Below, piece by piece: positions 1-64,000 of a DNA stretch of 64,000 bases; position 1 is the stretch's first letter; each line of letters starts with the position of its first letter. The notes under the pieces were generated by a model. It made no database searches. It worked only from the letters and a program-made list of their open reading frames with translations, and was not told the DNA's origin. Location of the stretch: positions 248,001 to 312,000 of the forward strand of contig NZ_RQZG01000001.1 in the NCBI RefSeq assembly GCF_003859805.1. The letters are read 5' to 3'. Made by a program: the position numbers and the translations under genes. This DNA is from Arachnia propionica (lineage in GTDB: Bacteria > Actinomycetota > Actinomycetes > Propionibacteriales > Propionibacteriaceae).

Positions 1-1379
1 GTGATCCGACCACCCAGCATCGTCCATCTCACCTCACCCGGTCGGGCGGCGATGACGAGGTCGGCTGTCTGCCCGACCTCCAGGTCGGTCCTCGACGACG
101 CGCGCAGGGCTGCTTCCAGCGGAAGTGCCTGGTCGGTCCGGAAGGGGCGCCGACAGGCGGCCTCCAGGGTGCGCCACGGGTCCAGCGGTGCCACGGGGGC
201 ATCCGATCCCAGCCGTAGGGCAGCGCCTGCCCTGAGCAGGTCGAGCATCGGGTAGGCCCGGTTGAGCGCGGTGGGCCAGATCCGTTCCACGACCCCGGCA
301 TCGTCGAGCTGGTGCTGGGGTTGGATGCTGGCGGCCACCCCGAGTGCCGCGAAACGGGGCAGGTCGGTGTGGCGCACGCACTGGGCGTGCTCCACGCTGC
401 CGCGAGCTCCAGTGACCTCGAAGGCGTTCAGCACCAGGTGACAGGCGGCATCCCCGATGGCGTGGACGGCGGCGTGCAATCCGGCCCGGTGGGCGCGGGC
501 CAGCAGTTCCTGCAGGTCTTCGGGCGCCAGGTTCACGCGGCCGTGGGGCAGACCCGGCAGGGGAGTGGGGTAGGGGTCGGTGCAGTGGGCGGTGCGGCTG
601 CCCATGGCACCGTCCGCGATGATCTTCAGTGCTCCGATCCGCACCCCGGGGGCGACCTCGTGGCCGTGGGGGAGCCCCAGGGCCAGCAGGTCGTCGAGGT
701 GTTCGGGATAGGTTGCGGCCTCGACGCGCAGGGCTGGGGTGCGCTGACCAGCTCGTCGTCGCCAGGCGGAAACGGCCCAGTCCATCTCCAAGTCGACGAT
801 GCCGACGATCCCACGCGCAGCCGCTTCCTGCTCGGCGGTCCGAACGGCCTCGTCGACGAGATCGGGCCGGGTGGCCATGATGTGGCGGATCGCGGCGAAG
901 GCCTCCTCCTCGACGAGGAAACCCGTGGGGTGCCGTGGCTGACCCGCCAGTGCCAGCCCTGTGGTGTTGCACCACAGGCTGTGCAGGTCACGCGACATCA
1001 ACGCCACGGGGAGCGCCGTCACCTCGTCGAGAGCCGGGGCGCTGGGAGGATCGGGCCAGGTGGCCGAACGGAACCCGAAGCCGATGAGATGGGTGGTCTG
1101 GGGAGTGATCGCATGCCGCACGGTGGCCAGGACCTCGGCCATGGAGGCGTCGGGGGAAAGAGGGAGGGCCTGGCCGATCAGCGCATGGGTGGAGAAGTGG
1201 ACGTGATGGTCCCACAGGCCCGGCCACAGCTCGGACCCATCGGCGTCGAGATCGCCGTCTGCCCGGCCGGTGCTGGGGGAGATGGCGGCGATGAGCCCGC
1301 CCGTGACGGTGACATCGACCAGCACGTCGCGCCACGCCCCGATGACAGGGCGGACCCGGGAGATGCGGTAGGACTGCAC
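1..1379 (-). CDS. YtcJ-type metal-dependent amidohydrolase, C-terminus cut by window edge
   Basis: Reading down from a GTG at 1379 gives about 459 uninterrupted residues that run off the window start, so the C-terminal end is missing. Visible hallmarks of the amidohydrolase (Amidohydro_3/YtcJ) family are the metal-binding HVH at residues 59-61 after the 'LWPGLWDH' turn, 'GALKIIADGAMGSRTA', 'HAAVHAIGDAA', 'SVEHAQC' and 'LRLGSDAPV'. The family hydrolyses amide or imide bonds of poorly defined small substrates in the cytoplasm, so the substrate cannot be named. The GTG is preceded 6 nt upstream by a TAGAAT hexamer, which suggests a leaderless mRNA. It is divergent from yggS with only 23 bp between them. 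Other frames here lack family motifs and are shadows. Confidence 0.85.
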   Translation of the reverse strand, partial: MQSYRISRVRPVIGAWRDVLVDVTVTGGLIAAISPSTGRADGDLDADGSELWPGLWDHHVHFSTHALIGQALPLSPDASMAEVLATVRHAITPQTTHLIGFGFRSATWPDPPSAPALDEVTALPVALMSRDLHSLWCNTTGLALAGQPRHPTGFLVEEEAFAAIRHIMATRPDLVDEAVRTAEQEAAARGIVGIVDLEMDWAVSAWRRRAGQRTPALRVEAATYPEHLDDLLALGLPHGHEVAPGVRIGALKIIADGAMGSRTAHCTDPYPTPLPGLPHGRVNLAPEDLQELLARAHRAGLHAAVHAIGDAACHLVLNAFEVTGARGSVEHAQCVRHTDLPRFAALGVAASIQPQHQLDDAGVVERIWPTALNRAYPMLDLLRAGAALRLGSDAPVAPLDPWRTLEAACRRPFRTDQALPLEAALRASSRTDLEVGQTADLVIAARPGEVRWTMLGGRI

Positions 1380-1385
1380 GCGGGA

Positions 1386-1395
1386 ATTCTAGACT
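1386..1395. promoter_or_regulatory. Overlapping divergent -10 boxes for two leaderless genes
   Basis: TAGACT (1390-1395, plus strand) ends 7 nt before the yggS GTG. TAGAAT (1391-1386, minus strand) ends 6 nt before the amidohydrolase GTG. The two hexamers share their first two base pairs (the palindromic TA at 1390-1391), so both genes would be transcribed from one nucleation point, with transcripts starting at or next to the start codon. Confidence 0.65.
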
Positions 1396-1402
1396 TGGCC
1401 TC

Positions 1403-2131
1403 GTGAACGAGATTGCCGCCAACCTGCGCACCATCGAGGAGCGGATCGCCGCTGCGGCCGCGCGGGTGGACCGGGACCCCGACGGGATCAGGCTGTTGCC
1501 CGTGACGAAGACCAAGCCGCCCGCCGCGGTGCTCGAGGCCCGGCGAGCGGGATACCGACGGTTCGGGGAGAACAAGGTCCAGGAGGCCATGGACAAGTGG
1601 GAGAGCCTGGCTGAGACTGACATCGAGTGGGCGGTGATCGGACACCTGCAGACCAACAAGGCCAGGTACGTGGCCCGCTTCGCCACCGAGTTCCAAGCCC
1701 TGGACTCGCTGCGGGTGGCGCACGAGCTGGATCGCCGACTCCAGCAGGCGGGACGCCGTCTCGAGGTGCTCATCCAGGTCAACAGCTCCGGGGAGGAGCA
1801 GAAGTTCGGGCTCGATCCGGGGGAGGTGGTCGCCTTCGCCCGGCAGCTGAGTACCTTCGACACGCTGGAGGTGCGAGGACTGATGACCCTGGCCGTGTTC
1901 TCCTCGGATCAGGAGCAGGTCTCGCAGTGTTTCCGCCGCATGCAGGAGGTGCAGCGCGAGTTGCAGCAGGCGACGGGGGAGCCGTGGCCGGAACTGTCCA
2001 TGGGCATGTCTGGTGACTTCGAACTGGCCATCGAGCACGGCGCCACCTGCGTGCGTGTGGGTCAGGCGATCTTCGGCAACCGACTCGACCCCAACCACTA
2101 CTGGCCGGGCAGCATGCCTGTTCAGAGCTGA
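1403..2131 (+). CDS. yggS: Pyridoxal phosphate homeostasis protein, YggS/PROSC family
   Basis: A 242-residue protein of the usual YggS length, an alanine-racemase-like TIM barrel that binds PLP in the cytoplasm and buffers vitamin B6 and amino-acid pools. The PLP lysine is K36 in 'LLPVTKTKPP'. Other family blocks are 'FGENKVQEAMDKW', 'WAVIGHLQTNKARYVA', 'LIQVNSSGEEQKFG', 'RGLMTLAV' and the C-terminal 'SMGMSGDFELAIEHGATCVRVGQAIFG' region, which contacts the phosphate. In many actinobacteria yggS lies with sepF and ftsZ; here it stands alone, divergent from an amidohydrolase. The GTG start lies 7 nt after TAGACT with no ribosome-binding site, consistent with leaderless translation. The stop overlaps the convergent small ORF by 10 bp. 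Confidence 0.93.
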   Translation: MNEIAANLRTIEERIAAAAARVDRDPDGIRLLPVTKTKPPAAVLEARRAGYRRFGENKVQEAMDKWESLAETDIEWAVIGHLQTNKARYVARFATEFQALDSLRVAHELDRRLQQAGRRLEVLIQVNSSGEEQKFGLDPGEVVAFARQLSTFDTLEVRGLMTLAVFSSDQEQVSQCFRRMQEVQRELQQATGEPWPELSMGMSGDFELAIEHGATCVRVGQAIFGNRLDPNHYWPGSMPVQS

Positions 2132-2532
2132 GCCCTGAAGGTGGTGTGGTCCTGCTTCTTGTCGTGGAAGAAGCTCAGTTCACGCCATGACCCCTCGGGA
2201 CAGTTGAACCCCACCCACGCAAGGCCGTGCACGGTGTGGGGCAGCGACGGGTGGCGCCTGCGGAACCGCTTCACCTGCAGCAGGCTCATCACGCTGTCGG
2301 GGTCGAAGCAACCGTCGAAGGACACGACCAGCGAGACCGTGGTCAGGAACAGTCGGCACGGCAGCCCGAGGAACTCCAGACCTGCTGCGTACCGGTGGCG
2401 ATCGTCCTCAAGGGCGACGAACTGTGGTCCGGTCAGTACTGACCGCAGCTGACCCGCATTGCTGAGGTCCAGGGTGAGGCGGTCGCCGATACGCGCCACC
2501 GGGCGGTCGACGAGCACGGTGAGCTTGTCCAT
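2122..2532 (-). CDS. Conserved-looking hypothetical protein, 136 aa
   Basis: I do not recognise the family. The protein is soluble, has no signal peptide or membrane segment, and reads as a plausible mixed alpha/beta domain ('LDLSNAGQLRSVLTGPQFVALEDD', 'RFRRRHPSLPHTVHGLAWVGFN' regions). It begins 3 nt after the GH3 stop codon and is almost certainly translated from the same mRNA, so a role connected to the glycosidase is possible but not shown by the sequence. The 3' end overlaps yggS, which is convergent. Codon use looks like that of its neighbours. Confidence 0.6.
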   Translation of the reverse strand: MDKLTVLVDRPVARIGDRLTLDLSNAGQLRSVLTGPQFVALEDDRHRYAAGLEFLGLPCRLFLTTVSLVVSFDGCFDPDSVMSLLQVKRFRRRHPSLPHTVHGLAWVGFNCPEGSWRELSFFHDKKQDHTTFRAQL

Positions 2533-2535
2533 GGA

Positions 2536-4815
2536 TCAGGCCCCGAACCGGGCGACGAGGTCATCGAGCTGCGTCGCCGTGGGCTGGTTGAACATCAACG
2601 TCGCCTTGCAGGCCGGCAGATCGAGGAGGAAGAAGGCCTCGGGGTTGATCTCACCCGGGCCGTCCATGAGTTTCCCGAACTCACCCAGGGCCTCACGCAT
2701 CGTGGGCCAGGCCATCGGATCGGCCCTCCACTCCCGGAGCGTGGACCAGTGGGTGAGAGGTGGGCGCAGTGACGGCGCGGTGATCGTGGCCGTCGCACTG
2801 AGTCTGATGTCGGCCGAGGACTCACCGATCTCCACGGTGACCGGTCCGGGTTCGACCTGCCAGCTGTGCGACAAGGTGTGCCACAGCGACATGGTGCGTC
2901 GATCCACGGTGATCGTGACCGGCTCGGACTTCCCGGGTTCGAGGCCGAGCCGGGAGAACCCCCGCAGTTCGCGTACCGGACGGGTGAAGGCGGAGGTGGG
3001 GTGGCCGAGGTAGAGCTGTGGCACGGCCACACCGTGACGATCACCGCTGTTGGTCACCGTGAACGTGACTCGCAGCACGGGGGCGGTGAGCGGCAGTTCC
3101 GGGGTCACCTCGGCCGCCTCGACCACCAGATCCGAGTAGCTGAAGCTGGTGTAGGTCAGGCCATGACCGAAGGGGAAGGATGGATGGGCGCCAAGGGCCT
3201 GGAGGCCGCGGTATCCGATGAAGAGCCCCTCCCCGTAGCGCACGACGCCGTTCTCCCCGGGGAAGTTCAGCTGGGCGGGCAACTGCTCCACGCGCAGCGG
3301 GATGGTCTCCGCAAGGCGGCCTGACGGTGAGACCTCCCCGGTGAGGAGGCGGGCAGCACCCTCGCCTCCGCCCTGGCCGCCCAACCACAGCTCCAGGATG
3401 GCATCGGCGGCATGCTGCCAGGGCGCGGTGGCCACGGCTGACCCGTTGGCGAGCAGCACCACGGTGCGCTCGGCCACCTCTGACACCTCACGAAGCAGCC
3501 GGACGTGGCTGGCAGGCAGATCGATGTGGTTGCGGTCGTAGCCCTCGGACTCGTCGGCGGAGGGCAACCCCAGCACCAGGACGGCGGTACGTCCCCGGGC
3601 CGCTGTCGCCGCGGCTCGGCGCAGGACCTCGTCATCGCTCCCGGCCGTGGGGGAGTCGGCCAGGACGTAACCCGGTTCGAAGGGCACCGCGGCCCGTTCC
3701 CGGAGTGCCTCCAGGATGCTCACGAGCCGCGTCGGGTTGACCCGCGACGACCCGGCCCCCTGATACCTGGAGGTCCGGGCGAGTTCCCCGATGATGACGA
3801 CGTCGTCGAGCCCTGAGAGGGGGAGGGTCTCCTGGTCGTTCTTCAACAGCACGGCGGAGGCGGCAGCAGCGCGGCAGGCGAGGTCGTGGTGGGCATCAAG
3901 ATCAGGGGTGTTCCCGTCCGAGGGCTGGTGATGCCGTGCCACGAGGCGGAGCACCCGGGCGACCGCACGGTCCAGTGTGTCCTCGGACAGGTCTCCTCGA
4001 CGTACGGCCTCGGCCACCCGATGGTCGTTGAGTCCCTGCGAGGAGGGCATCTCCAGGTCCAGGCCACCGCGAACCCCTGCCACCCGGTCGTTGACGGCAC
4101 CCCAGTCGGTCATCACCAGACCGTCGAACCCCCACTCGTCGCGCAACACCCGGGTGAGCAACCACGGGTTCTCCGACGAGTAGGCACCGTTGATGCGGTT
4201 GTACGAACACATCAGCGTGGCCGGGTTCGCTGTGGTGACGACACGTTCGAACGGGGCCAGGTAGATCTCACGGAGAGTGCGCTCGTCCACCTCGACGTTG
4301 ATGCGCATCCGGTCGGTCTCCTGGTTGTTGGCGGCGAAGTGCTTGACGGAGGTGCCGATGCCCTCGGCCTCGATGCCTCGGACCAGACAGGCCGCAAGTT
4401 CCCCGGCCAGCAGAGGATCCTCGGAGAAGTATTCGAAATTGCGTCCGCACAGGGGAGTGCGCTTGATGTTGACCCCGGGTCCCAGCAGCACGTGCACGCC
4501 GAGCACCCGGCACTCCCAGCCGAGGGCATGGCCGATCTCGGCGACGAGGTCCCGGTCCCAGGTCGAGGCCAGCCCAGCAGCGGTCGGGAAACAGGTGGCC
4601 GGCATCGCGTTGCCGACATCGAGGTCCTCGGAGGTCTGTGACTGTTTCCGAACTCCGTGCGGGCCGTCGGTCAGCATGAGCGCCGGGATGTCGAGCCGCT
4701 CGATCGGTTCGGTGTGCCAGAAGTCGCTGCCTGAGAGCAGGGAGCACTTTTCTTCGAGGGTGAGCCGGTCCAGGAGCTGGGGGATCGCGTCGTCGTCGAA
4801 CACGACCTCCAGCAT
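2536..4815 (-). CDS. Glycoside hydrolase family 3, beta-glucosidase-like
   Basis: A 759-residue protein from the ATG at 4815; the frame stays open upstream, but the homology-like sequence begins at 'MLEVVFDDD' followed by 'LTLEEKCSLLSGSDFWHTE', a typical GH3 opening. The order is GH3 N-terminal barrel, with 'LTDGPHGVRKQ', 'LLGPGVNIKRTPLCGRNFEYFSEDP' (split here), 'KHFAANNQE' and the nucleophile Asp in 'GLVMTDWGAV'. The GH3 C-terminal domain follows, with the acid/base region 'ADESEGYDR', then a fibronectin-III-like domain ('PQLYLGHP', 'RELRGFSRLGLEPG'). There is no signal peptide, so it is probably cytoplasmic, cleaving imported beta-linked glucosides or xylosides; the exact sugar is not predictable. 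It is followed by a small unknown ORF. Confidence 0.88.
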   Translation of the reverse strand: MLEVVFDDDAIPQLLDRLTLEEKCSLLSGSDFWHTEPIERLDIPALMLTDGPHGVRKQSQTSEDLDVGNAMPATCFPTAAGLASTWDRDLVAEIGHALGWECRVLGVHVLLGPGVNIKRTPLCGRNFEYFSEDPLLAGELAACLVRGIEAEGIGTSVKHFAANNQETDRMRINVEVDERTLREIYLAPFERVVTTANPATLMCSYNRINGAYSSENPWLLTRVLRDEWGFDGLVMTDWGAVNDRVAGVRGGLDLEMPSSQGLNDHRVAEAVRRGDLSEDTLDRAVARVLRLVARHHQPSDGNTPDLDAHHDLACRAAAASAVLLKNDQETLPLSGLDDVVIIGELARTSRYQGAGSSRVNPTRLVSILEALRERAAVPFEPGYVLADSPTAGSDDEVLRRAAATAARGRTAVLVLGLPSADESEGYDRNHIDLPASHVRLLREVSEVAERTVVLLANGSAVATAPWQHAADAILELWLGGQGGGEGAARLLTGEVSPSGRLAETIPLRVEQLPAQLNFPGENGVVRYGEGLFIGYRGLQALGAHPSFPFGHGLTYTSFSYSDLVVEAAEVTPELPLTAPVLRVTFTVTNSGDRHGVAVPQLYLGHPTSAFTRPVRELRGFSRLGLEPGKSEPVTITVDRRTMSLWHTLSHSWQVEPGPVTVEIGESSADIRLSATATITAPSLRPPLTHWSTLREWRADPMAWPTMREALGEFGKLMDGPGEINPEAFFLLDLPACKATLMFNQPTATQLDDLVARFGA

Positions 4816-4830
4816 GACGGACGACCACCC

Positions 4831-4866
4831 GGACAACAAAATGACATAATATACATTATCGGACAA
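4831..4866. promoter_or_regulatory. AT-rich inverted repeat between GH3 gene and eis
   Basis: In a GC-rich setting the 90-bp divergent gap holds an AT-rich core. The inverted repeat ATAAT-ATAC-ATTAT lies at 4846-4859, flanked by two direct copies of GGACAA at 4831-4836 and 4861-4866, 30 bp apart. It is probably the promoter/operator region of the glycosidase gene. A sugar-responsive repressor site is a guess; no regulator gene is adjacent. Confidence 0.4.
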
Positions 4867-4893
4867 TTTGGGAGGGAGTGCTGGCGGAGGGGA

Positions 4894-4899
4894 TAGGGT
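4894..4899 (+). promoter_or_regulatory. -10 box TAGGGT, leaderless eis
   Basis: TAGGGT ends 6 nt before the GTG of the Eis-type gene, matching the leaderless layout of other genes in this window. There is no ribosome-binding site between the hexamer and the start. Confidence 0.5.
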
Positions 4900-4905
4900 T
4901 GGGCC

Positions 4906-6171
4906 GTGCTCGAACCCTATCGCCTGGAGACCCTGCCACTGGAGACCGCGGACGACGACCCACGTTGGGCGGCCTACCTCGACCTGTTCGGCAATGCGTT
5001 CCTCGGCCCGCGACCCACGGAGGGAGAACTGGAGCTCTACAGGGAGAACCAGCGGGCTGACCTGGCGACGCTCTGCATGGTCACCACCGAGGGTCCCGGA
5101 CTCGAGGGCCGACAACCCGTGGCAGGTCTCGCATGGGGTGGCATCAAGGTCAACTGTGGGCGCGATCCGGTCTCGGCGATGGTGGTCAAGACCGTTGCCG
5201 TGCGTTCCACCCATCGCCGCAAGGGTCTGGCGCGGGCGATGATGCAGCACAACCTGACCCTCGCACGGGACAAGGGACACGCCCTGGCGGTGCTCACCGC
5301 GAGTGAGGCCACCATCTACGGACGTTTCGGCTTCGGCATCGCCGATCGTCACGAGAGCTGGGAGATCGATGCCCGGCGGTTCGCCCTGCGGCCGGATGTG
5401 GACGTGGCCCCCGGCCGTTGTGAGTTGCTCTCCCCTGCCCGTGCGGCAGATGTTTTCGAACGGGTGACCGCGGCCTGTCTCGCGGTCCAGCGTGGCTCAC
5501 ACTCCCCACTGAACGTCCACCGCCGGCGTGCGGTGGGGCGCACGGCCGACGGGGAGGACCGTGCGCTGCGCTACCTCGTGCATCACGACCCGGACGGGGT
5601 CGCGGACGGTTTCGCCACCTTCACCCACGGCCAGTGGCCTGATGTGCCGGATGGTGATCCCGCCCCCATGGAGGTGACCGCACTCTGGGCACCCACCCCT
5701 GCCATCGGACGCGCCCTCTGGCGTGGTCTGGTGGAGATCGATCTCGTGACGAGAATCCGGTACGACTTCATGCCACGAGGCGACTCTCTGCCGTATTCGC
5801 TCGTCGACAGCTGGGCCATCAAGCGCAGATCCACCCGCGACGGGGTGTGGCTGCGCATCCTCGACCTGCCCTCGGCGATCGCCCAACGGGGCTTCGATGC
5901 CGACGGCGAGATCACGCTCCGGGTCGTCGATCCGATGGGATTCTGCGACGGCACCTGGCGCATCCGTGCCGAGGAAGGCGTGGCAACGGCGGAGCCCACC
6001 ACTGACTTCCCCACCGTCGAACTGGCCGTGGACACCCTGGCCAGACTCTGGCACGGGGATGTCACCGCGCGGGAACTGGCCCGCGCCGGGCTGGTCAGGG
6101 GGGAGGGCGTGGCGGCCCTGAGTGATCTCTTCGCGACCCACACTCCCCCGGTGAACCTGATCCACTTCTGA
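4906..6171 (+). CDS. Eis-type GNAT N-acetyltransferase
   Basis: 421 residues, the usual length of the Eis family (enhanced intracellular survival), whose members acetylate amines, including aminoglycosides and protein lysines, using acetyl-CoA. The first GNAT domain carries the CoA-binding signature 'TVAVRSTHRRKGLARAMM' around residues 90-108 and 'TASEATIYGRFGFG'. A second degenerate GNAT domain follows, then a sterol-carrier-protein-like C-terminal domain ('LRVVDPMGFCDGTWRI', 'ELARAGLVRGEG'). The protein ends in '...NLIHF'; a free C-terminal Phe carboxylate is part of the Eis catalytic site. Leaderless GTG start. Whether it confers aminoglycoside resistance cannot be told from sequence; the natural substrate is unknown. 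Confidence 0.88.
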   Translation: MLEPYRLETLPLETADDDPRWAAYLDLFGNAFLGPRPTEGELELYRENQRADLATLCMVTTEGPGLEGRQPVAGLAWGGIKVNCGRDPVSAMVVKTVAVRSTHRRKGLARAMMQHNLTLARDKGHALAVLTASEATIYGRFGFGIADRHESWEIDARRFALRPDVDVAPGRCELLSPARAADVFERVTAACLAVQRGSHSPLNVHRRRAVGRTADGEDRALRYLVHHDPDGVADGFATFTHGQWPDVPDGDPAPMEVTALWAPTPAIGRALWRGLVEIDLVTRIRYDFMPRGDSLPYSLVDSWAIKRRSTRDGVWLRILDLPSAIAQRGFDADGEITLRVVDPMGFCDGTWRIRAEEGVATAEPTTDFPTVELAVDTLARLWHGDVTARELARAGLVRGEGVAALSDLFATHTPPVNLIHF

Positions 6172-6176
6172 GCGCA

Positions 6177-6440
6177 TCAGGCCAGGGAGAGGAACAGCTT
6201 CTCCAACTTCTCCGGGTCGAGCGTGGCACCGGTGGGGTCCTTGGCGAGGCACTCACGCATGCTGTGGGCGATGATCTTGTACCCTGCCCGGTCGATGGCC
6301 TTGGCGACGGCGGCGAGCTGGGTCAGCACCTCGTCGCACTCCCGGCCCTGCTCGATCATGCGGATGACGGCACCGAGCTGACCGTACGCCCGCTTCAGAC
6401 GCAGCAGCGCCGGTGACATGTCCTCCGGGTCGAGGCGCAT
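6177..6440 (-). CDS. CsoR-family metal- or sulfur-sensing repressor
   Basis: 87 residues, all-helical CsoR/RcnR/CstR family (DUF156), starting at the ATG at 6440, whose A is also the last base of the upstream gene's TGA (TGATG). Two conserved cysteines are present: C35 ('GRECDEVL') and C64 ('MRECLA'). The Cu(I) histidine of classical CsoR lies four residues before the second Cys; here that position is Ser60 and the nearest His is H59, one residue off. This could mean a CstR-like persulfide sensor or altered metal geometry. A CsoR-type box lies in the operon promoter, so the protein is probably autoregulatory. No copper ATPase is adjacent. Confidence 0.85.
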   Translation of the reverse strand: MRLDPEDMSPALLRLKRAYGQLGAVIRMIEQGRECDEVLTQLAAVAKAIDRAGYKIIAHSMRECLAKDPTGATLDPEKLEKLFLSLA

Positions 6441-6604
6441 CAGCGCTTGCCCAGCAGTTTCGAGATGACCCCTGAGGGCTGGGTGCCCTGATCGCAGACG
6501 CAGCGCTCGGACGCGGGCACTCCGGCGAGGGCCTGTTCGACGTGCTGCCCGCAGCCGGCCCAGGTGGGCTTGTGGCACTCCTTGCAGGTGACCTTGCGGC
6601 ACAT
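6440..6604 (-). CDS. 54-aa cysteine-rich small protein
   Basis: The protein has six cysteines (2, 7, 10, 18, 35, 37) and two histidines (11, 21) in 54 residues: 'MCRKVTCKECHKPTWAGCGQ' then a C-x-C near residue 36. The pattern CxxCH and CxC suggests it binds a metal (zinc or copper) or carries reactive thiols. Very similar short proteins occur in many actinobacteria, usually annotated as hypothetical. It is the first gene of the CsoR unit and overlaps csoR by one base, so it is the most direct target of that repressor. The start at 6604 is chosen because upstream codons run through the promoter and CsoR box. Confidence 0.75.
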   Translation of the reverse strand: MCRKVTCKECHKPTWAGCGQHVEQALAGVPASERCVCDQGTQPSGVISKLLGKR

Positions 6605-6644
6605 GGTTGCTCCGATTCGTCGACGGCTGGTTGCCGCAAGGATA

Positions 6645-6658
6645 TACCCCAGGGGGTA
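6645..6658. promoter_or_regulatory. CsoR-type operator
   Basis: TACCCC-A-GGGGGTA is the G/C-tract palindrome with flanking TA that CsoR/CstR tetramers recognise. On the minus strand it is followed directly by TATATC (6646-6641), which would serve as the -10 box, so repressor binding would block RNA polymerase for the Cys-rich gene and csoR. Confidence 0.75.
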
Positions 6659-6721
6659 CTGTGGCAAGGAATCTGGAACGGCCGCCCCCGGGCGGGAGCG
6701 GCCGTCGGGTGACCACACGAC

Positions 6722-8125
6722 TCAGAAGTTGATCATGTGCCCGCCGATCCCGTGGGCGGCCTCCTTGATGGCCTCCGAGAGAGTGGGATGGGCGTGCACG
6801 GCGGCGGCGATCTCGTCGGTGGTCAGATCGAACTGCTGGGCCAGGATCAGCTCGGGCAGCAGTTCTGTCACGTCCGGGCCGATCATGTGGGCACCGAGGA
6901 GCTCGTTGTACCGCGCGTCGGCGACGATCTTGACGAAGCCGATCCCCTCCCCCAGCCCCCAGGCCTTGCCGTTGGCGGCGAACGGGAACTTCGAGACCTT
7001 CACCTCGTACCCCTTGTCCTTGGCCTGCTGCTCGGTGTAGCCGAAGGAGGCGATCTGGGGCTGGCAGTAGGTGGCGCGCGGGATCATGTCGTAGTTGACC
7101 GGATGGGTCTCCACTCCCGCGATGGTCTCGGCGGCCACCATGCCCTGGGCCTCCGCGACATGGGCGAGCATCATCTTGGCGGTGCAGTCACCGATGGCGT
7201 AGACACCGGGGACACTGGTGCGCATGTTCTCGTCCACGGCGATGGCGCCGCGTTCGGTCAGTGCCACACCCGTGCGCTCCAGCCCGTAGCCCTCGGTGCG
7301 CGGGGCGAAGCCGACGGCGGAGAGGAAACGCTCGGCCTCCAGCACCGTCGACTCACCACCCTTGGCCGGGCTGACGGTCACCTTCACCCCGTCTCCGGTG
7401 TCCTCGATCCCCTCGACCTTCGTGCCCACCAGCACGTCGATGCCCAGTTTCTTGTAGGCCTTGGTCAGCTCGGCCGAGATCTCGGCGTCCTCGTTCGGCA
7501 CCATCCGGTCGGCGTACTCCACGATGGTCACCTGCGTGCCGTAGGAACGCAGCACGTAGGCGAACTCGGTGCCGATCGCACCCGAACCTCCGATGATGAT
7601 CGACCTGGGAGCGGTTTCGGAGAGGATCTGCTCCTCATAGGTGACGACGTTCTTCGACACCTCGGTGCCCGGGAGCATCCGCGTGACGGAACCAGCGGCG
7701 ATGATGATGTTGCGGCCCCGCACCTGCGTGGTCTTCCCGGAGTCGTCCGCGACATCGATGGTGTGGGAGTCCACGAAGGTGCCCCAGCCGTCGAACTCGG
7801 TGATCTTGTTCTTCTTCATCAAGAAGTGGATGCCCTTGGTCATCCGCTCGGAGACCTGACGACTGCGGCTGAAGGCCTTCCCGTAGTCAACCGTGATGTC
7901 CCCCGAGATGCCGAAGGTGTCGGCCTCTTGGGTGACGATGTGGGCCAGTTCGGCGTTGCGCAGGAGCGACTTCGTCGGGATGCAGCCCACGTTGAGGCAG
8001 ACGCCGCCCCAGTAACGCTTCTCGATGATGGCGGTCTTCAGGCCCAGCTGAGCGGCGCGAATGGCGGCGACGTAGCCGCCCGGGCCGGCGCCGAGAACGA
8101 TGACATCAAACTCTTGCGAACTCAT
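6722..8125 (-). CDS. lpdA: Dihydrolipoamide dehydrogenase (E3)
   Basis: 467 residues from the ATG at 8125. It reoxidises dihydrolipoamide of the 2-oxoacid dehydrogenase complexes (and glycine cleavage) with NAD+. Motifs: FAD-binding '[17 protein letters not shown]', redox disulfide '[15 protein letters not shown]', NAD-binding '[20 protein letters not shown]', second FAD motif '[16 protein letters not shown]', and the C-terminal His-Glu base in '[13 protein letters not shown]'. No complex subunits are adjacent. TAGAGT lies 7 nt before the ATG (8138-8133), with no ribosome-binding site, so the mRNA is probably leaderless. It is divergent from the HTH-MurA gene, whose operator lies about 50 bp upstream. 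Confidence 0.95.
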
Positions 8126-8132
8126 GTCCCCC

Positions 8133-8138
8133 ACTCTA
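8133..8138 (-). promoter_or_regulatory. -10 box TAGAGT, leaderless lpdA
   Basis: Minus-strand TAGAGT separated by 7 nt from the lpdA ATG; no Shine-Dalgarno sequence between. Confidence 0.55.
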
Positions 8139-8173
8139 GTGCTCCAGTGGTGGGCGGCACGTGTGTCACGCAC

Positions 8174-8193
8174 TATCTCAAATATGAGATACT
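8174..8193. promoter_or_regulatory. Inverted repeat over the -10 box of the HTH-MurA gene
   Basis: TATCTCA-AATA-TGAGATA (8174-8191) is a perfect 7-bp inverted repeat. Its right arm overlaps the putative -10 hexamer GATACT (8188-8193), which ends 6 nt before the ATG. A gene whose product starts with a XRE DNA-binding domain makes this a likely autoregulatory operator; lpdA, divergent, may also be affected. Confidence 0.6.
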
Positions 8194-8199
8194 CACTGC

Positions 8200-9735
8200 A
8201 TGACCGCTACCAGCCAGTCCCTTGGAACCATGATCCGTGAGGCCCGCGTCGAGCGTGGGTGGTCGCAGCAGCGTCTCGCCGACGAGCTCGGCACCGCGCA
8301 GTCTGCCGTCCACCGCATCGAGAACGGGCAGCAGAACCTCTCCTTGAACATGATCGACCGGCTGGCGGTCGCCCTCGACATGCCGCTGATCCAGGCCGCC
8401 ACCAAGGGCACGGTCAACTTCGAGATCACCGGTCCGACGACACTGAGCGGTGAGATCGAGGTGCGCACCTCGAAGAACGCGGCGGTCGCGCTGCTCTGTG
8501 CCTCGCTGCTCAACCACGGCCGGACGGTGCTGCGGGGGATCGCCCGCATCGAGGAGGTGGACCGGATCTGTGACGTCCTGACCTCCATCGGGGTCAAGGT
8601 CAACTGGATCGGCGGTGGGGATGACCTCGAGCTGATCAGACCTGAGTGCCTGACCCCCGAGACCATCGACCAGAAGGCGGCGCGTCGGACCCGCTCCATC
8701 CTGATGCTGCTCGGTCCCCTCATGCACGAGTTCGACAACTTCGAGCTCCCCTACGCCGGTGGCTGCGACCTGGGTGCGCGCACCGTGCACCCCCACATGT
8801 CCGCCCTGGGGCGACTCGGTCTCGCCGTGGATGCCCATGACAACCGCTACCGGGCGTCGGTCAAACGCAGCGGTGCCGACGAACACCACATCACCCTGGT
8901 CGAACGGGGCGACACCGTCACGGAGAACGCCATCATGGCTGCCGCCTGCACCCCAGGTCTGACCGTCATCCGCAACGCCTCGGGCAACTACATGGTCCAG
9001 GACCTCTGTTTCTTCCTGCGGGAACTCGGCGTCGAGATCGAGGGCATCGGCACCACGACGCTCAGGATCACGGGGGTCGCCCACATCGACTCCGATGTCG
9101 AGTACTTCATCTCCGAGGACCCCATCGAGGCGATGAGCCTGCTCACCGCCGGCATCGTCACGCAGTCCGAGATCACGGTGCGACGCTGCCCCATCGAGTT
9201 CCTCGAGGTCGAGATGGCGGTGCTGGAGGAGATGGGACAGCGTTTCGAGATGAGCGCGGAGTACACCAGCCGCAACGGACTCACCCGTCTCGTCGACGTC
9301 ACGGTCAAACCATCGAAACTGGTGGCCCCCCTCGACAAGATCCACCCGATGCCCTTCCCCGGACTCAACATCGACAACCTGCCGTTCTTCACCCTGATCT
9401 GTGCGATGGCGGAGGGCCAGTCGATCATCTACGACTGGGTCTACGACAACCGTGCGGTGCACCTGAAGAAACTGAACGAACTCGGGGCGAACGTCACCGT
9501 CATGGATGCCCACAAGCTCATGGTGATCGGGCCCACCAGGTGGCGTGGTCGTGACATCGAGTGCCCTCCGGCGCTGCGACCGTCGGTGTGTCTCTTCCTG
9601 GCGGCCCTGGCAGCGCGTGGGACCACCGTGCTGCGGGACGTCTACGTCATCAACCGCGGCTATGAGGACCTGCCCCAGCGGTTCAACCGACTCGGCGCCC
9701 AGGTCAACACGTTCTGGGGAGGGCCCGGGGAGTGA
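8200..9735 (+). CDS. XRE helix-turn-helix fused to MurA-like enolpyruvyl transferase
   Basis: 511 residues. Residues about 8-63 form a XRE/Cro-type HTH ('[20 protein letters not shown]', '[12 protein letters not shown]'). From about residue 72 onward the protein is a full EPSP-synthase-fold domain of the MurA type (UDP-GlcNAc enolpyruvyl transferase, first step of peptidoglycan synthesis). MurA active-site positions appear kept: K92-N93 ('[10 protein letters not shown]'), Cys189 in '[15 protein letters not shown]', Asp392 in 'PFPGLNIDN'. The 'FENR' motif is 'VYDNR'. So it could be an active enzyme, a UDP-GlcNAc-sensing regulator, or both. The promoter carries a perfect inverted repeat. The 3' end overlaps the convergent pdxY-like gene by 32 bp. 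A separate housekeeping murA is not visible in this window. Confidence 0.85.
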
Positions 9736-10567
9736 AAAGGTTGACCGGGGTGACCAACTGCTCCTGGGCCGCGACGAGCTGAAGTTCCTCCTCGCCCATG
9801 ACGTCAGTCTGCTCGAGCACCGAGTAGACCGCGGAGGCAGTCGCACCGAGTGCCTCCGCGGTGTCCCCGCCGGTGAGCCAGTGCGCGAGGAAGAGTGCTG
9901 CGGTCAGGTCTCCCGTGCCGACGAACCGTCGGTGAAGCACCGGGGTCTCCACCACCCATGTCCCCTCCTCGTCGACGGCGAGCATGCGCAGCAGGCCGTC
10001 CGGGGCATCGTCGAGCACGACCGAGGTGACCAGCACGACGGCGGGACCTCGCCGACGCAGCTCCTCGGCCGCGGCGACCACGTCGTCGAGTCCGTGCAGT
10101 GATCCTCCGGTCAGCTGTTCCAGCTCGAAGAGGTTCGGGGTCATGATGTCTGCCGCAGGGACCACGTGCTCCCGGAAGAACTCGGGGATCTCGTCACGAC
10201 AGTAGAGACCGGTGTCCCGGTCCCCCATGACGGGATCGGCCAGGAACACGGCCTCGGGGTTGCGCCGTCTCGTGCGGTTGACGGCATCCAGGACGACATC
10301 TCCCACCTCGGCCGAGCCCAGGTAGCCGCTGAGCACCGCATCGGTGGTGGTCAGTGCCCCGCGCTCATCGATTCCGGTGATGATCTCCGAGACATCGGTG
10401 GCTGGGACGAGTGGTCCACGCCAGGTCGGGTGGCCGGTGTGATTGGAGAACAACACCGTGTGGACGGGCAGCACGGTGACACCGAGACGCTGCAACGGAA
10501 AGACGGCTGCGCTGTTCCCGGCACAGCCGTGACTGACGAAGGACTGGATCGACAAGACGGTCTGCAC
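9704..10567 (-). CDS. pdxY: Pyridoxal/pyridoxamine kinase, PdxY-like
   Basis: 287 residues of the ribokinase-like fold. It phosphorylates pyridoxal to PLP with ATP in the vitamin B6 salvage pathway. Motifs: N-terminal 'SIQSFVSHGCAGNSAAVFPL' (substrate loop), 'LADPVMGD', 'TPNLFELEQLTG' and the catalytic anion-hole region 'RFVGTGDLTAALFLAHWLTG', whose GTGD aspartate is the base. GTG start. Its substrate pathway links it to yggS about 7 kb away, but the two are not co-transcribed. It is convergent with the HTH-MurA gene. PdxK is an alternative name for the same activity. Confidence 0.9.
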   Translation of the reverse strand: MQTVLSIQSFVSHGCAGNSAAVFPLQRLGVTVLPVHTVLFSNHTGHPTWRGPLVPATDVSEIITGIDERGALTTTDAVLSGYLGSAEVGDVVLDAVNRTRRRNPEAVFLADPVMGDRDTGLYCRDEIPEFFREHVVPAADIMTPNLFELEQLTGGSLHGLDDVVAAAEELRRRGPAVVLVTSVVLDDAPDGLLRMLAVDEEGTWVVETPVLHRRFVGTGDLTAALFLAHWLTGGDTAEALGATASAVYSVLEQTDVMGEEELQLVAAQEQLVTPVNLFTPRALPRTC

Positions 10568-10611
10568 GGGTTCAGTGTGTCACTTCCTGCCACAGCACCC
10601 CCTGCTGTTGG

Positions 10612-10617
10612 AATAAT
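10612..10617 (+). promoter_or_regulatory. -10 box AATAAT, possible leaderless glpQ-like gene
   Basis: AATAAT ends 6 nt before the ATG at 10624 and no ribosome-binding site follows it. TAATGG is an alternative hexamer in the same spot. Confidence 0.4.
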
Positions 10618-10623
10618 GGCCCC

Positions 10624-11406
10624 ATGGCAGAGGGCTACCTGGAACCGGAGTTCGCACCGATGGCCCACCGGGGCGGGGCGTTGCTGACGGTCAACCTCGG
10701 GATCGAGAACACGCTCGCGGCGTTCCGAAACGCCGTCGAGTTGGGCTACACCTACCTCGAGACCGATGTCCACGCCACATCAGATCACGTTCCGCTGGCC
10801 TTCCACGACCCGAACCTGGCGCGGGTCACCGACATCGACATGCGCATCGGTGATCTGCCCCATGACGCGATCAAGGAGATCCGGGTCGGGGGTCGGGAGC
10901 CGATCCCGCGTGTCGAGGAACTCCTCGAGGAATTCCCCGAGGCACGGTTCAACTTCGACATCAAGGCCCCTCAGGCCATCGAACCGCTGGCACGGGTGAT
11001 CGAGCGGTGCAATGCGGCCCACCGGGTCTGTGTGGCCTCGTTCTCACAGCGACGTGTCGACCGGTTCAGGAAGCGGCTGCCCTCGGTCACGACGGCGTTC
11101 GGTCCGGTGGGGGTGGTGCGCATGGTCCTCGGGACGCTCCCGCGTCGTCGCCCTGGAGGGCCAGCGGTCTTCCAGATCCCCGTCGAGCACCGGGTCGGTG
11201 GTGTCCGTGTGAGGGTGCTGACCCCGGGGCGGGTGCGAGCGATCCACCGGGCGGGATTCAAGGTGCACGTGTGGACGATCGATGTGCCCGGGCAGATGCA
11301 CACACTGCTGGACTGGGGAGTCGACGGCATCGTCACCGATCGCCCTGATCTGCTGAAACAGGTGCTCCAGGCCCGGGGCATGTGGGCACGGAGCACGGGA
11401 ACCTGA
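10624..11406 (+). CDS. Glycerophosphodiester phosphodiesterase
   Basis: 260 residues, GDPD TIM-barrel family (GlpQ/UgpQ type), releasing glycerol-3-phosphate and an alcohol from deacylated phospholipids. Family signatures: 'MAHRGGALLTVN...ENT' at residues 13-30 (His-Arg plus metal ligand Glu), 'YLETDVHATSDHVPLAFHDP' (metal and catalytic acidic/His residues) and the C-terminal 'KVHVWTIDVPGQMHTLLDWG', 'DGIVTDRPDLL'. No signal peptide, so it is cytoplasmic and closer to UgpQ. It stands alone between pdxY (divergent) and rbpA (same strand, 38 bp apart). Confidence 0.9.
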   Translation: MAEGYLEPEFAPMAHRGGALLTVNLGIENTLAAFRNAVELGYTYLETDVHATSDHVPLAFHDPNLARVTDIDMRIGDLPHDAIKEIRVGGREPIPRVEELLEEFPEARFNFDIKAPQAIEPLARVIERCNAAHRVCVASFSQRRVDRFRKRLPSVTTAFGPVGVVRMVLGTLPRRRPGGPAVFQIPVEHRVGGVRVRVLTPGRVRAIHRAGFKVHVWTIDVPGQMHTLLDWGVDGIVTDRPDLLKQVLQARGMWARSTGT

Positions 11407-11444
11407 TCGACCGGACAATCGTTGTGAATCATAGGAGGTGAAGC

Positions 11445-11783
11445 ATGGCTGATCGCGCGCTCAGGGGTATGGGACTCGGGGCCAAGAGCTTCGAGGACGA
11501 ACAGGGCATCGAGTTCGCCGAGCGCAGTCGGATTGGTTTCGACTGCCCGAAGGGACACCATTTCGAGGTCACCTTCGCAGTGGAGGCAGATCTGCCCTTC
11601 GAATGGGAGTGCAAGAAGTGTGGCCTGGTCGCCACCCGCTCGGACGGCACCACCGGTGAGGCGAAGGAGGCAAAACCTGCCCGTACCCACTGGGACATGC
11701 TGCGTGAACGACGGAGCATTCCCGAGCTGGAGGACATCCTGGCGGAGCAGTTGGACAAGCTGAGGGAGCAGGGCCGGGTCTGA
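11445..11783 (+). CDS. rbpA: RNA polymerase-binding protein RbpA
   Basis: 112 residues. RbpA is an actinobacterium-specific partner of RNA polymerase holoenzyme that binds the principal sigma factor and stabilises the open complex. The typical opening 'MADRALRGMGLG' (with the conserved 'FEDE' following), the core domain with 'FDCPKGHHFEVTF' and 'WECKKCGL' (Cys/His zinc-type ligands), the basic linker ('KPARTHWDMLRERRS') and the sigma-interacting helix 'IPELEDILAEQLDKLRE' are all present. It has a strong Shine-Dalgarno AGGAGGTGA, in contrast to the leaderless neighbours. It ends 1 bp before the stop of the convergent oxidoreductase. Confidence 0.96.
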   Translation: MADRALRGMGLGAKSFEDEQGIEFAERSRIGFDCPKGHHFEVTFAVEADLPFEWECKKCGLVATRSDGTTGEAKEAKPARTHWDMLRERRSIPELEDILAEQLDKLREQGRV

Positions 11784-11784
11784 G

Positions 11785-14025
11785 TCAGTGCCGTTCGTGG
11801 TGGATCTCATCCTTGACCCCACGCTCGCGCAGCACCTGGACCCAGTCGGCGACAGCCTCGGCCCTACCACACAGGTAGAACTCGGTGTGTTCCGCATCCA
11901 GCGGCATTCTCGCCAGCACATCGGACGGCCGCTCCTGTCCTCCGCAACGGATCAGTTCGGCCGGTAGCGGGCTGTCCACCCTGCGAACGAGGTCATGTTC
12001 CTCGCCACGGCAACCGTAGACCAGGGTGGCGTCCGCGAGTTCCTCGCCCATCTCGTCGAACATCGCCAGGAATGTCGCGAGCGAACCCTCGGTCGCCACG
12101 AAGACCCGTCGACCGCGCGTCTCCCTCAGCGTGAAGGTGCCGAGCGGCAGCTCGACGACGGTGCTGTCCCCCACCGAGACGGTGGCGACGAGCCGTGATC
12201 CGACCCCCTGGGTGCAGGTGCCGGACAGCAGGGTGAGGCGGTTGCCCCGCAGGGCGATGATCGTGTGGTCGTACCACTGCCCTGACCCGGTCCGGATCCG
12301 GGCGAACTGCCCGGCGACGAAGGATGGTGCCTCACCGCTCAGTTCCAGCACCAGCCGCCACACCTCGGGCGTGAGTCGTGTGATCTCGAGAAAACGGGCG
12401 TGGTACTTGTCCTCGGGCAGGAGGGAGGGTGCGGTACCCCGGGACGGCGGTGCTCCCCTTCTGACCATGCGGAGCAGATCCGGCCAACAGCGGGGACCGA
12501 TGATCTGTCCCGCGGCGAGCACGCCTCCCATCATGGCCCCGACGAAACCTGCTGAGCCCGCGTCCTGCCCGGTCAGGAACAATCCTGCAATGGGGGTGAC
12601 GGGGCCGAGCAGTGAGGAGCGGTGCCTGGGATCGGTGGTGACGATGGGGCCGCGCATCGCTCCTCGGCGATGGTGACCGGTCCCCGCCACGGACAGTGGG
12701 GTGGACAGCTCGAGGTACTCGGTGAGCTCGGTCAGACCGGGGACGGCCGTCTCGGCCAGCCGGAGCAGTCCTTGCCCGATGCGGAACTTCAAGGCCTCGT
12801 ACCCGGGTTTCTGCATGCCGCTGTCCTGCCCCTCCCAACGGCGGAAGGCATCCGGCGGGGCGAAGGCGATGATCTCGGCGGTGTGGATGTGGGAGTCTCC
12901 CGACTTGAGGCTCGGGAAGGAGATCTGGCACCTGGAGGGGATGCCGGCGAAGAGCCGTCGGGTGTAGATCTCGCTGTCGGCCTCGTCCAGGTCGGAGTGC
13001 ACCCAGATGTCCTGGCTGGTCACCCCGAGGGCCTGCGGTGAGGACCTCAACTTCAGCAGCAGGGAGACGGCGTCGTGACCGGGGCCGGTGTCACCGAACC
13101 GTTGCCGGAGCGCTGCCGTTGCACGGGCCGCGTCCCCGGTGCGTGGCAGGAGCTGTCCGTACGTGGTGGCGGCACCGGCCCCGGAGACCACGTAGGGTGC
13201 CCGGTACTCCACCAGCCGCGGCAACGGGCCTCGCATCTCGATGACCTCGACACCGACTGCACGTCCTTCCTCGAGCAGGATGCGGACCACCTCACATCCC
13301 ACGCGCACCGCTCCCCCACCGGCCTCGATGACCTCCTCGATGCTGCGTGCGATCCGGGCGCTGCCACCCTCCGGGAACCAGGCGCCGTTGAGCAGGTGGT
13401 CGGCGAAGAGGGCGTGCAGGTGGAAGGTGCCACCCGCGGGTGGGAAGCCGTAGTCGCCCCACTGGGTGGCGAGCACGGACTTCAGCTGCGGGGAGCGGAA
13501 GTTGCGGTCCAGGTATTCCCGGGTCGTCATCGAGGCCAAGCGGTGATGTGAACGCCGCAGTACGCGGAGGAAGGGTCGTACGCGTTCAGGAACCAGGAAG
13601 TCGGCAAAACTCAGGCGTGCCCACCGGGCGACCCGGCGGACATCCTTGACGTAGCGCCGGATGGCTCCCGCCTCCTCGGGGAATCGGGCAACCAGGCGAT
13701 CCCGGAACTCGGTGCGCTCGGAGGGGATCTGGATCTCGAAACTCGGGTACACGAGTCGTTGGTAGTCATCCGGCAGCTGGTTCCAGGTCAACACCCCACC
13801 CGAGATGACGTCCACGATGCCCCGCATCCGACTGCCCGGCGCCATCTCCCCCACGTGGTGGACACCGACATCCCAGCTCGCGCCGTCACGTCGGAAGGTC
13901 CGGGTCTGGCCACCCGGTTCGAGGTTGCGTTCGAGGACGAGGACACGCTTGCCGGCCATGCGGGTCAGGAGAGCAGCAGTCGTCAGGCCTCCGATCCCGG
14001 AGCCGATGACGATCGCGTCAAACAC
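11785..14025 (-). CDS. Carotenoid-isomerase/retinol-saturase-like flavoprotein fused to ferredoxin-reductase-like domain
   Basis: 746 residues in two parts. Residues 1 to about 510 resemble CrtISO/RetSat/phytoene-desaturase-type FAD oxidoreductases: 'IVIGSGIGGLTTAALL' (Rossmann FAD site), 'RVLVLERNLEPGGQTRTF', 'WGDYGFPPAGGTFHLHA', and the C-terminal FAD loop 'GLFLTGQDAGSAGFVGAMMG'. Residues about 520-746 resemble the FNR superfamily: 'FARIRTGSGQWYDHTIIA', 'FVATEGSLATFLAM' and 'FYLCGRAEAVADWVQVLRERG'. The second half may deliver electrons from NAD(P)H to the first. The substrate is unknown; no carotenoid genes are adjacent. GTG at 14025 is preferred over TTG at 14031 because GGAGG lies 7 nt upstream of it. 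Confidence 0.75.
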   Translation of the reverse strand: MFDAIVIGSGIGGLTTAALLTRMAGKRVLVLERNLEPGGQTRTFRRDGASWDVGVHHVGEMAPGSRMRGIVDVISGGVLTWNQLPDDYQRLVYPSFEIQIPSERTEFRDRLVARFPEEAGAIRRYVKDVRRVARWARLSFADFLVPERVRPFLRVLRRSHHRLASMTTREYLDRNFRSPQLKSVLATQWGDYGFPPAGGTFHLHALFADHLLNGAWFPEGGSARIARSIEEVIEAGGGAVRVGCEVVRILLEEGRAVGVEVIEMRGPLPRLVEYRAPYVVSGAGAATTYGQLLPRTGDAARATAALRQRFGDTGPGHDAVSLLLKLRSSPQALGVTSQDIWVHSDLDEADSEIYTRRLFAGIPSRCQISFPSLKSGDSHIHTAEIIAFAPPDAFRRWEGQDSGMQKPGYEALKFRIGQGLLRLAETAVPGLTELTEYLELSTPLSVAGTGHHRRGAMRGPIVTTDPRHRSSLLGPVTPIAGLFLTGQDAGSAGFVGAMMGGVLAAGQIIGPRCWPDLLRMVRRGAPPSRGTAPSLLPEDKYHARFLEITRLTPEVWRLVLELSGEAPSFVAGQFARIRTGSGQWYDHTIIALRGNRLTLLSGTCTQGVGSRLVATVSVGDSTVVELPLGTFTLRETRGRRVFVATEGSLATFLAMFDEMGEELADATLVYGCRGEEHDLVRRVDSPLPAELIRCGGQERPSDVLARMPLDAEHTEFYLCGRAEAVADWVQVLRERGVKDEIHHERH

Positions 14026-14058
14026 GTGCAACCCTCCAAGGTCGAATGTGTGGAGGTG

Positions 14059-14087
14059 ATGGTAGGTCCACAGGAAATGGTTGTCAA
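14059..14087 (-). promoter_or_regulatory. Sigma-70-type promoter for the oxidoreductase fusion
   Basis: Minus strand TTGACA (14087-14082), 17-bp spacer, TACCAT (14064-14059), followed by GGAGG and the GTG at 14025. The -35 overlaps the last codons of fxsA, so the gene can be expressed independently of the upstream run. Confidence 0.7.
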
Positions 14088-14602
14088 TTAAATTTGTTTG
14101 TCCCGTCGCCCTCGTCGATCTCAGGGATCAACGTCTCCGGTGCTGACTCCTCGACCACCTCACCCTGGATGATCGTGGGAGGTGCAGGACGGTTCCTGGC
14201 CACGGCCCGCCCGAAGAACCGCCCCACGAGGCCTCGGACCAGTGGACGGGTGAGCGGCAGCAGGAGCAGCAGTCCCAGCAGGTCGGAGAGGAAACCGGGC
14301 GCGATGAGCAGTGCCCCACCGAGCATCACCAGGACAGCGTCGGCGGCCTGCCCGGGAGGCAGGGAACCGGTGACCAACGACTGCGACATGGTCTGCCAGG
14401 TCCTGCGCCCCTCACGTTGCAGCAACCAGGCCCCGAGCAGCGTCGTGGCTCCGAGCAACAGCAACGTCCACCATCCCAGATGACTGGCCACCGCGATGAG
14501 GCAGGTGATCTCGGCGAACAGGAACAGGGCGCCAGGAACAACCAGCCAGAGGATGGCGTTCGAGGCACGCGGACCCCGGGGACGATCAGCCACGTCGACC
14601 AC
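14084..14602 (-). CDS. fxsA: FxsA family membrane protein
   Basis: 172 residues; hydrophobic segments near residues 16-40 ('AILWLVVPGALFLFAEITCL'), 42-60 and 90-125 ('LVMLGGALLIAPGFLSDLLG') carry the family's 'G.LLI.PGFLSD..G' signature. Named after E. coli FxsA, whose overproduction relieves phage T7 exclusion by the F plasmid; the native role is unclear. The cytoplasmic tail is acidic at its end. It overlaps the end of ppm1 by 17 bp and is the last gene of the long run that starts at mrpA. Confidence 0.85.
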   Translation of the reverse strand: MVDVADRPRGPRASNAILWLVVPGALFLFAEITCLIAVASHLGWWTLLLLGATTLLGAWLLQREGRRTWQTMSQSLVTGSLPPGQAADAVLVMLGGALLIAPGFLSDLLGLLLLLPLTRPLVRGLVGRFFGRAVARNRPAPPTIIQGEVVEESAPETLIPEIDEGDGTNKFN

Positions 14603-15347
14603 GCACCAGGGAGCTGAGTTGACGCAGGCGATGACGCAACCCCATGCGGGTGGTGCTCAGGATCGCCTCGATCACGACGTTGCGACCCATCTTCGAGTCC
14701 CCGAACTCACGTTCGACGAACTCGATGGGCACCTCGACGATCCGGAAACCGGCCCGGTGGGCGTGCCAGGTGAGATCCCGTTGGATGCCGTAGCCGCGTC
14801 GGTCGATGGGCAGATCGATGATGGCCCGCAGGGTCGAGGCACGAAACGCGTTGAACCCCCCGGTGATGTCACGGTACGGCATCCCCAGCAACAACCTGAT
14901 GTAGAACGAGCCGCCCCGGGAGAGGAACAACCGGTGCCACGGCCAGTTCACCACTGAACCACCCGGGACGTAGCGGGACCCCTTGACCATGTCGGCCCGC
15001 TCCAGGGCCGACAGCAGCCGGGGCAGTTGCTCCGGCTGGTGCGAGCCGTCGGCGTCGTGTTCCACGAGCACGTCGTAGTCACGTTCCAGGCCCCACCGGA
15101 AACCGGCGAGATAGGCGGCCCCGAGCCCTTCCTTCCCCGCGCGGTGGAGGACGTGGACGTGGTCGTCCTGCTCGGCGAGGGCATCGGCCAACTCGCCCGT
15201 GCCGTCCGGGGACTGGTCATCGACCACGAGGACGTGGGCTGCCGGGACACTCCTGCGCAACCGGGCGATGATGGCCTCGATGTTCTGGGCCTCGTTGAAG
15301 GTGGGGATGATGACGAGTACCCGCATCAGAGGTGCCACCTCGGTCAT
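14586..15347 (-). CDS. ppm1: Polyprenol monophosphomannose synthase
   Basis: 253 residues, GT2 family, DPM1-like. It transfers mannose from GDP-mannose to polyprenol phosphate, giving the donor for extracytoplasmic mannosylation of lipoglycans and secreted proteins. Motifs: 'VLVIIPTFNEAQNIEAII', 'VLVVDDQSPDGTGELAD' (DxD-type metal site), 'EHDADGSHQPEQLPRLL', 'RYVPGGSVVNWP', 'DITGGFNAFR' and 'VEVPIEFVEREFGDSKM'. There is no membrane domain of its own; in mycobacteria the catalytic part and Lnt are fused or adjacent. Here the start codon lies inside the lnt stop (ATGA) behind GGAAGGAG, so the two are translated together. Confidence 0.92.
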   Translation of the reverse strand: MTEVAPLMRVLVIIPTFNEAQNIEAIIARLRRSVPAAHVLVVDDQSPDGTGELADALAEQDDHVHVLHRAGKEGLGAAYLAGFRWGLERDYDVLVEHDADGSHQPEQLPRLLSALERADMVKGSRYVPGGSVVNWPWHRLFLSRGGSFYIRLLLGMPYRDITGGFNAFRASTLRAIIDLPIDRRGYGIQRDLTWHAHRAGFRIVEVPIEFVEREFGDSKMGRNVVIEAILSTTRMGLRHRLRQLSSLVRGRRG

Positions 15348-16852
15348 CGGGGCTCCTTCCTGGTCGACGGTGCCTCAAGGGTACTGGAGTTGCCGATGGC
15401 GTGGAGGGCGGCACCGACTGCCAGCACCGCACACAGCCCCTGGATCACGACCCCGAGGAAGACCGCCGGGGTCGTCCCCTCACGCAGCGGAAGACTCAGG
15501 ATCCGGTGCGCCGCGGTGCCCTCCACGGTCGGCTCGTGGACCCGGCCCCGGACGTCGATGAGACCGGAGTACCCGTTCAGGGTGGAGGCGACGAATTCAC
15601 GGCCGAGTTCGGCGGCACGGACCCGGTTGATGGTCATCTGCTGCAGGGGTTCCGAGGTGCCCGTGAAGTTGTGCGTCGTGCTCTGTGCCACCAGCACCTG
15701 GGCACCGTGCCACGAGAGTTCCGCCACGGTCTTGTCGTAGGCCAGCTCGTAACAGATCACGGTGCCGACCCGAAGCGCGGGACGGTGGGCCGTGGAGACC
15801 TCCAGCACACCCGTGGTCGCACCGGGGACCGACTGTGCACCGACACGGGCGACGTCGGGGAACACCGGCTCCAGGAGGTCCCGGTACGGCACCCATTCCC
15901 CGAAGGGAGCGAGGTTGCGCTTGGCATAGCGGTCGGTGATGCCCTCCTCAGGTGTCCACCAGAGACTCACGGTCTGACGGGTCCCCTCCTGCGGTCCTGC
16001 CATGACGGCACCGATGAACAGGGGTACCTCGGCCAGACGGGCACTCCACTCGACCTGTCGCCTCGTCGGGCCGTGGAGGAGGGGGTCGCGGTCCGTGGAG
16101 TTCTCCGCCCACAGGATGAAGTCGAGTCCCACTCCCCTGCTCCTGGCCTCGGCCAGCAGGAAGACGGTCTCACTGAGATGGTTCGGTGTGGCCCCGGTGG
16201 CCGCGATGTAGCCGGTGTCGAGATCGAGGGCGACATTGCCCTGGACCATTCCGACCACCACGTGGTCCTCGGGTTGCTCGACGGGCCGCAGCGTCATCAG
16301 GCCGCCGACGGCGAAGACCCCCGCGATCGTGAGTGCTGGTGCGAGACGGGATCGTGTGGTGACCATGCGCAGCAGCAGGCACCCGACGAAGGCCACCAGC
16401 CAGGTCACCCCGGGCGTGGCCACCAGCGGCAGCCAGCCGGCCATCGGCTGGTCGATGGTGGTGTGTCCCAGCCGCAGCCACGGGAATCCTCGGAAGGGAA
16501 ACGTGCCCGCCCCGAACTCGACGCACACCCATGCGGTCGGGACGAGGAGGATCGCTCCTTTGAGGCGGAGCAGCACCGTGGTGAGACCGGCCGCGAGCCC
16601 CACCCAGCAGGCCATCACCGCGATGAGGGCATGGATCGCCGGTCCCGACTGGACGCTGACCCACCAGATGCACAGGTAGTTGAGCACCAGTCCGGCGGCG
16701 AGGCCGAGACCGAAGCTCGCCCTCACGGGACGACCCGCCACCACACCGGTCAGCAGGGCGATGCCGATGATGGGCAGTGGCCAGAGATTCCACGGCTGGA
16801 ATCCGAGGGCCAGCAGTCCTCCTGCGACCAGGGCCAGGATGAGCCGCAGCAT
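15344..16852 (-). CDS. lnt: Apolipoprotein N-acyltransferase
   Basis: 502 residues: an N-terminal bundle of about six to eight membrane segments ('LILALVAGGLLALGFQPWNL', 'LPIIGIALLTGVVAG'), then a nitrilase-like catalytic domain and a last membrane helix. It attaches the third acyl chain to the N-terminal cysteine of lipoproteins. The nitrilase triad is visible: Glu in 'ILWAENSTDRDP', Lys in 'RYAKRNLAPFGEWVPYR', Cys in 'VGTVICYELAYD'. Partner of ppm1 by 4-nt overlap. A likely lipoprotein substrate, the L,D-transpeptidase, is encoded just upstream of the Mrp operon. Confidence 0.92.
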   Translation of the reverse strand: MLRLILALVAGGLLALGFQPWNLWPLPIIGIALLTGVVAGRPVRASFGLGLAAGLVLNYLCIWWVSVQSGPAIHALIAVMACWVGLAAGLTTVLLRLKGAILLVPTAWVCVEFGAGTFPFRGFPWLRLGHTTIDQPMAGWLPLVATPGVTWLVAFVGCLLLRMVTTRSRLAPALTIAGVFAVGGLMTLRPVEQPEDHVVVGMVQGNVALDLDTGYIAATGATPNHLSETVFLLAEARSRGVGLDFILWAENSTDRDPLLHGPTRRQVEWSARLAEVPLFIGAVMAGPQEGTRQTVSLWWTPEEGITDRYAKRNLAPFGEWVPYRDLLEPVFPDVARVGAQSVPGATTGVLEVSTAHRPALRVGTVICYELAYDKTVAELSWHGAQVLVAQSTTHNFTGTSEPLQQMTINRVRAAELGREFVASTLNGYSGLIDVRGRVHEPTVEGTAAHRILSLPLREGTTPAVFLGVVIQGLCAVLAVGAALHAIGNSSTLEAPSTRKEPR

Positions 16853-17443
16853 TCAACGTCTCGCTTCGAGCAGGTAGATGGCGGAGCTGGCCCGCCAGTT
16901 GGCGCCCAGGGCTCGGGCGCGCAGTGGGTGCCCGTTCTCGTCGAGGGGGATCCACCGGGAGATGTCGAGCCGGAGGGTGTCGAACAGCGGTGCGAGGTCC
17001 TGCAACGAGGTGTAGTGGAGGTTCGGGGTGTCGTACCACTGGTAGGGCAGATGTCTCGTCACCGGCATCCGGCCACGCAACAGGCGCAGCCGGTTCCGCC
17101 AGTGGACGAAGTTCGGCATCGAGACCACGCACCGACGGGCGATGCGGGAGATGTCACGCAGCACCTGTGCGGGACGCTGCAGGTTCTGCAGGGTCCCGGA
17201 GAGCACCACCACGTCGTATGAGTCGTCGGCGAACTGGTAGAGCTGGGTGTTGATGTCGAGGTCGATGACATCGACCCCTCGTCGCAGCGCGGCCAGGAAC
17301 CGTCCCTCCTCGATCTCGACGCCGGTGCCGGTACCGCCGCGTGCTGCCAGCAGCCGCAACAGCTCACCGTCACCACACCCGAGGTCGAGGACCCGCGAAC
17401 CGGCGGGAATCAGGTCGGCGATGAGCCGTAGGTCGGTCCTCAC
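16853..17443 (-). CDS. metW: Methionine biosynthesis protein MetW
   Basis: 196 residues, class I methyltransferase-like fold with the SAM motif 'GSRVLDLGCGDGELLRLL' at residues 15-32 and the MetW signature 'MPNFVHWRNRLRLLRGRMPV' plus 'YQWYDTPNLHYTSLQD'. MetW works with MetX to make homoserine acetylation or succinylation efficient in several bacteria; its biochemical role is not settled. Its start overlaps the metX stop by 4 nt (ATGA), the usual metXW pair. It abuts lnt without a gap. Confidence 0.93.
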   Translation of the reverse strand: MRTDLRLIADLIPAGSRVLDLGCGDGELLRLLAARGGTGTGVEIEEGRFLAALRRGVDVIDLDINTQLYQFADDSYDVVVLSGTLQNLQRPAQVLRDISRIARRCVVSMPNFVHWRNRLRLLRGRMPVTRHLPYQWYDTPNLHYTSLQDLAPLFDTLRLDISRWIPLDENGHPLRARALGANWRASSAIYLLEARR

Positions 17444-18570
17444 GAGGTTCCCTCCTCGAACGCCCGGTCCAGGAAGGCCCGGATGGTCGCGTGGTAGGCC
17501 GGGATCTCCAGCAGGAAGGAGTCATGGCCCCATGGCGAGTGGATCTCCCGGAACGACGTCGGCAGCCCGGCCTGCTCCAGGTGGGCAACGATGCGTCGTG
17601 ACTGGCTGGTGCTGAATCGCCAGTCGCTGTCGAAACTCATGACGAGGAATTTCACCGGATCGGCCCGCAGGGCCTCGAGGGCATCCGTGGCGGCGAAGGG
17701 GTCGAAGTAGTCCATCACACGCGTCAGGTACAGGTAGCTCAGGGCGTCGAAGCGGGTGAGGAATGCCTCTCCCTGGTGTTCCAGGTAGCTCTCGACCGCG
17801 AAGTCGACACCGAAGCCGGGGTCGAGCCGTCCTGCCTGCGCGGCACGCCCGAACTTCTCGCTGAAGGCCTCCTCGGACAGATAGGTGATGTGGGCCATCA
17901 TCCGGGCCACCGACAGGCCTCGGTGGGGGGACGTCCCGAGGCTGGCGAAGCGCCCTTCCCTGAACTCGGGATCGCGCATGATCGCCTGCCTGCCGACGGC
18001 GGAGAAGGCGATGTTCTCCGCCGTGAGTCGGGAGGACGCGGCGATGATGACGGCGTTGTCGACCTCCTGAGGGTGCGACAACGTCCACTGCAGGACCTGC
18101 ATCCCGCCGAGTGAGCCCCCGAGCAGCACCGCCCACTTCTCGATTCCGAGGTGCCGACCGAGCCCACGGTGCACCGACACGAAGTCGGACATCGTGAGCA
18201 GGGGGAAGTCCAGGCCGTAGGCGCTCCCCGTCCCCGGGTCCACCGACGAGGGTCCCGTGGTGCCGCGGCAACCCCCCAGGATGTTGGCGCACACCACGAA
18301 CCAGCGGTCGGTGTCAACCGGTTTGCCGGGGCCGATGAGATTGTCCCACCAGCCCGGGCGACGATCCCCCTCACGCGGTCCTGCCGCATGGGCGTCACCG
18401 GTCAGGGCATGGCAGACGAACACCGCGTTGGAGCGGGTGGTGTTCAAGGTGCCGTAGGTCTCGTAGGAGACGTCGACCTCGGCAAGGCGGGCACCGCTGG
18501 CGAGCACCAGCGGATCGTCAGGGGTGTGGAGGCGGATGGTCTCCGCCACCGTGTTGAGCGGGTCGGACAC
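17440..18570 (-). CDS. metX: Homoserine O-acyltransferase MetX
   Basis: 376 residues, alpha/beta-hydrolase fold. It acylates homoserine (acetyl-CoA or succinyl-CoA) as the first committed step to methionine. Motifs: 'VSYETYGTLNTTRSNAVFVC', 'HALTGDAHAAG', the nucleophile elbow 'LLGGSLGGMQVLQW', Asp in 'SFDSDWRFSTSQSR' and His in 'SPWGHDSFLLE'. Whether acetyl or succinyl donor is used depends on a few active-site residues that I have not resolved. Lies 2 nt after metY. Confidence 0.95.
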   Translation of the reverse strand: MSDPLNTVAETIRLHTPDDPLVLASGARLAEVDVSYETYGTLNTTRSNAVFVCHALTGDAHAAGPREGDRRPGWWDNLIGPGKPVDTDRWFVVCANILGGCRGTTGPSSVDPGTGSAYGLDFPLLTMSDFVSVHRGLGRHLGIEKWAVLLGGSLGGMQVLQWTLSHPQEVDNAVIIAASSRLTAENIAFSAVGRQAIMRDPEFREGRFASLGTSPHRGLSVARMMAHITYLSEEAFSEKFGRAAQAGRLDPGFGVDFAVESYLEHQGEAFLTRFDALSYLYLTRVMDYFDPFAATDALEALRADPVKFLVMSFDSDWRFSTSQSRRIVAHLEQAGLPTSFREIHSPWGHDSFLLEIPAYHATIRAFLDRAFEEGTS

Positions 18571-18572
18571 GT

Positions 18573-19853
18573 TCAGAGCTGGTCCAGCGCCCGGTCGAGG
18601 TCGGCGATGAGGTCGTCGACGTGCTCGATGCCCACGGACAGTCGAACCATCTCGGCCGGGACCCCGGCCGCTCTCAACTCCTCCTCGTCGAGCTGGGAGT
18701 GGGTGGTCGAGGCGCTGTGGATGACCAAGGACTTCGCATCACCGATGTTGGCCAGGTGGCTGAACAGCTCCAGGGATTCCACGAATCGGGCCCCGGCCTC
18801 GCGACCGGCCGCCAACCCGAAGGAGACCAGGCCCCCGAAGCCACCACGCAGCACGCGCTTGGCGATCTCGTGCGAGGCACTGGAGGGCAGCCCCGGATGG
18901 TTCACCCAGGCCACCTCCTCGCGGCCTTCGAGATGTCGGGCGATGGCCAGCGCGTTCGCGCAGTGCCGTTCCATCCGCAGGTGCAGCGTCTCCAGGCCCT
19001 GCAACATCAGCCATGCGTTGAACGGCGCGATGGCGGCACCGGTGTTGCGGAGCATGACGGTGCGGGCCCGGGTGATGAACGCCGCCTGTCCGGCGGCCTC
19101 GCTCCAGACCACGCCGTGGTAGGCCTCGTCGGGACCGGTGAGTCCGGGGAAACGTGCTGCGTTGGCGCTCCAGTCGAAGGCACCGGAGTCCACGATCACC
19201 CCGCCCAGCGAGGTGCCGTGACCACCGATGTACTTGGTGGCGGAGTGGACGACGATGTCGGCCCCGAGCTCGAAGGCGCGGGTGAGCATCGGGGTGGCGA
19301 CGGTGTTGTCGAGGACCAGGGGAAGGCCGTGGGCATGGGCGGCCGCGGCCCAGGCCTCGACGTCGATGACGTTGAGGGCCGGATTGCCGATGGTCTCCCC
19401 GAAGACCAGCCGGGTGCGGTCATCGACGAGGCCCGTCAGGTCGCCGGGGCGTGCCGGGTCGACGAAGCGAACCTCGATGTCGAACTGGGCCAGGGTGTGG
19501 GCGAACAGCGCGAAGGTGCCCCCGTAGAGGGTGGACAGGGCCACGATGTTGTCCCCGGAACGGGCCAGGGTCAGCACCGTGTAGGTGATGGCGGCCGCCC
19601 CGGAGGCGGTGGCGAGTGCTCCCACTCCTCCCTCGAGTGCGGTCATGCGCTCCTCGAACACGTTCTGGGTCGGGTTCATGATCCGGGTGTAGATGTTGCC
19701 CGGGCGGCGCAGGGCGAACAGGTCAGCCGCATGCTCCGCGTCGTCGAAGACGTAACTGGCCGTCTGGTGGATGGGAACCGCACGGGCGTTGCTGCCGGGA
19801 TCCGCCGACTCCTGTCCGGCATGGACGGTGAGGGTCTCGAGGTGGCGTTTCAT
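18573..19853 (-). CDS. metY: O-acetylhomoserine aminocarboxypropyltransferase (sulfhydrylase)
   Basis: 426 residues, Cys/Met-metabolism PLP enzyme. It converts O-acylhomoserine and sulfide directly into homocysteine, bypassing cystathionine. The PLP lysine is in 'IVVHSATKYIGGHGTSLGG'; other blocks are 'HLETLTVHAGQESADP', 'YTRIMNPTQNVFEERM', 'LALARSGDNIVALSTLYGGT'-like region and 'LSVGIEHVDDLIADLDRAL' at the end. With metX and metW it forms a direct-sulfhydrylation cluster, and MetH in this window finishes methionine. Its ATG overlaps the mrpG stop by 4 nt, so it is coupled to the antiporter genes. Confidence 0.95.
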   Translation of the reverse strand: MKRHLETLTVHAGQESADPGSNARAVPIHQTASYVFDDAEHAADLFALRRPGNIYTRIMNPTQNVFEERMTALEGGVGALATASGAAAITYTVLTLARSGDNIVALSTLYGGTFALFAHTLAQFDIEVRFVDPARPGDLTGLVDDRTRLVFGETIGNPALNVIDVEAWAAAAHAHGLPLVLDNTVATPMLTRAFELGADIVVHSATKYIGGHGTSLGGVIVDSGAFDWSANAARFPGLTGPDEAYHGVVWSEAAGQAAFITRARTVMLRNTGAAIAPFNAWLMLQGLETLHLRMERHCANALAIARHLEGREEVAWVNHPGLPSSASHEIAKRVLRGGFGGLVSFGLAAGREAGARFVESLELFSHLANIGDAKSLVIHSASTTHSQLDEEELRAAGVPAEMVRLSVGIEHVDDLIADLDRALDQL

Positions 19854-20194
19854 CCGTCACTCCTCAGATCATTGGGCTGCGTGTCGGGCTCCAGTGTCGC
19901 ATCTGAGCGGCAGGTGGCGCGCGCGAGGACGTTCGAGGCGACGGAACTGACCATCACCAGCGCCACGACGGTGACGGCGGTCTTGACCCACAGCATGAGG
20001 TCGAAGCCGCTCTCGACGGTCCAACCGAGGGCCACCGCCACGACGATCATCGGAGCGCCGAAGGCCGTGGCGGGGCCCAGGACGTTGATGCGGGACAGGG
20101 CGTCCTTGACACGGAACACGGCCACGCCGACGGCGAGGAAGAACAGCGCCCCGGTGATGGCCAGCACCCCGGCCAGGATCTCGAGCACGATCAT
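19850..20194 (-). CDS. mnhG: Na+/H+ antiporter subunit G
   Basis: 114 residues with three predicted membrane segments ('LEILAGVLAITGALFFLAVG', 'TAFGAPMIVVAVALGWTV', 'VKTAVTVVALVMVSSVASNV') and the MrpG/PhaG signature 'VFRVKDALSRINVLG'. Last subunit gene of the multi-subunit cation/proton antiporter, which exports Na+ and maintains pH homeostasis at the cytoplasmic membrane. Overlaps mnhF and metY by 4 nt each. Confidence 0.92.
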   Translation of the reverse strand: MIVLEILAGVLAITGALFFLAVGVAVFRVKDALSRINVLGPATAFGAPMIVVAVALGWTVESGFDLMLWVKTAVTVVALVMVSSVASNVLARATCRSDATLEPDTQPNDLRSDG

Positions 20195-20451
20195 CGCTGC
20201 CCCCTCGTGATGATGCGGGCCAGGGCAATGGTGGCGAGGATCCCGAGGACGGCGGCGAGCAACGCCAGGTCGACGCTGACGCTCGAGGCCTGTGTCATGC
20301 CGAACAGGGCGAGGAGCCCGAGGCAGGAGAAGAAGACCAGATCCCCCACGACGGCGCGGGTGGCGGAGTCACGGGCGGTGATCAGCCGGACCATGCCGAC
20401 CAGGATGGTGATCGACAGCACCCCGCCGGCGATCCAGAACGCAGTGATCAT
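20191..20451 (-). CDS. mnhF: Na+/H+ antiporter subunit F
   Basis: 86 residues from the ATG at 20451 (a longer frame upstream is out-of-phase sequence of mnhE). Three membrane helices: 'FWIAGGVLSITILVGMVRLI', 'VGDLVFFSCLGLLALFGM', 'LALLAAVLGILATIALARII', with the MrpF motif 'RDSATRAVVGDLV'. Stop/start overlaps on both sides place it strictly in the Mrp operon. Confidence 0.9.
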   Translation of the reverse strand: MITAFWIAGGVLSITILVGMVRLITARDSATRAVVGDLVFFSCLGLLALFGMTQASSVSVDLALLAAVLGILATIALARIITRGQR

Positions 20452-20801
20452 GACCGCTCCTCCACGACTCCGTCTCGGCGCAGGGCACGCAGCAGGTACC
20501 ACTCCAGCTCGGCCAGGCCCTCCTCGACCGAGGAGCGTTCGTTGTCGAACAGGCTGTGGACGAACACCGAGACCTCCTCCCCGCCCGGAGTTCCGCACAC
20601 CCCGAGCACCAGGGTGCCGGGTGTGATGGTGATGGCCGAGGTGAACAGGGCCAGTTCGAGTTCCGACGCGGCGCGGGAACGGTACTCCACGATGGCGGGG
20701 CTGCGCCGACCGGTGACCGCCAGGACGACCACGCGCAGGGACCCGGCGGCGATCTGGAGGCTCAGGTACCACAACCAGCGCAGGAAACGCAGCACGATCA
20801 T
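20448..20801 (-). CDS. mnhE: Na+/H+ antiporter subunit E
   Basis: 117 residues from the ATG at 20801. Short for MrpE: an N-terminal membrane segment ('IVLRFLRWLWYLSLQIAAGS') followed by the conserved 'FTSAITITPGTLVLGV' and a cytoplasmic tail 'VFVHSLFDNERSSVEEGLAE'. MrpE subunits of actinobacteria with a fused MrpA are often shortened like this. Overlaps mnhD and mnhF by 4 nt. Confidence 0.9.
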   Translation of the reverse strand: MIVLRFLRWLWYLSLQIAAGSLRVVVLAVTGRRSPAIVEYRSRAASELELALFTSAITITPGTLVLGVCGTPGGEEVSVFVHSLFDNERSSVEEGLAELEWYLLRALRRDGVVEERS

Positions 20802-22306
20802 CCCATCACCGCCTTCACGTACTGGGCGGTGTCGATGAGATTGGCAGCAGCGGTCTCGAGGATCGGCCACACCCACCCGATCCCGAGGAACAGGCCCAGT
20901 GAGACGCCGACGAGCAGGATCGCCGGGGCCTGGAAGCGCTTTTCGACCCTCGCATCGTCCGCGATGGGGGTGGGGGTACCACGTGAGGTGGTGGGGTCGT
21001 CGGGCAGGTAGTCCTTCATCGGGGCCCCCCAGAACGCCTCACGCCACACCCGCTGCAGGGCCATGGCGGAGACCACCGAGGCCAGGACGATGGCCCCGAG
21101 CAGCCACCAACGGGTCGGTTCGTTTGACGATGCGGAACTCAGCACGAGACCGACCTTTCCCCACAGCCCGGAGGTCGGTGGCAGGCCGACGAGGGAGACG
21201 AAACCGACGGCCACCGTCGCCGCGAGCCACGGATCGCGTTTCATCAGGCCACTCAACCTGTCGAAACGCCCTGAGCCGTAGGTGTGCTCGATCGCACCGG
21301 CGGCGAGCACCAGGGCACCCATCGTGATCATGTGGTGGACCATGTAGAACAGACCGGCGGCGAGCGCACCCTCGGTGAGCACCACCACACCGATGAGGAT
21401 CTGGCCCACCCCGGCAACCATCTGGAAGGCCAGGGCCCCGCGGATGCGTTTCTCGCCGAAGGTGGACAGGGATCCGATCACGATGGTGGCGACCACGAGG
21501 ACCGCCAGCACCGGCAACCACGGGGCGGGGCCGTCGAAGATGGTGAGGTAGATCCGGTAGACCGCGTACAACGACACCTTCGTGTGGACCCCTGCGAACA
21601 GGGACATGATCCCGGCGGAGGTCGCCGGATAGGCGCGGGGCAACCAGCCGTGCACCGGTACCACTCCGGCCTTGACCAGCAGGGCGAACATGATGACCCC
21701 GGTGGCCAGCGAGATCTGTGGGTCGCCGCCACGGTTGGCCAGGGCGGCCAGGTTCACCGTTCCGGCGGCGCCGTAGAGCAGCCCGACCCCGAGCAGCAGG
21801 ATGGTCGAGGTGATGATGTTGACGATGATGAACATGCGTCCGATGCCGAGCCGTCGCCAGTATCCCGTGACCGCCACCAGCGCATAGGACGGCAGCAGCA
21901 TGACCTCGACCCACACGAAGAGGTTGAACAGGTCCCCGGTGAGGATGGCACCGTTGACCCCGGCGCTGAGCATGAGGATCAGGGGGACGACGAAACGGTA
22001 GCGGTCCTCCCCGGTCAGCATGAGGAACACCGATGAGACGAGGCTCATGAACGAGGTGGCCACGAGCATGACGGCGCTCAGGGTGTCCGAGACGAACACG
22101 ATGCCGACGCCGGGAAGGTAGGAACCGACGGAGTGGGACACGACCGGGGTGCCCCGGTGGGCCAGCAGCAGGGCCAGCCCACCAGCCAGGATCCCGAGGG
22201 AACAGACCAGCAGCAGCAGTCGCTGCGTCAGGGCATGTCGGAGCAGGACCGTGGCACCCGCCAGGAGGAGCGGGATCGCTGCGAAGAGAGGGAGAACTGC
22301 GCTCAT
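20798..22306 (-). CDS. mnhD: Na+/H+ antiporter subunit D
   Basis: 502 residues with about 14 membrane segments, homologous to the NuoM/NuoN proton-pumping subunits of complex I. Conserved family blocks: 'LFNLFVWVEVMLLPSYALVA' (glutamate in helix 5), 'FALLVKAGVVPVHGWLPRAY' (lysine and PxHxWLP), 'FAGVHTKVSLYAVYR' and 'FYMVHHMITMGALVLAAG'. It forms one of the two ion-translocating cores of the antiporter with subunit A. Confidence 0.95.
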   Translation of the reverse strand: MSAVLPLFAAIPLLLAGATVLLRHALTQRLLLLVCSLGILAGGLALLLAHRGTPVVSHSVGSYLPGVGIVFVSDTLSAVMLVATSFMSLVSSVFLMLTGEDRYRFVVPLILMLSAGVNGAILTGDLFNLFVWVEVMLLPSYALVAVTGYWRRLGIGRMFIIVNIITSTILLLGVGLLYGAAGTVNLAALANRGGDPQISLATGVIMFALLVKAGVVPVHGWLPRAYPATSAGIMSLFAGVHTKVSLYAVYRIYLTIFDGPAPWLPVLAVLVVATIVIGSLSTFGEKRIRGALAFQMVAGVGQILIGVVVLTEGALAAGLFYMVHHMITMGALVLAAGAIEHTYGSGRFDRLSGLMKRDPWLAATVAVGFVSLVGLPPTSGLWGKVGLVLSSASSNEPTRWWLLGAIVLASVVSAMALQRVWREAFWGAPMKDYLPDDPTTSRGTPTPIADDARVEKRFQAPAILLVGVSLGLFLGIGWVWPILETAAANLIDTAQYVKAVMG

Positions 22307-22635
22307 GCCTGCCTGCTCTCCCCCGTCTCCGGGTGCCGTGTCAGCATGTCGTCACGTCCGATCACCGCCATCGCGAGCATGAGGATGGTCACCGCGAGGG
22401 TGATGACGATGGCGGTCAGGACGAAGGCCTGGGGAAGGGGGTCCGCGAAGGAGGCGATGTCGGTGCCGTCGGTGATGGGCTCAGCGCGCCAGCCGGGAAC
22501 TCCGGTGACGAGCAGCGTGAAGTTCGCGGCATGGCTGAGCAGGCTGAGCCCGAACACGGCACGCACCATGGAGCGCTGCAGCAGCAGGTACACCCCGCCG
22601 GTGACCAGCACGAAGATCGTCGCGATGAGGATCAC
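22303..22635 (-). CDS. mnhC: Na+/H+ antiporter subunit C
   Basis: 110 residues from a GTG at 22635 inside the mnhA stop region (GTGA overlap). NuoK-like, three membrane segments: 'ILIATIFVLVTGGVYLLLQR', 'VFGLSLLSHAANFTLLVTGV', 'AFVLTAIVITLAVTILMLAM'. The 'DPLPQAFVLTAIVI' block is characteristic of MrpC. The in-frame upstream extension is a shadow of mnhA. Confidence 0.92.
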   Translation of the reverse strand: MILIATIFVLVTGGVYLLLQRSMVRAVFGLSLLSHAANFTLLVTGVPGWRAEPITDGTDIASFADPLPQAFVLTAIVITLAVTILMLAMAVIGRDDMLTRHPETGESRQA

Positions 22636-25460
22636 GGGTGCATCTCCTCCCCCCGCACGGTCTCGAGCGGTCCCGGCAGCTCTCCCTCCAACGACTCGTC
22701 CACGCGTTCCCTCGTGCCCTCTCCACCAGCGGTGGTGCCCCGCGTGGTTCCCAACAGGTTGACCGAGATCATGATGAGCCCGACGACGGCGAGGTAGACC
22801 CCGGCGTCGAAGATCATCGAGGTGGTCAGGTGGATCCCGAGCACCGTGCCGTGGATGGGCTCCAGGAAGGAACCGGCCACGCCGAGGCCCAGCAGACCGG
22901 TGCTGACCGCGACGAGGATGCCGCCACCGATGAGGACCAGCGGGAGTCGTGGCGGACCGATCTGACGATCCTTGGTGGTCGACAGGTAGATCAGCCCGAT
23001 CACCGAGGAGGCCACGAGGGCGGCGTTGAAACCACCGCCTGGGCTGTTGTGTCCCCGCCAGAACAGCGCGATGGAGATCAGGATCAGCACGGGAACGATC
23101 ACCTTGAGCATCACCCTCAGCCCGATGGCGTTCGGATGGGGGTCGAGGATGGCACGACTGGCCCTGGAGTTCGGGTCCTGGTTGATCCACAGCCGGGAGA
23201 CCGGCAGGGCGTCGCGGTCATCGATCGGTGGGTCCAGGTAGCGGTCCCGAACCGTCGACAGGATGGCGAGCATCGCCACCCCCGCCATGCCGAGCACACT
23301 CAGTTCCCCGAGGGTGTCGAAGCCACGGAACTCGACGAGGATCACGTTGACGACGTTCTGGCCCGCGGAGAGCGCCTCGGTGTTGCCGAGGAAGTAGTCG
23401 GCGAGGCGGGACCGCTCCCGCCGGGCGACCAGGGCCCACACCAGGGCTGACACCCCGGCTCCGACCAGGACGGAGGCGCCGAGGGTGATCAGGCTGCGGT
23501 CGGTGCGACGGGGCGGGAACCGGGCCGGCAGTTTCTGGAGCACCAGCATGATGACGATGATGGTGAGGCTCTCCACGAGCAGCTGGGTCATCGCGACGTC
23601 CGGGGCACCGAGTGCCAGGATCTGCACGGTGGCGAGGATGCCCACCGCCGAGAGGGAGACCACGGCTCCCAGCCGGACCCGGGAGATGCACACCCCGAGG
23701 GTGGCGACCGTGATGAGGAGGAACAGCACGAGGTCGATGGGACGGCTGAGGCCGCCGAGCTGTGGCGGCAGTCCCTGTCGGTTCGCTGCCCATGTCCCCA
23801 CCAGTCCCAGCACCCCGAGGCCACCGAGGATCGGGATGACGTGTCGGGTGACGGTGTCGGTGGCCACCAGCCGGTCGACCGCGGTGCCGAGACGATGTGT
23901 CGCGGTCTCCAGGTGCCGGATCACCGTCGGACCGTCGGGCAGATGACGGTGCCGGGCGATCCACGACGCGATGCGTTGTCGTTGCCATGTCGTGAGAGCC
24001 CCGAGGACGATGACGACGACGGTGGCGATCAGCTCCGCACCGATCCCGTGCCAGACCAGTACTCCCGGCAGGAACACGGCGATCACGGACACCGCGATGG
24101 GGGTGGCCGCGGAGGCGACCAGCACCGGGTCATGGCTGTTCGTCTCGCGATCCGGATCCGGGCCGTCGACGAAGATACCGAGCAGGGCCCGTGCACAGTA
24201 GAGGAAGGTGAGCACGGAGCCCAGGGTGGCGACGACGAGCAGGACGAGCCCGGGGGTGACGTGGGCCTCGTGCAGCGCTGCCAGCACCGCTTCCTTCGAG
24301 GCGAATCCGAGCATGGGGGGCAGCCCCGCCATGGAGGCGGTGCCGAGCAGCATGAAGGCGAAGGTCACGGGGAGGCGTCGGTACAGCGCGGGCGGGAAGC
24401 GCCGCAGGTCTCGCGTACCGGTGGCGTGGTCGACGACCCCGACCAGCATGAACAGTCCGGACTTGAACAGGGCGTGGGCGATGGTGTGGAAGGTGGCAGC
24501 GCTGAGGGCGTGCTCGGTGCCCACTCCGATGGTGGCGGTGATCAACCCCAGCTGGGAGACCGTGGAGTAGGCCATCAGCTTCTTCACGTCGGTCTGCTGC
24601 AGTGCGCACCAGCCTCCGATGATCATCGTGGCCAACCCCACCGGGGTGAGGAACCAGTTCCAGATCGGCACCTCGTGGAAGGCGGGGCTGAACCGGAGCA
24701 TCAGGAAGATGCCGGCCTTGACCACCGCTGCGGCGTGGAGGTAGGCGCTGACCGGGGTGACGGCGGCCATCGCATCGGGCAGCCACACGTGGAACGGGAA
24801 CTGGGCGGCCTTCGTGCAGGCGGCGACGGCGACCAGGAACGCGACCAGCGTCGCGAAACCGGGATCCTCGGCCCACACCGTCGAGGTGAGCACCCCGCTC
24901 ACCTGGGTGGTACCGAGCCGCGCCCAGGTCAGGCAGATCGCGACCAGCAGCACCACTCCCCCGGTGAAGGTGATGAGCAGGGTCCGCATCGAGGGTCCCT
25001 CGGCCCCGTGGCCCGAACGGGCGATCAGCAGGAAGGAGGCCAGCGAGGTGATCTCCCAGCAGATGAACAGCACCACGAGGTCATCGGCTGCCACGAGCCC
25101 CACCATCGCGATGGTGAAGGCCACCATCACCAGGTAGAAACTCCGATGTCTCCCCCGGTGCAGGTACCGGGTGGCGAAGACCAGCACCACGGCGCCGATG
25201 AGCAGTGCGAGCATGCTGAACACCGCCGCCGTGGCGTCGTAGGTGAAGGCGAGTCGGATGCCGAGCCGGGGCACCCAGTCGTGGACCCACGAGGTGGCCC
25301 GGCCCGCCAGGGCCCGTTGCGCATCGGGGGCGAGGATGGCGGCGCAGGCGATGTAGACGGCCGCCAGGAACCAGCCCGTGTGCCGGTCCATCACCCTGGT
25401 GAGACTCGGGGTCACGAGCAGGGCGGCTCCGAGGAGGCACAGGGAGATCAAGACAGTCAT
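22632..25460 (-). CDS. mnhA: Na+/H+ antiporter subunit A fused to subunit B
   Basis: 942 residues. Residues 1 to about 500 are the NuoL-like MrpA channel: 'LVLFICWEITSLASFLLIA', 'KAAQFPFHVWLPDAMAAVTP', 'VSAYLHAAAVVKAGIFLMLR', 'LMAYSTVSQLGLI', 'FHTIAHALFKSGLFMLVGVV'. The later part adds the C-terminal MrpA helices ('GAPDVAMTQLLVESLTIIVI') and a complete MrpB domain, recognised from 'FWRGHNSPGGGFNAALVASS' near residue 800. There is no separate mnhB gene, so B is supplied by the fusion, as in several actinobacteria. First gene of the run A-C-D-E-F-G-metY-metX-metW-lnt-ppm1-fxsA. Confidence 0.95.
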   Translation of the reverse strand: MTVLISLCLLGAALLVTPSLTRVMDRHTGWFLAAVYIACAAILAPDAQRALAGRATSWVHDWVPRLGIRLAFTYDATAAVFSMLALLIGAVVLVFATRYLHRGRHRSFYLVMVAFTIAMVGLVAADDLVVLFICWEITSLASFLLIARSGHGAEGPSMRTLLITFTGGVVLLVAICLTWARLGTTQVSGVLTSTVWAEDPGFATLVAFLVAVAACTKAAQFPFHVWLPDAMAAVTPVSAYLHAAAVVKAGIFLMLRFSPAFHEVPIWNWFLTPVGLATMIIGGWCALQQTDVKKLMAYSTVSQLGLITATIGVGTEHALSAATFHTIAHALFKSGLFMLVGVVDHATGTRDLRRFPPALYRRLPVTFAFMLLGTASMAGLPPMLGFASKEAVLAALHEAHVTPGLVLLVVATLGSVLTFLYCARALLGIFVDGPDPDRETNSHDPVLVASAATPIAVSVIAVFLPGVLVWHGIGAELIATVVVIVLGALTTWQRQRIASWIARHRHLPDGPTVIRHLETATHRLGTAVDRLVATDTVTRHVIPILGGLGVLGLVGTWAANRQGLPPQLGGLSRPIDLVLFLLITVATLGVCISRVRLGAVVSLSAVGILATVQILALGAPDVAMTQLLVESLTIIVIMLVLQKLPARFPPRRTDRSLITLGASVLVGAGVSALVWALVARRERSRLADYFLGNTEALSAGQNVVNVILVEFRGFDTLGELSVLGMAGVAMLAILSTVRDRYLDPPIDDRDALPVSRLWINQDPNSRASRAILDPHPNAIGLRVMLKVIVPVLILISIALFWRGHNSPGGGFNAALVASSVIGLIYLSTTKDRQIGPPRLPLVLIGGGILVAVSTGLLGLGVAGSFLEPIHGTVLGIHLTTSMIFDAGVYLAVVGLIMISVNLLGTTRGTTAGGEGTRERVDESLEGELPGPLETVRGEEMHP

Positions 25461-25499
25461 TTGGACACCGATCCTACCGTGATCGAATCCGGGGGATCA

Positions 25500-26720
25500 T
25501 CACTGCAACGCCGAGCGGTCCTGCCACTGTTCCCAGGTGTACATCCAGACCCCGATGCCCTCGGCAGGATCCATCTCCCGGTCCGATCCGGTGAACTCGA
25601 CGACGTCGCCGACGTTGCTGCGCCCGTACAACCACCCGGCATTGTCGGTGCTGAGCCCGACACAGCCGTGGCTGACGTTCTCCCGACCCTGGCTGCCGAC
25701 CGACCACGGCGCTGCATGGATGAACTCCCCGGTCCACGTGACCCGCATCGCGTACTTCACGTTGAGGTTGTAGGCCTCCCGACTTCCGGCCGGGATGTTG
25801 ATGGTCTCGGAGTTCATCTGCCTCGAGTCGTTCTTCTCCAGGATGATCTTGGTGCCGGAGCGGGTGGTGAAGCCTTCCTTGCCCGTGGTGGAGGGCAGGG
25901 TGTTGACCACCTCGCCGTTCTCGACGACGGTCGTGGTGTGGTCGGCGATGTCGACCTTGATGATCCGCGCCACGTCGGAGACGGAGAAGTCGGCGTCGAG
26001 CGTCTTGCGCAGCCACGTGGAGTCGGTGGCCTGGACCCCGTCCCACGAGAAGTGCAGCTTCACCTTCGTGCCGGGTTGCCAGTACTCCTTGGGGCGCCAC
26101 AGCAGTTCGGTGTCACTGAGCCAGCCCCACGACCCCTCCTGCGCGGGTTCGGTGGTGACAAAGGCGTGCTTCTCGATCTCGGCCCGGTAGGCCTCGCCGA
26201 CCGGATGGTCGAACTTGACGTAGGCGGGCATCCCGACCCCAACCCCGTCGAACAGGTAGAGCACCTTGAAGCTGGCTTCCGGGCCGGGATTGACGGTCCG
26301 GATGGTGGCCTCCCGGGTCTGACCGTCGTCCAGGGTGACGGTCAGGGTGTACTCGGCGTTGAACTGGAGCGGTTCGTTGGGCGTCCAGCGATTCTCCGTG
26401 TACGCGCCGGGGACCTCCCCGGCGGCTCCCTTCAACGTCGCGGCCACCACGGTGGCGTTCTCGACGGTGAACTCCACGGGGTCGGCCGGGATGGCGGCCT
26501 CCTGTGACGTGGAGACCACGAGGGGTCCCGCCGTCGGGGTGGGGCTCGGCTCCGGGGAGGCAGTGGGCGACGGGGTGGCCGAGGCCGTGGCGCTGGGGGT
26601 CGCGCTCACACTCTCCGAGGCGATCGGTGGCGCCGACTCCGGCGTGGTCCGGGCACACGAGGAGGCCCCGATGAGAACCAGTGCTGTGAGCATGGCAGCG
26701 ACGCAGGAACGCAGGGTCAT
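25500..26720 (-). CDS. L,D-transpeptidase, probable lipoprotein
   Basis: 406 residues from the ATG at 26720. N-terminal signal 'MTLRSCVAAMLTALVLIGAS' followed by SC at 21-22, a plausible lipobox cysteine; then a Ser/Pro/Thr-rich linker (residues about 30-65), two immunoglobulin-like domains as in mycobacterial LdtMt2, and the YkuD catalytic domain with 'FIHAAPWSVGSQGRENVSHG' leading to the catalytic HGCVGLS cysteine. It makes 3-3 cross-links in peptidoglycan outside the membrane. TACTGT lies 7 nt before the ATG (leaderless). Lnt downstream could complete its acylation. Confidence 0.92.
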   Translation of the reverse strand: MTLRSCVAAMLTALVLIGASSCARTTPESAPPIASESVSATPSATASATPSPTASPEPSPTPTAGPLVVSTSQEAAIPADPVEFTVENATVVAATLKGAAGEVPGAYTENRWTPNEPLQFNAEYTLTVTLDDGQTREATIRTVNPGPEASFKVLYLFDGVGVGMPAYVKFDHPVGEAYRAEIEKHAFVTTEPAQEGSWGWLSDTELLWRPKEYWQPGTKVKLHFSWDGVQATDSTWLRKTLDADFSVSDVARIIKVDIADHTTTVVENGEVVNTLPSTTGKEGFTTRSGTKIILEKNDSRQMNSETINIPAGSREAYNLNVKYAMRVTWTGEFIHAAPWSVGSQGRENVSHGCVGLSTDNAGWLYGRSNVGDVVEFTGSDREMDPAEGIGVWMYTWEQWQDRSALQ

Positions 26721-26727
26721 GGCACAT

Positions 26728-26733
26728 ACAGTA
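26728..26733 (-). promoter_or_regulatory. -10 box TACTGT, leaderless L,D-transpeptidase
   Basis: Minus-strand TACTGT, 7 nt from the ATG at 26720, with no ribosome-binding site between. Confidence 0.5.
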
Positions 26734-26830
26734 GGCCGACGAGGGGTCCGCCACGAGTCCCGGACCACGCGATTGGCGTCCGAGCCCCAAGTGACGCTAA
26801 GCTGCAACGGTTGCCAACTGAGGTTGGCCT

Positions 26831-26904
<74 letters not shown>

Positions 26905-26911
26905 CCGAGAG

Positions 26912-26945
26912 AGGTCCCGGAAACCCGTGGGTTTCCGGGACCTTC
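26912..26945 (+). terminator. Strong hairpin after tRNA-Pro
   Basis: AGGTCCCGGAAACC pairs with GGTTTCCGGGACCT around a 4-nt loop, followed by a short T-rich run (TTCT). It starts 7 nt after the tRNA and most likely terminates its transcript. Confidence 0.8.
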
Positions 26946-26998
26946 TGGTTGAGGCGTGGGTCACGTCTTCTCTTTCGCTGGCCTCGACACGGAGACTT

Positions 26999-27052
26999 GT
27001 TCAGGCAAGCGGTCAGAGTGGCTCTGAACAGGTGCTTCGACGTTGCCTGAAC
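26999..27052. repeat. Inverted repeat GTTCAGGCAA / TTGCCTGAAC
   Basis: Perfect 10-bp arms (26999-27008 and 27043-27052) separated by 34 nt. Inside lies a smaller hairpin TCAGAG-TGG-CTCTGA (27013-27027). Function unknown. Confidence 0.7.
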
Positions 27053-27121
27053 GGGCCTTCCGGACTAGGGTACGCCGAACGGATGCGAGCGAAACCGAGA
27101 CAGGGCAGGTGAAATCAACAC

Positions 27122-27198
27122 GGTCACGAATCGCCGCCCTACTTTCATGGCAGCGTTGACATCGCGATCTCACCGAAGCAAAGCGGCGATTCGTGACC
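27122..27198. repeat. 16-bp perfect inverted repeat with 45-nt loop
   Basis: GGTCACGAATCGCCGC at 27122-27137 and its exact reverse complement at 27183-27198. A third, imperfect copy of the left arm with its preceding sequence recurs at about 27337-27372 (AGGCAGGCGAAACCACGACG, then GGTCACGAAGTGCCGC, compared with GGCAGGTGAAATCAACAC at 27105-27122), giving a roughly 34-bp diverged direct repeat. Confidence 0.75.
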
Positions 27199-27244
27199 AC
27201 CCCATCCTCCAGCCACCTTCTCCCGGCCCCTCCCGTCGGCCTCC

Positions 27245-27360
27245 TCGCGACGCTGATTCGCCTGCCTTGGATCGGAAACGCCTGCCTTCCGCCGTCAAGG
27301 CAGGCGAGCCGGGCCCAACACAGGCGAATCCGGGACGAGGCAGGCGAAACCACGACGGTC
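27245..27360. repeat. Phased 20-bp repeats with the core CAGGCGA
   Basis: CAGGCGA occurs at 27301, 27321 and 27341, exactly 20 bp apart. The reverse-complement core (T/A)CGCCTG occurs at 27258 and 27278, also 20 bp apart. The two sets face each other across a short centre, so CGCCTGCCTT (27279-27288) pairs with AAGGCAGGCG (27297-27306) and GATTCGCCTG (27255-27264) pairs with CAGGCGAATC (27321-27330). The rest of each unit is diverged. Confidence 0.7.
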
Positions 27361-27545
27361 ACGAAGTGCCGCGAACTCGTGGACCACCGCTACCTCAGCC
27401 GGGAAAACGGCGTCTACTGGGTGAACGCAGATCACATGCTGGAGAGATGCGCCAACGAGCGCCAGGAGGTCCCCCTCCTGGAGAACCAGCTCCGCATGCC
27501 CCGTCGCCCGGATCCCCTGAAGGAATGCGGCTCATTCCGGATGGT

Positions 27546-27908
27546 TCAGGACTCGGCGTGCTGCGACCTCGTGACCGCGTGATTGTGGGCCAGGGCAGCT
27601 TGGATCCAGAAGACCAGCCCCTCGTCGAGAACGCATTCCGGGTCCACGGCGATCCAACCAGGTCCCATGACGCGACCCCTCCCCATTTCCGCGGGGGCGG
27701 CCCCCGGCTCCGCGAGATACAGGTCATGGTCATCTGCCGCCACCCGCACCAGCAGACTGCCATTCCTGCGGACACTGACAATGATCTTGCCCCCCACCAT
27801 GATGCAGCGGCCCCCGAACATCGGAACCTCCCGCACCTGCGTCTCTTCCTCCAGCAACGCATGGACACGTTCCACGAGTGTCGCCTGGGCCGCTGTCCCC
27901 TCCGCCAC
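27546..27908 (-). CDS. TfoX/Sxy N-terminal domain protein
   Basis: 120 residues resembling the TfoX N-terminal domain: 'EETQVREVPMFGGRCIMVGG' (the 'kkMFGG.gif..g' signature), then 'KIIVSVRRNGSLLVRV' and 'GPGWIAVDPECVLD'. Stand-alone domains of this type are common in actinobacteria and are not linked to competence; the function is unknown. Last gene of a four-gene unit with an ArsR regulator, 3 nt after the SnoaL-like gene. Confidence 0.8.
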   Translation of the reverse strand: MAEGTAAQATLVERVHALLEEETQVREVPMFGGRCIMVGGKIIVSVRRNGSLLVRVAADDHDLYLAEPGAAPAEMGRGRVMGPGWIAVDPECVLDEGLVFWIQAALAHNHAVTRSQHAES

Positions 27909-27911
27909 GGA

Positions 27912-28262
27912 TCAGCCCTGCCCGGCGGGCCCGTAGGACAACCGGTCGAAGATCAGGACGTTCTCGACGATCCTGCCGTCACGCACGGTGAAGCATTCGG
28001 CAGCAGGGGCATCCCGGCTCGCCTCGGTGCGGGGGTGGTAGAACAGGGCGACGCGATCCCCTGCGGCGAACTCCGCGATCTCGCCGATCTCGATCACCCT
28101 GGGCGCGAATGCCGCGATGTACTCCCGGTAGGCGGTCTTGCCCTCGATGTCGCCTCCCGGGGCGCGGCACGAGATGTCATCGGCGACGTGGGTCATCGCG
28201 GCGTCGATGTCCCCCGACGTCCATGCGTGGTGGTAACTCTTCACGATGTCAAGGGCGGTCAT
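27912..28262 (-). CDS. SnoaL-like / NTF2-fold protein
   Basis: 116 residues: 'MTALDIVKSYHHAWTSGDID' then 'AAMTHVADDISCRAPGG', 'GKTAYREYIAAFAPRV' and 'CFTVRDGRIVENVLIFD' are the usual layout of the SnoaL-like polyketide-cyclase/NTF2 fold, small cone-shaped domains that bind hydrophobic ligands or act as isomerases. The ligand is unknown. Start overlaps the SRPBCC stop (ATGA). Confidence 0.82.
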   Translation of the reverse strand: MTALDIVKSYHHAWTSGDIDAAMTHVADDISCRAPGGDIEGKTAYREYIAAFAPRVIEIGEIAEFAAGDRVALFYHPRTEASRDAPAAECFTVRDGRIVENVLIFDRLSYGPAGQG

Positions 28263-28741
28263 GGTCGGCTCTCCTCTCTGTTCGGGGTCCGTGGTGGGGC
28301 AGCTGGTTTCTCGCCGAGAGGCTGCCAGTCATCCGCCCCGGGGGTGCCCCCTTCAGCAGCGATCTCGAGGCGTGGAAGGAAGTGTCCCCACCCGTGTGCA
28401 TGTCCGGGCACCTCAGTGTCCGGCAGGTCGAAGTGGTGGAGATCGACTCGGGTTCCCGTCCCGACGGGGGTCAGCAGGAACTCAACCCGGGAGGCTCCAG
28501 CGGGCAGGTGGTCGTTGCCGGCGAATCCCCATGAGACGACGACGCGTCGGGGAGTCTCGACAACCAGGAACTCGCCCCGGACTGGGTAGCCCGCGACATC
28601 GACGCTGAAGCCTCCCCCGGGCCTGGGGTCAAGATCGGCGTACTGTCCGAGCCACGCGGTCAGTCCCTCGTTCGTGGTGAGGTACTCGAACACCGTCTCG
28701 GGGGTCGCCGCGATCTCGATGGAGTCCCGGAACTCAGCCAC
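28259..28741 (-). CDS. SRPBCC / AHSA1-type ligand-binding protein
   Basis: 160 residues from a GTG at 28741. START-like fold: 'FRDSIEIAATPETVFEYLTT' and 'GLTAWLGQYADLDPRPGGGF' followed by 'PRRVVVSWGF', 'VEFLLTPVGTGTRVDLHHFD' match the AHSA1/SRPBCC pattern. The C-terminal Pro/Arg-rich tail is probably disordered. ArsR-SRPBCC pairs are a common actinobacterial unit in which the regulator controls its neighbour; the ligand is not known. Overlaps the arsR-type gene by 8 nt. Confidence 0.85.
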   Translation of the reverse strand: MAEFRDSIEIAATPETVFEYLTTNEGLTAWLGQYADLDPRPGGGFSVDVAGYPVRGEFLVVETPRRVVVSWGFAGNDHLPAGASRVEFLLTPVGTGTRVDLHHFDLPDTEVPGHAHGWGHFLPRLEIAAEGGTPGADDWQPLGEKPAAPPRTPNREESRP

Positions 28742-29060
28742 GTTCGACCTCCTCCCGTGCCTCGATGACGGACTTGAGTGTGGCCAACCGGTCCGGCCAG
28801 AAATCAGCCAGATAGGAACGCACGGCAGCCATACCGTCGGTGTTGAGCGCGTACAGCCGACGCGTGTGGTCCGCGGTGACGCTGGCCAGGCCTGCCCTGT
28901 GGAGGGTGCGCAGATGATGGGACGTGGTCTGTTGGGACAGGCCGACGGCCTCCGCGACGGCTCCCACCGGTTGTGGGCCCCCACGGATCACACTGAGGAT
29001 GGCCCGGCGGTTGCCATCCGCCAGAGCACGGAAGGCCAGATCCATCTCCACTGCGGCCAT
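28734..29060 (-). CDS. ArsR-family winged-helix repressor
   Basis: 108 residues: 'LAFRALADGNRRAILSVIRG' opening and the recognition region 'VGAVAEAVGLSQQTTSHHLR' with 'LHRAGLASVTADHTRRLYAL' in the wing. There are no cysteines, so it is not a thiol-metal sensor; it belongs to the group paired with SRPBCC proteins. It has a good ribosome-binding site (AGGAGGTGG). It probably represses its own operon through the palindrome upstream. Confidence 0.9.
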   Translation of the reverse strand: MAAVEMDLAFRALADGNRRAILSVIRGGPQPVGAVAEAVGLSQQTTSHHLRTLHRAGLASVTADHTRRLYALNTDGMAAVRSYLADFWPDRLATLKSVIEAREEVERG

Positions 29061-29092
29061 GCGCCACCTCCTGTCCGGTGCCTCACGTTAAC

Positions 29093-29108
29093 ACAAACAC
29101 TTATTTGT
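29093..29108. promoter_or_regulatory. Palindrome in the arsR-type promoter
   Basis: ACAAACACTTATTTGT is an imperfect palindrome (ACAAA...TTTGT arms). On the minus strand it fills the space between a possible -35 TTGAGT (29114-29109) and a weak -10 TTAACG (29091-29086), a classic repressor position. Confidence 0.55.
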
Positions 29109-29157
29109 ACTCAAGGCTGTTTGAAGAGCGAATGGCTCCGGTTCAGGCTGGCCCGGG

Positions 29158-29985
29158 CTAGAGGGTCACGGTTGCGCGGAGGTACTCCTGCCACCCCTCC
29201 CGGTCGGCGAGGGGCCGGGTGATACCGAGGGACTTCTGAACCGCCCTCAACGCGGTGCGGGTCTGGTCGTCCCACTGCCCCGTGATCTCGACCTGTGCTC
29301 CGTGGACATGCTGGAGGCTGGCCTGGACCAGTTGGACCTGCACCCGGGAATCCGAGGTGAACACCGTCGGTTCGTAGCCGTTCACGGAGTTGTCGACGTG
29401 GATGTGGTTGTCGTGGGCGCCGTCGTAGAGATAGGTCAGGGTGTGGGCGAAGCGGGCGTGCAGCGAGGCGGCCAGTCGCCAGTAGTTCCGCAGCTGATCC
29501 GCGGAACCGGGGCTCCACACGTCGTGGCGGCACGACACCTCTCCGTTGTCGTGAATGATCCGCCCGATGTCGAAGGCACGTCCGAGCTGATGGTAGGAAC
29601 GGCACTTGTCGGTGAAGGCGCCGTAACTCCAGACCTCCCTCACCCCGCCGAATCCGCTCGCCTCGGCCCAGCCCTCGGCCCAGGCGTCCAGCCACTCGAC
29701 GAACCGGGGTTCTGCCTGCATCGACACCAGGACGCCCTCGCTCTCATAGCCGAGGGCGGCGCCGCCCACCGTGGCGAACCTGTCGAGCGGCCCAGGCGTC
29801 CGGCACCCCTGGTCATCCGCTGGGGCAGGGGCGGCGGCGCCCGTGTCGGCGTTCCACCGGGAGGTGATGATCCGCTGCGCCAGCACGACCCCTCCCCCAA
29901 CGACCGCCACCGCCCCGGCTCCGACCACGAGTCGCCGCCGGACATACACGCCTCTGTCGGCGTTTCGGTTGAAGGACTCCCCCAT
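29158..29985 (-). CDS. M15/extensin-like wall protein with peptidoglycan-binding domain
   Basis: 275 residues from the ATG at 29985. N-terminus: 'RRRLVVGAGAVAVVGGGVVL' forms a signal or anchor helix with a twin-Arg-like start. The middle carries the DD-peptidase M15/extensin-like zinc signature S-x-H-x-x-G-x-A-x-D (S130, H132, G135, A137, D139) and HIH (194-196). The C-terminal region ('VQLVQASLQHVHG', 'ITGQWDDQTRTALRAVQKSL') looks like a PG_binding_1 repeat. It probably acts outside the membrane on peptidoglycan, as a carboxypeptidase or an inactive binder. TAGCAT lies 8 nt before the ATG. A longer upstream frame overlaps the rhodanese start and is unlikely. Confidence 0.8.
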   Translation of the reverse strand: MGESFNRNADRGVYVRRRLVVGAGAVAVVGGGVVLAQRIITSRWNADTGAAAPAPADDQGCRTPGPLDRFATVGGAALGYESEGVLVSMQAEPRFVEWLDAWAEGWAEASGFGGVREVWSYGAFTDKCRSYHQLGRAFDIGRIIHDNGEVSCRHDVWSPGSADQLRNYWRLAASLHARFAHTLTYLYDGAHDNHIHVDNSVNGYEPTVFTSDSRVQVQLVQASLQHVHGAQVEITGQWDDQTRTALRAVQKSLGITRPLADREGWQEYLRATVTL

Positions 29986-30031
29986 GGCGAGCGATGCTAA
30001 GGCGCTGACGGGGGTGTGACAAGGTGGACAC

Positions 30032-30865
30032 ATGACAGTTGCCCTCATTGATGTCCCAGAGTTGCACGCCCTCCTCGCCACGGGTGGGACCACGGTCCTC
30101 GACATCCGATACTCCGGTCCCGGAAGCGCTGGAGGGCGCGAGGCGTATGTGGCGGGTCACATCCCCGGGGCCGTCTTCGTGGACATGGACGACGAACTGG
30201 CCTCCCCAGCGGTCGGACCGGGCGGACGTCACCCGCTGCCGGATGCCCAGGACTTCCAGGAGGCGATGCGACGGGCCGGAGTGAGCAATGACCGGCCGGT
30301 GGTGATCTACGACGACTGGTTCTCCATCGCGGCCGCCCGGGCCTGGTGGCTGCTGCGACTCCACGGACACCGAGACGTCCGGGTGCTCGACGGGGGCTGG
30401 CGGGCATGGCGGGAGTCCTCGTCCCCGGTCGCCACCGGCGGCGAAGAGGTCTCCCCCTCCGACTTCACGCCCGCTCGCACCGACGTCGAGGCCATCGACG
30501 CCGAGGGCGCGGCCCACCTCGCCGCTGGAGGGGTGCTGCTCGACGCCCGACCCGCCAACCGGTTCCGCGGAGAGGACGAGACCGTCGATCCCGTCGCCGG
30601 GCACATCCCCGGCGCCCGCTCGCTGCCCGCGCTGGAACTCGTCGACGCCTCGGGCCGCCTCCTCGCGCCCGACGTTTTGCGGCACCGGTTCGAAGCGGCC
30701 GGGGCCGTCGCGAATCGGGTCGGGGTCTACTGCGGTTCCGGCATCCAGGCCGCACACGTCGCCCTGGCAGCCACCGTCGCGGGACTCCCCACCCCGGCGG
30801 TCTACGCCGGGTCCTGGAGCGACTGGATCACCGATCCGTCGCGTCCCGTGGCGACGGGTGAGTGA
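30032..30865 (+). CDS. Sulfurtransferase with two rhodanese domains
   Basis: 277 residues, thiosulfate/3-mercaptopyruvate sulfurtransferase family, cytoplasmic. The N-terminal domain is inactive: 'VIYDDWFSIAAARAWWLLR' has Asp in place of Cys. The C-terminal domain has the active-site loop 'VGVYCGSGIQAAH' (CGSGI, closer to the mercaptopyruvate-type loop CGSG). Two 'AGHIPGA' motifs mark the domain starts. A ribosome-binding site AAGGTGG precedes the ATG. It is convergent with der. Confidence 0.92.
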   Translation: MTVALIDVPELHALLATGGTTVLDIRYSGPGSAGGREAYVAGHIPGAVFVDMDDELASPAVGPGGRHPLPDAQDFQEAMRRAGVSNDRPVVIYDDWFSIAAARAWWLLRLHGHRDVRVLDGGWRAWRESSSPVATGGEEVSPSDFTPARTDVEAIDAEGAAHLAAGGVLLDARPANRFRGEDETVDPVAGHIPGARSLPALELVDASGRLLAPDVLRHRFEAAGAVANRVGVYCGSGIQAAHVALAATVAGLPTPAVYAGSWSDWITDPSRPVATGE

Positions 30866-30870
30866 CGAGC

Positions 30871-32208
30871 TCAGGAACGGTTCCTGTGCTTCTCCCGGGC
30901 GCGGATCTCGATGTGGACCGGGGAACCGACGAAGCCGAACTCCTCGCGCAGTCGTCGTTCGATGAAACGCACGTAGGTGGGGTCCAGCTGACCACTGGTG
31001 AACAGGGCGAAGGTGGGCGGACAGCTGTGGGCCTGGGTCCCGAACAGGATGCGGGGTTGTTTCCCGCCACGCACCGGGTGCGGGTGTGCAGCGGCCAGGC
31101 GCCCCAGGAAGGCGTTGAGCCTGCCCGTGGGGATGCGGGTCTCCCAGCCCTCGGCAGCAGTCTCGACGGCCCGGCTCAGCTTGTCGACGTTGCGGCCCGT
31201 CAGGGCGGAGATGTTGACGGTCGGTGCCCAGGTGAAGGCCACGAGGTCCCGTTCGATCTCGCGTTCCAGGTAGCGGCGTCGCTCCTCATCGGTCAGGTCC
31301 CACTTGTTGAATGCGATCACCAGTGCCCTGCCGGTGTCCTCCACGTTGCTCAGGATCCTGAGGTCCTGGTCGGTCACCGGCTGCGAGGCGTCGATGACCA
31401 CGACGCAGACCTCGGCCCGCTCGATCGCGGTCTGGGTGCGCAGACTGGCGTAGAACTCATGTCCGGAGGCCTCCTTGACCCGCTTGCGGATGCCCGCGGT
31501 GTCGATGAGGCGGTACACCCGGCCCCCGACCTCGACGATCTCGTCCACCGGGTCGACGGTGGTGCCGGAGACGTCGGAGACCACCACGCGTCGCTGGTTC
31601 GCCACCTTGTTGAGCAGTGAGGACTTGCCGACGTTCGGTTTGCCGACGATGGCCACCCGACGGGGTCCGCCGATCTCCTCGAACCGTTCCTCCGGGGCCT
31701 GGGGCAGCACCTCCAGGATCGCGTCCAGGAGGTCACCCGAGCCGCGGCCGTGCACCGCCGAGACCGGGTGGGGCTCCCCCAGCCCGAGGTTCCACATCGT
31801 CGCCGCCATGGCCTCGTGGCGTTGGTCGTCCACCTTGTTCGCGGCCAGGATCACCGGTTTCCTCGAGCGACGCAGCACCTTGACCACGGCCTCGTCCTCG
31901 TCGAGGGTGCCGACGGTGGCATCGACGACGAACAGCACCGCATCCGCCATGGAGATGGCGAGCTCGGCCTGCTCGGCGATCTGCTGGGCCATCCCCTTCG
32001 CGTCCGAGACCCACCCTCCGGTGTCCACCAGGACGAACTCCCGGCCGTTCCAGTTGGCATCGTAGGAGACCCGGTCGCGGGTGACCCCGGGCACGTCCTG
32101 CACCACGGCCTCACGGCGCCCCAGGATCCGGTTGACCAGCGTGGACTTGCCGACGTTCGGCCGCCCCACCACCGCCACCACCGGCTTGATCGTGGTCTCC
32201 TCGCTCAT
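30871..32208 (-). CDS. der: Ribosome biogenesis GTPase Der (EngA)
   Basis: 445 residues, two tandem GTPase domains and a KH-like C-terminal domain; needed for 50S subunit assembly. First G domain: '[16 protein letters not shown]', 'DTGG', 'NKVD'. Second: '[17 protein letters not shown]', 'DTAGIR', 'NKWD'. The KH part includes '[20 protein letters not shown]'. The ATG at 32208 has the ribosome-binding site AAGGAGGG. In related genomes cmk lies directly upstream; here several genes lie between them. Confidence 0.96.
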
Positions 32209-32283
32209 CACGCCCTCCTTGCAATCAGCGCGACATCCTACCGGAGTGCGTCGGATCAGCACGGGGACGACATCACAAGCCTA

Positions 32284-32312
32284 TTGACAAACGATCGATA
32301 TCGATCGAGAAT
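32284..32312 (+). promoter_or_regulatory. Promoter with a perfect palindrome in its spacer
   Basis: TTGACA (32284-32289), 17 bp, GAGAAT (32307-32312), then 6 nt to the ATG. The 16-bp perfect palindrome CGATCGATATCGATCG (32292-32307) fills the spacer, and a further ATCGAT copy lies at 32311-32316. It is probably the operator of the HTH protein encoded in this unit. Confidence 0.7.
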
Positions 32313-32318
32313 CGATAC

Positions 32319-32795
32319 ATGCCCCGCTCCGTCATCATCGCCCTGCGCATCGTCATGGTCCTGGCCGTCCTGGGAGTCATCGCCCTCCAGGGCCTCATCG
32401 TTCCGCTGGCCGCGTCAGAGGTGGTGACCGAGTTCCCCGAGGTCTCCCACCTGCAGTGGCCCTACCTCCTCCTCACGGACCTGGTGCTGGCCTGCTTCCT
32501 CCCCACCGCGCTGTCGGTCTGGATGCTGCTCGACCTCGTCTCCCGGCGGGACACCTTCACCCCACGTGCCCTCGGCTGGGTGGACCTGATCATCGGGTGT
32601 GCCGTCGTCGCGACGGTGCTCGCACTGGCGGGTGCGCTGCACCTCACCTGGCTCGGCATCGGCGGGCCGCCCGTGCTCCTGGTGCTCACGGGGTCCCTGC
32701 TGCTCGGTCCCGGATTCATCCTGCTCATGCTGGTGCTGCGTCATCTCCTGAAGGACGCCACGGCGCTTCGCACCGAACTGGCGGAGGTGATCTGA
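32319..32795 (+). CDS. DUF2975 four-helix membrane protein
   Basis: 158 residues with four membrane helices: 'ALRIVMVLAVLGVIALQGLI', 'YLLLTDLVLACFLPTALSVW', 'LIIGCAVVATVLALAGALHL', 'VLLVLTGSLLLGPGFILLML'. This and the following HTH gene match the widespread DUF2975/YozG-type pair (YoaS-YozG in Bacillus), of unknown function, perhaps a membrane sensor with its regulator. Leaderless ATG. The stop shares its A with the ATG of the next gene (TGATG). Confidence 0.82.
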   Translation: MPRSVIIALRIVMVLAVLGVIALQGLIVPLAASEVVTEFPEVSHLQWPYLLLTDLVLACFLPTALSVWMLLDLVSRRDTFTPRALGWVDLIIGCAVVATVLALAGALHLTWLGIGGPPVLLVLTGSLLLGPGFILLMLVLRHLLKDATALRTELAEVI

Positions 32796-33010
32796 TGGGG
32801 GTCGTCGTCGATCTCGACCTGCTGCTGGCCAGACGCAGACTCAGCGTCGGTGAGTTCGCCTCGGCCATCGGGATCACCCCGGCGAACGTGGCGGTGCTGA
32901 AGAACGGTCGCGCCAAGGCGATCCGGTTCTCCACCCTGGAGGCCATCTGTCGGGTCCTGGAGTGTCAGCCCGGGGATCTGCTCCGGTACGAGGCCGACGA
33001 GCACGCCTGA
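32795..33010 (+). CDS. Small XRE/YozG-type DNA-binding protein
   Basis: 71 residues, essentially one helix-turn-helix of the Cro/C1 type: 'RRLSVGEFASAIGITPANVA', then 'LKNGRAKAIRFSTLEAICRV' and 'LECQPGDLLRYE', the YozG-like signature. Coupled by a 1-nt overlap and the ribosome-binding site GGAGGTGAT to the DUF2975 gene. It probably binds the ATCGAT palindrome in the operon promoter. Confidence 0.88.
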   Translation: MGVVVDLDLLLARRRLSVGEFASAIGITPANVAVLKNGRAKAIRFSTLEAICRVLECQPGDLLRYEADEHA

Positions 33011-33016
33011 TATCCT
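33011..33016 (+). promoter_or_regulatory. Possible -10 box TATCCT upstream of the leader peptide
   Basis: TATCCT follows the HTH stop codon directly and would start a transcript about 10-15 nt before the ribosome-binding site of the leader ORF. No clear -35. Read-through from the DUF2975 promoter is also possible. Confidence 0.35.
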
Positions 33017-33050
33017 TCTCGGGCACGACTTCTTGAAGGAAGGCTGACCG

Positions 33051-33074
33051 TTGAAGCTCCTGGTTCTGCGCTGA
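33051..33074 (+). CDS. Putative 7-residue leader peptide for the ABC-F gene
   Basis: TTG AAG CTC CTG GTT CTG CGC TGA encodes fMet-Lys-Leu-Leu-Val-Leu-Arg, preceded by a strong ribosome-binding site GAAGGAAGG (33035-33043) at 7 nt spacing. Short leader peptides ending in basic/hydrophobic residues precede many macrolide- and lincosamide-inducible genes (erm, msr and other ABC-F genes), where antibiotic-stalled ribosomes switch mRNA folding. Here codons 2-5 form one arm of the helix that covers the ABC-F ribosome-binding site. Confidence 0.6.
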   Translation: MKLLVLR

Positions 33075-33138
33075 CCCCGCGCCACCTCGTCGAGTCCCGG
33101 ACTCCGAGCGGCGCACCCACCAGACCGCATCCAGGAGC
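33056..33138 (+). promoter_or_regulatory. Translational attenuator of the ABC-F gene
   Basis: GCTCCTGG (33056-33063, in the leader ORF) is the exact reverse complement of CCAGGAGC (33131-33138), which contains the AGGAG ribosome-binding site of the ABC-F gene; TGCG/CGCA extends the helix past a small internal loop. Between them is a nested hairpin: GCGCC/GGCGC (33079-33083, 33110-33114), CTCG/CGAG and GAGTC-CCG-GACTC. With the leader free, the ribosome-binding site is hidden; a ribosome paused on the leader would expose it. Confidence 0.65.
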
Positions 33139-33142
33139 CCCC

Positions 33143-34705
33143 GTGCCGTCATCCTTCGTCCTGACCCACCTCACGTTCGCCTTCGAGGCCACCGCACCGT
33201 TGCTCGACGACGTCACCCTGACCATCCCGGCCGCCCGTCTCGGGGTGGTCGGACGCAACGGCGCCGGCAAGTCCACCCTGCTGAAGCTGCTCGCCGGCGA
33301 GCTCTCCCCCACGACGGGCTCCATCCAGGCCCCGGAGCATCTCGCCCACCTGCCCCAGGATCTGTTGCAGCGAGGAGATCTCACCGTCGCGGCGCTGCTG
33401 GGCATCGAGGAGATCCTCGCCGCCCTCGGCCGGATCGAGGCCGGGAGCATCGATGTCGCCGACCACGAGACCGTCGGGGATCGCTGGGACGTCGCCTCCC
33501 GTGCCGTCGCCCTGCTCTCGGCCCGGGTTCCCAGCCTGGTCGGTGACGATGTCCTGCATCGCACGTTGGAGACCCTCTCCGGGGGCGAGATCATGCTGAC
33601 GGCCCTCGCCGGGCTGGAACTCTCCGGCGCACGCACCCTGCTGCTCGATGAGCCGACCAACAACCTCGACCGGGAGGCCCGTGCCGCCCTCCACGAGTGG
33701 GTCGACCGGTGGCGGGGTGGACTGGTCGTGGTGAGCCACGACATCGCGTTGCTGCGCCGGATGACTCACATCCTCGAGGTCGACTCGGGTGCCCTGACGC
33801 TGTGGGGTGGCAACCACGACCACTGGCAGGAGCAGTCCCGCCTGCAGGCAGCGGCAGCCGAGCAACGGGTCCGTGACGCCGAACGCAGACTACGCGCCGA
33901 ACAGCGGGAACGGATGCACGTCCAGACGGCCACCGCACGTCAGGAACGACGTGACGGCTGGCGGTTCGCCACCGTCGCGCAGGGGCCGAGACTGTCCGAC
34001 CCCGAGCTCAGGTCCAGGGCCGAAGGGCGTCGTGACCGGGCCAACCGACGTGCGGCCCAGAAGGTCCAGGCGGCCCGCGAGGAGCTGATCCGCGCCGAGG
34101 AGGCCGTCACCGGTCGAGAGTCCATCCGGGTGGATGTCCCCGAGATCCGTCGCGCCCGTGGAAGACTGCTCGCCGAGCTGGGAGAACCACCAGGGACCCT
34201 CACGGTGCGCGGCGGGGACCGCATCGCCCTGATCGGGGCCAACGGCGTCGGCAAGACGACACTGCTCCACCGGGCCCGGCTGTCGACGACCCGGGTCGGG
34301 TGGCTCGATCAACGCCTGGAACTGCCCACAGGCCGTTCAGCTCTCGAGTGCCTGAGCATGAGCAACCCCGAGGCCACCGAACGCGAAGGGCGTGCACTGC
34401 TCGCCCGGTTCCTGCTCCGCGGCGAGGTCGTGGAGCGGCCGGTGGAGACCCTGTCCGGAGGGGAACGCTTCCGGGTGTCCCTGGCCCGGGTCCTGCTGGC
34501 TGCTCCCCCACCCGAGCTGCTGCTGCTCGATGAACCGACCAACAATCTGGATCTGGACACGACGGAGGCCTTGATCGAGGCACTGGCCCAGTACCGGGGA
34601 GCGCTGGTGGTGGTCACCCACGACGACGCGCTGCTGGAACGCCTGGACCTCCACGCCGTCCACACGGTCACCGCACCGGGACAACTGCGCCCCGCTCAGA
34701 CCTGA
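33143..34705 (+). CDS. ABC-F family ATPase, probable ribosome-protection type
   Basis: 520 residues, two ABC domains and no membrane segments. Domain 1: Walker A 'VVGRNGAGKSTLLKLLAG', signature 'LSGGE', Walker B 'LLLDEPTNNLD'. Domain 2: 'LIGANGVGKTTLLHRA', 'LSGGERFRVSLARVLL', 'LLLLDEPTNNLDLDT'. The linker between them (residues about 230-330) is long, basic and helical ('RRLRAEQRERMHVQTATARQ'), the part that reaches into the ribosome in ABC-F proteins. The leader-peptide attenuator upstream favours an antibiotic-resistance role over the housekeeping EttA type; which drug is not predictable. GTG start. Confidence 0.88.
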   Translation: MPSSFVLTHLTFAFEATAPLLDDVTLTIPAARLGVVGRNGAGKSTLLKLLAGELSPTTGSIQAPEHLAHLPQDLLQRGDLTVAALLGIEEILAALGRIEAGSIDVADHETVGDRWDVASRAVALLSARVPSLVGDDVLHRTLETLSGGEIMLTALAGLELSGARTLLLDEPTNNLDREARAALHEWVDRWRGGLVVVSHDIALLRRMTHILEVDSGALTLWGGNHDHWQEQSRLQAAAAEQRVRDAERRLRAEQRERMHVQTATARQERRDGWRFATVAQGPRLSDPELRSRAEGRRDRANRRAAQKVQAAREELIRAEEAVTGRESIRVDVPEIRRARGRLLAELGEPPGTLTVRGGDRIALIGANGVGKTTLLHRARLSTTRVGWLDQRLELPTGRSALECLSMSNPEATEREGRALLARFLLRGEVVERPVETLSGGERFRVSLARVLLAAPPPELLLLDEPTNNLDLDTTEALIEALAQYRGALVVVTHDDALLERLDLHAVHTVTAPGQLRPAQT

Positions 34706-35016
34706 TTGGCCAGCACGTGGAAGGCCGGTTCCTCGTAGGGATGGGCCTCGCGCAGCGCGGCGACCACCGGTCCACGCAGGCTTCGGGGAAAGGTGAGCTC
34801 CACCCGGTTCTCCGCAACGAGCTCCAGGTTCCCGACCTCTCCGATGGCGGGGTTCGCCCCGGTGAGGGGACGGAACTGGCCAACCCCCGGAGCCACGAAG
34901 GCGCACGAGTCATACGCCCCGATCGCCCCGGCACCGACGGCGAACAGGGCCTCCAGCACCTGGTCGGTGTCGGGGATCGGCACGTAGAACACCAGCACGT
35001 CGAGTGGTTCAGCCAT
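34696..35016 (-). CDS. CutA/NIF3 C-terminal-like (YqfO-type) protein
   Basis: 106 residues resembling the PII/CutA-like insertion domain of NIF3/YqfO proteins: 'LDVLVFYVPIPDTDQVLEAL', 'AGAIGAYDSCAFVAPGVGQF', 'RPLTGANPAIGEVGNLE', ending with 'REAHPYEEPAFHVLANQ'. 'HPYEEP' is diagnostic for this family. Stand-alone copies are often annotated as hypothetical or YqfO family and may bind metal ions or small ligands. The start overlaps the cmk stop by 8 nt, so it belongs to that operon. The end overlaps the convergent ABC-F gene. Confidence 0.8.
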   Translation of the reverse strand: MAEPLDVLVFYVPIPDTDQVLEALFAVGAGAIGAYDSCAFVAPGVGQFRPLTGANPAIGEVGNLELVAENRVELTFPRSLRGPVVAALREAHPYEEPAFHVLANQV

Positions 35017-35668
35017 GTGCGCCCGCCAGGTCCAGCACCGCCTCGACCACCTCGTCGAGCGTGAGATCGGTGGAGTCGATGGTGACCACCCCGTCGGTGG
35101 CCACGGTGAAGTTCGACACCGTGGAGTCCTCGCGGTCCCGACCCATGATGGAGTCCGTGACGACCCGGTGGTCCACCTCGGCGAGTTCCGCGGCACGACG
35201 CCGGATCCGGGCCTCGGGATCGGCGGTGAGCAGCAGCCGGACCTGGGCCTCAGGGGCCACGACGGTGGTGATGTCGCGCCCCTCCACCACGATCCGTCGG
35301 TTGTGGGCCGCGATGATCTCACGCATCCGTGCGATGAGGTGACGGCGCACCTCGGGGATCCGGGCGACGGCGGAGACCGACGCCGAGATCTCCGGCTCGC
35401 GGATCTCGTCGGTCACGTCGCGCCCAGCGATCGTGACCCTCGGCCGGTCCGGGTCCGTGGCGATCCGGAGATCACTGCTCAGGGCGATCCCTGTGATGGC
35501 CTCGGTGTCGTCGTGGTCTGCTCCCAGACGTCGCACCTCGCAGGCGACGGCGCGGTACATCGCGCCGGTGTCGAGATGGGCCAGGTTCAGCCGCCTGGCC
35601 ACCTCCTTCGCCGTGGAGGACTTGCCGACCCCGCTCGGGCCGTCCATCGCGATGACGAGATCACCCAT
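35009..35668 (-). CDS. cmk: Cytidylate kinase
   Basis: 219 residues, P-loop nucleoside monophosphate kinase that phosphorylates CMP and dCMP. Motifs: 'VIAMDGPSGVGKSSTAKEVA', 'LAHLDTGAMYRAV', 'VEGRDITTVVAPEAQVRLLL' (lid region), 'RDREDSTVSNFTVATDG'. Coupled to tyrA by a 1-nt overlap. In actinobacteria cmk is usually followed by der; here that link is interrupted. Confidence 0.95.
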   Translation of the reverse strand: MGDLVIAMDGPSGVGKSSTAKEVARRLNLAHLDTGAMYRAVACEVRRLGADHDDTEAITGIALSSDLRIATDPDRPRVTIAGRDVTDEIREPEISASVSAVARIPEVRRHLIARMREIIAAHNRRIVVEGRDITTVVAPEAQVRLLLTADPEARIRRRAAELAEVDHRVVTDSIMGRDREDSTVSNFTVATDGVVTIDSTDLTLDEVVEAVLDLAGAHG

Positions 35669-36729
35669 CAGATCCCCTTCCGATCCAGCCAGGCACGCCA
35701 GCCCCGTTCCTCCAGGTCCTCCCGGAACTGTTGGGCCCGGGGACGTTCCACCGAGATCGACAGGTAGCCGACCTCCCGCACCGCGTCATGGGTCAACTCG
35801 AAGTCCTCGACGTTGAAACCGAAGTCACCGACATCGTTGAACAGGCGGGTCAGCGCACGTGGTTCATCAGGGATCTCGACGGTGACCACGGCCAGGTCCA
35901 GGGGCTCCTGACCGTGCTTGCCCCGCAGGGCCTGCGCCCCGTGCTGACCGAGCCTGAGGAATGCCTCCAACGGCTCCGCCTGGTCCAGCACCCCGATCAG
36001 GTACTGGAGGTCCGCGGCCACCTCCTGCAGTTCCTTGCGGATGGCGGTGGCATTGGTGGTGATGATCTGCCGCCACAGGGCAGGGTCGGAGCCCGCGATC
36101 CGGGTCACGTCCCGGATCCCCTGCCCGGCCAGGCGGAGGTTCTCCCCGGGTACTCCTCGCAGATGGGAGGCGGTGAGGATGCTCATCAGATGCGGCACGT
36201 GACTGACCTGGGCCACCGCCTCGTCGTGCAGCTCCGGGGACAGCTCGATCACCCGGGCGCCGACGGAGCACGCCAGCTCCCTGACGGCCGCCACGGCCTG
36301 CGGGGTGTTCCCGGCCTGGGCGGTGATCGCCCAGGTGCGGTCCTCGAACAACCGGGCCGTGGCCGTCAACGGCCCGGTGAACTGCGAACCGGCCATCGGG
36401 TGGCTCGGGACGTAGCGTTCGGCGTGTTCGCAGGTCAGACCCACCGCCTCGATGATCGAGCTCTTGACCGAGCCCACATCGGTGACCACGGCCTCCGGGA
36501 AGCGGATCAGGCTGTGCCGCACCACCTCGGCGACACTGGCCGGAGGCGTGGCGACCACAACCACCTCGATGCCGTCCTCACCGGCGTAGACCTCGCCACC
36601 GCCGAGACCGGCGGCCACGCGGGCGTGGGAGGGGTTGAGGTCCTCCAGGAAGACCTCGTGCCCGGCCCCGACCAGGGCCAGGCCGAGTGAGGAACCGACC
36701 AGCCCCGTCCCGATGACCAGCACCCGCAT
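35668..36729 (-). CDS. tyrA: Prephenate dehydrogenase with ACT domain
   Basis: 353 residues. NAD-binding 'VLVIGTGLVGSSLGLALVGA', the catalytic His in 'YVPSHPMAGSQFTGPL', and 'RLAGQGIRDVTRIAGSDP' are the prephenate dehydrogenase signature; it makes 4-hydroxyphenylpyruvate on the way to tyrosine. C-terminal residues about 280-345 form an ACT regulatory domain ('VTVEIPDEPRALTRLFND'), probably for tyrosine feedback. It sits between trmI and cmk with overlapping ends. Confidence 0.94.
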   Translation of the reverse strand: MRVLVIGTGLVGSSLGLALVGAGHEVFLEDLNPSHARVAAGLGGGEVYAGEDGIEVVVVATPPASVAEVVRHSLIRFPEAVVTDVGSVKSSIIEAVGLTCEHAERYVPSHPMAGSQFTGPLTATARLFEDRTWAITAQAGNTPQAVAAVRELACSVGARVIELSPELHDEAVAQVSHVPHLMSILTASHLRGVPGENLRLAGQGIRDVTRIAGSDPALWRQIITTNATAIRKELQEVAADLQYLIGVLDQAEPLEAFLRLGQHGAQALRGKHGQEPLDLAVVTVEIPDEPRALTRLFNDVGDFGFNVEDFELTHDAVREVGYLSISVERPRAQQFREDLEERGWRAWLDRKGI

Positions 36730-37628
36730 CAGGACGACTCCGGCATGTTGAGCGGGCGGGGTCCGTGGTAGTCCGGACCGTAGGCACCGGGAGCGGGACG
36801 ACGTCTGCGGATCGGGGCGGTGACCCCGGGGGCCAGACGTCGTGAGAAGACCAGGAAACCGGTGTGCGCGGAGGTGCCGTGACCGGGACGGATCGCCAAG
36901 CCCTCGGCGTGCCAGTCACGCACCATGGTCTCGGTGGCCGTGGGTTCGGTGAACCCGCCATGGGCACGGAAGGTGTCCATCACCCGTCCCAGCTGGGTGG
37001 AGGTCGCGACGTAGCAGCAGATCACCCCGCCGGGGATGAGTCGTTCCCCGACCGCGTCGATGCACTCCCACGGGGCCAGCATGTCGAGGATCGCCCGGTC
37101 GATGGGTTCGTCGGCGATCACCTCGACGAGATCGCCGACGGTGATCTCCCACGCCGGATGCGTGCCGCCGATGAAGTTCTCGACGTTGGTGCGGGCGACA
37201 TCGGCGAACTGCTGCCGTCGCTCGTAGCTGTGGAGCCGACCCTCGGGCCCGATGGCACGCAGCAGGGCCAGGGTGAGGGCCCCGGACCCGACCCCTGCCT
37301 CCAGCACCCGGGCACCCGGGAAGATGTCGGTCCACATGAGGATCTGGGCCGCATCCTTGGGGTAGATCACGGCTGCGTCCCGCGGCATCGAGACCATGTA
37401 CTCGTTGAGGATCGGCCGCAGCACCAGGTACTCCACCCCACCGACGGAGCGCACGGTGACCCCCTCGGGGCCACCGATCAGGTCGTCGTGGCTGACCGCC
37501 CCCTTCGTGGTGTGCCACACCGCTCCCGGTGTCAGGACGATGGACCTGCGACGCCCCTTCGGGTCGGTGAGGGTGACCCTCTCCCCCGCCTCGAGGTTGC
37601 CACCCCGAACTCCTGACAGGTTCACCAC
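36729..37628 (-). CDS. trmI: tRNA (adenine-58-N1)-methyltransferase TrmI
   Basis: 299 residues. N-terminal small domain ('GERVTLTDPKGRRRSIVLTP', 'WHTTKGAVSHDDLIGGPEG'), then a Rossmann methyltransferase domain with 'VLEAGVGSGALTLALLRAIG' and 'DRAILDMLAPWECIDAVGE' (catalytic Asp). In actinobacteria TrmI methylates A58 of tRNA and often lies upstream of the proteasome ATPase; here its neighbour is a HAD phosphatase. Tandem GTG codons mark the start. The C-terminus has a Pro/Arg-rich tail. Confidence 0.93.
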   Translation of the reverse strand: MVNLSGVRGGNLEAGERVTLTDPKGRRRSIVLTPGAVWHTTKGAVSHDDLIGGPEGVTVRSVGGVEYLVLRPILNEYMVSMPRDAAVIYPKDAAQILMWTDIFPGARVLEAGVGSGALTLALLRAIGPEGRLHSYERRQQFADVARTNVENFIGGTHPAWEITVGDLVEVIADEPIDRAILDMLAPWECIDAVGERLIPGGVICCYVATSTQLGRVMDTFRAHGGFTEPTATETMVRDWHAEGLAIRPGHGTSAHTGFLVFSRRLAPGVTAPIRRRRPAPGAYGPDYHGPRPLNMPESS

Positions 37629-38290
37629 TGGCTCCTCCAGATCTCGCTGAGCTCATCCCATCCCAGTCCGACCAGTCCCTCGGGACGGATCACCCGGCGC
37701 GGTGCCGGCTCCACCGGGATCAGGGTCGGCACCGCCAGCACCGCGGCACCGGCGGCGAGGCCGGCTGCAGTGCCGGGGACGGAGTCCTCCAGGATCAGCA
37801 CCTCGTGCGGCGCCACCCCGAGCCGCTCCATGGCCAGCAGGTAGCCTTCCGGGTCCGGTTTGGTGCGGCTGACGTCGTCGCCGTCGATGATGAACTCGAA
37901 TTCCGGCAGCGCCTGCGCCACCACCGTCATGATCCGTTTGACACTCGCGGTGACCATGGCGCATCGCACCCCGTGTGTCACCAGGTCGGCCAACAGCTCA
38001 CGAGCCCCTGGCAGCCAGGGGATCTCCCCGGCGGCGAAACGGTCACAGATGCGCTGGTGCAGTTCCTCGTGGACCTCCGCCGTGCTCATCGCACCGCCGA
38101 GCGCCTCCGACATCAGACGTGAGGTGCGGATCGCCGGCTGACCACAGTGGTCGAGGTACCACTGCTCCGGCATGGTCACGCCGTGACGCGCCATGATGTC
38201 CTGCTCGTGCTCGGTCCACATGGGTTCGGAGTCCACGAGGGTACCGTCGAAGTCCCACAGGACCGCCTTGGGTCGGGCCAGCTCGGTCAT
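37622..38290 (-). CDS. HAD-superfamily hydrolase (phosphoglycolate phosphatase-like)
   Basis: 222 residues. Motif I 'LWDFDGTLVDSEPMW' at residues 11-25, motif II Thr/Ser in 'RCAMVTASVKRIM', motif III Lys 'SRTKPDPEGYLLAM', motif IV 'LILEDSVPGTAAGLAAGAAV'. A cap domain lies after motif I, so it is a subclass I HAD acting on a small phosphorylated metabolite; the substrate is unknown. It lies 6 nt downstream of metH and overlaps trmI by 7 nt. Confidence 0.9.
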   Translation of the reverse strand: MTELARPKAVLWDFDGTLVDSEPMWTEHEQDIMARHGVTMPEQWYLDHCGQPAIRTSRLMSEALGGAMSTAEVHEELHQRICDRFAAGEIPWLPGARELLADLVTHGVRCAMVTASVKRIMTVVAQALPEFEFIIDGDDVSRTKPDPEGYLLAMERLGVAPHEVLILEDSVPGTAAGLAAGAAVLAVPTLIPVEPAPRRVIRPEGLVGLGWDELSEIWRSQW

Positions 38291-38296
38291 GTCTCC

Positions 38297-41200
38297 TCAG
38301 TTCGCGTTGAAGTACTTGGCCTGCGGGTGGTGCACCACCATCGCATCGGTGGACTGCTCGGGGTGCAGCTGCAACTCCTCGGATAGGTCCACACCGATGC
38401 GGGACGGCTCCAGCAGTCGGACCAGGGTGATCCGGTCCTCCATGTTCGGGCAGGCGGGATAGCCGAACGAGTACCGCGACCCCCGGTAGGCCTGGTCCCG
38501 GATCGCCTCGTCGATGCTTGCGTCCCAGGAGGCGAGACCGAGCTCCGTGCGGATCCGATGGTGCCAGTGCTCGGCCAGGGCCTCGGTCAACTGCACCGAC
38601 AGACCGTGCAGCTCCAGGTACTCCCGGTAGTGGTTGCCCTCGAAGAGTCGCTGGGTTCCCCGGACCACCTCGGAGCCCATCGTCACCAACTGGAGGGCGT
38701 AGGTGTCCGGACCCAGTTCGGCGGCCTCCTCCGCATTGCGGAAGAAATCGGCCAGGCAGAGCCGTTTGCCCCGTCGCTGCCGGGGGAACTCGAAACGCTC
38801 GATCTGCCGCCCAGGATCCTCCGGGTGTCCCAGGATCAGGGTGTTGCCCTCCGAGTGGGCCGGGAAGTAGCCGTAGACGACGGAGAAGTTCGCCAGGTGT
38901 TCGGTGGCGATCCGGTCCAGCCACATCCGGAGTCGTGGCCTGCCCTCGGTCTCAACCAGCTCCTCGTAGCTCGGCCCGTCCTTGACCGGCTTGAGCCCCC
39001 ACTGTCCCATGAAGGTGGCACGGTGATCGAGCCACTGCGCCACATCGGCGATGGGGATGCCCCGGACCACCCGGGTTCCCCAGAACGGTGGTTCCGGAAC
39101 ATCGACGCCACGTTCCACCGCCTCGGAGGTCCGGGTGTCGATCTCGTCGGGCTCAGCGATCTCCACCTTGGTGAAACGCCGCTTCCGTGGTTCGGGCAGT
39201 GCTGCCCCGGGGATGCCCTGTTTGACGGCCATGACGGCATCCATGAGAGCCAGTCCCTCGAAGGCATCCTTGGCGTATCGCACCTCACCGTTGAACATGT
39301 CGTTGAGGTCGTGCTCGACGAAGGCCCGTGTGAGAGCGGCCCCACCGAGGAGCACCGGGTACTTCTCGGCGAGTCCGAGCCGGTTCAACTCCGCCAGGTT
39401 GTCCTTCATGACGAGGGTCGACTTCACGAGCAGGCCGGACATCCCGATGGCGTCCGCCCCGTGTTCCTCCGCGGCATCGACGATCGCCTGGATCGGCTGC
39501 TTGATGCCGATGTTGATGACCGTGTAGCCGTTGTTGGAGACGATGATGTCGACGAGGTTCTTCCCGATGTCATGGACGTCACCTCGCACCGTCGCGAGCA
39601 CGAGGGTGCCCTTGCCGGAACCGCCCTCCACCTTCTCCATGTGGGGTTCCAGGTGGATGACGGCTGCCTTCATCACCTCGGCGGACTGGAGCACGAAGGG
39701 CAGCTGCATCGCTCCGGAACCGAAGAGCTCGCCCACGACCTTCATCCCACCGAGCAGGTCCTCGTTGATGATCTCCAACGCCGACTTCTCGAGCAGGGCC
39801 TCGTCCAGGTCGGCCTCGAGGCCCTTGGCCTCACCGTCGATGACGCGCCGCCCGAGACGCTCCGACAGCGGCAGTGCGGCCAGCTCGGCAGCACGGGAGG
39901 CACGCACCGACGAGGCCGTGACCCCCTCGAAGAGCTCGAGGAACCGGGTGAGCGGATCGTAGTCCTCGCGACGGCGATCCCACACCAGGTCCAGGGCCAC
40001 CTCCCGCTGCTCCTCGGGGATCCGCTCCATCGGCAGGATCTTCGCGGAGTGGACGATGGCCGAGTCCAGACCGGCAGCGACGCATTCGTGGAGGAACACG
40101 GAGTTCAGCACCATGCGGGCAGCCGGGTTGAGACCGAAGGAGATGTTGGAGACCCCCAACGTGGTCCGGACCCCGGGGTGGCGACGCTTCAGCTCCCGGA
40201 TCGCCTCGATGGTCTCGATGCCGTCGCGACGGGTCTCCTCCTGACCGGTCGCGATGGGGAAGGTCAGGCAGTCCACCAGGATGTCACCGACATCCATCCC
40301 CCAGACCTGCGTCAGGTCCTCGATCAGCCGGGAGGCGACCCGCACCTTCCAGTCCGCGGTGCGGGCCTGCCCCTCCTCGTCGATGGTCAGGGCGACCACG
40401 GCCGCGCCGTGTTCCGCGACCAGGGGCATGATCCTGGCGAAACGGGACCCGGGTCCGTCCCCGTCCTCGTAGTTGACGGAGTTGATGATGCAACGCCCCG
40501 GCAGTCTCTCCAGCCCGGCCTCGAGCACCTGGTGCTCGGTGGAGTCGATCACCACCGGCAGGGTCACGGCGGTGGCGAGCCGGCCGGCGATCTGGTGCAT
40601 GTCCGAGGCACCGTCACGTCCGACGTAGTCGACGCACAGGTCGAGCACGTGGGCACCGTCACGGGCCTGGGCCTTCGCGATCTCCACGCACTCGTCCCAG
40701 CGTTCCTGGAGCATGGCCTCCCGGAACGCCTTGGAGCCGTTCGCGTTGGTCCGTTCCCCGATGTTGAGGAAGGCGAGGTCCTGATGGAACGGCACCTCGA
40801 CGTACAGGGACGAACAGGTTCGCTCCCCGGTCACGTCGCGACCGCGGACCTCACGGCCACTGAACCTCTCGGCGAGCAGCTGGATGTGCTCCGGGGTGGT
40901 GCCACAACATCCACCGATGACGCTGAGGCCGTACTCGTCGACGAAGGAGTCGACGGCCTCGGCCATGGACTCGGGTCCCAGAGGATAGACCGCTCCGTCC
41001 GGGGTCAGCTCGGGCAGGCCGGCATTGGGCATGACACCGATCCCGCACGCGGCATTGCGGGACAGGTACCGCAGGTGCTCACTCATCTCCACGGGACCGG
41101 TGGCACAGTTGAGACCGATCACATCCACCTCGAGCGCCTCCAGCGCCGATCGTGCCGCACCGATCTCGGAACCGAGCAGCATCGACCCGGTGGTCTCCAC

Positions 41201-41770
41201 GGTCACGTTGACGAGGATCGGCAGATCCACCCCGGCCTTGGTGCGTGCTCGCTTCGCACCGATGACGGCCGCCCTGGCCTGGAGCAGGTCCTGACAGGTC
41301 TCGACCTGCACCGCGTCGATCCCGCCACGGATCATGGCCATGACCTGACGCTCGTAACAGTCCCGCAGCTCGGCGAAGCCGATGTGTCCGAGACTGGGCA
41401 ACTTCGTTCCGGGGCCCATCGAGCCGAGCACGAAACGGGGCTTGTCGGTGAACCCGTCGGCCACCTGGCGAGCGATCCGGGCCCCGGCCTCCGCGAGCTC
41501 CTCCAGCCGATCCACGATGTCGTACTCGGCCAGGGCCGCCAGGTTGGTGCCGAAGGTGTTGGTCTCCACACAGTCCGATCCCGCCGCGAAGTAGGCACGG
41601 TGGACGGCGGCGACGACATCGGGGCGGGTGAGGTTCAGCACCTCGTTGCAGCCCTCCAGGCCCTGGAAGTCCCGTTCGAGGTCGAGATCCCCCTGGGCCT
41701 GCAGCATCGTGCCCATGGCACCATCCGCCACGAGGACACGGGATGTCAGCAGATCACGCAGAGTCGTCAC
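38297..41770 (-). CDS. metH: Cobalamin-dependent methionine synthase
   Basis: 1157 residues, full-length modular MetH. Order: homocysteine-binding barrel (residues 1 to about 310, zinc cysteines in 'GLNCATG' and 'GGCCGTTPEH'), folate barrel (about 330-600, 'FLNIGERTNANGSKAFREAM'), B12-binding cap and Rossmann domain (about 640-880, cobalamin ligand His in 'VRGDVHDIGKNLVDIIVSNN'), and the SAM-dependent reactivation domain (about 900-1157). It converts homocysteine and methyl-tetrahydrofolate to methionine, following the MetX/MetY steps encoded here. GTG start; TAGGAT overlaps the nudC stop 8 nt upstream. There is no room for a cobalamin riboswitch. Confidence 0.97.
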   Translation of the reverse strand: MTTLRDLLTSRVLVADGAMGTMLQAQGDLDLERDFQGLEGCNEVLNLTRPDVVAAVHRAYFAAGSDCVETNTFGTNLAALAEYDIVDRLEELAEAGARIARQVADGFTDKPRFVLGSMGPGTKLPSLGHIGFAELRDCYERQVMAMIRGGIDAVQVETCQDLLQARAAVIGAKRARTKAGVDLPILVNVTVETTGSMLLGSEIGAARSALEALEVDVIGLNCATGPVEMSEHLRYLSRNAACGIGVMPNAGLPELTPDGAVYPLGPESMAEAVDSFVDEYGLSVIGGCCGTTPEHIQLLAERFSGREVRGRDVTGERTCSSLYVEVPFHQDLAFLNIGERTNANGSKAFREAMLQERWDECVEIAKAQARDGAHVLDLCVDYVGRDGASDMHQIAGRLATAVTLPVVIDSTEHQVLEAGLERLPGRCIINSVNYEDGDGPGSRFARIMPLVAEHGAAVVALTIDEEGQARTADWKVRVASRLIEDLTQVWGMDVGDILVDCLTFPIATGQEETRRDGIETIEAIRELKRRHPGVRTTLGVSNISFGLNPAARMVLNSVFLHECVAAGLDSAIVHSAKILPMERIPEEQREVALDLVWDRRREDYDPLTRFLELFEGVTASSVRASRAAELAALPLSERLGRRVIDGEAKGLEADLDEALLEKSALEIINEDLLGGMKVVGELFGSGAMQLPFVLQSAEVMKAAVIHLEPHMEKVEGGSGKGTLVLATVRGDVHDIGKNLVDIIVSNNGYTVINIGIKQPIQAIVDAAEEHGADAIGMSGLLVKSTLVMKDNLAELNRLGLAEKYPVLLGGAALTRAFVEHDLNDMFNGEVRYAKDAFEGLALMDAVMAVKQGIPGAALPEPRKRRFTKVEIAEPDEIDTRTSEAVERGVDVPEPPFWGTRVVRGIPIADVAQWLDHRATFMGQWGLKPVKDGPSYEELVETEGRPRLRMWLDRIATEHLANFSVVYGYFPAHSEGNTLILGHPEDPGRQIERFEFPRQRRGKRLCLADFFRNAEEAAELGPDTYALQLVTMGSEVVRGTQRLFEGNHYREYLELHGLSVQLTEALAEHWHHRIRTELGLASWDASIDEAIRDQAYRGSRYSFGYPACPNMEDRITLVRLLEPSRIGVDLSEELQLHPEQSTDAMVVHHPQAKYFNAN

Positions 41771-41778
41771 GGCGGGTC

Positions 41779-41784
41779 ATCCTA
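41779..41784 (-). promoter_or_regulatory. -10 box TAGGAT for metH, overlapping the nudC stop
   Basis: The TAG stop of nudC is the first half of a TAGGAT hexamer ending 8 nt before the metH GTG, so metH may have its own leaderless-type transcript inside the nudC-metH junction. Confidence 0.4.
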
Positions 41785-42615
41785 CAGGTCCGCCCAGTTG
41801 CGGATCAGGACGATGGCCAGGGACAACGGTCCGGGCAGGGTGAGTCTGCCCTCGACGACCGCGCGATCCAGCTCCTCCCGGGTGTGGAACCTCCCCCACG
41901 CCAGCTCACGACGGTCCAGGTTGAGCCCTGCCGCATCGGCGCGGGCGGTGAAACCGAGCATCAGGGAACGTGGGAACGGCCAGGGTTGGGTGCTGACGAA
42001 GCTCATCTCCTCCACCTCCAGCCCGGTCTCCTCCAGGATCTCACGGTGCACCGCCTGCTCCGCCGATTCCCCGGCCTCGATGAACCCGGCCTGGACGGAG
42101 ACCCGGTTGCCGGGCCAGGCGCGGGCATGGGTCAACAACAGTCGATCGTCATGATCGGTGACGGCGACGATGACCGCCGGGTCCGTGCGGGGGAACACCT
42201 GGGCGCCACAGGCCGAGCACCGCCTGCTCGCGCCGGCACGCTCAGCTCGCGTGGCCGCACCGCACCGCATGCAGGTCGGGCGACTCCCGTGCCACTGTGA
42301 CAGTGCCAGGGCTGCGAAGGCCAGCTGGGTCTGCTCGTCGGTGAGGTCGAGGTCCCGCACGTCCCGCCCCGCCTCGGCGTCGCGACGGACCCACCAGAAA
42401 TCGTCACCGACCTGCCCGAGGAACAGGTCACCGGGTTGCCTGCCTCCCGTCAGGGCGGTGCTGTGCAACCCGGCCTCCGTTGCCTGGACACGTCCATGGT
42501 GATCGAGGTGGAGGCAGTTCGTCCGGGCGGAACGGGCGATCTCGTCGAGGAATGCCTCATCGTCACGCCACTCGTCACGACGATCGAGGTGGGAGACCTG
42601 CTGCCAGTGAGTCAC
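41782..42615 (-). CDS. nudC: NAD+ diphosphatase / NADH pyrophosphatase
   Basis: 277 residues. Zinc ribbon 'CMRCGAATRAERAGASRRCS' followed by ACG (four cysteines), then a Nudix box 'GFIEAGESAEQAVHREILEE' with the downstream 'TGLEVEEMSFVSTQPWPFPR', whose SQPWPFP-like motif identifies NADH pyrophosphatases. It hydrolyses NAD(H) to NMN(H) and AMP and can remove NAD caps from RNA. It overlaps the sortase gene by 4 nt although the two have no known functional link. Confidence 0.94.
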   Translation of the reverse strand: MTHWQQVSHLDRRDEWRDDEAFLDEIARSARTNCLHLDHHGRVQATEAGLHSTALTGGRQPGDLFLGQVGDDFWWVRRDAEAGRDVRDLDLTDEQTQLAFAALALSQWHGSRPTCMRCGAATRAERAGASRRCSACGAQVFPRTDPAVIVAVTDHDDRLLLTHARAWPGNRVSVQAGFIEAGESAEQAVHREILEETGLEVEEMSFVSTQPWPFPRSLMLGFTARADAAGLNLDRRELAWGRFHTREELDRAVVEGRLTLPGPLSLAIVLIRNWADL

Positions 42616-43532
42616 CCTGCAGAGTCTAGCGATCTGCCGTGGTCCCGCCCGGCGTCACGGAAACCGGCCCGCCACACGAAACCGACCGTACAGAGCAGAG
42701 CGGTGGTGGAGAGCACGGCCCACCAGGGGAAACGTGGCAGCTCGGAACTCCTCAGGGCGGCCGCGACATCCTGCTCGGGGGTCGGCAGCACACGTTCCCC
42801 GAGCACGAGGATCCGGTGCGAGTTGATGCCGAGTGGGGTGCAGGTGACGAGGGTGACCAGGTCGCGTCCCTCCTGGGCCCGCAGTGACTGCGACTCCTCC
42901 GGCGCGACGACCTGCGTCGCACGCACCTCGTAGACCAGGACCTCACCGAAGGTCTCCAGGGTGAACCGGTCACCCACCTGGACCCGGTCCAGGTTCGTGA
43001 ACATCGTCGCCTCCGCGAGACCGCGGTGTGCGGTGATGACGGCATGCGTCGAGGGGCCCCCCACCGGCAGCGAGGTGCCACGGAGGTGACCTGCCCCACG
43101 CAGCAGTGCGACGTCCGAGGTGCCGTGGTACACGGGCAGGTCCACGTCGATGCTGGGGACACGGATGCGGGACATGATCTCGGCGGGACCATTGAGCAGA
43201 TCCCAGTACTCGGATCCGACCTCGTCCCCCACCCCGGTCGGCACATGGGTGTTGGCCTCGACGATGGCCCCGAAACTGAGCTTCTCGTTGTAGCTGGCTG
43301 CCTCGCTCAGGGCGGCATCAGGGGTCTCGACCCGGTCGGCGGACGCCTCCTGCTCGGCGAGGGCCTGACGGTTGTAGGCGTCGATCAGTCTGGACTGCTC
43401 GTACTGGTGCAACCACGAGGCGGCCGGGGTGTAGGTGAGCAGTCCGATCCCGATCAGCGCGCACCCGGCGGCGACCCAGGTCAGGAGACCGGGACGCCAC
43501 CGGGCGGGACGAGGACCACGGCGGGAACGCAT
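42612..43532 (-). CDS. srtC: Class C (pilus-assembly) sortase
   Basis: 306 residues: N-terminal membrane anchor ('LLTWVAAGCALIGIGLLTYT'), catalytic sortase barrel with His in 'HAVITAHRGLAEATMF', Cys in 'LVTLVTCTPLGINSHRILVL' and the Arg of 'SHRILV', and a C-terminal membrane helix ('WWAVLSTTALLCTVGFVW'). The two-helix layout and 'TCTPLGINSHR' are typical of class C sortases, which polymerise pilins by joining the LPxTG of one subunit to the pilin-motif Lys of the next. Last gene of the pilus operon. Confidence 0.93.
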   Translation of the reverse strand: MRSRRGPRPARWRPGLLTWVAAGCALIGIGLLTYTPAASWLHQYEQSRLIDAYNRQALAEQEASADRVETPDAALSEAASYNEKLSFGAIVEANTHVPTGVGDEVGSEYWDLLNGPAEIMSRIRVPSIDVDLPVYHGTSDVALLRGAGHLRGTSLPVGGPSTHAVITAHRGLAEATMFTNLDRVQVGDRFTLETFGEVLVYEVRATQVVAPEESQSLRAQEGRDLVTLVTCTPLGINSHRILVLGERVLPTPEQDVAAALRSSELPRFPWWAVLSTTALLCTVGFVWRAGFRDAGRDHGRSLDSAG

Positions 43533-43540
43533 CAGGTCCT

Positions 43541-44962
43541 TCAGCGCCTGCGTCGCGCGTTCAGCCGACCCAGCACGACGATGCCGAGGGCCAGCACGAA
43601 CATGCCGATGCCACCTGCGATGAGGGCCACCTGCCCGATGCCACCGGTCATCGGCAGGGCCGGCAGGTCCTGCTTGGTGTTCGGGACGGCCTTGTAGTTC
43701 TTGGTCCCGGCCTCGGTGGTCGGATCACCGGCGACGGTCAGCGCCCCACCGGCGATGGTGATCTCCTTCGGGGAGGCGTCCAGCACGTAACCATTGGGGG
43801 CCGTCGTCTCCACCAGGAAGTACTGACCGGGACGCAGCACCGGGACGGTCACGAAACCGTCCTGGTCGGTGGCGAGGTCCGCGACCGCGACATTGACGCA
43901 CTGGGCGTCCGGGCAGAGCTTGAAGACCGCACCGCCGAGAGCCTTCCTGGTGGCCTGGTCGAACTTGTGGATCCTGAGCTGCCCCCAGGTGGTCTGGGCG
44001 GTGACCTCGGCGGAGTCGTTGCCGTTGATGGTGACCTTGGCTGTGTTGGTGAACACCCCCTCCGCCGTGGCGGAGGTGACATCGGTGACATGGGTCACGA
44101 TGGTCGTGACGACCTTGCTCCCCGGGTTCTGGTTCAGCTTGGCCAGACCGACCGAGGTGAAGGTGCAGGTGACGGTCGTGGTGCAGGTGACATCCACCCC
44201 CTGCTCGAAGTTCACGCCGTTGTCCAGTGCCATGGCGGTGGAGACGTGGGTCAGCCCGGCAGGCAGGGTGTCGGTGATCACATAGCTGTCGATCTGGACG
44301 TTCTGGCCCTGCCGCGGAACATCGGACGTCACGGTCCAGGTGACGTTCTGGCCGATGTATCCGGCGGTGTTGAGATCATCCGTGACCGTCTTCTCGATGC
44401 CGGCCAACGAGTTCTTCGGGTAGACGTGGACGTCGTAGTTCCACTCGTTGTCCGTGGCGTAGGGCAGGGTCACCAGAAACGGGCGGCTGCCCAGCACGAC
44501 ACCGGTGTTCGGGGCACCGGTGTCGGACTCGACCACCAGGTAGAGGCCGATCTCGAGACCCTGGAACCGGGCCAGCCCCGTGCCGTTGGTCACCAGCGTG
44601 TTCTTCAGCTCGGTGGTGTGCCCATTGATGGTGCTCCCCGACTCCGGGGCCTGGATGCCGGGGACCTGGGCCCAGCCCTCCGCCGAACCGAGATTGACGC
44701 TGCTCACCTTGTACAGCTCAAAGGTGACTCCCTGGATCGGGGTGCAGCCGGTCTGCTGCTCGGCCCCGCTCGCGGGAGCGCCCTGCTGGGGTGGCTGCAC
44801 GCACTTGTGGATGTTCAGGGTCATGCCGCCGGGCGGCACCTGGATGTTGGCCGGGCCGGGTGGCTCATCGGCGTGGGATGGCGCTGCCCACCCGATCAGC
44901 GCCAGCGCGAATGCCGCGGTGAGCGCCAGCAGACGCCACCCCGGGTTCCTTCGCTCGGTCAT
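43541..44962 (-). CDS. SpaH/EbpB-type LPXTG major pilin
   Basis: 473 residues: signal peptide 'LLALTAAFALALIGWAAPSH' with cleavage after A, pilin motif 'YDVHVYPKNSLAG' (YPKN lysine for polymerisation), E-box-like 'YFLVETTAPNGYVLD', and the sorting signal LPMTG followed by a membrane helix ('QVALIAGGIGMFVLALGIVV') and basic tail. Two or three Cna-B-like domains with isopeptide bonds are expected. It forms the shaft of the pilus. The start overlaps the tip protein stop (ATGA); sortase follows after 8 bp. Confidence 0.93.
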   Translation of the reverse strand: MTERRNPGWRLLALTAAFALALIGWAAPSHADEPPGPANIQVPPGGMTLNIHKCVQPPQQGAPASGAEQQTGCTPIQGVTFELYKVSSVNLGSAEGWAQVPGIQAPESGSTINGHTTELKNTLVTNGTGLARFQGLEIGLYLVVESDTGAPNTGVVLGSRPFLVTLPYATDNEWNYDVHVYPKNSLAGIEKTVTDDLNTAGYIGQNVTWTVTSDVPRQGQNVQIDSYVITDTLPAGLTHVSTAMALDNGVNFEQGVDVTCTTTVTCTFTSVGLAKLNQNPGSKVVTTIVTHVTDVTSATAEGVFTNTAKVTINGNDSAEVTAQTTWGQLRIHKFDQATRKALGGAVFKLCPDAQCVNVAVADLATDQDGFVTVPVLRPGQYFLVETTAPNGYVLDASPKEITIAGGALTVAGDPTTEAGTKNYKAVPNTKQDLPALPMTGGIGQVALIAGGIGMFVLALGIVVLGRLNARRRR

Positions 44963-47850
44963 GATGTTCCCTCCATTGTGTGTGAGACCTGACGGTTCGC
45001 TCTGATCCGTCGGTACGTGATGAGTACGGCTGCGAGTGCGATGAAGGCACCGCCACCGAGGAGATAGAGCTCCGCTGCCGTCCCCCCGGTCAGCGGCAGC
45101 GTCGGCAGGACGGTCCGGGTGTTGCGGAACGGGGTCTCGACCCGGTGGGCCAAGGTATCGGCACCGATGTCGAGATCGACCTCGCGGGTGCCCAGCACGT
45201 AGCCCAACGGGGCACGGGACTCGACCAGCCGCCAGGCCCCCCAGCCGAGCTCGGTGACCCGGAACTGGCCCCCCTCGGGATCACGGTCCGGACCCGCACA
45301 CTCCTGGGCGCTGGCGGCGACACAGTCCGCGACGTCCAGCACGATCCCCTGGGGGCCACTCAACCTGAACTCGGCTCCCGCCAGGAGCTCATCCGTCCCG
45401 GCAGCGGTCTTCTGCCAGGTCACCTCGCCCGGCAGGCGTTGATTGCGGATCACCCCGAGATCGTGCGGCTGGACCGTGGCGGTGCCCTGGATGCGAAGGG
45501 GATGCACCGTCTCGTCCAGCCGGTACCCCGGGGGTGCTGTGCGCTCGGTCAGGGTGTAGCTGCCCCAGCCCAGGCCAGGCACGAGAAGTGCACCCGGCGC
45601 GGGATCGCTATCCCGTCCGCTGCAGTCCTGGGCTTCATCGGCCACGCAGTCCTCGATCTCGATCCGTTCTCCTCGGACCCCACCTTCCAGCACCCAGGCG
45701 GACCCGGGAGCGGCCACCGAGGTGAGGGCATCGACCTTGCGCCAGCGCAGCGCGGCGGGGGCATCCACATTGGTGAAGGTCACCACTCCGGAATCCTTGT
45801 CCCAGACCGCGTCCTTGAAGGAGTAGCCCGCACCCTGCCAGGGCTTGGCGGCCTCACTGAAGGTGAACTCACCGGCGGCCGGGACGACGAAGGTGTTGCC
45901 CTCGGTGACCACGCCCGCGCCTTCGACGGTGCGGGTGGTGTCCCCCGCCTCGCCGCCGAAGTCCCCCGTCGCGGTCAGCAACCAGGAACTGGGCGGATCC
46001 GGCTGGTCGTCGTGACTCGACTCGACCTTCTTCACCAGCGACAGCAGACGGTGATCGACGCGTGCGCACGGCACCTCGGGGGAGGCGTCCCAGCCCGAGT
46101 CGCTGCGTGGTGCACAGTCCACCCCCGGCAGTGGGGTCTCAGGGCCACCGTGCTGCCCCCAGGCGACATTTCCGATCTGCCGGTCCCCTCCGAGTCTCAC
46201 GCGCACCTGGTAGGTGATCCGAACTGTGCTCTGTGACCTGAGGGGCCCGTGCCAGGAGATCCGACCGGTCCTGCTGTCATAGCTCGCCGGGATGCGTGCT
46301 GGCCTCCCGTCGATGGTCGTGCGGAGTGAATCAGGGATGAACTCGGCGTCGTCGAGCAGACCGTTGAGGTCGTCGAAGACATGGGCCGGATAGCTGTCGA
46401 TGAAGGCGTCAGGAGCGATGTTGGTGGCCTCGACGTCGTAGGTCACCACGTCACCCACGAATTTTCGTCCCGCGAGAGCGTCGGAGGTCTTGTCCACCCT
46501 CAACTCCGCCAGCATCAGCGTGTAGGGATGGTCCTCGACCTCGCCCGACGGGGTGAATCCGGTCGGGGAGACCAACTCCGCAGCTGTCCGGGCTGCCCGT
46601 AGTCGCAGATAGGTTTCCCCCCGGCCTCCGGGTTGGTTGTTGTTCGGGTAGGCACTGACCACGTCCTCGGGGACCCGCCAGGTCAGTTCAGCACTGCCCG
46701 AGTCGCAGGCCACGGTGTCCGAGCTCTCAGCGTCGTCGAAGACCCCGTTGGAGTTCCAGTCGATCCAGCCACGCACATGACCGCTGCCCGAGCAGGTGAC
46801 CTTCTCCTGCGAGACGCGACCGGGGATGACCGGCCTCGGACTGGTCTGGGAGAACCCGTCGTCGCCGTCATCCGGCACCGTGTTGCTCGCCTGGTCCGGA
46901 GTGATCCTGTTCCCGAGGAGCACCGGCGGGTTCCCCATGTCCGCGAGCGGGAAGTCGAAGGTGTTGGTGGTGCCCACAGGAAGGGCCTGCCCCTCCCAGG
47001 TGGGTTGGTAGCGCGCGGCAGCATTGCCATAGCTGACCGGGGCATCACCGAAGTCGAAGTTCTGGACCACGCCGAGTGCCACGGCACTGGCTCCCTCCCC
47101 CTGCACCGAGATCACCGCGGTGGTGACCCCGTCGACGGGAGGGATCCTCATGAAGGCGACGGCAGTCGGACCTGAGGGGCAGGCCATCCCACTCGGCTCC
47201 AGGCGCAGCGCCTCGGTGGCGCGACTCGACAGTATCGCCATCGTGTGCTGGGTGCAGCGGGAATTGCGGTGTCGGTCGATGACATACCAGTCCGTCTCGC
47301 GACTTGCCTCGGCCTGGAGTGAACCGACCCGCCCCGTCCGGTTGCTGGATTCCGCATCGGCGAACACCAGTCCGTCCAGCGGAGCCTGCATTCCCTCGGG
47401 AGGAAGACCGGGCCCTTGAACCGTGGAACTGCATTCGAGCTTGAAACGGACCAGGGCACCGGGAGTCACATTGGCCACTCCAACGGTCATCTTGTTGGCC
47501 TTGCCCGGGCCACCGATGTGGTAGATGTCATCCAGACCATCCTGGAAATAACTGCCGGGGGTGTAGACCCTCATCCCGGTACGAGAACCACCGAAACCAC
47601 TGCCTGACGGCGGCTGTGAGATGACACAGGTGACCTGGATGTCGTATTCTCCGACCTTCCGCGTCTCGACCACGGTCTTTCCGGTTGCGGGAATGGTTTC
47701 TCCGGCAGCCCCCCACTCGATCCAGTTGATGGAGTTCAGGAATCGTCCGACACCACCGGTGGCGAAGCGGGCCTCAGAGGCTGGAAGCGGGCTCAGGACC
47801 AACAGCGCAACGGTCGCCAACAACACCCACACACGACGTGTCCGTTTCAC
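44959..47850 (-). CDS. Large LPXTG surface adhesin, probable pilus tip protein
   Basis: 963 residues from the GTG at 47850 (upstream codons would start before the signal 'RVWVLLATVALLVLSPLPAS'). Order: an N-terminal CshA-like region ('FDFGDAPVSYGNAAARYQPT'), a GEVED-type domain ('HVRGWIDWNSNGVFDDAESS', 'SGEVEDHPYTL'), a DUF11-like block ('VGDVVTYDVEATNIAPDAFI'), two SpaA/Cna-B-like repeats each containing 'DCVA' + 'LGWG' motifs, and LPLTG with a membrane anchor. This architecture fits a pilus tip or cell-surface adhesin attached by the sortase. First gene of the pilus operon. Confidence 0.88.
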   Translation of the reverse strand: MKRTRRVWVLLATVALLVLSPLPASEARFATGGVGRFLNSINWIEWGAAGETIPATGKTVVETRKVGEYDIQVTCVISQPPSGSGFGGSRTGMRVYTPGSYFQDGLDDIYHIGGPGKANKMTVGVANVTPGALVRFKLECSSTVQGPGLPPEGMQAPLDGLVFADAESSNRTGRVGSLQAEASRETDWYVIDRHRNSRCTQHTMAILSSRATEALRLEPSGMACPSGPTAVAFMRIPPVDGVTTAVISVQGEGASAVALGVVQNFDFGDAPVSYGNAAARYQPTWEGQALPVGTTNTFDFPLADMGNPPVLLGNRITPDQASNTVPDDGDDGFSQTSPRPVIPGRVSQEKVTCSGSGHVRGWIDWNSNGVFDDAESSDTVACDSGSAELTWRVPEDVVSAYPNNNQPGGRGETYLRLRAARTAAELVSPTGFTPSGEVEDHPYTLMLAELRVDKTSDALAGRKFVGDVVTYDVEATNIAPDAFIDSYPAHVFDDLNGLLDDAEFIPDSLRTTIDGRPARIPASYDSRTGRISWHGPLRSQSTVRITYQVRVRLGGDRQIGNVAWGQHGGPETPLPGVDCAPRSDSGWDASPEVPCARVDHRLLSLVKKVESSHDDQPDPPSSWLLTATGDFGGEAGDTTRTVEGAGVVTEGNTFVVPAAGEFTFSEAAKPWQGAGYSFKDAVWDKDSGVVTFTNVDAPAALRWRKVDALTSVAAPGSAWVLEGGVRGERIEIEDCVADEAQDCSGRDSDPAPGALLVPGLGWGSYTLTERTAPPGYRLDETVHPLRIQGTATVQPHDLGVIRNQRLPGEVTWQKTAAGTDELLAGAEFRLSGPQGIVLDVADCVAASAQECAGPDRDPEGGQFRVTELGWGAWRLVESRAPLGYVLGTREVDLDIGADTLAHRVETPFRNTRTVLPTLPLTGGTAAELYLLGGGAFIALAAVLITYRRIRANRQVSHTMEGTS

Positions 47851-47880
47851 TTCCCCCCCTTCCCCAAGGCGCAACTGATG

Positions 47881-47909
47881 ACGATAGGACCTCACAAAAT
47901 TGTTCGCAA
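47881..47909 (-). promoter_or_regulatory. Promoter of the pilus operon
   Basis: Minus strand TTGCGA (47909-47904), 17-bp spacer, TATCGT (47886-47881), about 31 nt before the adhesin GTG, which has a purine-rich ribosome-binding site (GGAAGGGGGG). Confidence 0.55.
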
Positions 47910-47951
47910 GGTGCCGAAAGTGAACAGTTGGGGGCCGTTCGTCAATGTCCG

Positions 47952-47957
47952 TAGACT
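47952..47957 (+). promoter_or_regulatory. -10 box TAGACT, leaderless PAC2 gene
   Basis: TAGACT ends 6 nt before the ATG at 47964; no ribosome-binding site between them. Same hexamer as at yggS. Confidence 0.55.
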
Positions 47958-47963
47958 GGTGGA

Positions 47964-48797
47964 ATGCAGCAGAACCTGATCGGGCACTTGAGGAAACCGG
48001 CCGTCGTCGTGGCGTTCAGTGGGTGGAACGATGCAGGCAACGCGGCCAGCGACACGCTCATGCATCTCATGTCCCAACACCCCACCACGGAGATCGGCAG
48101 CATCGATGACGAGCGGTACTTCGACTTCCAGGTCACCCGTCCACTGCTCCGTCGTTCGGCGGATGGGCCCTGGATCCAGTGGCCGCACATCTCACTGCAG
48201 CTCATCCGGTTACCGGAGCGCGACCTCATCCTGGCCGTGGGTCCGGAGCCCAATCAACTGTGGCGTTCCTTCGCACACGACCTGGTCACCCGTTTGAGGA
48301 GTTACTCGCCCGACGTGGTGATCCTGCTCGGCGCGATGCTGAGCGACAGCCCGCACTCCCGGCCCTTCCCCATCGCCATGTACACCTGGGACGAGGGGCT
48401 CAAGGGGGCGATGAACATCGAGGAACTCACCTACGAGGGACCGACCGGTATCACCGGGGTGGTCAATCAGATGCTCATCGCGGAGGGCCTGCCCTGCGCC
48501 TCCATGTGGGTGTCCATCCCCCACTACGTGGCAACTCCGCCCAACCCCAAGGGACAGGCGGCGCTCCTGGAGCGTCTCGAGCAGGTGCTCCGGGTGGATC
48601 TCGGCAGTCGAGCACTGGCCCCGGCGACCAGGGAGTGGGTGCAGGCAGTCGACGAACTGCGTGCCGAGGATCCGGAGGTCGCCGAGTACATCGAGCAACT
48701 CGAGGAGGCCCGTGACGCCACCGATGCCGAGGGGGCGACCGGGGAGTCGATCGCAGCGGAGTTCGAGAAGTACCTCCGGGACCAGAACGGCCACTGA
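47964..48797 (+). CDS. PAC2 family protein
   Basis: 277 residues of the PAC2 fold (relatives of proteasome assembly chaperone 2; common in actinobacteria): 'KPAVVVAFSGWNDAGNAASD', 'FDFQVTRPLLRR', 'DLILAVGPEPNQLWRSFAHD', 'VVILLGAMLSDSPHSRPFPI', 'YEGPTGITGVVNQMLIAEGL' and 'SMWVSIPHYVATPPNPKGQA'. The molecular function in bacteria is not established. The C-terminal 60 residues are acidic and helical. Single-gene unit, divergent from the pilus operon. Confidence 0.9.
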   Translation: MQQNLIGHLRKPAVVVAFSGWNDAGNAASDTLMHLMSQHPTTEIGSIDDERYFDFQVTRPLLRRSADGPWIQWPHISLQLIRLPERDLILAVGPEPNQLWRSFAHDLVTRLRSYSPDVVILLGAMLSDSPHSRPFPIAMYTWDEGLKGAMNIEELTYEGPTGITGVVNQMLIAEGLPCASMWVSIPHYVATPPNPKGQAALLERLEQVLRVDLGSRALAPATREWVQAVDELRAEDPEVAEYIEQLEEARDATDAEGATGESIAAEFEKYLRDQNGH

Positions 48798-48810
48798 CTC
48801 CCGGAAGCAG

Positions 48811-48893
48811 GAGACGAGGAGCGTCTCAGCCCCACCGCGGTGTTCCGCCCACCTGAACCGCCATCCTGCCGGAGCCTCTCAGTGTCGGCAGGA
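48811..48893. terminator. Hairpins between PAC2 and rpe
   Basis: Two inverted repeats in the convergent gap: GAGACG-AGGAG-CGTCTC (48811-48827), and TCCTGCCG/CGGCAGGA (48864-48871 and 48886-48893, the second arm lying in the last codons of rpe). Without clear T-runs, they could still limit read-through from both sides. Confidence 0.45.
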
Positions 48894-49532
48894 CGCGATG
48901 GCGGTCTCCCGGAGGTCGCGGACCATGGCGTCGGGGTCAGCCGCGCGATAGACCGCGGAGCCTGCGACGAAGGTGTCCGCGCCTGCCTCCGCACATCGGC
49001 CGATGGTCTCCAGCGACACCCCGCCATCCACCTGCAGCCAGATCGGGCGCCCACCCAGCAGTTCCCGGGTCCGCCGGATCTTCGGGACCACGAGATCAAG
49101 GAACGGCTGGCCCCCGAAACCGGGCTCCACGGTCATCAGCAGCACCATGTCCACCTCGTCCAGCATGTCGGCGAACCCGTCGATCGGCGTCGCGGGTTTC
49201 AACGCCATCGAGGCCCGGGCCCCGAGGGACCGCAGCTCACGTGCGAGCCGGATCGGTGCCCTTGCCGCCTCGACGTGGAAGGTGACGGATTCCGCCCCGG
49301 CCTCCGCGTATGCCGGGGCCCATCGGTCCGGGTCCTCGATCATGAGATGGATGTCCAGCATCTGGGAGGTGGCCTGACGGATCGCCTCCACCACGGGGAG
49401 TCCCAGCGACAGGTTGGGGACGAAGTGGTTGTCCATCACATCCACGTGGATCGCGTCCGCGCTCGGGATGCGCTCGATCTCACGTCCCAGGTCGGCGAAG
49501 TTCGCGTTGAGGATGCTCGGGGTGATACGCAT
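48879..49532 (-). CDS. rpe: Ribulose-phosphate 3-epimerase
   Basis: 217 residues, TIM barrel: '[20 protein letters not shown]', metal-binding '[17 protein letters not shown]', '[20 protein letters not shown]', '[20 protein letters not shown]' and '[20 protein letters not shown]'. It interconverts ribulose-5-P and xylulose-5-P in the pentose phosphate pathway. Last gene of the rsmB-fmt-priA-metK line, 9 bp after rsmB. Confidence 0.96.
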
Positions 49533-49541
49533 GGGCTCACC

Positions 49542-50870
49542 CTACTGGTGCGGGCCGGGAACCCGCATCAGGGCCAGGAACATCGCATCCGTGGCGTGAC
49601 GGTGGGGCCAGAACTGCACGAAAGGACCGGCCGCGATCCCGGGAACCTCGTCCAGGAGGGCGGGTGCGTCGAGGACATCGAGCGACGTCCTGGCGGCAAC
49701 CGCCTCCACGATGCCCACCGTCTCAACGAGATGTGGTGAGCAGGTCACGTAGGCGATGACACCTCCCGGCGTACACAACCCCACTGCCGTCGTGAGCAGG
49801 TCGGTCTGGAGCGGGGTGAGTTCCGCCAGGTCCGAGGGTTGACGACGCCATCGGGACTCGGGACGTCGCCGCAGGGCCCCGAGCCCACTGCACGGTGCGT
49901 CCACCATGATCCTGGCGAAGGGACCGTGCTCCTGCAGCTCCACGGGCGACCGCCCGTCGTCGCGGATCACCCTCGTGGTTCCCTCGGGGAAGACCGCGAG
50001 GGCGCGCTCCACGAGTTCGGCACGGTGGATGGAGACCTCGTTGGCGAGCAGGGTCGTCCCTCGCTCAGCTGCGAGCCCGGCGAGCAGGGCGGCCTTCCCA
50101 CCCGGACCGGCACACAGATCGAGCCACGGTCCCTGCGGCGCCTCGGCCCGGGCCAGGGCGAGGGCGACCAACTGGGAGCCCTCGTCCTGCACCCCCGCCC
50201 GACCCTCACGCACCGCAGGGATGCTGGCGGGAATCCCGTCGAGCACGGCACCGTACGGGGACCACCGGGTCGGGACCGCTGGGTCGAGTTCTGCCCTCTC
50301 CGCCAGTCCGGGGCGCACCACCAGGGTCGGTCGTGGAGCCTCGTTGTTGGCATCCAGCGCCGCCACCAGCTCCTCCTCATCGAGCAGTTCGGCGTAGGAC
50401 TCGACGATCCACCTCGGGTGGTGGTGGCGGATGGCGAGCGCACCCATGCGGTCCGCGCCCTCGGCGAGCCGGGCGGTCCACTCCGCCAGACTCCGTTTCG
50501 TGACTCGACGTCCCACGGCGTTGACCAGACCGGTCACCCGCTGACCGACGGTCTGCCGGGCCAGCTCGACGGTGCTCGCGACAGCGGCACGACCGGGGAC
50601 CGACATCGACAGGGCCTGGTGGCAGAGCAGCCGGAGCAGGTCCACGACTGCGGGCTGCAGGGTGTTCAACGCACGTCCTGAGGCAGTCTCGATGATGAGG
50701 TCGTAGGTGCCGAGCAGCCGTGAGGTCCCCGCCACCAGTTCCGTCACGAAGGCCGCGTCGCGGGCATCGAGCCCAGCCGTGGCGAGACGTTTGGCAAGGG
50801 CCAGGTTCGCGTACGCGCCCTGACCCGTGACGTCCCGCAGCACATCGAAGGCGGTGCGTCGAGGATTCAC
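49542..50870 (-). CDS. rsmB: 16S rRNA m5C967 methyltransferase RsmB (Sun/Fmu)
   Basis: 442 residues. N-terminal NusB-like RNA-binding domain ('RRTAFDVLRDVTGQGAYANL', 'YDLIIETASGRALNTLQPAV'), then the methyltransferase domain: 'VQDEGSQLVALALARAEAPQ', SAM loop 'WLDLCAGPGGKAALLAGLAA', 'MVDAPCSGLGALRRRPESRW' (PCSG cysteine) and the catalytic Cys in 'VIAYVTCSPHLVETVGIVEA'. Start overlaps the fmt stop by 4 nt. Confidence 0.94.
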   Translation of the reverse strand: MNPRRTAFDVLRDVTGQGAYANLALAKRLATAGLDARDAAFVTELVAGTSRLLGTYDLIIETASGRALNTLQPAVVDLLRLLCHQALSMSVPGRAAVASTVELARQTVGQRVTGLVNAVGRRVTKRSLAEWTARLAEGADRMGALAIRHHHPRWIVESYAELLDEEELVAALDANNEAPRPTLVVRPGLAERAELDPAVPTRWSPYGAVLDGIPASIPAVREGRAGVQDEGSQLVALALARAEAPQGPWLDLCAGPGGKAALLAGLAAERGTTLLANEVSIHRAELVERALAVFPEGTTRVIRDDGRSPVELQEHGPFARIMVDAPCSGLGALRRRPESRWRRQPSDLAELTPLQTDLLTTAVGLCTPGGVIAYVTCSPHLVETVGIVEAVAARTSLDVLDAPALLDEVPGIAAGPFVQFWPHRHATDAMFLALMRVPGPHQ

Positions 50871-51778
50871 GTGAGGCTCCCGGAGACACCCTGCCTGGCC
50901 CAGTCGATCGCTGCCATCCGTCGTCTGCCCGGTGCCTGGACCTCGAGGAGTTCCACGGCACCGCTGCCGCAGCCGAGGAAGACCTGCCGTCGGGTGACGT
51001 GCAACTCCCCCGGTGCCAGCGGCTTCGGGGCCGTGACGGTGGCCGCACGGAAGATCTTCAGGCGTTGCCCCTCGTACTCACACCAAGCCCCGGGATCGGG
51101 AGAACATCCCAGGACGTGGTTGCGCACCCGATCCGCGGGCTGCCGGAGGTCCAGTCGCGACACCTCAGGGGTGATCTTGGGTGCCAGCGTGACCCCGTCC
51201 TCGGACTGGGGCCGGGGCGTGGCCCCTTCCTCGACGGCGTCCAGGGTGCGGACCAGCTGCAGGGCCCCGGTGTGGGCCAGCTCGATCAGCAGCTCGCCTG
51301 CCGTCAGGTCCGGCATGGGTCTGGCCTCCGTCGCGAAGACCGGTCCGGCGTCGAGGGCCTCGACGATGCGGAAGCAGGTGGTTCCGATCCGTTGATCGCC
51401 CGCCATGACCGCACGTTGCACCGGGGCGGCACCGCGCCACCGGGGCAGCAGGGAGAAGTGGAGGTTGATCCAGCCGTGGGGCGGGATGCCGAGGGCGCTG
51501 CTGGGCAGCAGCGCACCGTACGCCACGACGGGGCAGGCGTCGGGAGCGATCCGGCGCAGCCGGTCCTGGAAGTCCTCGTCTCGTGGGTGGCGGGGCTTCA
51601 GCACCTCGAGGCCCAGGTCCTCGGCACGGCGGGCGACGGGCGAGGGGGTCATCCTCCGCCCCCGACCGGCCGGGGCGTCGGGACGTGTGATCACTGCCAG
51701 CAACTCATGCCGTGACCCGGCGATGGCGTCCAGGGCCGGTACGGCGACCTCCGGGGTTCCGGCGAAGACAAGTCTCAT
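50867..51778 (-). CDS. fmt: Methionyl-tRNA formyltransferase
   Basis: 303 residues: 'RLVFAGTPEVAVPALDAIAG', the formyl-transfer motif 'INLHFSLLPRWRGAAPVQRA' (SLLP), and 'TCFRIVEALDAGPVFA', followed by the C-terminal OB-like domain. It formylates initiator Met-tRNA for translation initiation; leaderless mRNAs in particular depend on 70S/fMet-tRNA start. Lies 9 bp after priA. Confidence 0.95.
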   Translation of the reverse strand: MRLVFAGTPEVAVPALDAIAGSRHELLAVITRPDAPAGRGRRMTPSPVARRAEDLGLEVLKPRHPRDEDFQDRLRRIAPDACPVVAYGALLPSSALGIPPHGWINLHFSLLPRWRGAAPVQRAVMAGDQRIGTTCFRIVEALDAGPVFATEARPMPDLTAGELLIELAHTGALQLVRTLDAVEEGATPRPQSEDGVTLAPKITPEVSRLDLRQPADRVRNHVLGCSPDPGAWCEYEGQRLKIFRAATVTAPKPLAPGELHVTRRQVFLGCGSGAVELLEVQAPGRRRMAAIDWARQGVSGSLT

Positions 51779-51787
51779 CAGTGTTTC

Positions 51788-53725
51788 CTACTCCAGGTTC
51801 ATCGGGTCCACGTGAATGCTCAACCTGCCACCCTCCTTGCGGGCGGACCGGATGGCCGCGGCTGACTTCAGGGCACGCACGAAGGTCCGCCCCTGCTCCA
51901 GCGGGGACCGTAGCAGGGCTCGGGCGCTCCTGTCGGGTTCCTCCCCCGTGACGGTCGGCCCCAGGATCTCCACCCCGTCGAACGGGTCGTTGTCGAGGAA
52001 GGCGGTGACCGCGTCGGGATCGCCCGTGATCTGGGCCGCCTTCACCGCAGGTGGCAGCCCGACGGCGCGACGTTCCGTCAGTTCGCGTTCCGCGAAACCA
52101 CCCGGGTCACAGCGGATGAGCGCCTGGACCGCGGCATCACCGGGACTGCCGACGACCAGGACGGTTCCCCCCTGATCCCCCGGGACCACCTGTGAGACCA
52201 CGGTGAGCCATCGACGCAGGGCCTCCTCGGCCACCCTGAGGTCACCACGGGCCAGGGTCAGTTCGGCGTCCAGGATGAGGGCAGCGGCGTAGCCGTTCGG
52301 GGCACTCGGTTCACCCCCGGGCGTGGCCACGACGATCGCCGATCCCTCGGGAACACGGTCCCTGATCCGTTCGGCCGAGGAGTTCATCACGGGAACCCCC
52401 GGGAACGCTCTCCCCAGTTCCTCGGCCGTGCGCTCGGAGCCCGCTCCGGGGGCCTCGAGTGAGGTGCCATGGCAGTGTTCGCACTCCCATCGCACCGGGG
52501 TGGCCCCGCACAGCAGACACCTCAGGAGGTCACGGCGTGGTCGTACCAGGGGGCCGTGACACCGGGCACAACGAGCCGGACGACGACATCGGCCGCACCT
52601 CAGCCCGCTGGAGTGTCCGGCCCGGGCGACACTGACCAGCACCGGTCCGGCGGCCAACCCGGTACGCAGCACGGTGAAGGCCTCAGGAGGCAGTCGCAGC
52701 CCGGCCTCCACGCTCCGCACGACAGGACTGATCGCCCGGGCGGCCCCGGGGGACAGCTCGACGCAGCGGAGCCAGCCCAGCTCGAGCAGCCCCTGGACCT
52801 CGGTGGAGCGGGCGTGTGAGACGAACAGCAGGGCGCAGCCGTCATGAACCGTGCGCAGCAGCGCGACGGTGCGGGTGTGGGGATGCGGGCTGCGTTCCTC
52901 CGCGTGGCCGTCATGACCGTCGTCGACGACGACCACCAGCCCGGGATCAGACACCGGGGCGAAAGCCGCGGAGCGGGTCCCGATGACCACGCGGGCCAGA
53001 CCACGCCTGACCCCGAGGTAGTTGCGGTACCGTTCGGCGCGTCCGAGTTCGGCGGAGAGTTCCGCCACGCTCCCGGCGCCGAATGCGGCACGCAACCGTG
53101 CCGCCCCCACCACGAGTTGCCGTTGTGTGGGAACCAGGACGATGACCGACCGACCGCTGGTCAGGGTCGCCGAGGCCGCCTCGATCACCCCGGACCACGG
53201 GTCCCCGAGCGGGCACCGGGTGGCGGGAACCTGCCAGAACCCACGGGGGTTTCCTCCCCCACCCAGGGCCGCCAGCAGCTCCGCCCCGCCCGGGAAGGCG
53301 GGGAGCACCGTCGCGGTGGGGATGACGGTCGGCTCCGGCCAGTTCTCCTGGGGCTCCTGCTCCACCGCTGCATGCCTGGCAGGGATCGCCAACCGGGCGA
53401 CGTCCCACCACGTCCCCGCGTAGTGATCGGCGACGGCGCGGATCAGTGTGTCCAGCTCCGGGGTCAGGATCTGCTCGTCGGAGACGACCGTCCGCAAGGA
53501 GGCCAGGTGACTCGTCGTCTCACGTGGCCCGAGCGCGGTCACCCAGCCGTCGACGTCCTGCCCGGCGAAGCGCACCTTCACCCGGATCCCCGGGCGGACC
53601 CGGGAGGCCAGCCGCTCCGGGATCGCATAGTCGAACGACCGGTCCAGATGGGCCAGCGGGATGTCCACGGCGACCTTGGCCACCGTCTCGGCGGCCGGGT
53701 CGTCGAAGAGTGCGGCCGCGTCCAT
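51788..53725 (-). CDS. priA: PriA primosomal protein with degenerate helicase motifs
   Basis: 645 residues. The N-terminal 3'-DNA-end-binding domain ('KVAVDIPLAHLDRSFDYAIP', 'GIRVKVRFAGQDVDGWV') and the zinc region ('LRCGRCRRPARCARCHGPLV', 'LLRCLLCGATPVRWECEHCH') are kept. The ATPase motifs are lost: where GxTGSGKT is expected the sequence reads 'WSGVIEAASATLTSGRSVIV', and the DEAH box is 'VVVVDDGHD'. Such helicase-dead PriA is typical of actinobacteria; it probably acts as a structural replication-restart factor. It starts 1 nt after the metK stop. Confidence 0.93.
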   Translation of the reverse strand: MDAAALFDDPAAETVAKVAVDIPLAHLDRSFDYAIPERLASRVRPGIRVKVRFAGQDVDGWVTALGPRETTSHLASLRTVVSDEQILTPELDTLIRAVADHYAGTWWDVARLAIPARHAAVEQEPQENWPEPTVIPTATVLPAFPGGAELLAALGGGGNPRGFWQVPATRCPLGDPWSGVIEAASATLTSGRSVIVLVPTQRQLVVGAARLRAAFGAGSVAELSAELGRAERYRNYLGVRRGLARVVIGTRSAAFAPVSDPGLVVVVDDGHDGHAEERSPHPHTRTVALLRTVHDGCALLFVSHARSTEVQGLLELGWLRCVELSPGAARAISPVVRSVEAGLRLPPEAFTVLRTGLAAGPVLVSVARAGHSSGLRCGRCRRPARCARCHGPLVRPRRDLLRCLLCGATPVRWECEHCHGTSLEAPGAGSERTAEELGRAFPGVPVMNSSAERIRDRVPEGSAIVVATPGGEPSAPNGYAAALILDAELTLARGDLRVAEEALRRWLTVVSQVVPGDQGGTVLVVGSPGDAAVQALIRCDPGGFAERELTERRAVGLPPAVKAAQITGDPDAVTAFLDNDPFDGVEILGPTVTGEEPDRSARALLRSPLEQGRTFVRALKSAAAIRSARKEGGRLSIHVDPMNLE

Positions 53726-53726
53726 C

Positions 53727-54917
53727 TCAGCCCTTGACTGCCCTCGCGAGGGCCTCAGCCCGGTCGGTGCGCTCCCAGGTGGCGTCGGTCTCGTCGCGTC
53801 CGAAGTGACCGAGGGTCGAGAACTGCGAGTAGATCGGACGCAGCAGGTCGAGTTCGGCGATGATGCTGGCCGGACGCAGGTCGAAGGTGCTGTTCACGGC
53901 CTCGATGATCTGCGGTGTCGGAACCTTCCCGGTGCCGAAGGTGTCGAGATAGAAACCGACGGGCCGGGCCTTGCCGATGGCGTACGCCACCTGCACCTCG
54001 CACCGGTCCGCAAGTCCCGCGGCGACGACGTTCTTCGCCACCCAGCGCGTGGCATAGGCGGCGGAGCGGTCGACCTTCGACGGATCCTTGCCGGAGAAGG
54101 CCCCACCACCGTGACGGGCCATGCCCCCGTAGGTGTCGACGATGATCTTGCGTCCCGTCACCCCGGCATCGCCCATCGGGCCACCGATGACGAACTTGCC
54201 GCTGGGATTGACGAAGATCCTCGGGTGGGTGGGGTCGAAGCCATGTTCGACGAGCACCGGTGCGATCACCTCGGAGGTGATCTCCGGGGCCATCACCTCT
54301 GCCAGGGCGACACCGTCGTCGTGCTGTGAGGACACCACGACCGTCTCGATGCCGACCGGCCGACCGTCCTCGTATCGCACGGTCACCTGGGTCTTCCCGT
54401 CGGGACGCAGGTAGTCGAGGACGGAGTCCTTGCGGACCCGGGTGAGGCGAGCGGCCAGCCGGTGCGCCAGGTGGATCGGGAGCGGCATCAGCTCAGGGGT
54501 CTCGTTGCAGGCGTACCCGAACATCAGACCCTGATCGCCCGCTCCCTGCTTGCTCGCGGCATCACCGGCCTCGTGGGAGCGCACCTCCAGGGAATCGTTG
54601 ACCCCACCCGCGATGTCAGGGGACTGGGCCCCGATGGCGACGGTGACCCCGCACGAGGCACCGTCGAAACCGACCCGGGAACTGGTGTAGCCGATGTCCA
54701 GGATGCGATTGCGCACGAGGGTGGCGACATCGGCGTAGGCACTGGTGGAGACCTCACCGGCGACGACCACCAGTCCGGTGGTGATGAGTGTCTCCACGGC
54801 GACCCGTGCAGCCGGGTCCTCGGCGAGCAGGGCGTCCAGCACCGCGTCGGAGATCGAGTCGGCAATCTTGTCCGGATGACCCTCGGTGACCGACTCCGAG
54901 GTGAACAGGCGACTCAT
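53727..54917 (-). CDS. metK: S-adenosylmethionine synthetase
   Basis: 396 residues. '[20 protein letters not shown]' at the N-terminus, '[20 protein letters not shown]', '[20 protein letters not shown]' and '[20 protein letters not shown]' (P-loop-like) are all intact. It makes SAM from ATP and methionine, completing the metXYW-metH pathway. The ATG shares its A with the rpoZ TGA (TGATG). In many actinobacteria coaBC lies between rpoZ and metK; it is absent here. Confidence 0.97.
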
Positions 54918-55264
54918 CAGGATGCCGGGTCGATGTCCAGGTCGGCGAACGGGTCCACGAAGGCGAAGGCAGGATCGGCCTCCGCAGCGGCACGTTCGGC
55001 GGCCTCGGCCTCCGGGTCGATCTCGGTGTACTCCAGCATGCCGTCGCGCATCTCGCGCAGCGCGATGGACAGCGGCTTCTCCTGGGGAGCGACGTTGACC
55101 AGGGGACCGATGTTCTCCAGCAGACCTTCACCGAGCTGGGAGTAGTAGGCGTTGATCTGACGGGCGCGCTTGGCGGCGAAGATCACCAACCGGTACTTGG
55201 AGTCCACCTTCTCGAGGAGGTCGTCGATCGGCGGGTTGGTGATGCCCTCGGGATTCGTGCTCAA
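54917..55264 (-). CDS. rpoZ: RNA polymerase omega subunit
   Basis: 115 residues: '[20 protein letters not shown]' and '[20 protein letters not shown]' are the conserved beta-prime-binding part, and '[16 protein letters not shown]' closes the core. The acidic C-terminal tail ('[20 protein letters not shown]') is typical of actinobacterial omega. Function: assembly of RNA polymerase and ppGpp response in other lineages. Confidence 0.95.
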
Positions 55265-55301
55265 GATGTACCTCGTGAGTCGAGAGAAGAATGACTTGCG
55301 A

Positions 55302-55862
55302 TCACAAGCCCATCAATCCTACCAAAGCTCGCACGGTTTCCTCGATGTCCTCGTTGACCACGATGAAGTCCGCCTCCTGGCGGGCGGCGAGCTCCATCCG
55401 GGCGGTCTCGAGGCGCCGAGCCACGGCGGCCTCGTCCTCCGTTCCCCGGCCCTCCAGCCGTCGGACCAGCTCGTCCCAGCTCGGCGGTTCCAGGAAGATC
55501 AGCCTGGCCTCCGGCATGTTCTGCTTGATCTGCCGTGCTCCCTGCAGGTCGATCTCCAGCACGACGGTACGGCCATCGGCGAGCGCGGTCTCGACCTCGC
55601 TGCGCAGGGTGCCGTAGCAATTGTCGCCGTACATCACGACGTGTTCGAGCAGCTGTCCCGAGGCGATGAGACGTTCGAACTCGTCAGGGGTGAGGAAGTG
55701 GTAGCTGACCCCGTCCTCCTCACCGGGACGCGGGCTCCTCGTGGTCGCCGAGACCGGGATGTGGATCCCAGGATGGAGTTCGGTCAGGCGGGCACAGACC
55801 GTGCCCTTCCCGACCCCGCTGGGGCCGGAGATGATCCACGGATGTCGTTGAGGTTGAACCAC
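55302..55862 (-). CDS. gmk: Guanylate kinase
   Basis: 186 residues: P-loop '[20 protein letters not shown]', '[20 protein letters not shown]' (GMP-binding, TTR.PR..E..G..Y.F), '[20 protein letters not shown]' and '[20 protein letters not shown]' (lid). Converts GMP to GDP. Located between mihF and rpoZ, the standard actinobacterial order. Confidence 0.95.
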
Positions 55863-55872
55863 CTGAGGGATA

Positions 55873-56184
55873 CTACGAGAAAAGCTCCTTCAAGCGCTCG
55901 ACCTGGTGCCGACCGAGTCCTCGGATCCGACGGTTCGGGGCTATGTCGAGGTTCTCCATGATCTCCTGGGAGCGGGTGACCCCGACGCGGGGTAGGGCAC
56001 GGAGCAGATCAACGACCTTCACACGGGAAAGGGTCTCATCGCCCATTGCCTTGTCGAGCGCCTGGGGCAGGGTCAAGGAGCCGTCCTTGACCTGGTCCTT
56101 GAGCCGCGCCCGCGCCCGCCGGGCCTCAGTGGCGGCGTTGCGTGCCGACCGGAGTTGTTCTTCGCTGAGCTGCGGAATGGCCAT
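55873..56184 (-). CDS. mihF: Integration host factor, actinobacterial type
   Basis: 103 residues from the ATG at 56184, which has GAAGGAGA upstream; the longer frame has a non-conserved start. Helical N-terminus ('LRSARNAATEARRARARLKD'), then the helix-two-turn-helix core 'VKVVDLLRALPRVGVTRSQE' and 'NLDIAPNRRIRGLGRHQVER'. mIHF is a nucleoid-associated protein, required for phage L5 integration in mycobacteria and for chromosome architecture. The 93-bp gap upstream should hold its promoter. Confidence 0.95.
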   Translation of the reverse strand: MAIPQLSEEQLRSARNAATEARRARARLKDQVKDGSLTLPQALDKAMGDETLSRVKVVDLLRALPRVGVTRSQEIMENLDIAPNRRIRGLGRHQVERLKELFS

Positions 56185-56277
56185 CGGTTCTCCTTCGTGA
56201 GTCTTCGATTGACCTGGCCTTGCCCCAAACTTACAAGGACAACGTGTCACTCGCAGCGAAACCGACTCCTTGTCGTG

Positions 56278-57072
56278 TCAGCCTTTCAGGCCGCTGACCT
56301 GAGTCAGCAGGCGTTGCGCACGGGGACGCAGTTCTCCTCGTCCACCACCGATGACCTCCCTGCTCACGGTGGGAAGCACCAGGTGGGTGGCCGGGCCGAA
56401 GATGGCCGCCAGCCCTTCGACGGTGCCTCCCTGGGCTCCGATGCCCGGGGCCAGGATCGACCCGTTGAAGCGGGTCAGGTCGCATCCCGGATCGGCATGG
56501 GTGGCCCCGATGACCAGACCGACGGCGTGCTCCCAGGCCGAGTTCCCGGCCACGATCTCGTCGACGACCAGCTGGGCGGCCCCGGCCTGCAACACCTGCC
56601 CCTCGGGGTTGGAGGTCCGAGCCAGCACGTAGAGCCCCCGCCCCTCGGCAACGGCTGCCTCGATGGCGGGGAGCAGGGCCCCGACCCCCAGGTAGGGGTT
56701 CACGGTGAGGGCATCTGCCGCCAGTGGCGAGTCACCCCTGAGATAGGCGGCGGCGTATCCGGCCATCGAGGAGCCGATGTCACCTCGTTTGGCGTCGAGG
56801 ATGCTGAGTGCCCCGGCGCCTCTGATGTCAGCGAGCACCTGCTCCAGCACCGCCACCCCGCGCGAACCGAAGGCCTCGAAGAAGGCCGACTGGGGCTTGA
56901 AGACCGCGACCTGCTCCCCCAGTGCCTCGACGATGCCCCGCGCACAGGCCTCGAGACCGGCCAGGTCCCGCCCCAGTCCCCAGGCGTCGAGGACCGATGG
57001 CATCGGGTCGATCCCGACGCAGAGCCTTCCCCGGGTCGTGGTGCATTCCTCCAGTGTGGTGAACCAGCTCAT
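56278..57072 (-). CDS. pyrF: Orotidine-5'-phosphate decarboxylase (type 2)
   Basis: 264 residues: '[20 protein letters not shown]', '[20 protein letters not shown]', the catalytic '[20 protein letters not shown]' (DAKRGDIG, type 2) and '[16 protein letters not shown]'-like end region. Last step of UMP synthesis. Start overlaps the pyrD stop by 4 nt. Confidence 0.95.
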
Positions 57073-58121
57073 CGTCGTCCTGTCAGTTCGTGGATGCCCC
57101 GCACCAGGGCGGGTCCGGCGTAGATGAATCCGGTGTACAGCTGGATCAGGCTGGCCCCGGCGTCGAACATGCGTGCCGCGTCCCGAGGGCTCATGATGCC
57201 CCCCACCCCGATGACCGGGAGCGCGGTGGTCCCGGCCACGGTCTCGACGAAACGAAGCGCCCGGGCTGTCAGGGGTGCCCCGGACAGCCCTCCTGCCTCG
57301 TCTCTCAGGTGCTGATCGCTCGGCCGGAGGCCATCGCGGGAGAGCGTGGTGTTCGTGGCGATCACCCCGGCCGCGCCGGCATCGCTGATCGCGGCGAGGA
57401 TCTCGGGCAGACCATCAGGGTCGAGGTCCGGGGCGAGCTTGACGAACACCGGCACCGGGTGACCGCCCTCACCTGCCGCGCCGATGACCGAGGTGATGAG
57501 TGTCGTGAGCTCCTGAGCCGTCTGGAGCGAACGAAGCCCCGGGGTGTTGGGACTCGAGACGTTGACCGAGAAGTAGTCGGCGAAGTCTCGCAGCACGTCC
57601 ACGGAACCGACGTAGTCGGTGCGGGCCCGGGCCATCGGCACCACCTTCGTCTTGCCGATGGAGATGCCGAGCGGGATCCCGAGCCGCAGGTTGCCCCGCT
57701 GGACGCCGAGTTTGAGCAGCCGGTCGGCCAGGGCGTCGGCCCCGGCATTGTTGAAGCCCATGCGGTTGACGATGGCACGGGAGGCCACCGCCCGGAACAC
57801 CCGTGGACGCTCGTTGCCCGGCTGGGCCTGCCCTGTCACCGTGCCCAGCTCTGCGAAACCGAACCCCAGTCGGGCCCAGGCCGGGGCCGCGATGCCGTCC
57901 TTGTCGAGACCGGCGGCGATCCCGACCCGGTTCGGGAAGCGGATCCCTGCCACCTCGACGGGGGCGACGACGCGGGCATGCCGGGTGCCGGGAACGTGAC
58001 CGAGCCATTCGATCATCATCTCGTGGACCGCCTCCGGGTTGCCCCGGTGGAGCCGGAACAGCACGGGACGCAGCAGGCGCTGGTAGCAGGCCAGCTCGCT
58101 CAGGGTCAGCAGACCGGTCAT
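57069..58121 (-). CDS. pyrD: Dihydroorotate dehydrogenase (quinone), class 2
   Basis: 350 residues from the ATG at 58121. The N-terminal helices ('[20 protein letters not shown]') anchor it to the membrane for quinone reduction. FMN barrel: '[20 protein letters not shown]', '[20 protein letters not shown]', '[20 protein letters not shown]' (catalytic Ser), '[13 protein letters not shown]', '[20 protein letters not shown]', '[13 protein letters not shown]'. Overlaps carB by 4 nt. Confidence 0.96.
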
Positions 58122-61100
58122 GACGGGCTCGCCCATTCCTGCAGGGAACGGACCCCGAGCTCCCCCCGGATCTGGTTCTCGATCCCCTGCACGGCGGCCG
58201 CCAGCCCCGGCACCGTCGTGATGCACGCCACGTCCGCCATGACGGCGGCGGTGCGGATGAGGTAACCGTCCCTGCGGATGTTGACCCCGTTGTTGGCCCC
58301 CTGCGGGGTGTTGAAGATCAGATCGATCCCACCCTGCTTGATGAGGTCGACGATGCTCGGCTCGTCGCTGTCGGGTTCTCGTTGCGACAACTTCGCGACC
58401 TCCGTGACATCCACCCCGTTACGGCGCAGCACCGATGCGGTCCCGGATGTGGCCAGGATGCGGAAGCCCAGATCGGCGAGGCGTTTGATGGGCCAGATCG
58501 CGTGTCGTTTGTCACGGTTCGCGATGGAGACGAACACCGTCCCTGACGTCGGCAGGGGCCACCCACCGGCCGCCTGGGACTTGGCGTAGGCCAGACCGAA
58601 GCCCTCCGCCAGCCCCATCACCTCACCGGTGGAGCGCATCTCCGGTCCGAGCAGGGTGTCGACGAAGGCTCCTGTGACGGTCCGGAACCGGTTGAACGGC
58701 ATCACGGCGTCCTTGACCGCCACCGGCGCCCCGGGATGCACGGTCGTGCCGTCCCCGACGGCACGCAGCATTCCCTCGGCCCTGAGATCCGCGATGCTGG
58801 ATCCCAGCATGATCCGGGCCGCTGCCTTCGCCAACGGTGTGTTGGTGGCCTTGGAGACGAAGGGCACGGTCCGGGAGGCACGGGGATTGGCCTCGAGCAC
58901 GTAGAGGATGTCGGCGTGCAGCGCGTACTGGATGTTGAGCAGGCCCCGGACCCCGACCCCTGCCGCGATGAGCTCGGTGGAGCGACGGATGCGTTCGATG
59001 ATCTCGTCGCCCAGGGTGATGGGGGGCAGCGAGCAGGCCGAGTCACCGGAGTGGATGCCCGCCTCCTCGATGTGCTCCATCACGCCACCCAGGTACAGCT
59101 CGTGACCGTCGTACAGGGCGTCCACGTCGATCTCGACCGCGTCGTCCAGGAACCGGTCCACCAGCACCGGGGACCCCTCGGAGACCTCGGTCGCCCCCGC
59201 GATGTAGCGGTCCAGCGAGTCGTCGTCGTAGACGATCTCCATGCCCCGACCACCGAGCACGAAACTCGGGCGCACCAGCACCGGGTAACCGATCTCCGCA
59301 GCGATCTGGCGGGCCTCCGTGGCGGAGCCGGCCATCCCGTGCTTCGGCGCGGGAAGCCCCGCCTTGGCCAGCACCCGGCCGAAGGCACCGCGCTCCTCGG
59401 CCAGGTTGATGGCCTCCGGGGAGGTGCCGACGATGGGGACACCCGCGTCCTTGAGGACCTGGGCCAGCTTCAGGGGGGTCTGGCCACCGAGCTGACAGAT
59501 GACACCTGCCACCGGGCCGGCCTGGGACTCCGCGTGGACGATCTCCAGGACGTCCTCGGCCGTCAGTGGTTCGAAGTAGAGCCGGTCGGAGGTGTCGTAG
59601 TCGGTGGAGACCGTCTCCGGGTTGCAGTTGACCATGATCGCCTCGTAGCCGGCCTCCCGCAGCGCCATCGTGGCATGGACGCAGGAGTAGTCGAACTCGA
59701 TGCCCTGTCCGATCCGGTTGGGGCCGGACCCCAGGATGATCACGGCCTCCTTCGTCCTGGTCGGGACCTCGCTCTCCTCGTCGTAGGTCGAGTACAGGTA
59801 CGGGGTCAGGGCCTCGAACTCGGCGGCACAGGTGTCGACCGCCTTGTAGACGGGGCGGATGTCGAGAGCCCACCGCAGCTGTCGCACGACGCTCTCGTCC
59901 AGACCACGCAGCGTCCCGATCTGGGAGTCGGACAGGCCGTGCCGTTTGGCCCGGCGCAGCAGCGCGGGGTCGAGTCGTTCCGCATCGGCCAGTTCCCGTC
60001 CCACCGAATGGATGAGAGCCACCTGGTCGAGGAACCACGGATCGATGCGGGTGGCCTCGAACAGCTGCTCGACGGTGGCTCCGGCGTCGAGGGCGTTCAT
60101 CAGCTTCAGCAGGCGACCGTCGTGAGGACGCCGCAGCTCCTCGAGGACATCGGACAGGTCACGCCCCGTGGCACCGTCCTGCCAGAAGTTGGTCCCGGTC
60201 TCCGTGGAGCGCAACGCCTTGCCCAGGGCCTCGGTGAAGTTTCTGCCGATGGACATCACCTCACCCACCGACTTCATGTGGGTGGTCAGGGTCGAGTCGG
60301 CGGCCGGGAACTTCTCGAAGGCGAACCGCGGCACCTTCACCACGACGTAGTCCAGGGCCGGCTCGAAGGAGGCCGGGGTGACCCGGGTGATGTCGTTCGG
60401 GATCTCGTCGAGGGTGTACCCGACGGCCACCTTCGCGGCGATCTTCGCGATGGGGAACCCGGTGGCCTTCGAGGCCAGTGCTGAGGAGCGGCTGACCCTG
60501 GGGTTCATCTCGATGACGATCATCCGTCCGTCGACAGGATTGACGGCGAACTGGATGTTGCAGCCGCCGGTGTCCACCCCGACGGCACGGATGATGGCGA
60601 TGCCGACATCACGCATCCGCTGGTACTCACGGTCGGTCAGCGTCATCGCCGGGGCCACCGTCACCGAGTCCCCCGTGTGGACCCCCATCGGATCGAAGTT
60701 CTCGATGGAGCAGATCACCACGACGTTGTCGGCCTTGTCGCGCATCACCTCCAGTTCGTACTCCTTCCATCCCAGGATTGACTCCTCGATGAGCACCTCG
60801 GTGACGGGACTGGCCGCCAGGCCCGTTCCTGCGATCTGTGCCAGCTCCTGTGGGGTGTGGGCGAAACCGGAACCCACTCCCCCCATCGTGAAGGAGGGGC
60901 GCACGACGACCGGGTAGCCGAGCTCATCGGCTGCGGCCATCACCTCGTCGAGGGTGTGGCACACCCGGGAGCGCGCCACCTCGGGGGCGCCACCCGGGAT
61001 GTCGGTCAAGGAGGCGACGATGTCCTTGAACTGCTCCCGGTCCTCGCCGCGCTGGATGGCCTCGAAGGAGGCTCCGATCAGCTCGCAGCCGTACCGCTCC

Positions 61101-61423
61101 AGCACCCCGTTCTCGTGGAGGGCGACGGCGGTGTTGAGGGCCGTCTGCCCCCCCAGGGTGGCGAGCAGGGCGTCAGGACGCTCCTTGGCGATGACCCGCT
61201 CCACGAAGTCCGGTGTGATGGGTTCCACGTAGGTGGCGTCCGCGAAGTCCGGGTCCGTCATGATGGTCGCCGGGTTGGAGTTGACCAGCACGACTCGGAA
61301 CCCCTCGGCCTTGAGCACGCGGCAGGCCTGGGTGCCGGAGTAGTCGAACTCGCAGGCCTGCCCGATGACGATCGGGCCGGAGCCGATGACGAGGATGGAC
61401 GAGATGTCGGTTCTACGAGGCAT
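58118..61423 (-). CDS. carB: Carbamoyl-phosphate synthase large subunit
   Basis: 1101 residues from the ATG at 61423 ('[20 protein letters not shown]'); the open frame upstream belongs to another gene's shadow. Two ATP-grasp halves: '[20 protein letters not shown]' in the first, '[20 protein letters not shown]' in the second, and a C-terminal MGS-like allosteric domain ('[20 protein letters not shown]'). Makes carbamoyl phosphate with CarA for pyrimidines and arginine. Its ATG lies inside the last codons of the TOPRIM-like gene (11-nt overlap), so it depends on translation through the inserted cassette. Confidence 0.97.
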
Positions 61424-62063
61424 GGCACTCCTGAATCTGGGTGGTGAGGAACCGGACTCCATCACGGAACCGTTGGAAACTCGGTGAGGAATTGTTCTCG
61501 ACATCGATGTGAGGAGCGATGTCGGTGGTGAGCTCGATCTTCTTAAGCCCGCCCTTGTGCTTGGGAACACTACTGAGCAGGTTCTCGAGCCGACGGGCGG
61601 GGTCCCGGATCGCATCGGGCTCACGCAGTCCCCGCTTCTGGGACATGTTCTTGAACGCACTCCCGTAGGCCTGCTCCAGGGCGTGTGGGTCGCCGAAGTA
61701 CCAGGCCTCGAGCATCTCCACGGCGATTCGGGGGAGCACCTGGCCATCCTGCTTCGCCGTGTGACTGGCGACGTTGAGCTCGGCCTTGCGCACAGCAGCC
61801 ACCAGGTTCTCACGGAATTCTGCACAGTCGTCGGTATCGGAATCCACGACCAGGACCACGCGGTGGGTGGGGTTGGTCGGCAGCCAGTTCGCATGGCCCC
61901 GGAGCCGTTTCGGCACCTTCTTCAAGAACTCGCTCTTGCCACCGAGGTTGAACACATCGAAACTGGTGTCAGCGGGAAGCAGCCTCGGCAGGATCTGTTC
62001 GAGGAAGAGTTGCATCGTGTACCCCTCCACCAGGAAATCGAGATGGGCCTTCCTGCTGTCCAT
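61413..62063 (-). CDS. TOPRIM-like DUF4276-type protein, partner of AAA ATPase
   Basis: 216 residues. N-terminal '[20 protein letters not shown]' has the VEG glutamate (E13) and '[12 protein letters not shown]' the DxD (D74, D76) of a TOPRIM fold; '[20 protein letters not shown]' (E116, E119, D125) is the E.E.W..D block typical of DUF4276. Together with the upstream AAA ATPase this looks like the nuclease half of an OLD/PARIS/AbiL-like two-gene phage-defence module. It starts 3 nt after the ATPase stop and overlaps carB by 11 nt. The exact defence type is not assigned. Confidence 0.72.
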
Positions 62064-62066
62064 CCG

Positions 62067-63236
62067 TCACACCAATCCCGGATCAGCCAAGCGGAGGTAA
62101 CCCTCCGCCCACAGCTCGGACAGCGACGCCCCGGTCTCCAGCATCTTCATGACCCGCTCGTCGTCCGAGACCCGGTGGACGTGGGCATAGCCCTGGTCGT
62201 CGCGGGAGATGGTACGAACCTCCTGGGGCCTCACCGCTGACAGGAAATCACGGGAGTGGGTGGTGACCAGCACCTGGGAATGCGCGGACAGTTGCCGGAA
62301 ATCCTCCACCAATGCCGGGATCAGTCGAGGGTGCAGTTGGTTCTCCGGCTCCTCGACACCGATCACCGTCGGAGGATTCGGGTCATGGAGCATGGTGAGG
62401 TAGGCGAGCAGCTTCAGTGTGCCATCGCTGGTGAACCGGTCCAGCACCGGATCGTCGAAGGGACGATCCTTGAGTCGCAACAGCAGCCTGCCATCCTCGA
62501 GCAGCTTGGGGCGGATGCTCTCCAACTGAGGCACGCGCGTACCAAGGGCCGTGAAAACCTGCTCCAGGGCATCAGGGTGTTGCTCCTGCAGGTACTGCAC
62601 CACATTGGCCAGGTTGTCCCCGGTCTGACTGAGCCGGGGCTCGGGGCGACCGGTCGGAGTGGTGCGGGTGTTGTCCGCGCTCAGGTAGGACAGGTACCAG
62701 CCCTGGATGAAGTGGCGCAATGCCTGCACCCGTTGATGGCGCTGCATCTGGCCGAGAGCAGAGACCGCCAACAAATCGGGGGAATCCATCGTCTCGTCCT
62801 CATAGGCCTGGGTCTGCTCGTTGTACACCTTGCCCTGGCCATGCTTGAACACGAGGATGCCTCGGGGACGGCCCTGGGCCGGGGCGGTGGTCCAGCGCAG
62901 TTCCTCACGCTCCACCACCGGCAGACCGTGCTCCTCCCCCACTGCCAGTTGGTATGTGGTCCGGCGTGGTCTGCCGTTGATCTCCACCGTGTACGTCAGC
63001 TCGAACTCGACGGGACCTTCGCTGCCTCGGCTGCGAATGGCGGCCATCCGGTTGCGGCGATCCCAGGCTGATCGAAGCCCGAGGGTGAAGGCCTCGTGCA
63101 GGAAGGCGAAGGCGTCGAAGACGGTGGACTTGCCACTCCCGTTCGCCCCGACCAGCACGGTCAGCGGGGTCAGGTTGTCGAGGCGGACATCACGCAGCAC
63201 CCGGTAGTTCCTGATGCGGAAACTCACGATCTTCAC
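62067..63236 (-). CDS. AAA (AAA_15/21-type) SMC-like ATPase
   Basis: 389 residues from a GTG inside the carA stop (GTGA). '[20 protein letters not shown]' and Walker A '[20 protein letters not shown]' (residues 28-47), the middle region without motifs, Walker B '[20 protein letters not shown]' and the His switch '[20 protein letters not shown]'. This is the ABC/RecF-like ATPase half found in OLD-type, PARIS (AriA) and AbiL systems; it lacks its own TOPRIM domain, which the next gene supplies. Housekeeping functions of similar stand-alone ATPases cannot be excluded. Confidence 0.85.
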
Positions 63237-64000
63237 GTCCGTGCCTCCATCAGGGTGGCGAAGCGGTCGAACAGGTGGTTGGCGTCGTGGGGCCCGGCGG
63301 CGGCCTCCGGGTGGTACTGCACCGAGAAGGCGACCAGGCGACCATCGCGTTCCAGCTCCAGTCCCTCGACCACCTGGTCGTTGAGACCGAGGTGGGAGAC
63401 CCGGGCCGTCCCGAACTCGGTCCGGGTTCCCTGCTCCAGCGGCGCATCGACGGCGAAGCCGTGGTTCTGGGCGGTGATCTCCACCCTACCGGTGCTGCGG
63501 TCCAGCACCGGCTGGTTGATGCCACGGTGACCGAATTTCAGCTTGAAGGTGCCAAAGCCCAGGGCCCGCCCGAAGAGCTGGTTGCCGAAGCAGATCCCGA
63601 AGTAGGGCATCCCGGCCTCCAGGACCTGGCGCAGCACCTCGACCTGATGGTCCGCCGTCGCCGGGTCCCCCGGGCCGTTGCTGAAGAACACGCCATCGGG
63701 GGAGACGGCCCGGATGTCCTCGAAGGTCGCGGTCGCGGGCAGCACATGGACCTCCATCCCCCGCTCGGCCATCTGCTTCGGGGTCATGGTCTTGATGCCC
63801 AGATCCAGGGCGGCGACGGTGAACCGTTTCTCCCCCACCGCGGGAACCACGTAGGACTGCTCGGTGGAGACCCTCGCGCACAGGTCCGCCCCGCTCATGG
63901 CGGGCTGCTGCAGCACCCGGGCCAGCAGCCGCTGCGGGTCCTGCTCGATCGTCGAGATGCCGACCCGCATGGCACCGAGGCTACGGATGTGCCGGGTCAG
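63233..64000 (-). CDS. carA: Carbamoyl-phosphate synthase small subunit, N-terminus cut by window edge
   Basis: The visible 255 C-terminal residues end in '[18 protein letters not shown]'. They contain the class I glutaminase domain: '[20 protein letters not shown]', '[20 protein letters not shown]', catalytic Cys in '[20 protein letters not shown]', '[10 protein letters not shown]', '[11 protein letters not shown]' and the His/Glu of '[13 protein letters not shown]'. It supplies ammonia to CarB. The stop codon overlaps the start of the AAA ATPase by 4 nt. The frame is still open at the window edge. Confidence 0.96.

Follow-up and report, generated by a model that had tools for sequence, protein, structure and literature searches.

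A HEC-01-like ATPase/DUF4276 gene pair stitched between carA and carB in Arachnia propionica

Introduction

Defence systems are usually sought in islands, prophages and plasmids. The 64,000-nucleotide stretch of the Arachnia propionica genome that we analysed (the window) raises the question of why two genes resembling such a system stand between carA and carB, as a candidate system built into a core biosynthetic operon with last codons that seem to initiate the next enzyme. Island-based searches would miss systems of this sort if the pair is active. Literature searches by title and without preprints returned no report of genes between carA and carB or of defence genes in housekeeping operons, and no report of a carAB-embedded pair in the Arachnia/Tessaracoccus defence literature.

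Results and discussion

Four genes form one stitched string at the carA-carB joint

All four genes of the string lie on the minus strand. The first is carA, encoding the small subunit of carbamoyl-phosphate synthase (3' part at 63233..64000; TIGR01368, E 4.7e-76 for the part inside the window), which by its coordinates extends 351 nt past the window end and is a complete open reading frame of 372 aa in L053. It is followed by a gene for an ABC-type ATPase (62067..63236, 389 aa), by a DUF4276 gene (61413..62063, 216 aa) and by carB, encoding the large subunit (58118..61423, 1101 aa; TIGR01369 and NF003671), with a CPSaseII_lrg match spanning nearly the full length of its product. The tight layout described in the original prediction was confirmed at each joint: the carA stop at 63233 and the GTG start of the ATPase gene (63236) share 4 nt, as GTGA; the ATPase stop at 62067 is followed 3 nt further on by the ATG of the DUF4276 gene (62063); and the carB ATG (61423) lies inside the DUF4276 gene (stop at 61413), giving an 11-nt overlap. 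A GGAGG within the last carA codons (63244..63248, minus strand) is likely the Shine-Dalgarno site of the ATPase gene. The operon's next gene (open reading frame 57069..58226, minus strand) is presumably pyrD, encoding dihydroorotate dehydrogenase, as judged from its sequence; its start is likely at 58121, which would give a 4-nt overlap with the carB stop.

The pair has a GC content of 0.630 compared with 0.675 for the whole window, and only one of 311 same-size windows (sampled at 200-nt steps and including some that overlap the pair) was as poor. In all six genomes of the genus that carry the pair, its GC is below that of both carA and carB, most visibly in G033 (0.543 and 0.478 for the pair genes against 0.645 and 0.627 for carA/carB). 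Both genes are intact in all six carriers, and dN/dS values of 0.06-0.13 for the ATPase and 0.14-0.35 for the DUF4276 protein, from the genome pairs with computable dS, indicate purifying selection on both. Since the same string of four genes recurs in five other genomes of the genus, and considering this selection and the unusually low GC, the arrangement is not a product of chance.

The two proteins do not evolve at the same pace. Between the window's genome (G000) and G038, the nuclease-like protein changes about threefold faster than the ATPase (dN 0.090 and 0.029; dN/dS 0.34 and 0.10), while the difference between G019 and G033 is small (dN 0.036 and 0.025). Synonymous divergence between G000 and G019 is higher in the ATPase gene than in carB (2.42 vs 0.68, with sites near saturation and differing GC), and would fit allele replacement between subclades, nothing firmer.

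The pair matches HEC-01 and its second protein resembles OLD Toprim domains

The ATPase matched the PADLOC HEC-01A model PDLC04182 at E 4.2e-143 over residues 2-384, and the DUF4276 protein matched the HEC-01B model PDLC04202 at E 1.6e-60 over residues 7-207 of 216, with all 16 PADLOC models that matched this second protein belonging to HEC-01. In PADLOC, the letters are swapped for one HEC-01 subfamily: the ATPase-sized PDLC04144 (3.6e-108) is named HEC-01B and the short PDLC04143 HEC-01A. Pfam searches supported the predicted protein types, with AAA_21 (3.1e-30) and AAA_15 (1.2e-19) for the ATPase and DUF4276 (1.8e-25) as the sole family of its partner up to E 0.01. Motifs that we take to be a Walker A (about residues 30-38) and a Walker B (EEPE, 295-298), together with a THS (326-328), are invariant in 7 ATPase homologs, while the conserved columns of the DUF4276 protein are the Glu13 of VEG, D74-x-D76 and E116-x-x-E119-A-W.

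Searching the PDB by sequence with the DUF4276 profile gave nothing better than E 0.29. Fold comparison was restricted to the DUF4276 protein, the structure model of the ATPase (pLDDT 45.8) being left out. Using VIA-align, the model of the DUF4276 protein was most alike to the Toprim nuclease domains of OLD proteins, and it has the Glu after strand 1 and the DxD after strand 3 of OLD-type Toprim domains. This fold resemblance agrees with the TOPRIM-like nature first proposed for the second protein, a putative Toprim-like nuclease.

HEC-01, listed in PADLOC-DB as an Hma-embedded candidate, shares with this pair near-full-length matches for both proteins and two adjacent genes with the ATPase first, and relatives of the pair also occur on plasmids and, in one case, inside a restriction operon; the differences here are the place inside an essential biosynthetic operon and a second gene that overlaps the carB start. 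Based on profile matches and adjacency rather than on PADLOC system rules or cut-offs, we can firmly say that the pair belongs to the HEC-01 kind and that its setting is new. In the published literature searched (mostly by title, with preprints outside the scope), no mechanism or activity of HEC-01 was found, although one title, PMC12724379 on Desulfovibrio prophages, may be relevant, and searches with the same preprint limit found no paper on DUF4276 and nothing relevant on MADS, MAD3 or MAD4.

Several better-known systems combine similar parts. PARIS (AriA/AriB) was rejected because the partner here is a DUF4276 protein that no Ari model in PADLOC matched; these models include a fused AriAB and may lack a separate AriB, and the DUF4435 label of AriB comes from the original prediction. 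That prediction was thus right in setting the partner apart from that of PARIS and in placing the pair near, yet outside, that system, but it did not name HEC-01, the nearest named relative. The OLD nucleases (class 1, Gabija GajA and retron OLD) have in common with the pair an ABC ATPase and an OLD-type Toprim domain, but class 1 OLD joins them in one polypeptide, whereas two open reading frames with a stop between them are found here. Gabija was also discarded, since its UvrD-like helicase GajB is not next to the pair, the flanking genes being carA and carB, and no reverse transcriptase adjoins the pair as in retron OLD. The ATPase resembles AbiLi at 3.2e-29 (PADLOC), while no AbiL model was among the matches of the DUF4276 protein up to E 0.01 (PADLOC may lack an AbiLii model). 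MADS was set aside, with the ATPase scoring 114.9 bits against MAD3, far below the cut-off of 420, and the second protein matching no MADS model.

The end of the DUF4276 gene seems to double as the carB start signal

Among 39 genomes sampled from the genus, the DUF4276 gene was found in 6, always with the ATPase gene and always between carA and carB: the window's genome G000, G038 (a Propionibacteriaceae MAG), G025 (Arachnia propionica OH2822_COT-296), G019 ([Pseudopropionibacterium] massiliense), G010 (Tessaracoccus bendigoensis DSM 12906) and G033. The original prediction had named housekeeping-like conservation in relatives as a finding that would speak against it; instead, the pair is patchy. 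We could read 37 carB junctions (G016 and G031, with no carB start available, were left out), and 31 of these lack the pair. A coupled AAGGA-NNN-CTG(A)ATG joint, where the carA stop overlaps the carB start, is found in 27/37; in two of them (G017 and G022) the stop abuts the start rather than overlapping it. The poor assembly G012 has the letters of this joint but its carB start is called 3 nt off, and G039 and G042, from the Arachnia half of the tree, retain the old joint. In the incomplete genome G024 (L042), the joint is of neither type, with a carA-carB overlap of 17 nt and no AAGGA or CAGGAG.

By contrast, CAGGAG is found 4 nt before the carB ATG in only 8/37 junctions, which are those of all six pair genomes and of the pair-free G023 and G027. 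In the window it lies at 61428..61433 (minus strand) and corresponds to Gln-Glu codons of the DUF4276 gene. All six nuclease-like proteins from carAB end with Gln-Glu-x-His-Ala plus one to three residues, with CAG GAG as the Gln-Glu codons in 6/6 and with His-Ala codons overlapping the carB start. This tail is absent from 11 aligned homologs away from carB, one of which (G178) represents an open segment of a disrupted gene. CAGGAG seems to be a ribosome-binding site of carB located within the nuclease-like gene. With these codons constant at carAB and no such tail in those homologs, the end of the protein seems to have been shaped by the site: its final residues would be there because carB has to start at that point.

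Apparent loss and probable horizontal transfer of the pair within the genus

In a tree of Der, which lies some 30 kb away (30 of the 39 genomes), the pair-free G023 is sister to the carrier G033, with the carrier G019 outside (support 99/93 and 99/98). The same grouping was obtained with Der and carB together (34 genomes, with G016, G026 and G041 lacking carB; support 99/92 and 100/100). The tree of carB alone (31 genomes; the G042 carB is partial) keeps G023 inside the same three-genome clade (100/100), but beside G019 at 89/60. Odd base make-up was flagged for G033, G027 and G039, plus G043 in the joint tree.

In G023, both carA and carB are retained together with the CAGGAG start signal, and the final 16 nt before its carB are identical (16/16) to the 3' end of the G019 DUF4276 gene. 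When the tail was compared with the nuclease 3' end of each carrier, the number of base shuffles out of 500 doing as well was 0 for G019 and G033, 9 for G000, 10 for G010, 92 for G038 and 406 for G025. No trace of the ATPase gene was detected in the joints of G023 and G027 (212 and 286 of 300 shuffles as good). Since G023 is nested among carriers and retains the CAGGAG tail, these observations indicate that the pair was lost there while the carB start signal stayed, which contradicts the claim that it cannot be lost without harming UMP synthesis. G027 falls just outside the clade in the joint tree (96/90) and its tail matches that of G033 at 16/16 (shuffles as good: G033 0, G019 1, G025 6, G010 92, G038 295, G000 393); it may either have lost the pair or show the state before insertion.

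T. bendigoensis is the sole carrier on its side of the joint tree, which comprises 25 genomes; the old joint is present in every one of the 23 others that could be read (all but G016). Because the removals seen left a scar behind, repeated loss with the old joint restored each time is unlikely, and the simplest reading is that the pair reached T. bendigoensis horizontally, at the same site. The carA and carB sequences beside the pair look Tessaracoccus-like there, except in the final 120 nt of the carA alignment, over which G019 and G009, the sister of T. bendigoensis, are about even (0.85 and 0.83). If the pair is active, the carAB joint offers a natural series of close relatives with, without or having lost it, suited to direct tests of what a chromosomal defence cassette costs, how it is expressed and what benefit it brings.

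Relatives outside the genus are rare, some of them in mobile settings

The pair is rare outside the genus: matches were found in 8/198 genomes of the family (six of this genus; one, G003, weak), in 7/391 of the order (all of this genus except G178) and, using PF14103, in 10/396 of the phylum, including the window's own, with 7 above cut-off and 0/14 in control genomes. At 11/11 loci outside the genus, an ATPase gene of the same family is directly upstream of the DUF4276 gene, and at none of them is carB beside the pair (3.7-15 kb read each). The 10 neighbours searched at seven of the outside loci were mostly ordinary, two having no family; they include an HsdR-like gene (L119) and an IS66 transposase (L118). 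In G178, two proteins about 3 kb from the pair match the PADLOC candidates PDC-M68A and PDC-M68B. The HEC-01-type pairs of L116 and L121 have a third-position GC of 0.35-0.40, compared with about 0.6-0.9 for their neighbours, showing signs of recent arrival.

The window's genome itself has a second HEC-01-type pair (G000:C13:93722-95484, or L114:8723-10484), with an ATPase that best matches another HEC-01A model, PDLC04175, and is 26% identical to the carAB one, and with a DUF4276 gene broken into two frames.

Relatives were also found in 10 plasmid records, one of which, from Aeromonas, is chromosome-sized (4.9 Mb). Five plasmid loci were read (one of four Synechocystis copies was taken, and Persicobacter and Aeromonas were left out), with the ATPase gene upstream of the DUF4276 gene in 5/5. 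On a Meiothermus plasmid (L126), the pair, with the same best PADLOC models as the carAB pair, belongs to one tight operon, hsdS - DUF4433 - macro domain - ATPase - DUF4276 - hsdR, in which a type I restriction system apparently packs two further modules; the DUF4433 and macro proteins are reminiscent of DarT/DarG. The Rahnella pair has a phage antitermination gene on one side and, some genes away on the other, lysis genes, while those of Pseudomonas and Pseudanabaena are carried by plasmids typed as conjugative. Such plasmid, restriction and prophage-like settings are those of mobile defence systems. Viral contigs gave 88 pattern matches but no relative of the pair, and none was found in phage records.

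Expression, proposed mechanism and alternative explanations

Upstream of carA, beyond the window, we found genes that we take from their sequences to be aroC-aroK-aroB-efp-nusB, with nusB separated from carA by 18 nt. Searching five car loci against Rfam brought up no hit at E up to 1, and the scanned stretch showed no sigma-70-like promoter. Considering this upstream context and the blank Rfam result, supply of the pair from a housekeeping operon seems likelier than pyrimidine control, leaving the idea that its level follows pyrimidine demand without support. The broader claim, a defence-like cassette riding an essential operon, is well supported.

Taking together layout, family membership, fold resemblance, patchiness, scar and selection, we consider it probable that the two inserted genes make up an antiviral-type cassette of the HEC-01 kind, with an ATPase and a separate Toprim nuclease, expressed along with the housekeeping operon. 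An ancestor of several Arachnia would have acquired it exactly between carA and carB. Most likely, the ABC ATPase would sense, or be triggered by, an invader; it may restrain the separate Toprim nuclease and then release it to cut nucleic acid, in an OLD/PARIS-like arrangement that splits the work between two chains. The cassette would be co-transcribed within aro-efp-nusB-carA-...-carB-pyrD, and its three joints are tight enough to allow translational coupling: the ATPase gene begins in the carA stop, a gap of 3-4 nt separates the ATPase stop from the nuclease start, and the CAG GAG near the end of the nuclease gene would serve as the carB ribosome-binding site in place of the original AAGGA/TGATG coupling. 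It would have moved horizontally to T. bendigoensis at the same site, and at least one deletion would have removed it while sparing the carB start signal. We strongly infer that the pair would have an antiphage function.

Another explanation is that of a selfish, toxin-antitoxin-like or anti-plasmid module, in which a toxic nuclease is held in check by the ATPase and the pair maintains itself through addiction or the exclusion of other mobile DNA, with no antiphage benefit. Two genes 3-4 nt apart with a regulator-like ATPase first and an effector second would suit it, as would the 10 plasmid records, two of them typed as conjugative, the Pfam description of AAA_21 as a putative AbiEii toxin of type IV toxin-antitoxin systems, and the lack of relatives in viral contigs and phage records. 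We nevertheless judge it unlikely, since the loss in G023 is not what strong addiction predicts and since relatives are found in a restriction operon and beside an HsdR-like gene. The two readings overlap in part, as the PDB entry 8v45 labels the AriA of PARIS an antitoxin.

If the pair were a housekeeping accessory, serving carbamoyl-phosphate synthase or pyrimidine control, its position between carA and carB would be explained, all six pairs of the genus being stitched there to both genes. Yet the pair is missing from most junctions of the genus and was lost in the close relative G023, none of the 11 outside pairs is next to carB within the 3.7-15 kb read and the plasmid relatives are in restriction, prophage-like or conjugation settings, making this very improbable. 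Equally hard to believe is that the pair is a degenerating passenger, inserted by accident and kept since its removal risks carB, for although the low GC, the removal in G023 and the broken DUF4276 gene of the second pair in the window's genome could be cited for it, both genes are intact in 6/6, their motifs invariant and their dN/dS well under 1.

Returning to the HEC-01-like cassette, the carAB joint could tentatively be seen as a docking place for immunity, where cassettes enter, spread from species to species and leave via recombination in the core genes on either side. Because each cassette would end in codons that also serve as the carB start signal, such traffic might proceed without an integrase. 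This is a possibility to which we give less than even credence; if true, immunity genes would be dosed by core metabolism and not by a defence island.

Elsewhere in the window (43541-47895), two large open reading frames end in LPMTG- and LPLTG-type sorting signals with a membrane stretch behind them and look pilin-like by eye. Finally, a second carA-carB operon was observed in G035:C3 (L049), G036:C44 (L050) and G018:C8 (L051), with about 78% identity to the carB of the window and the old overlapping joint.
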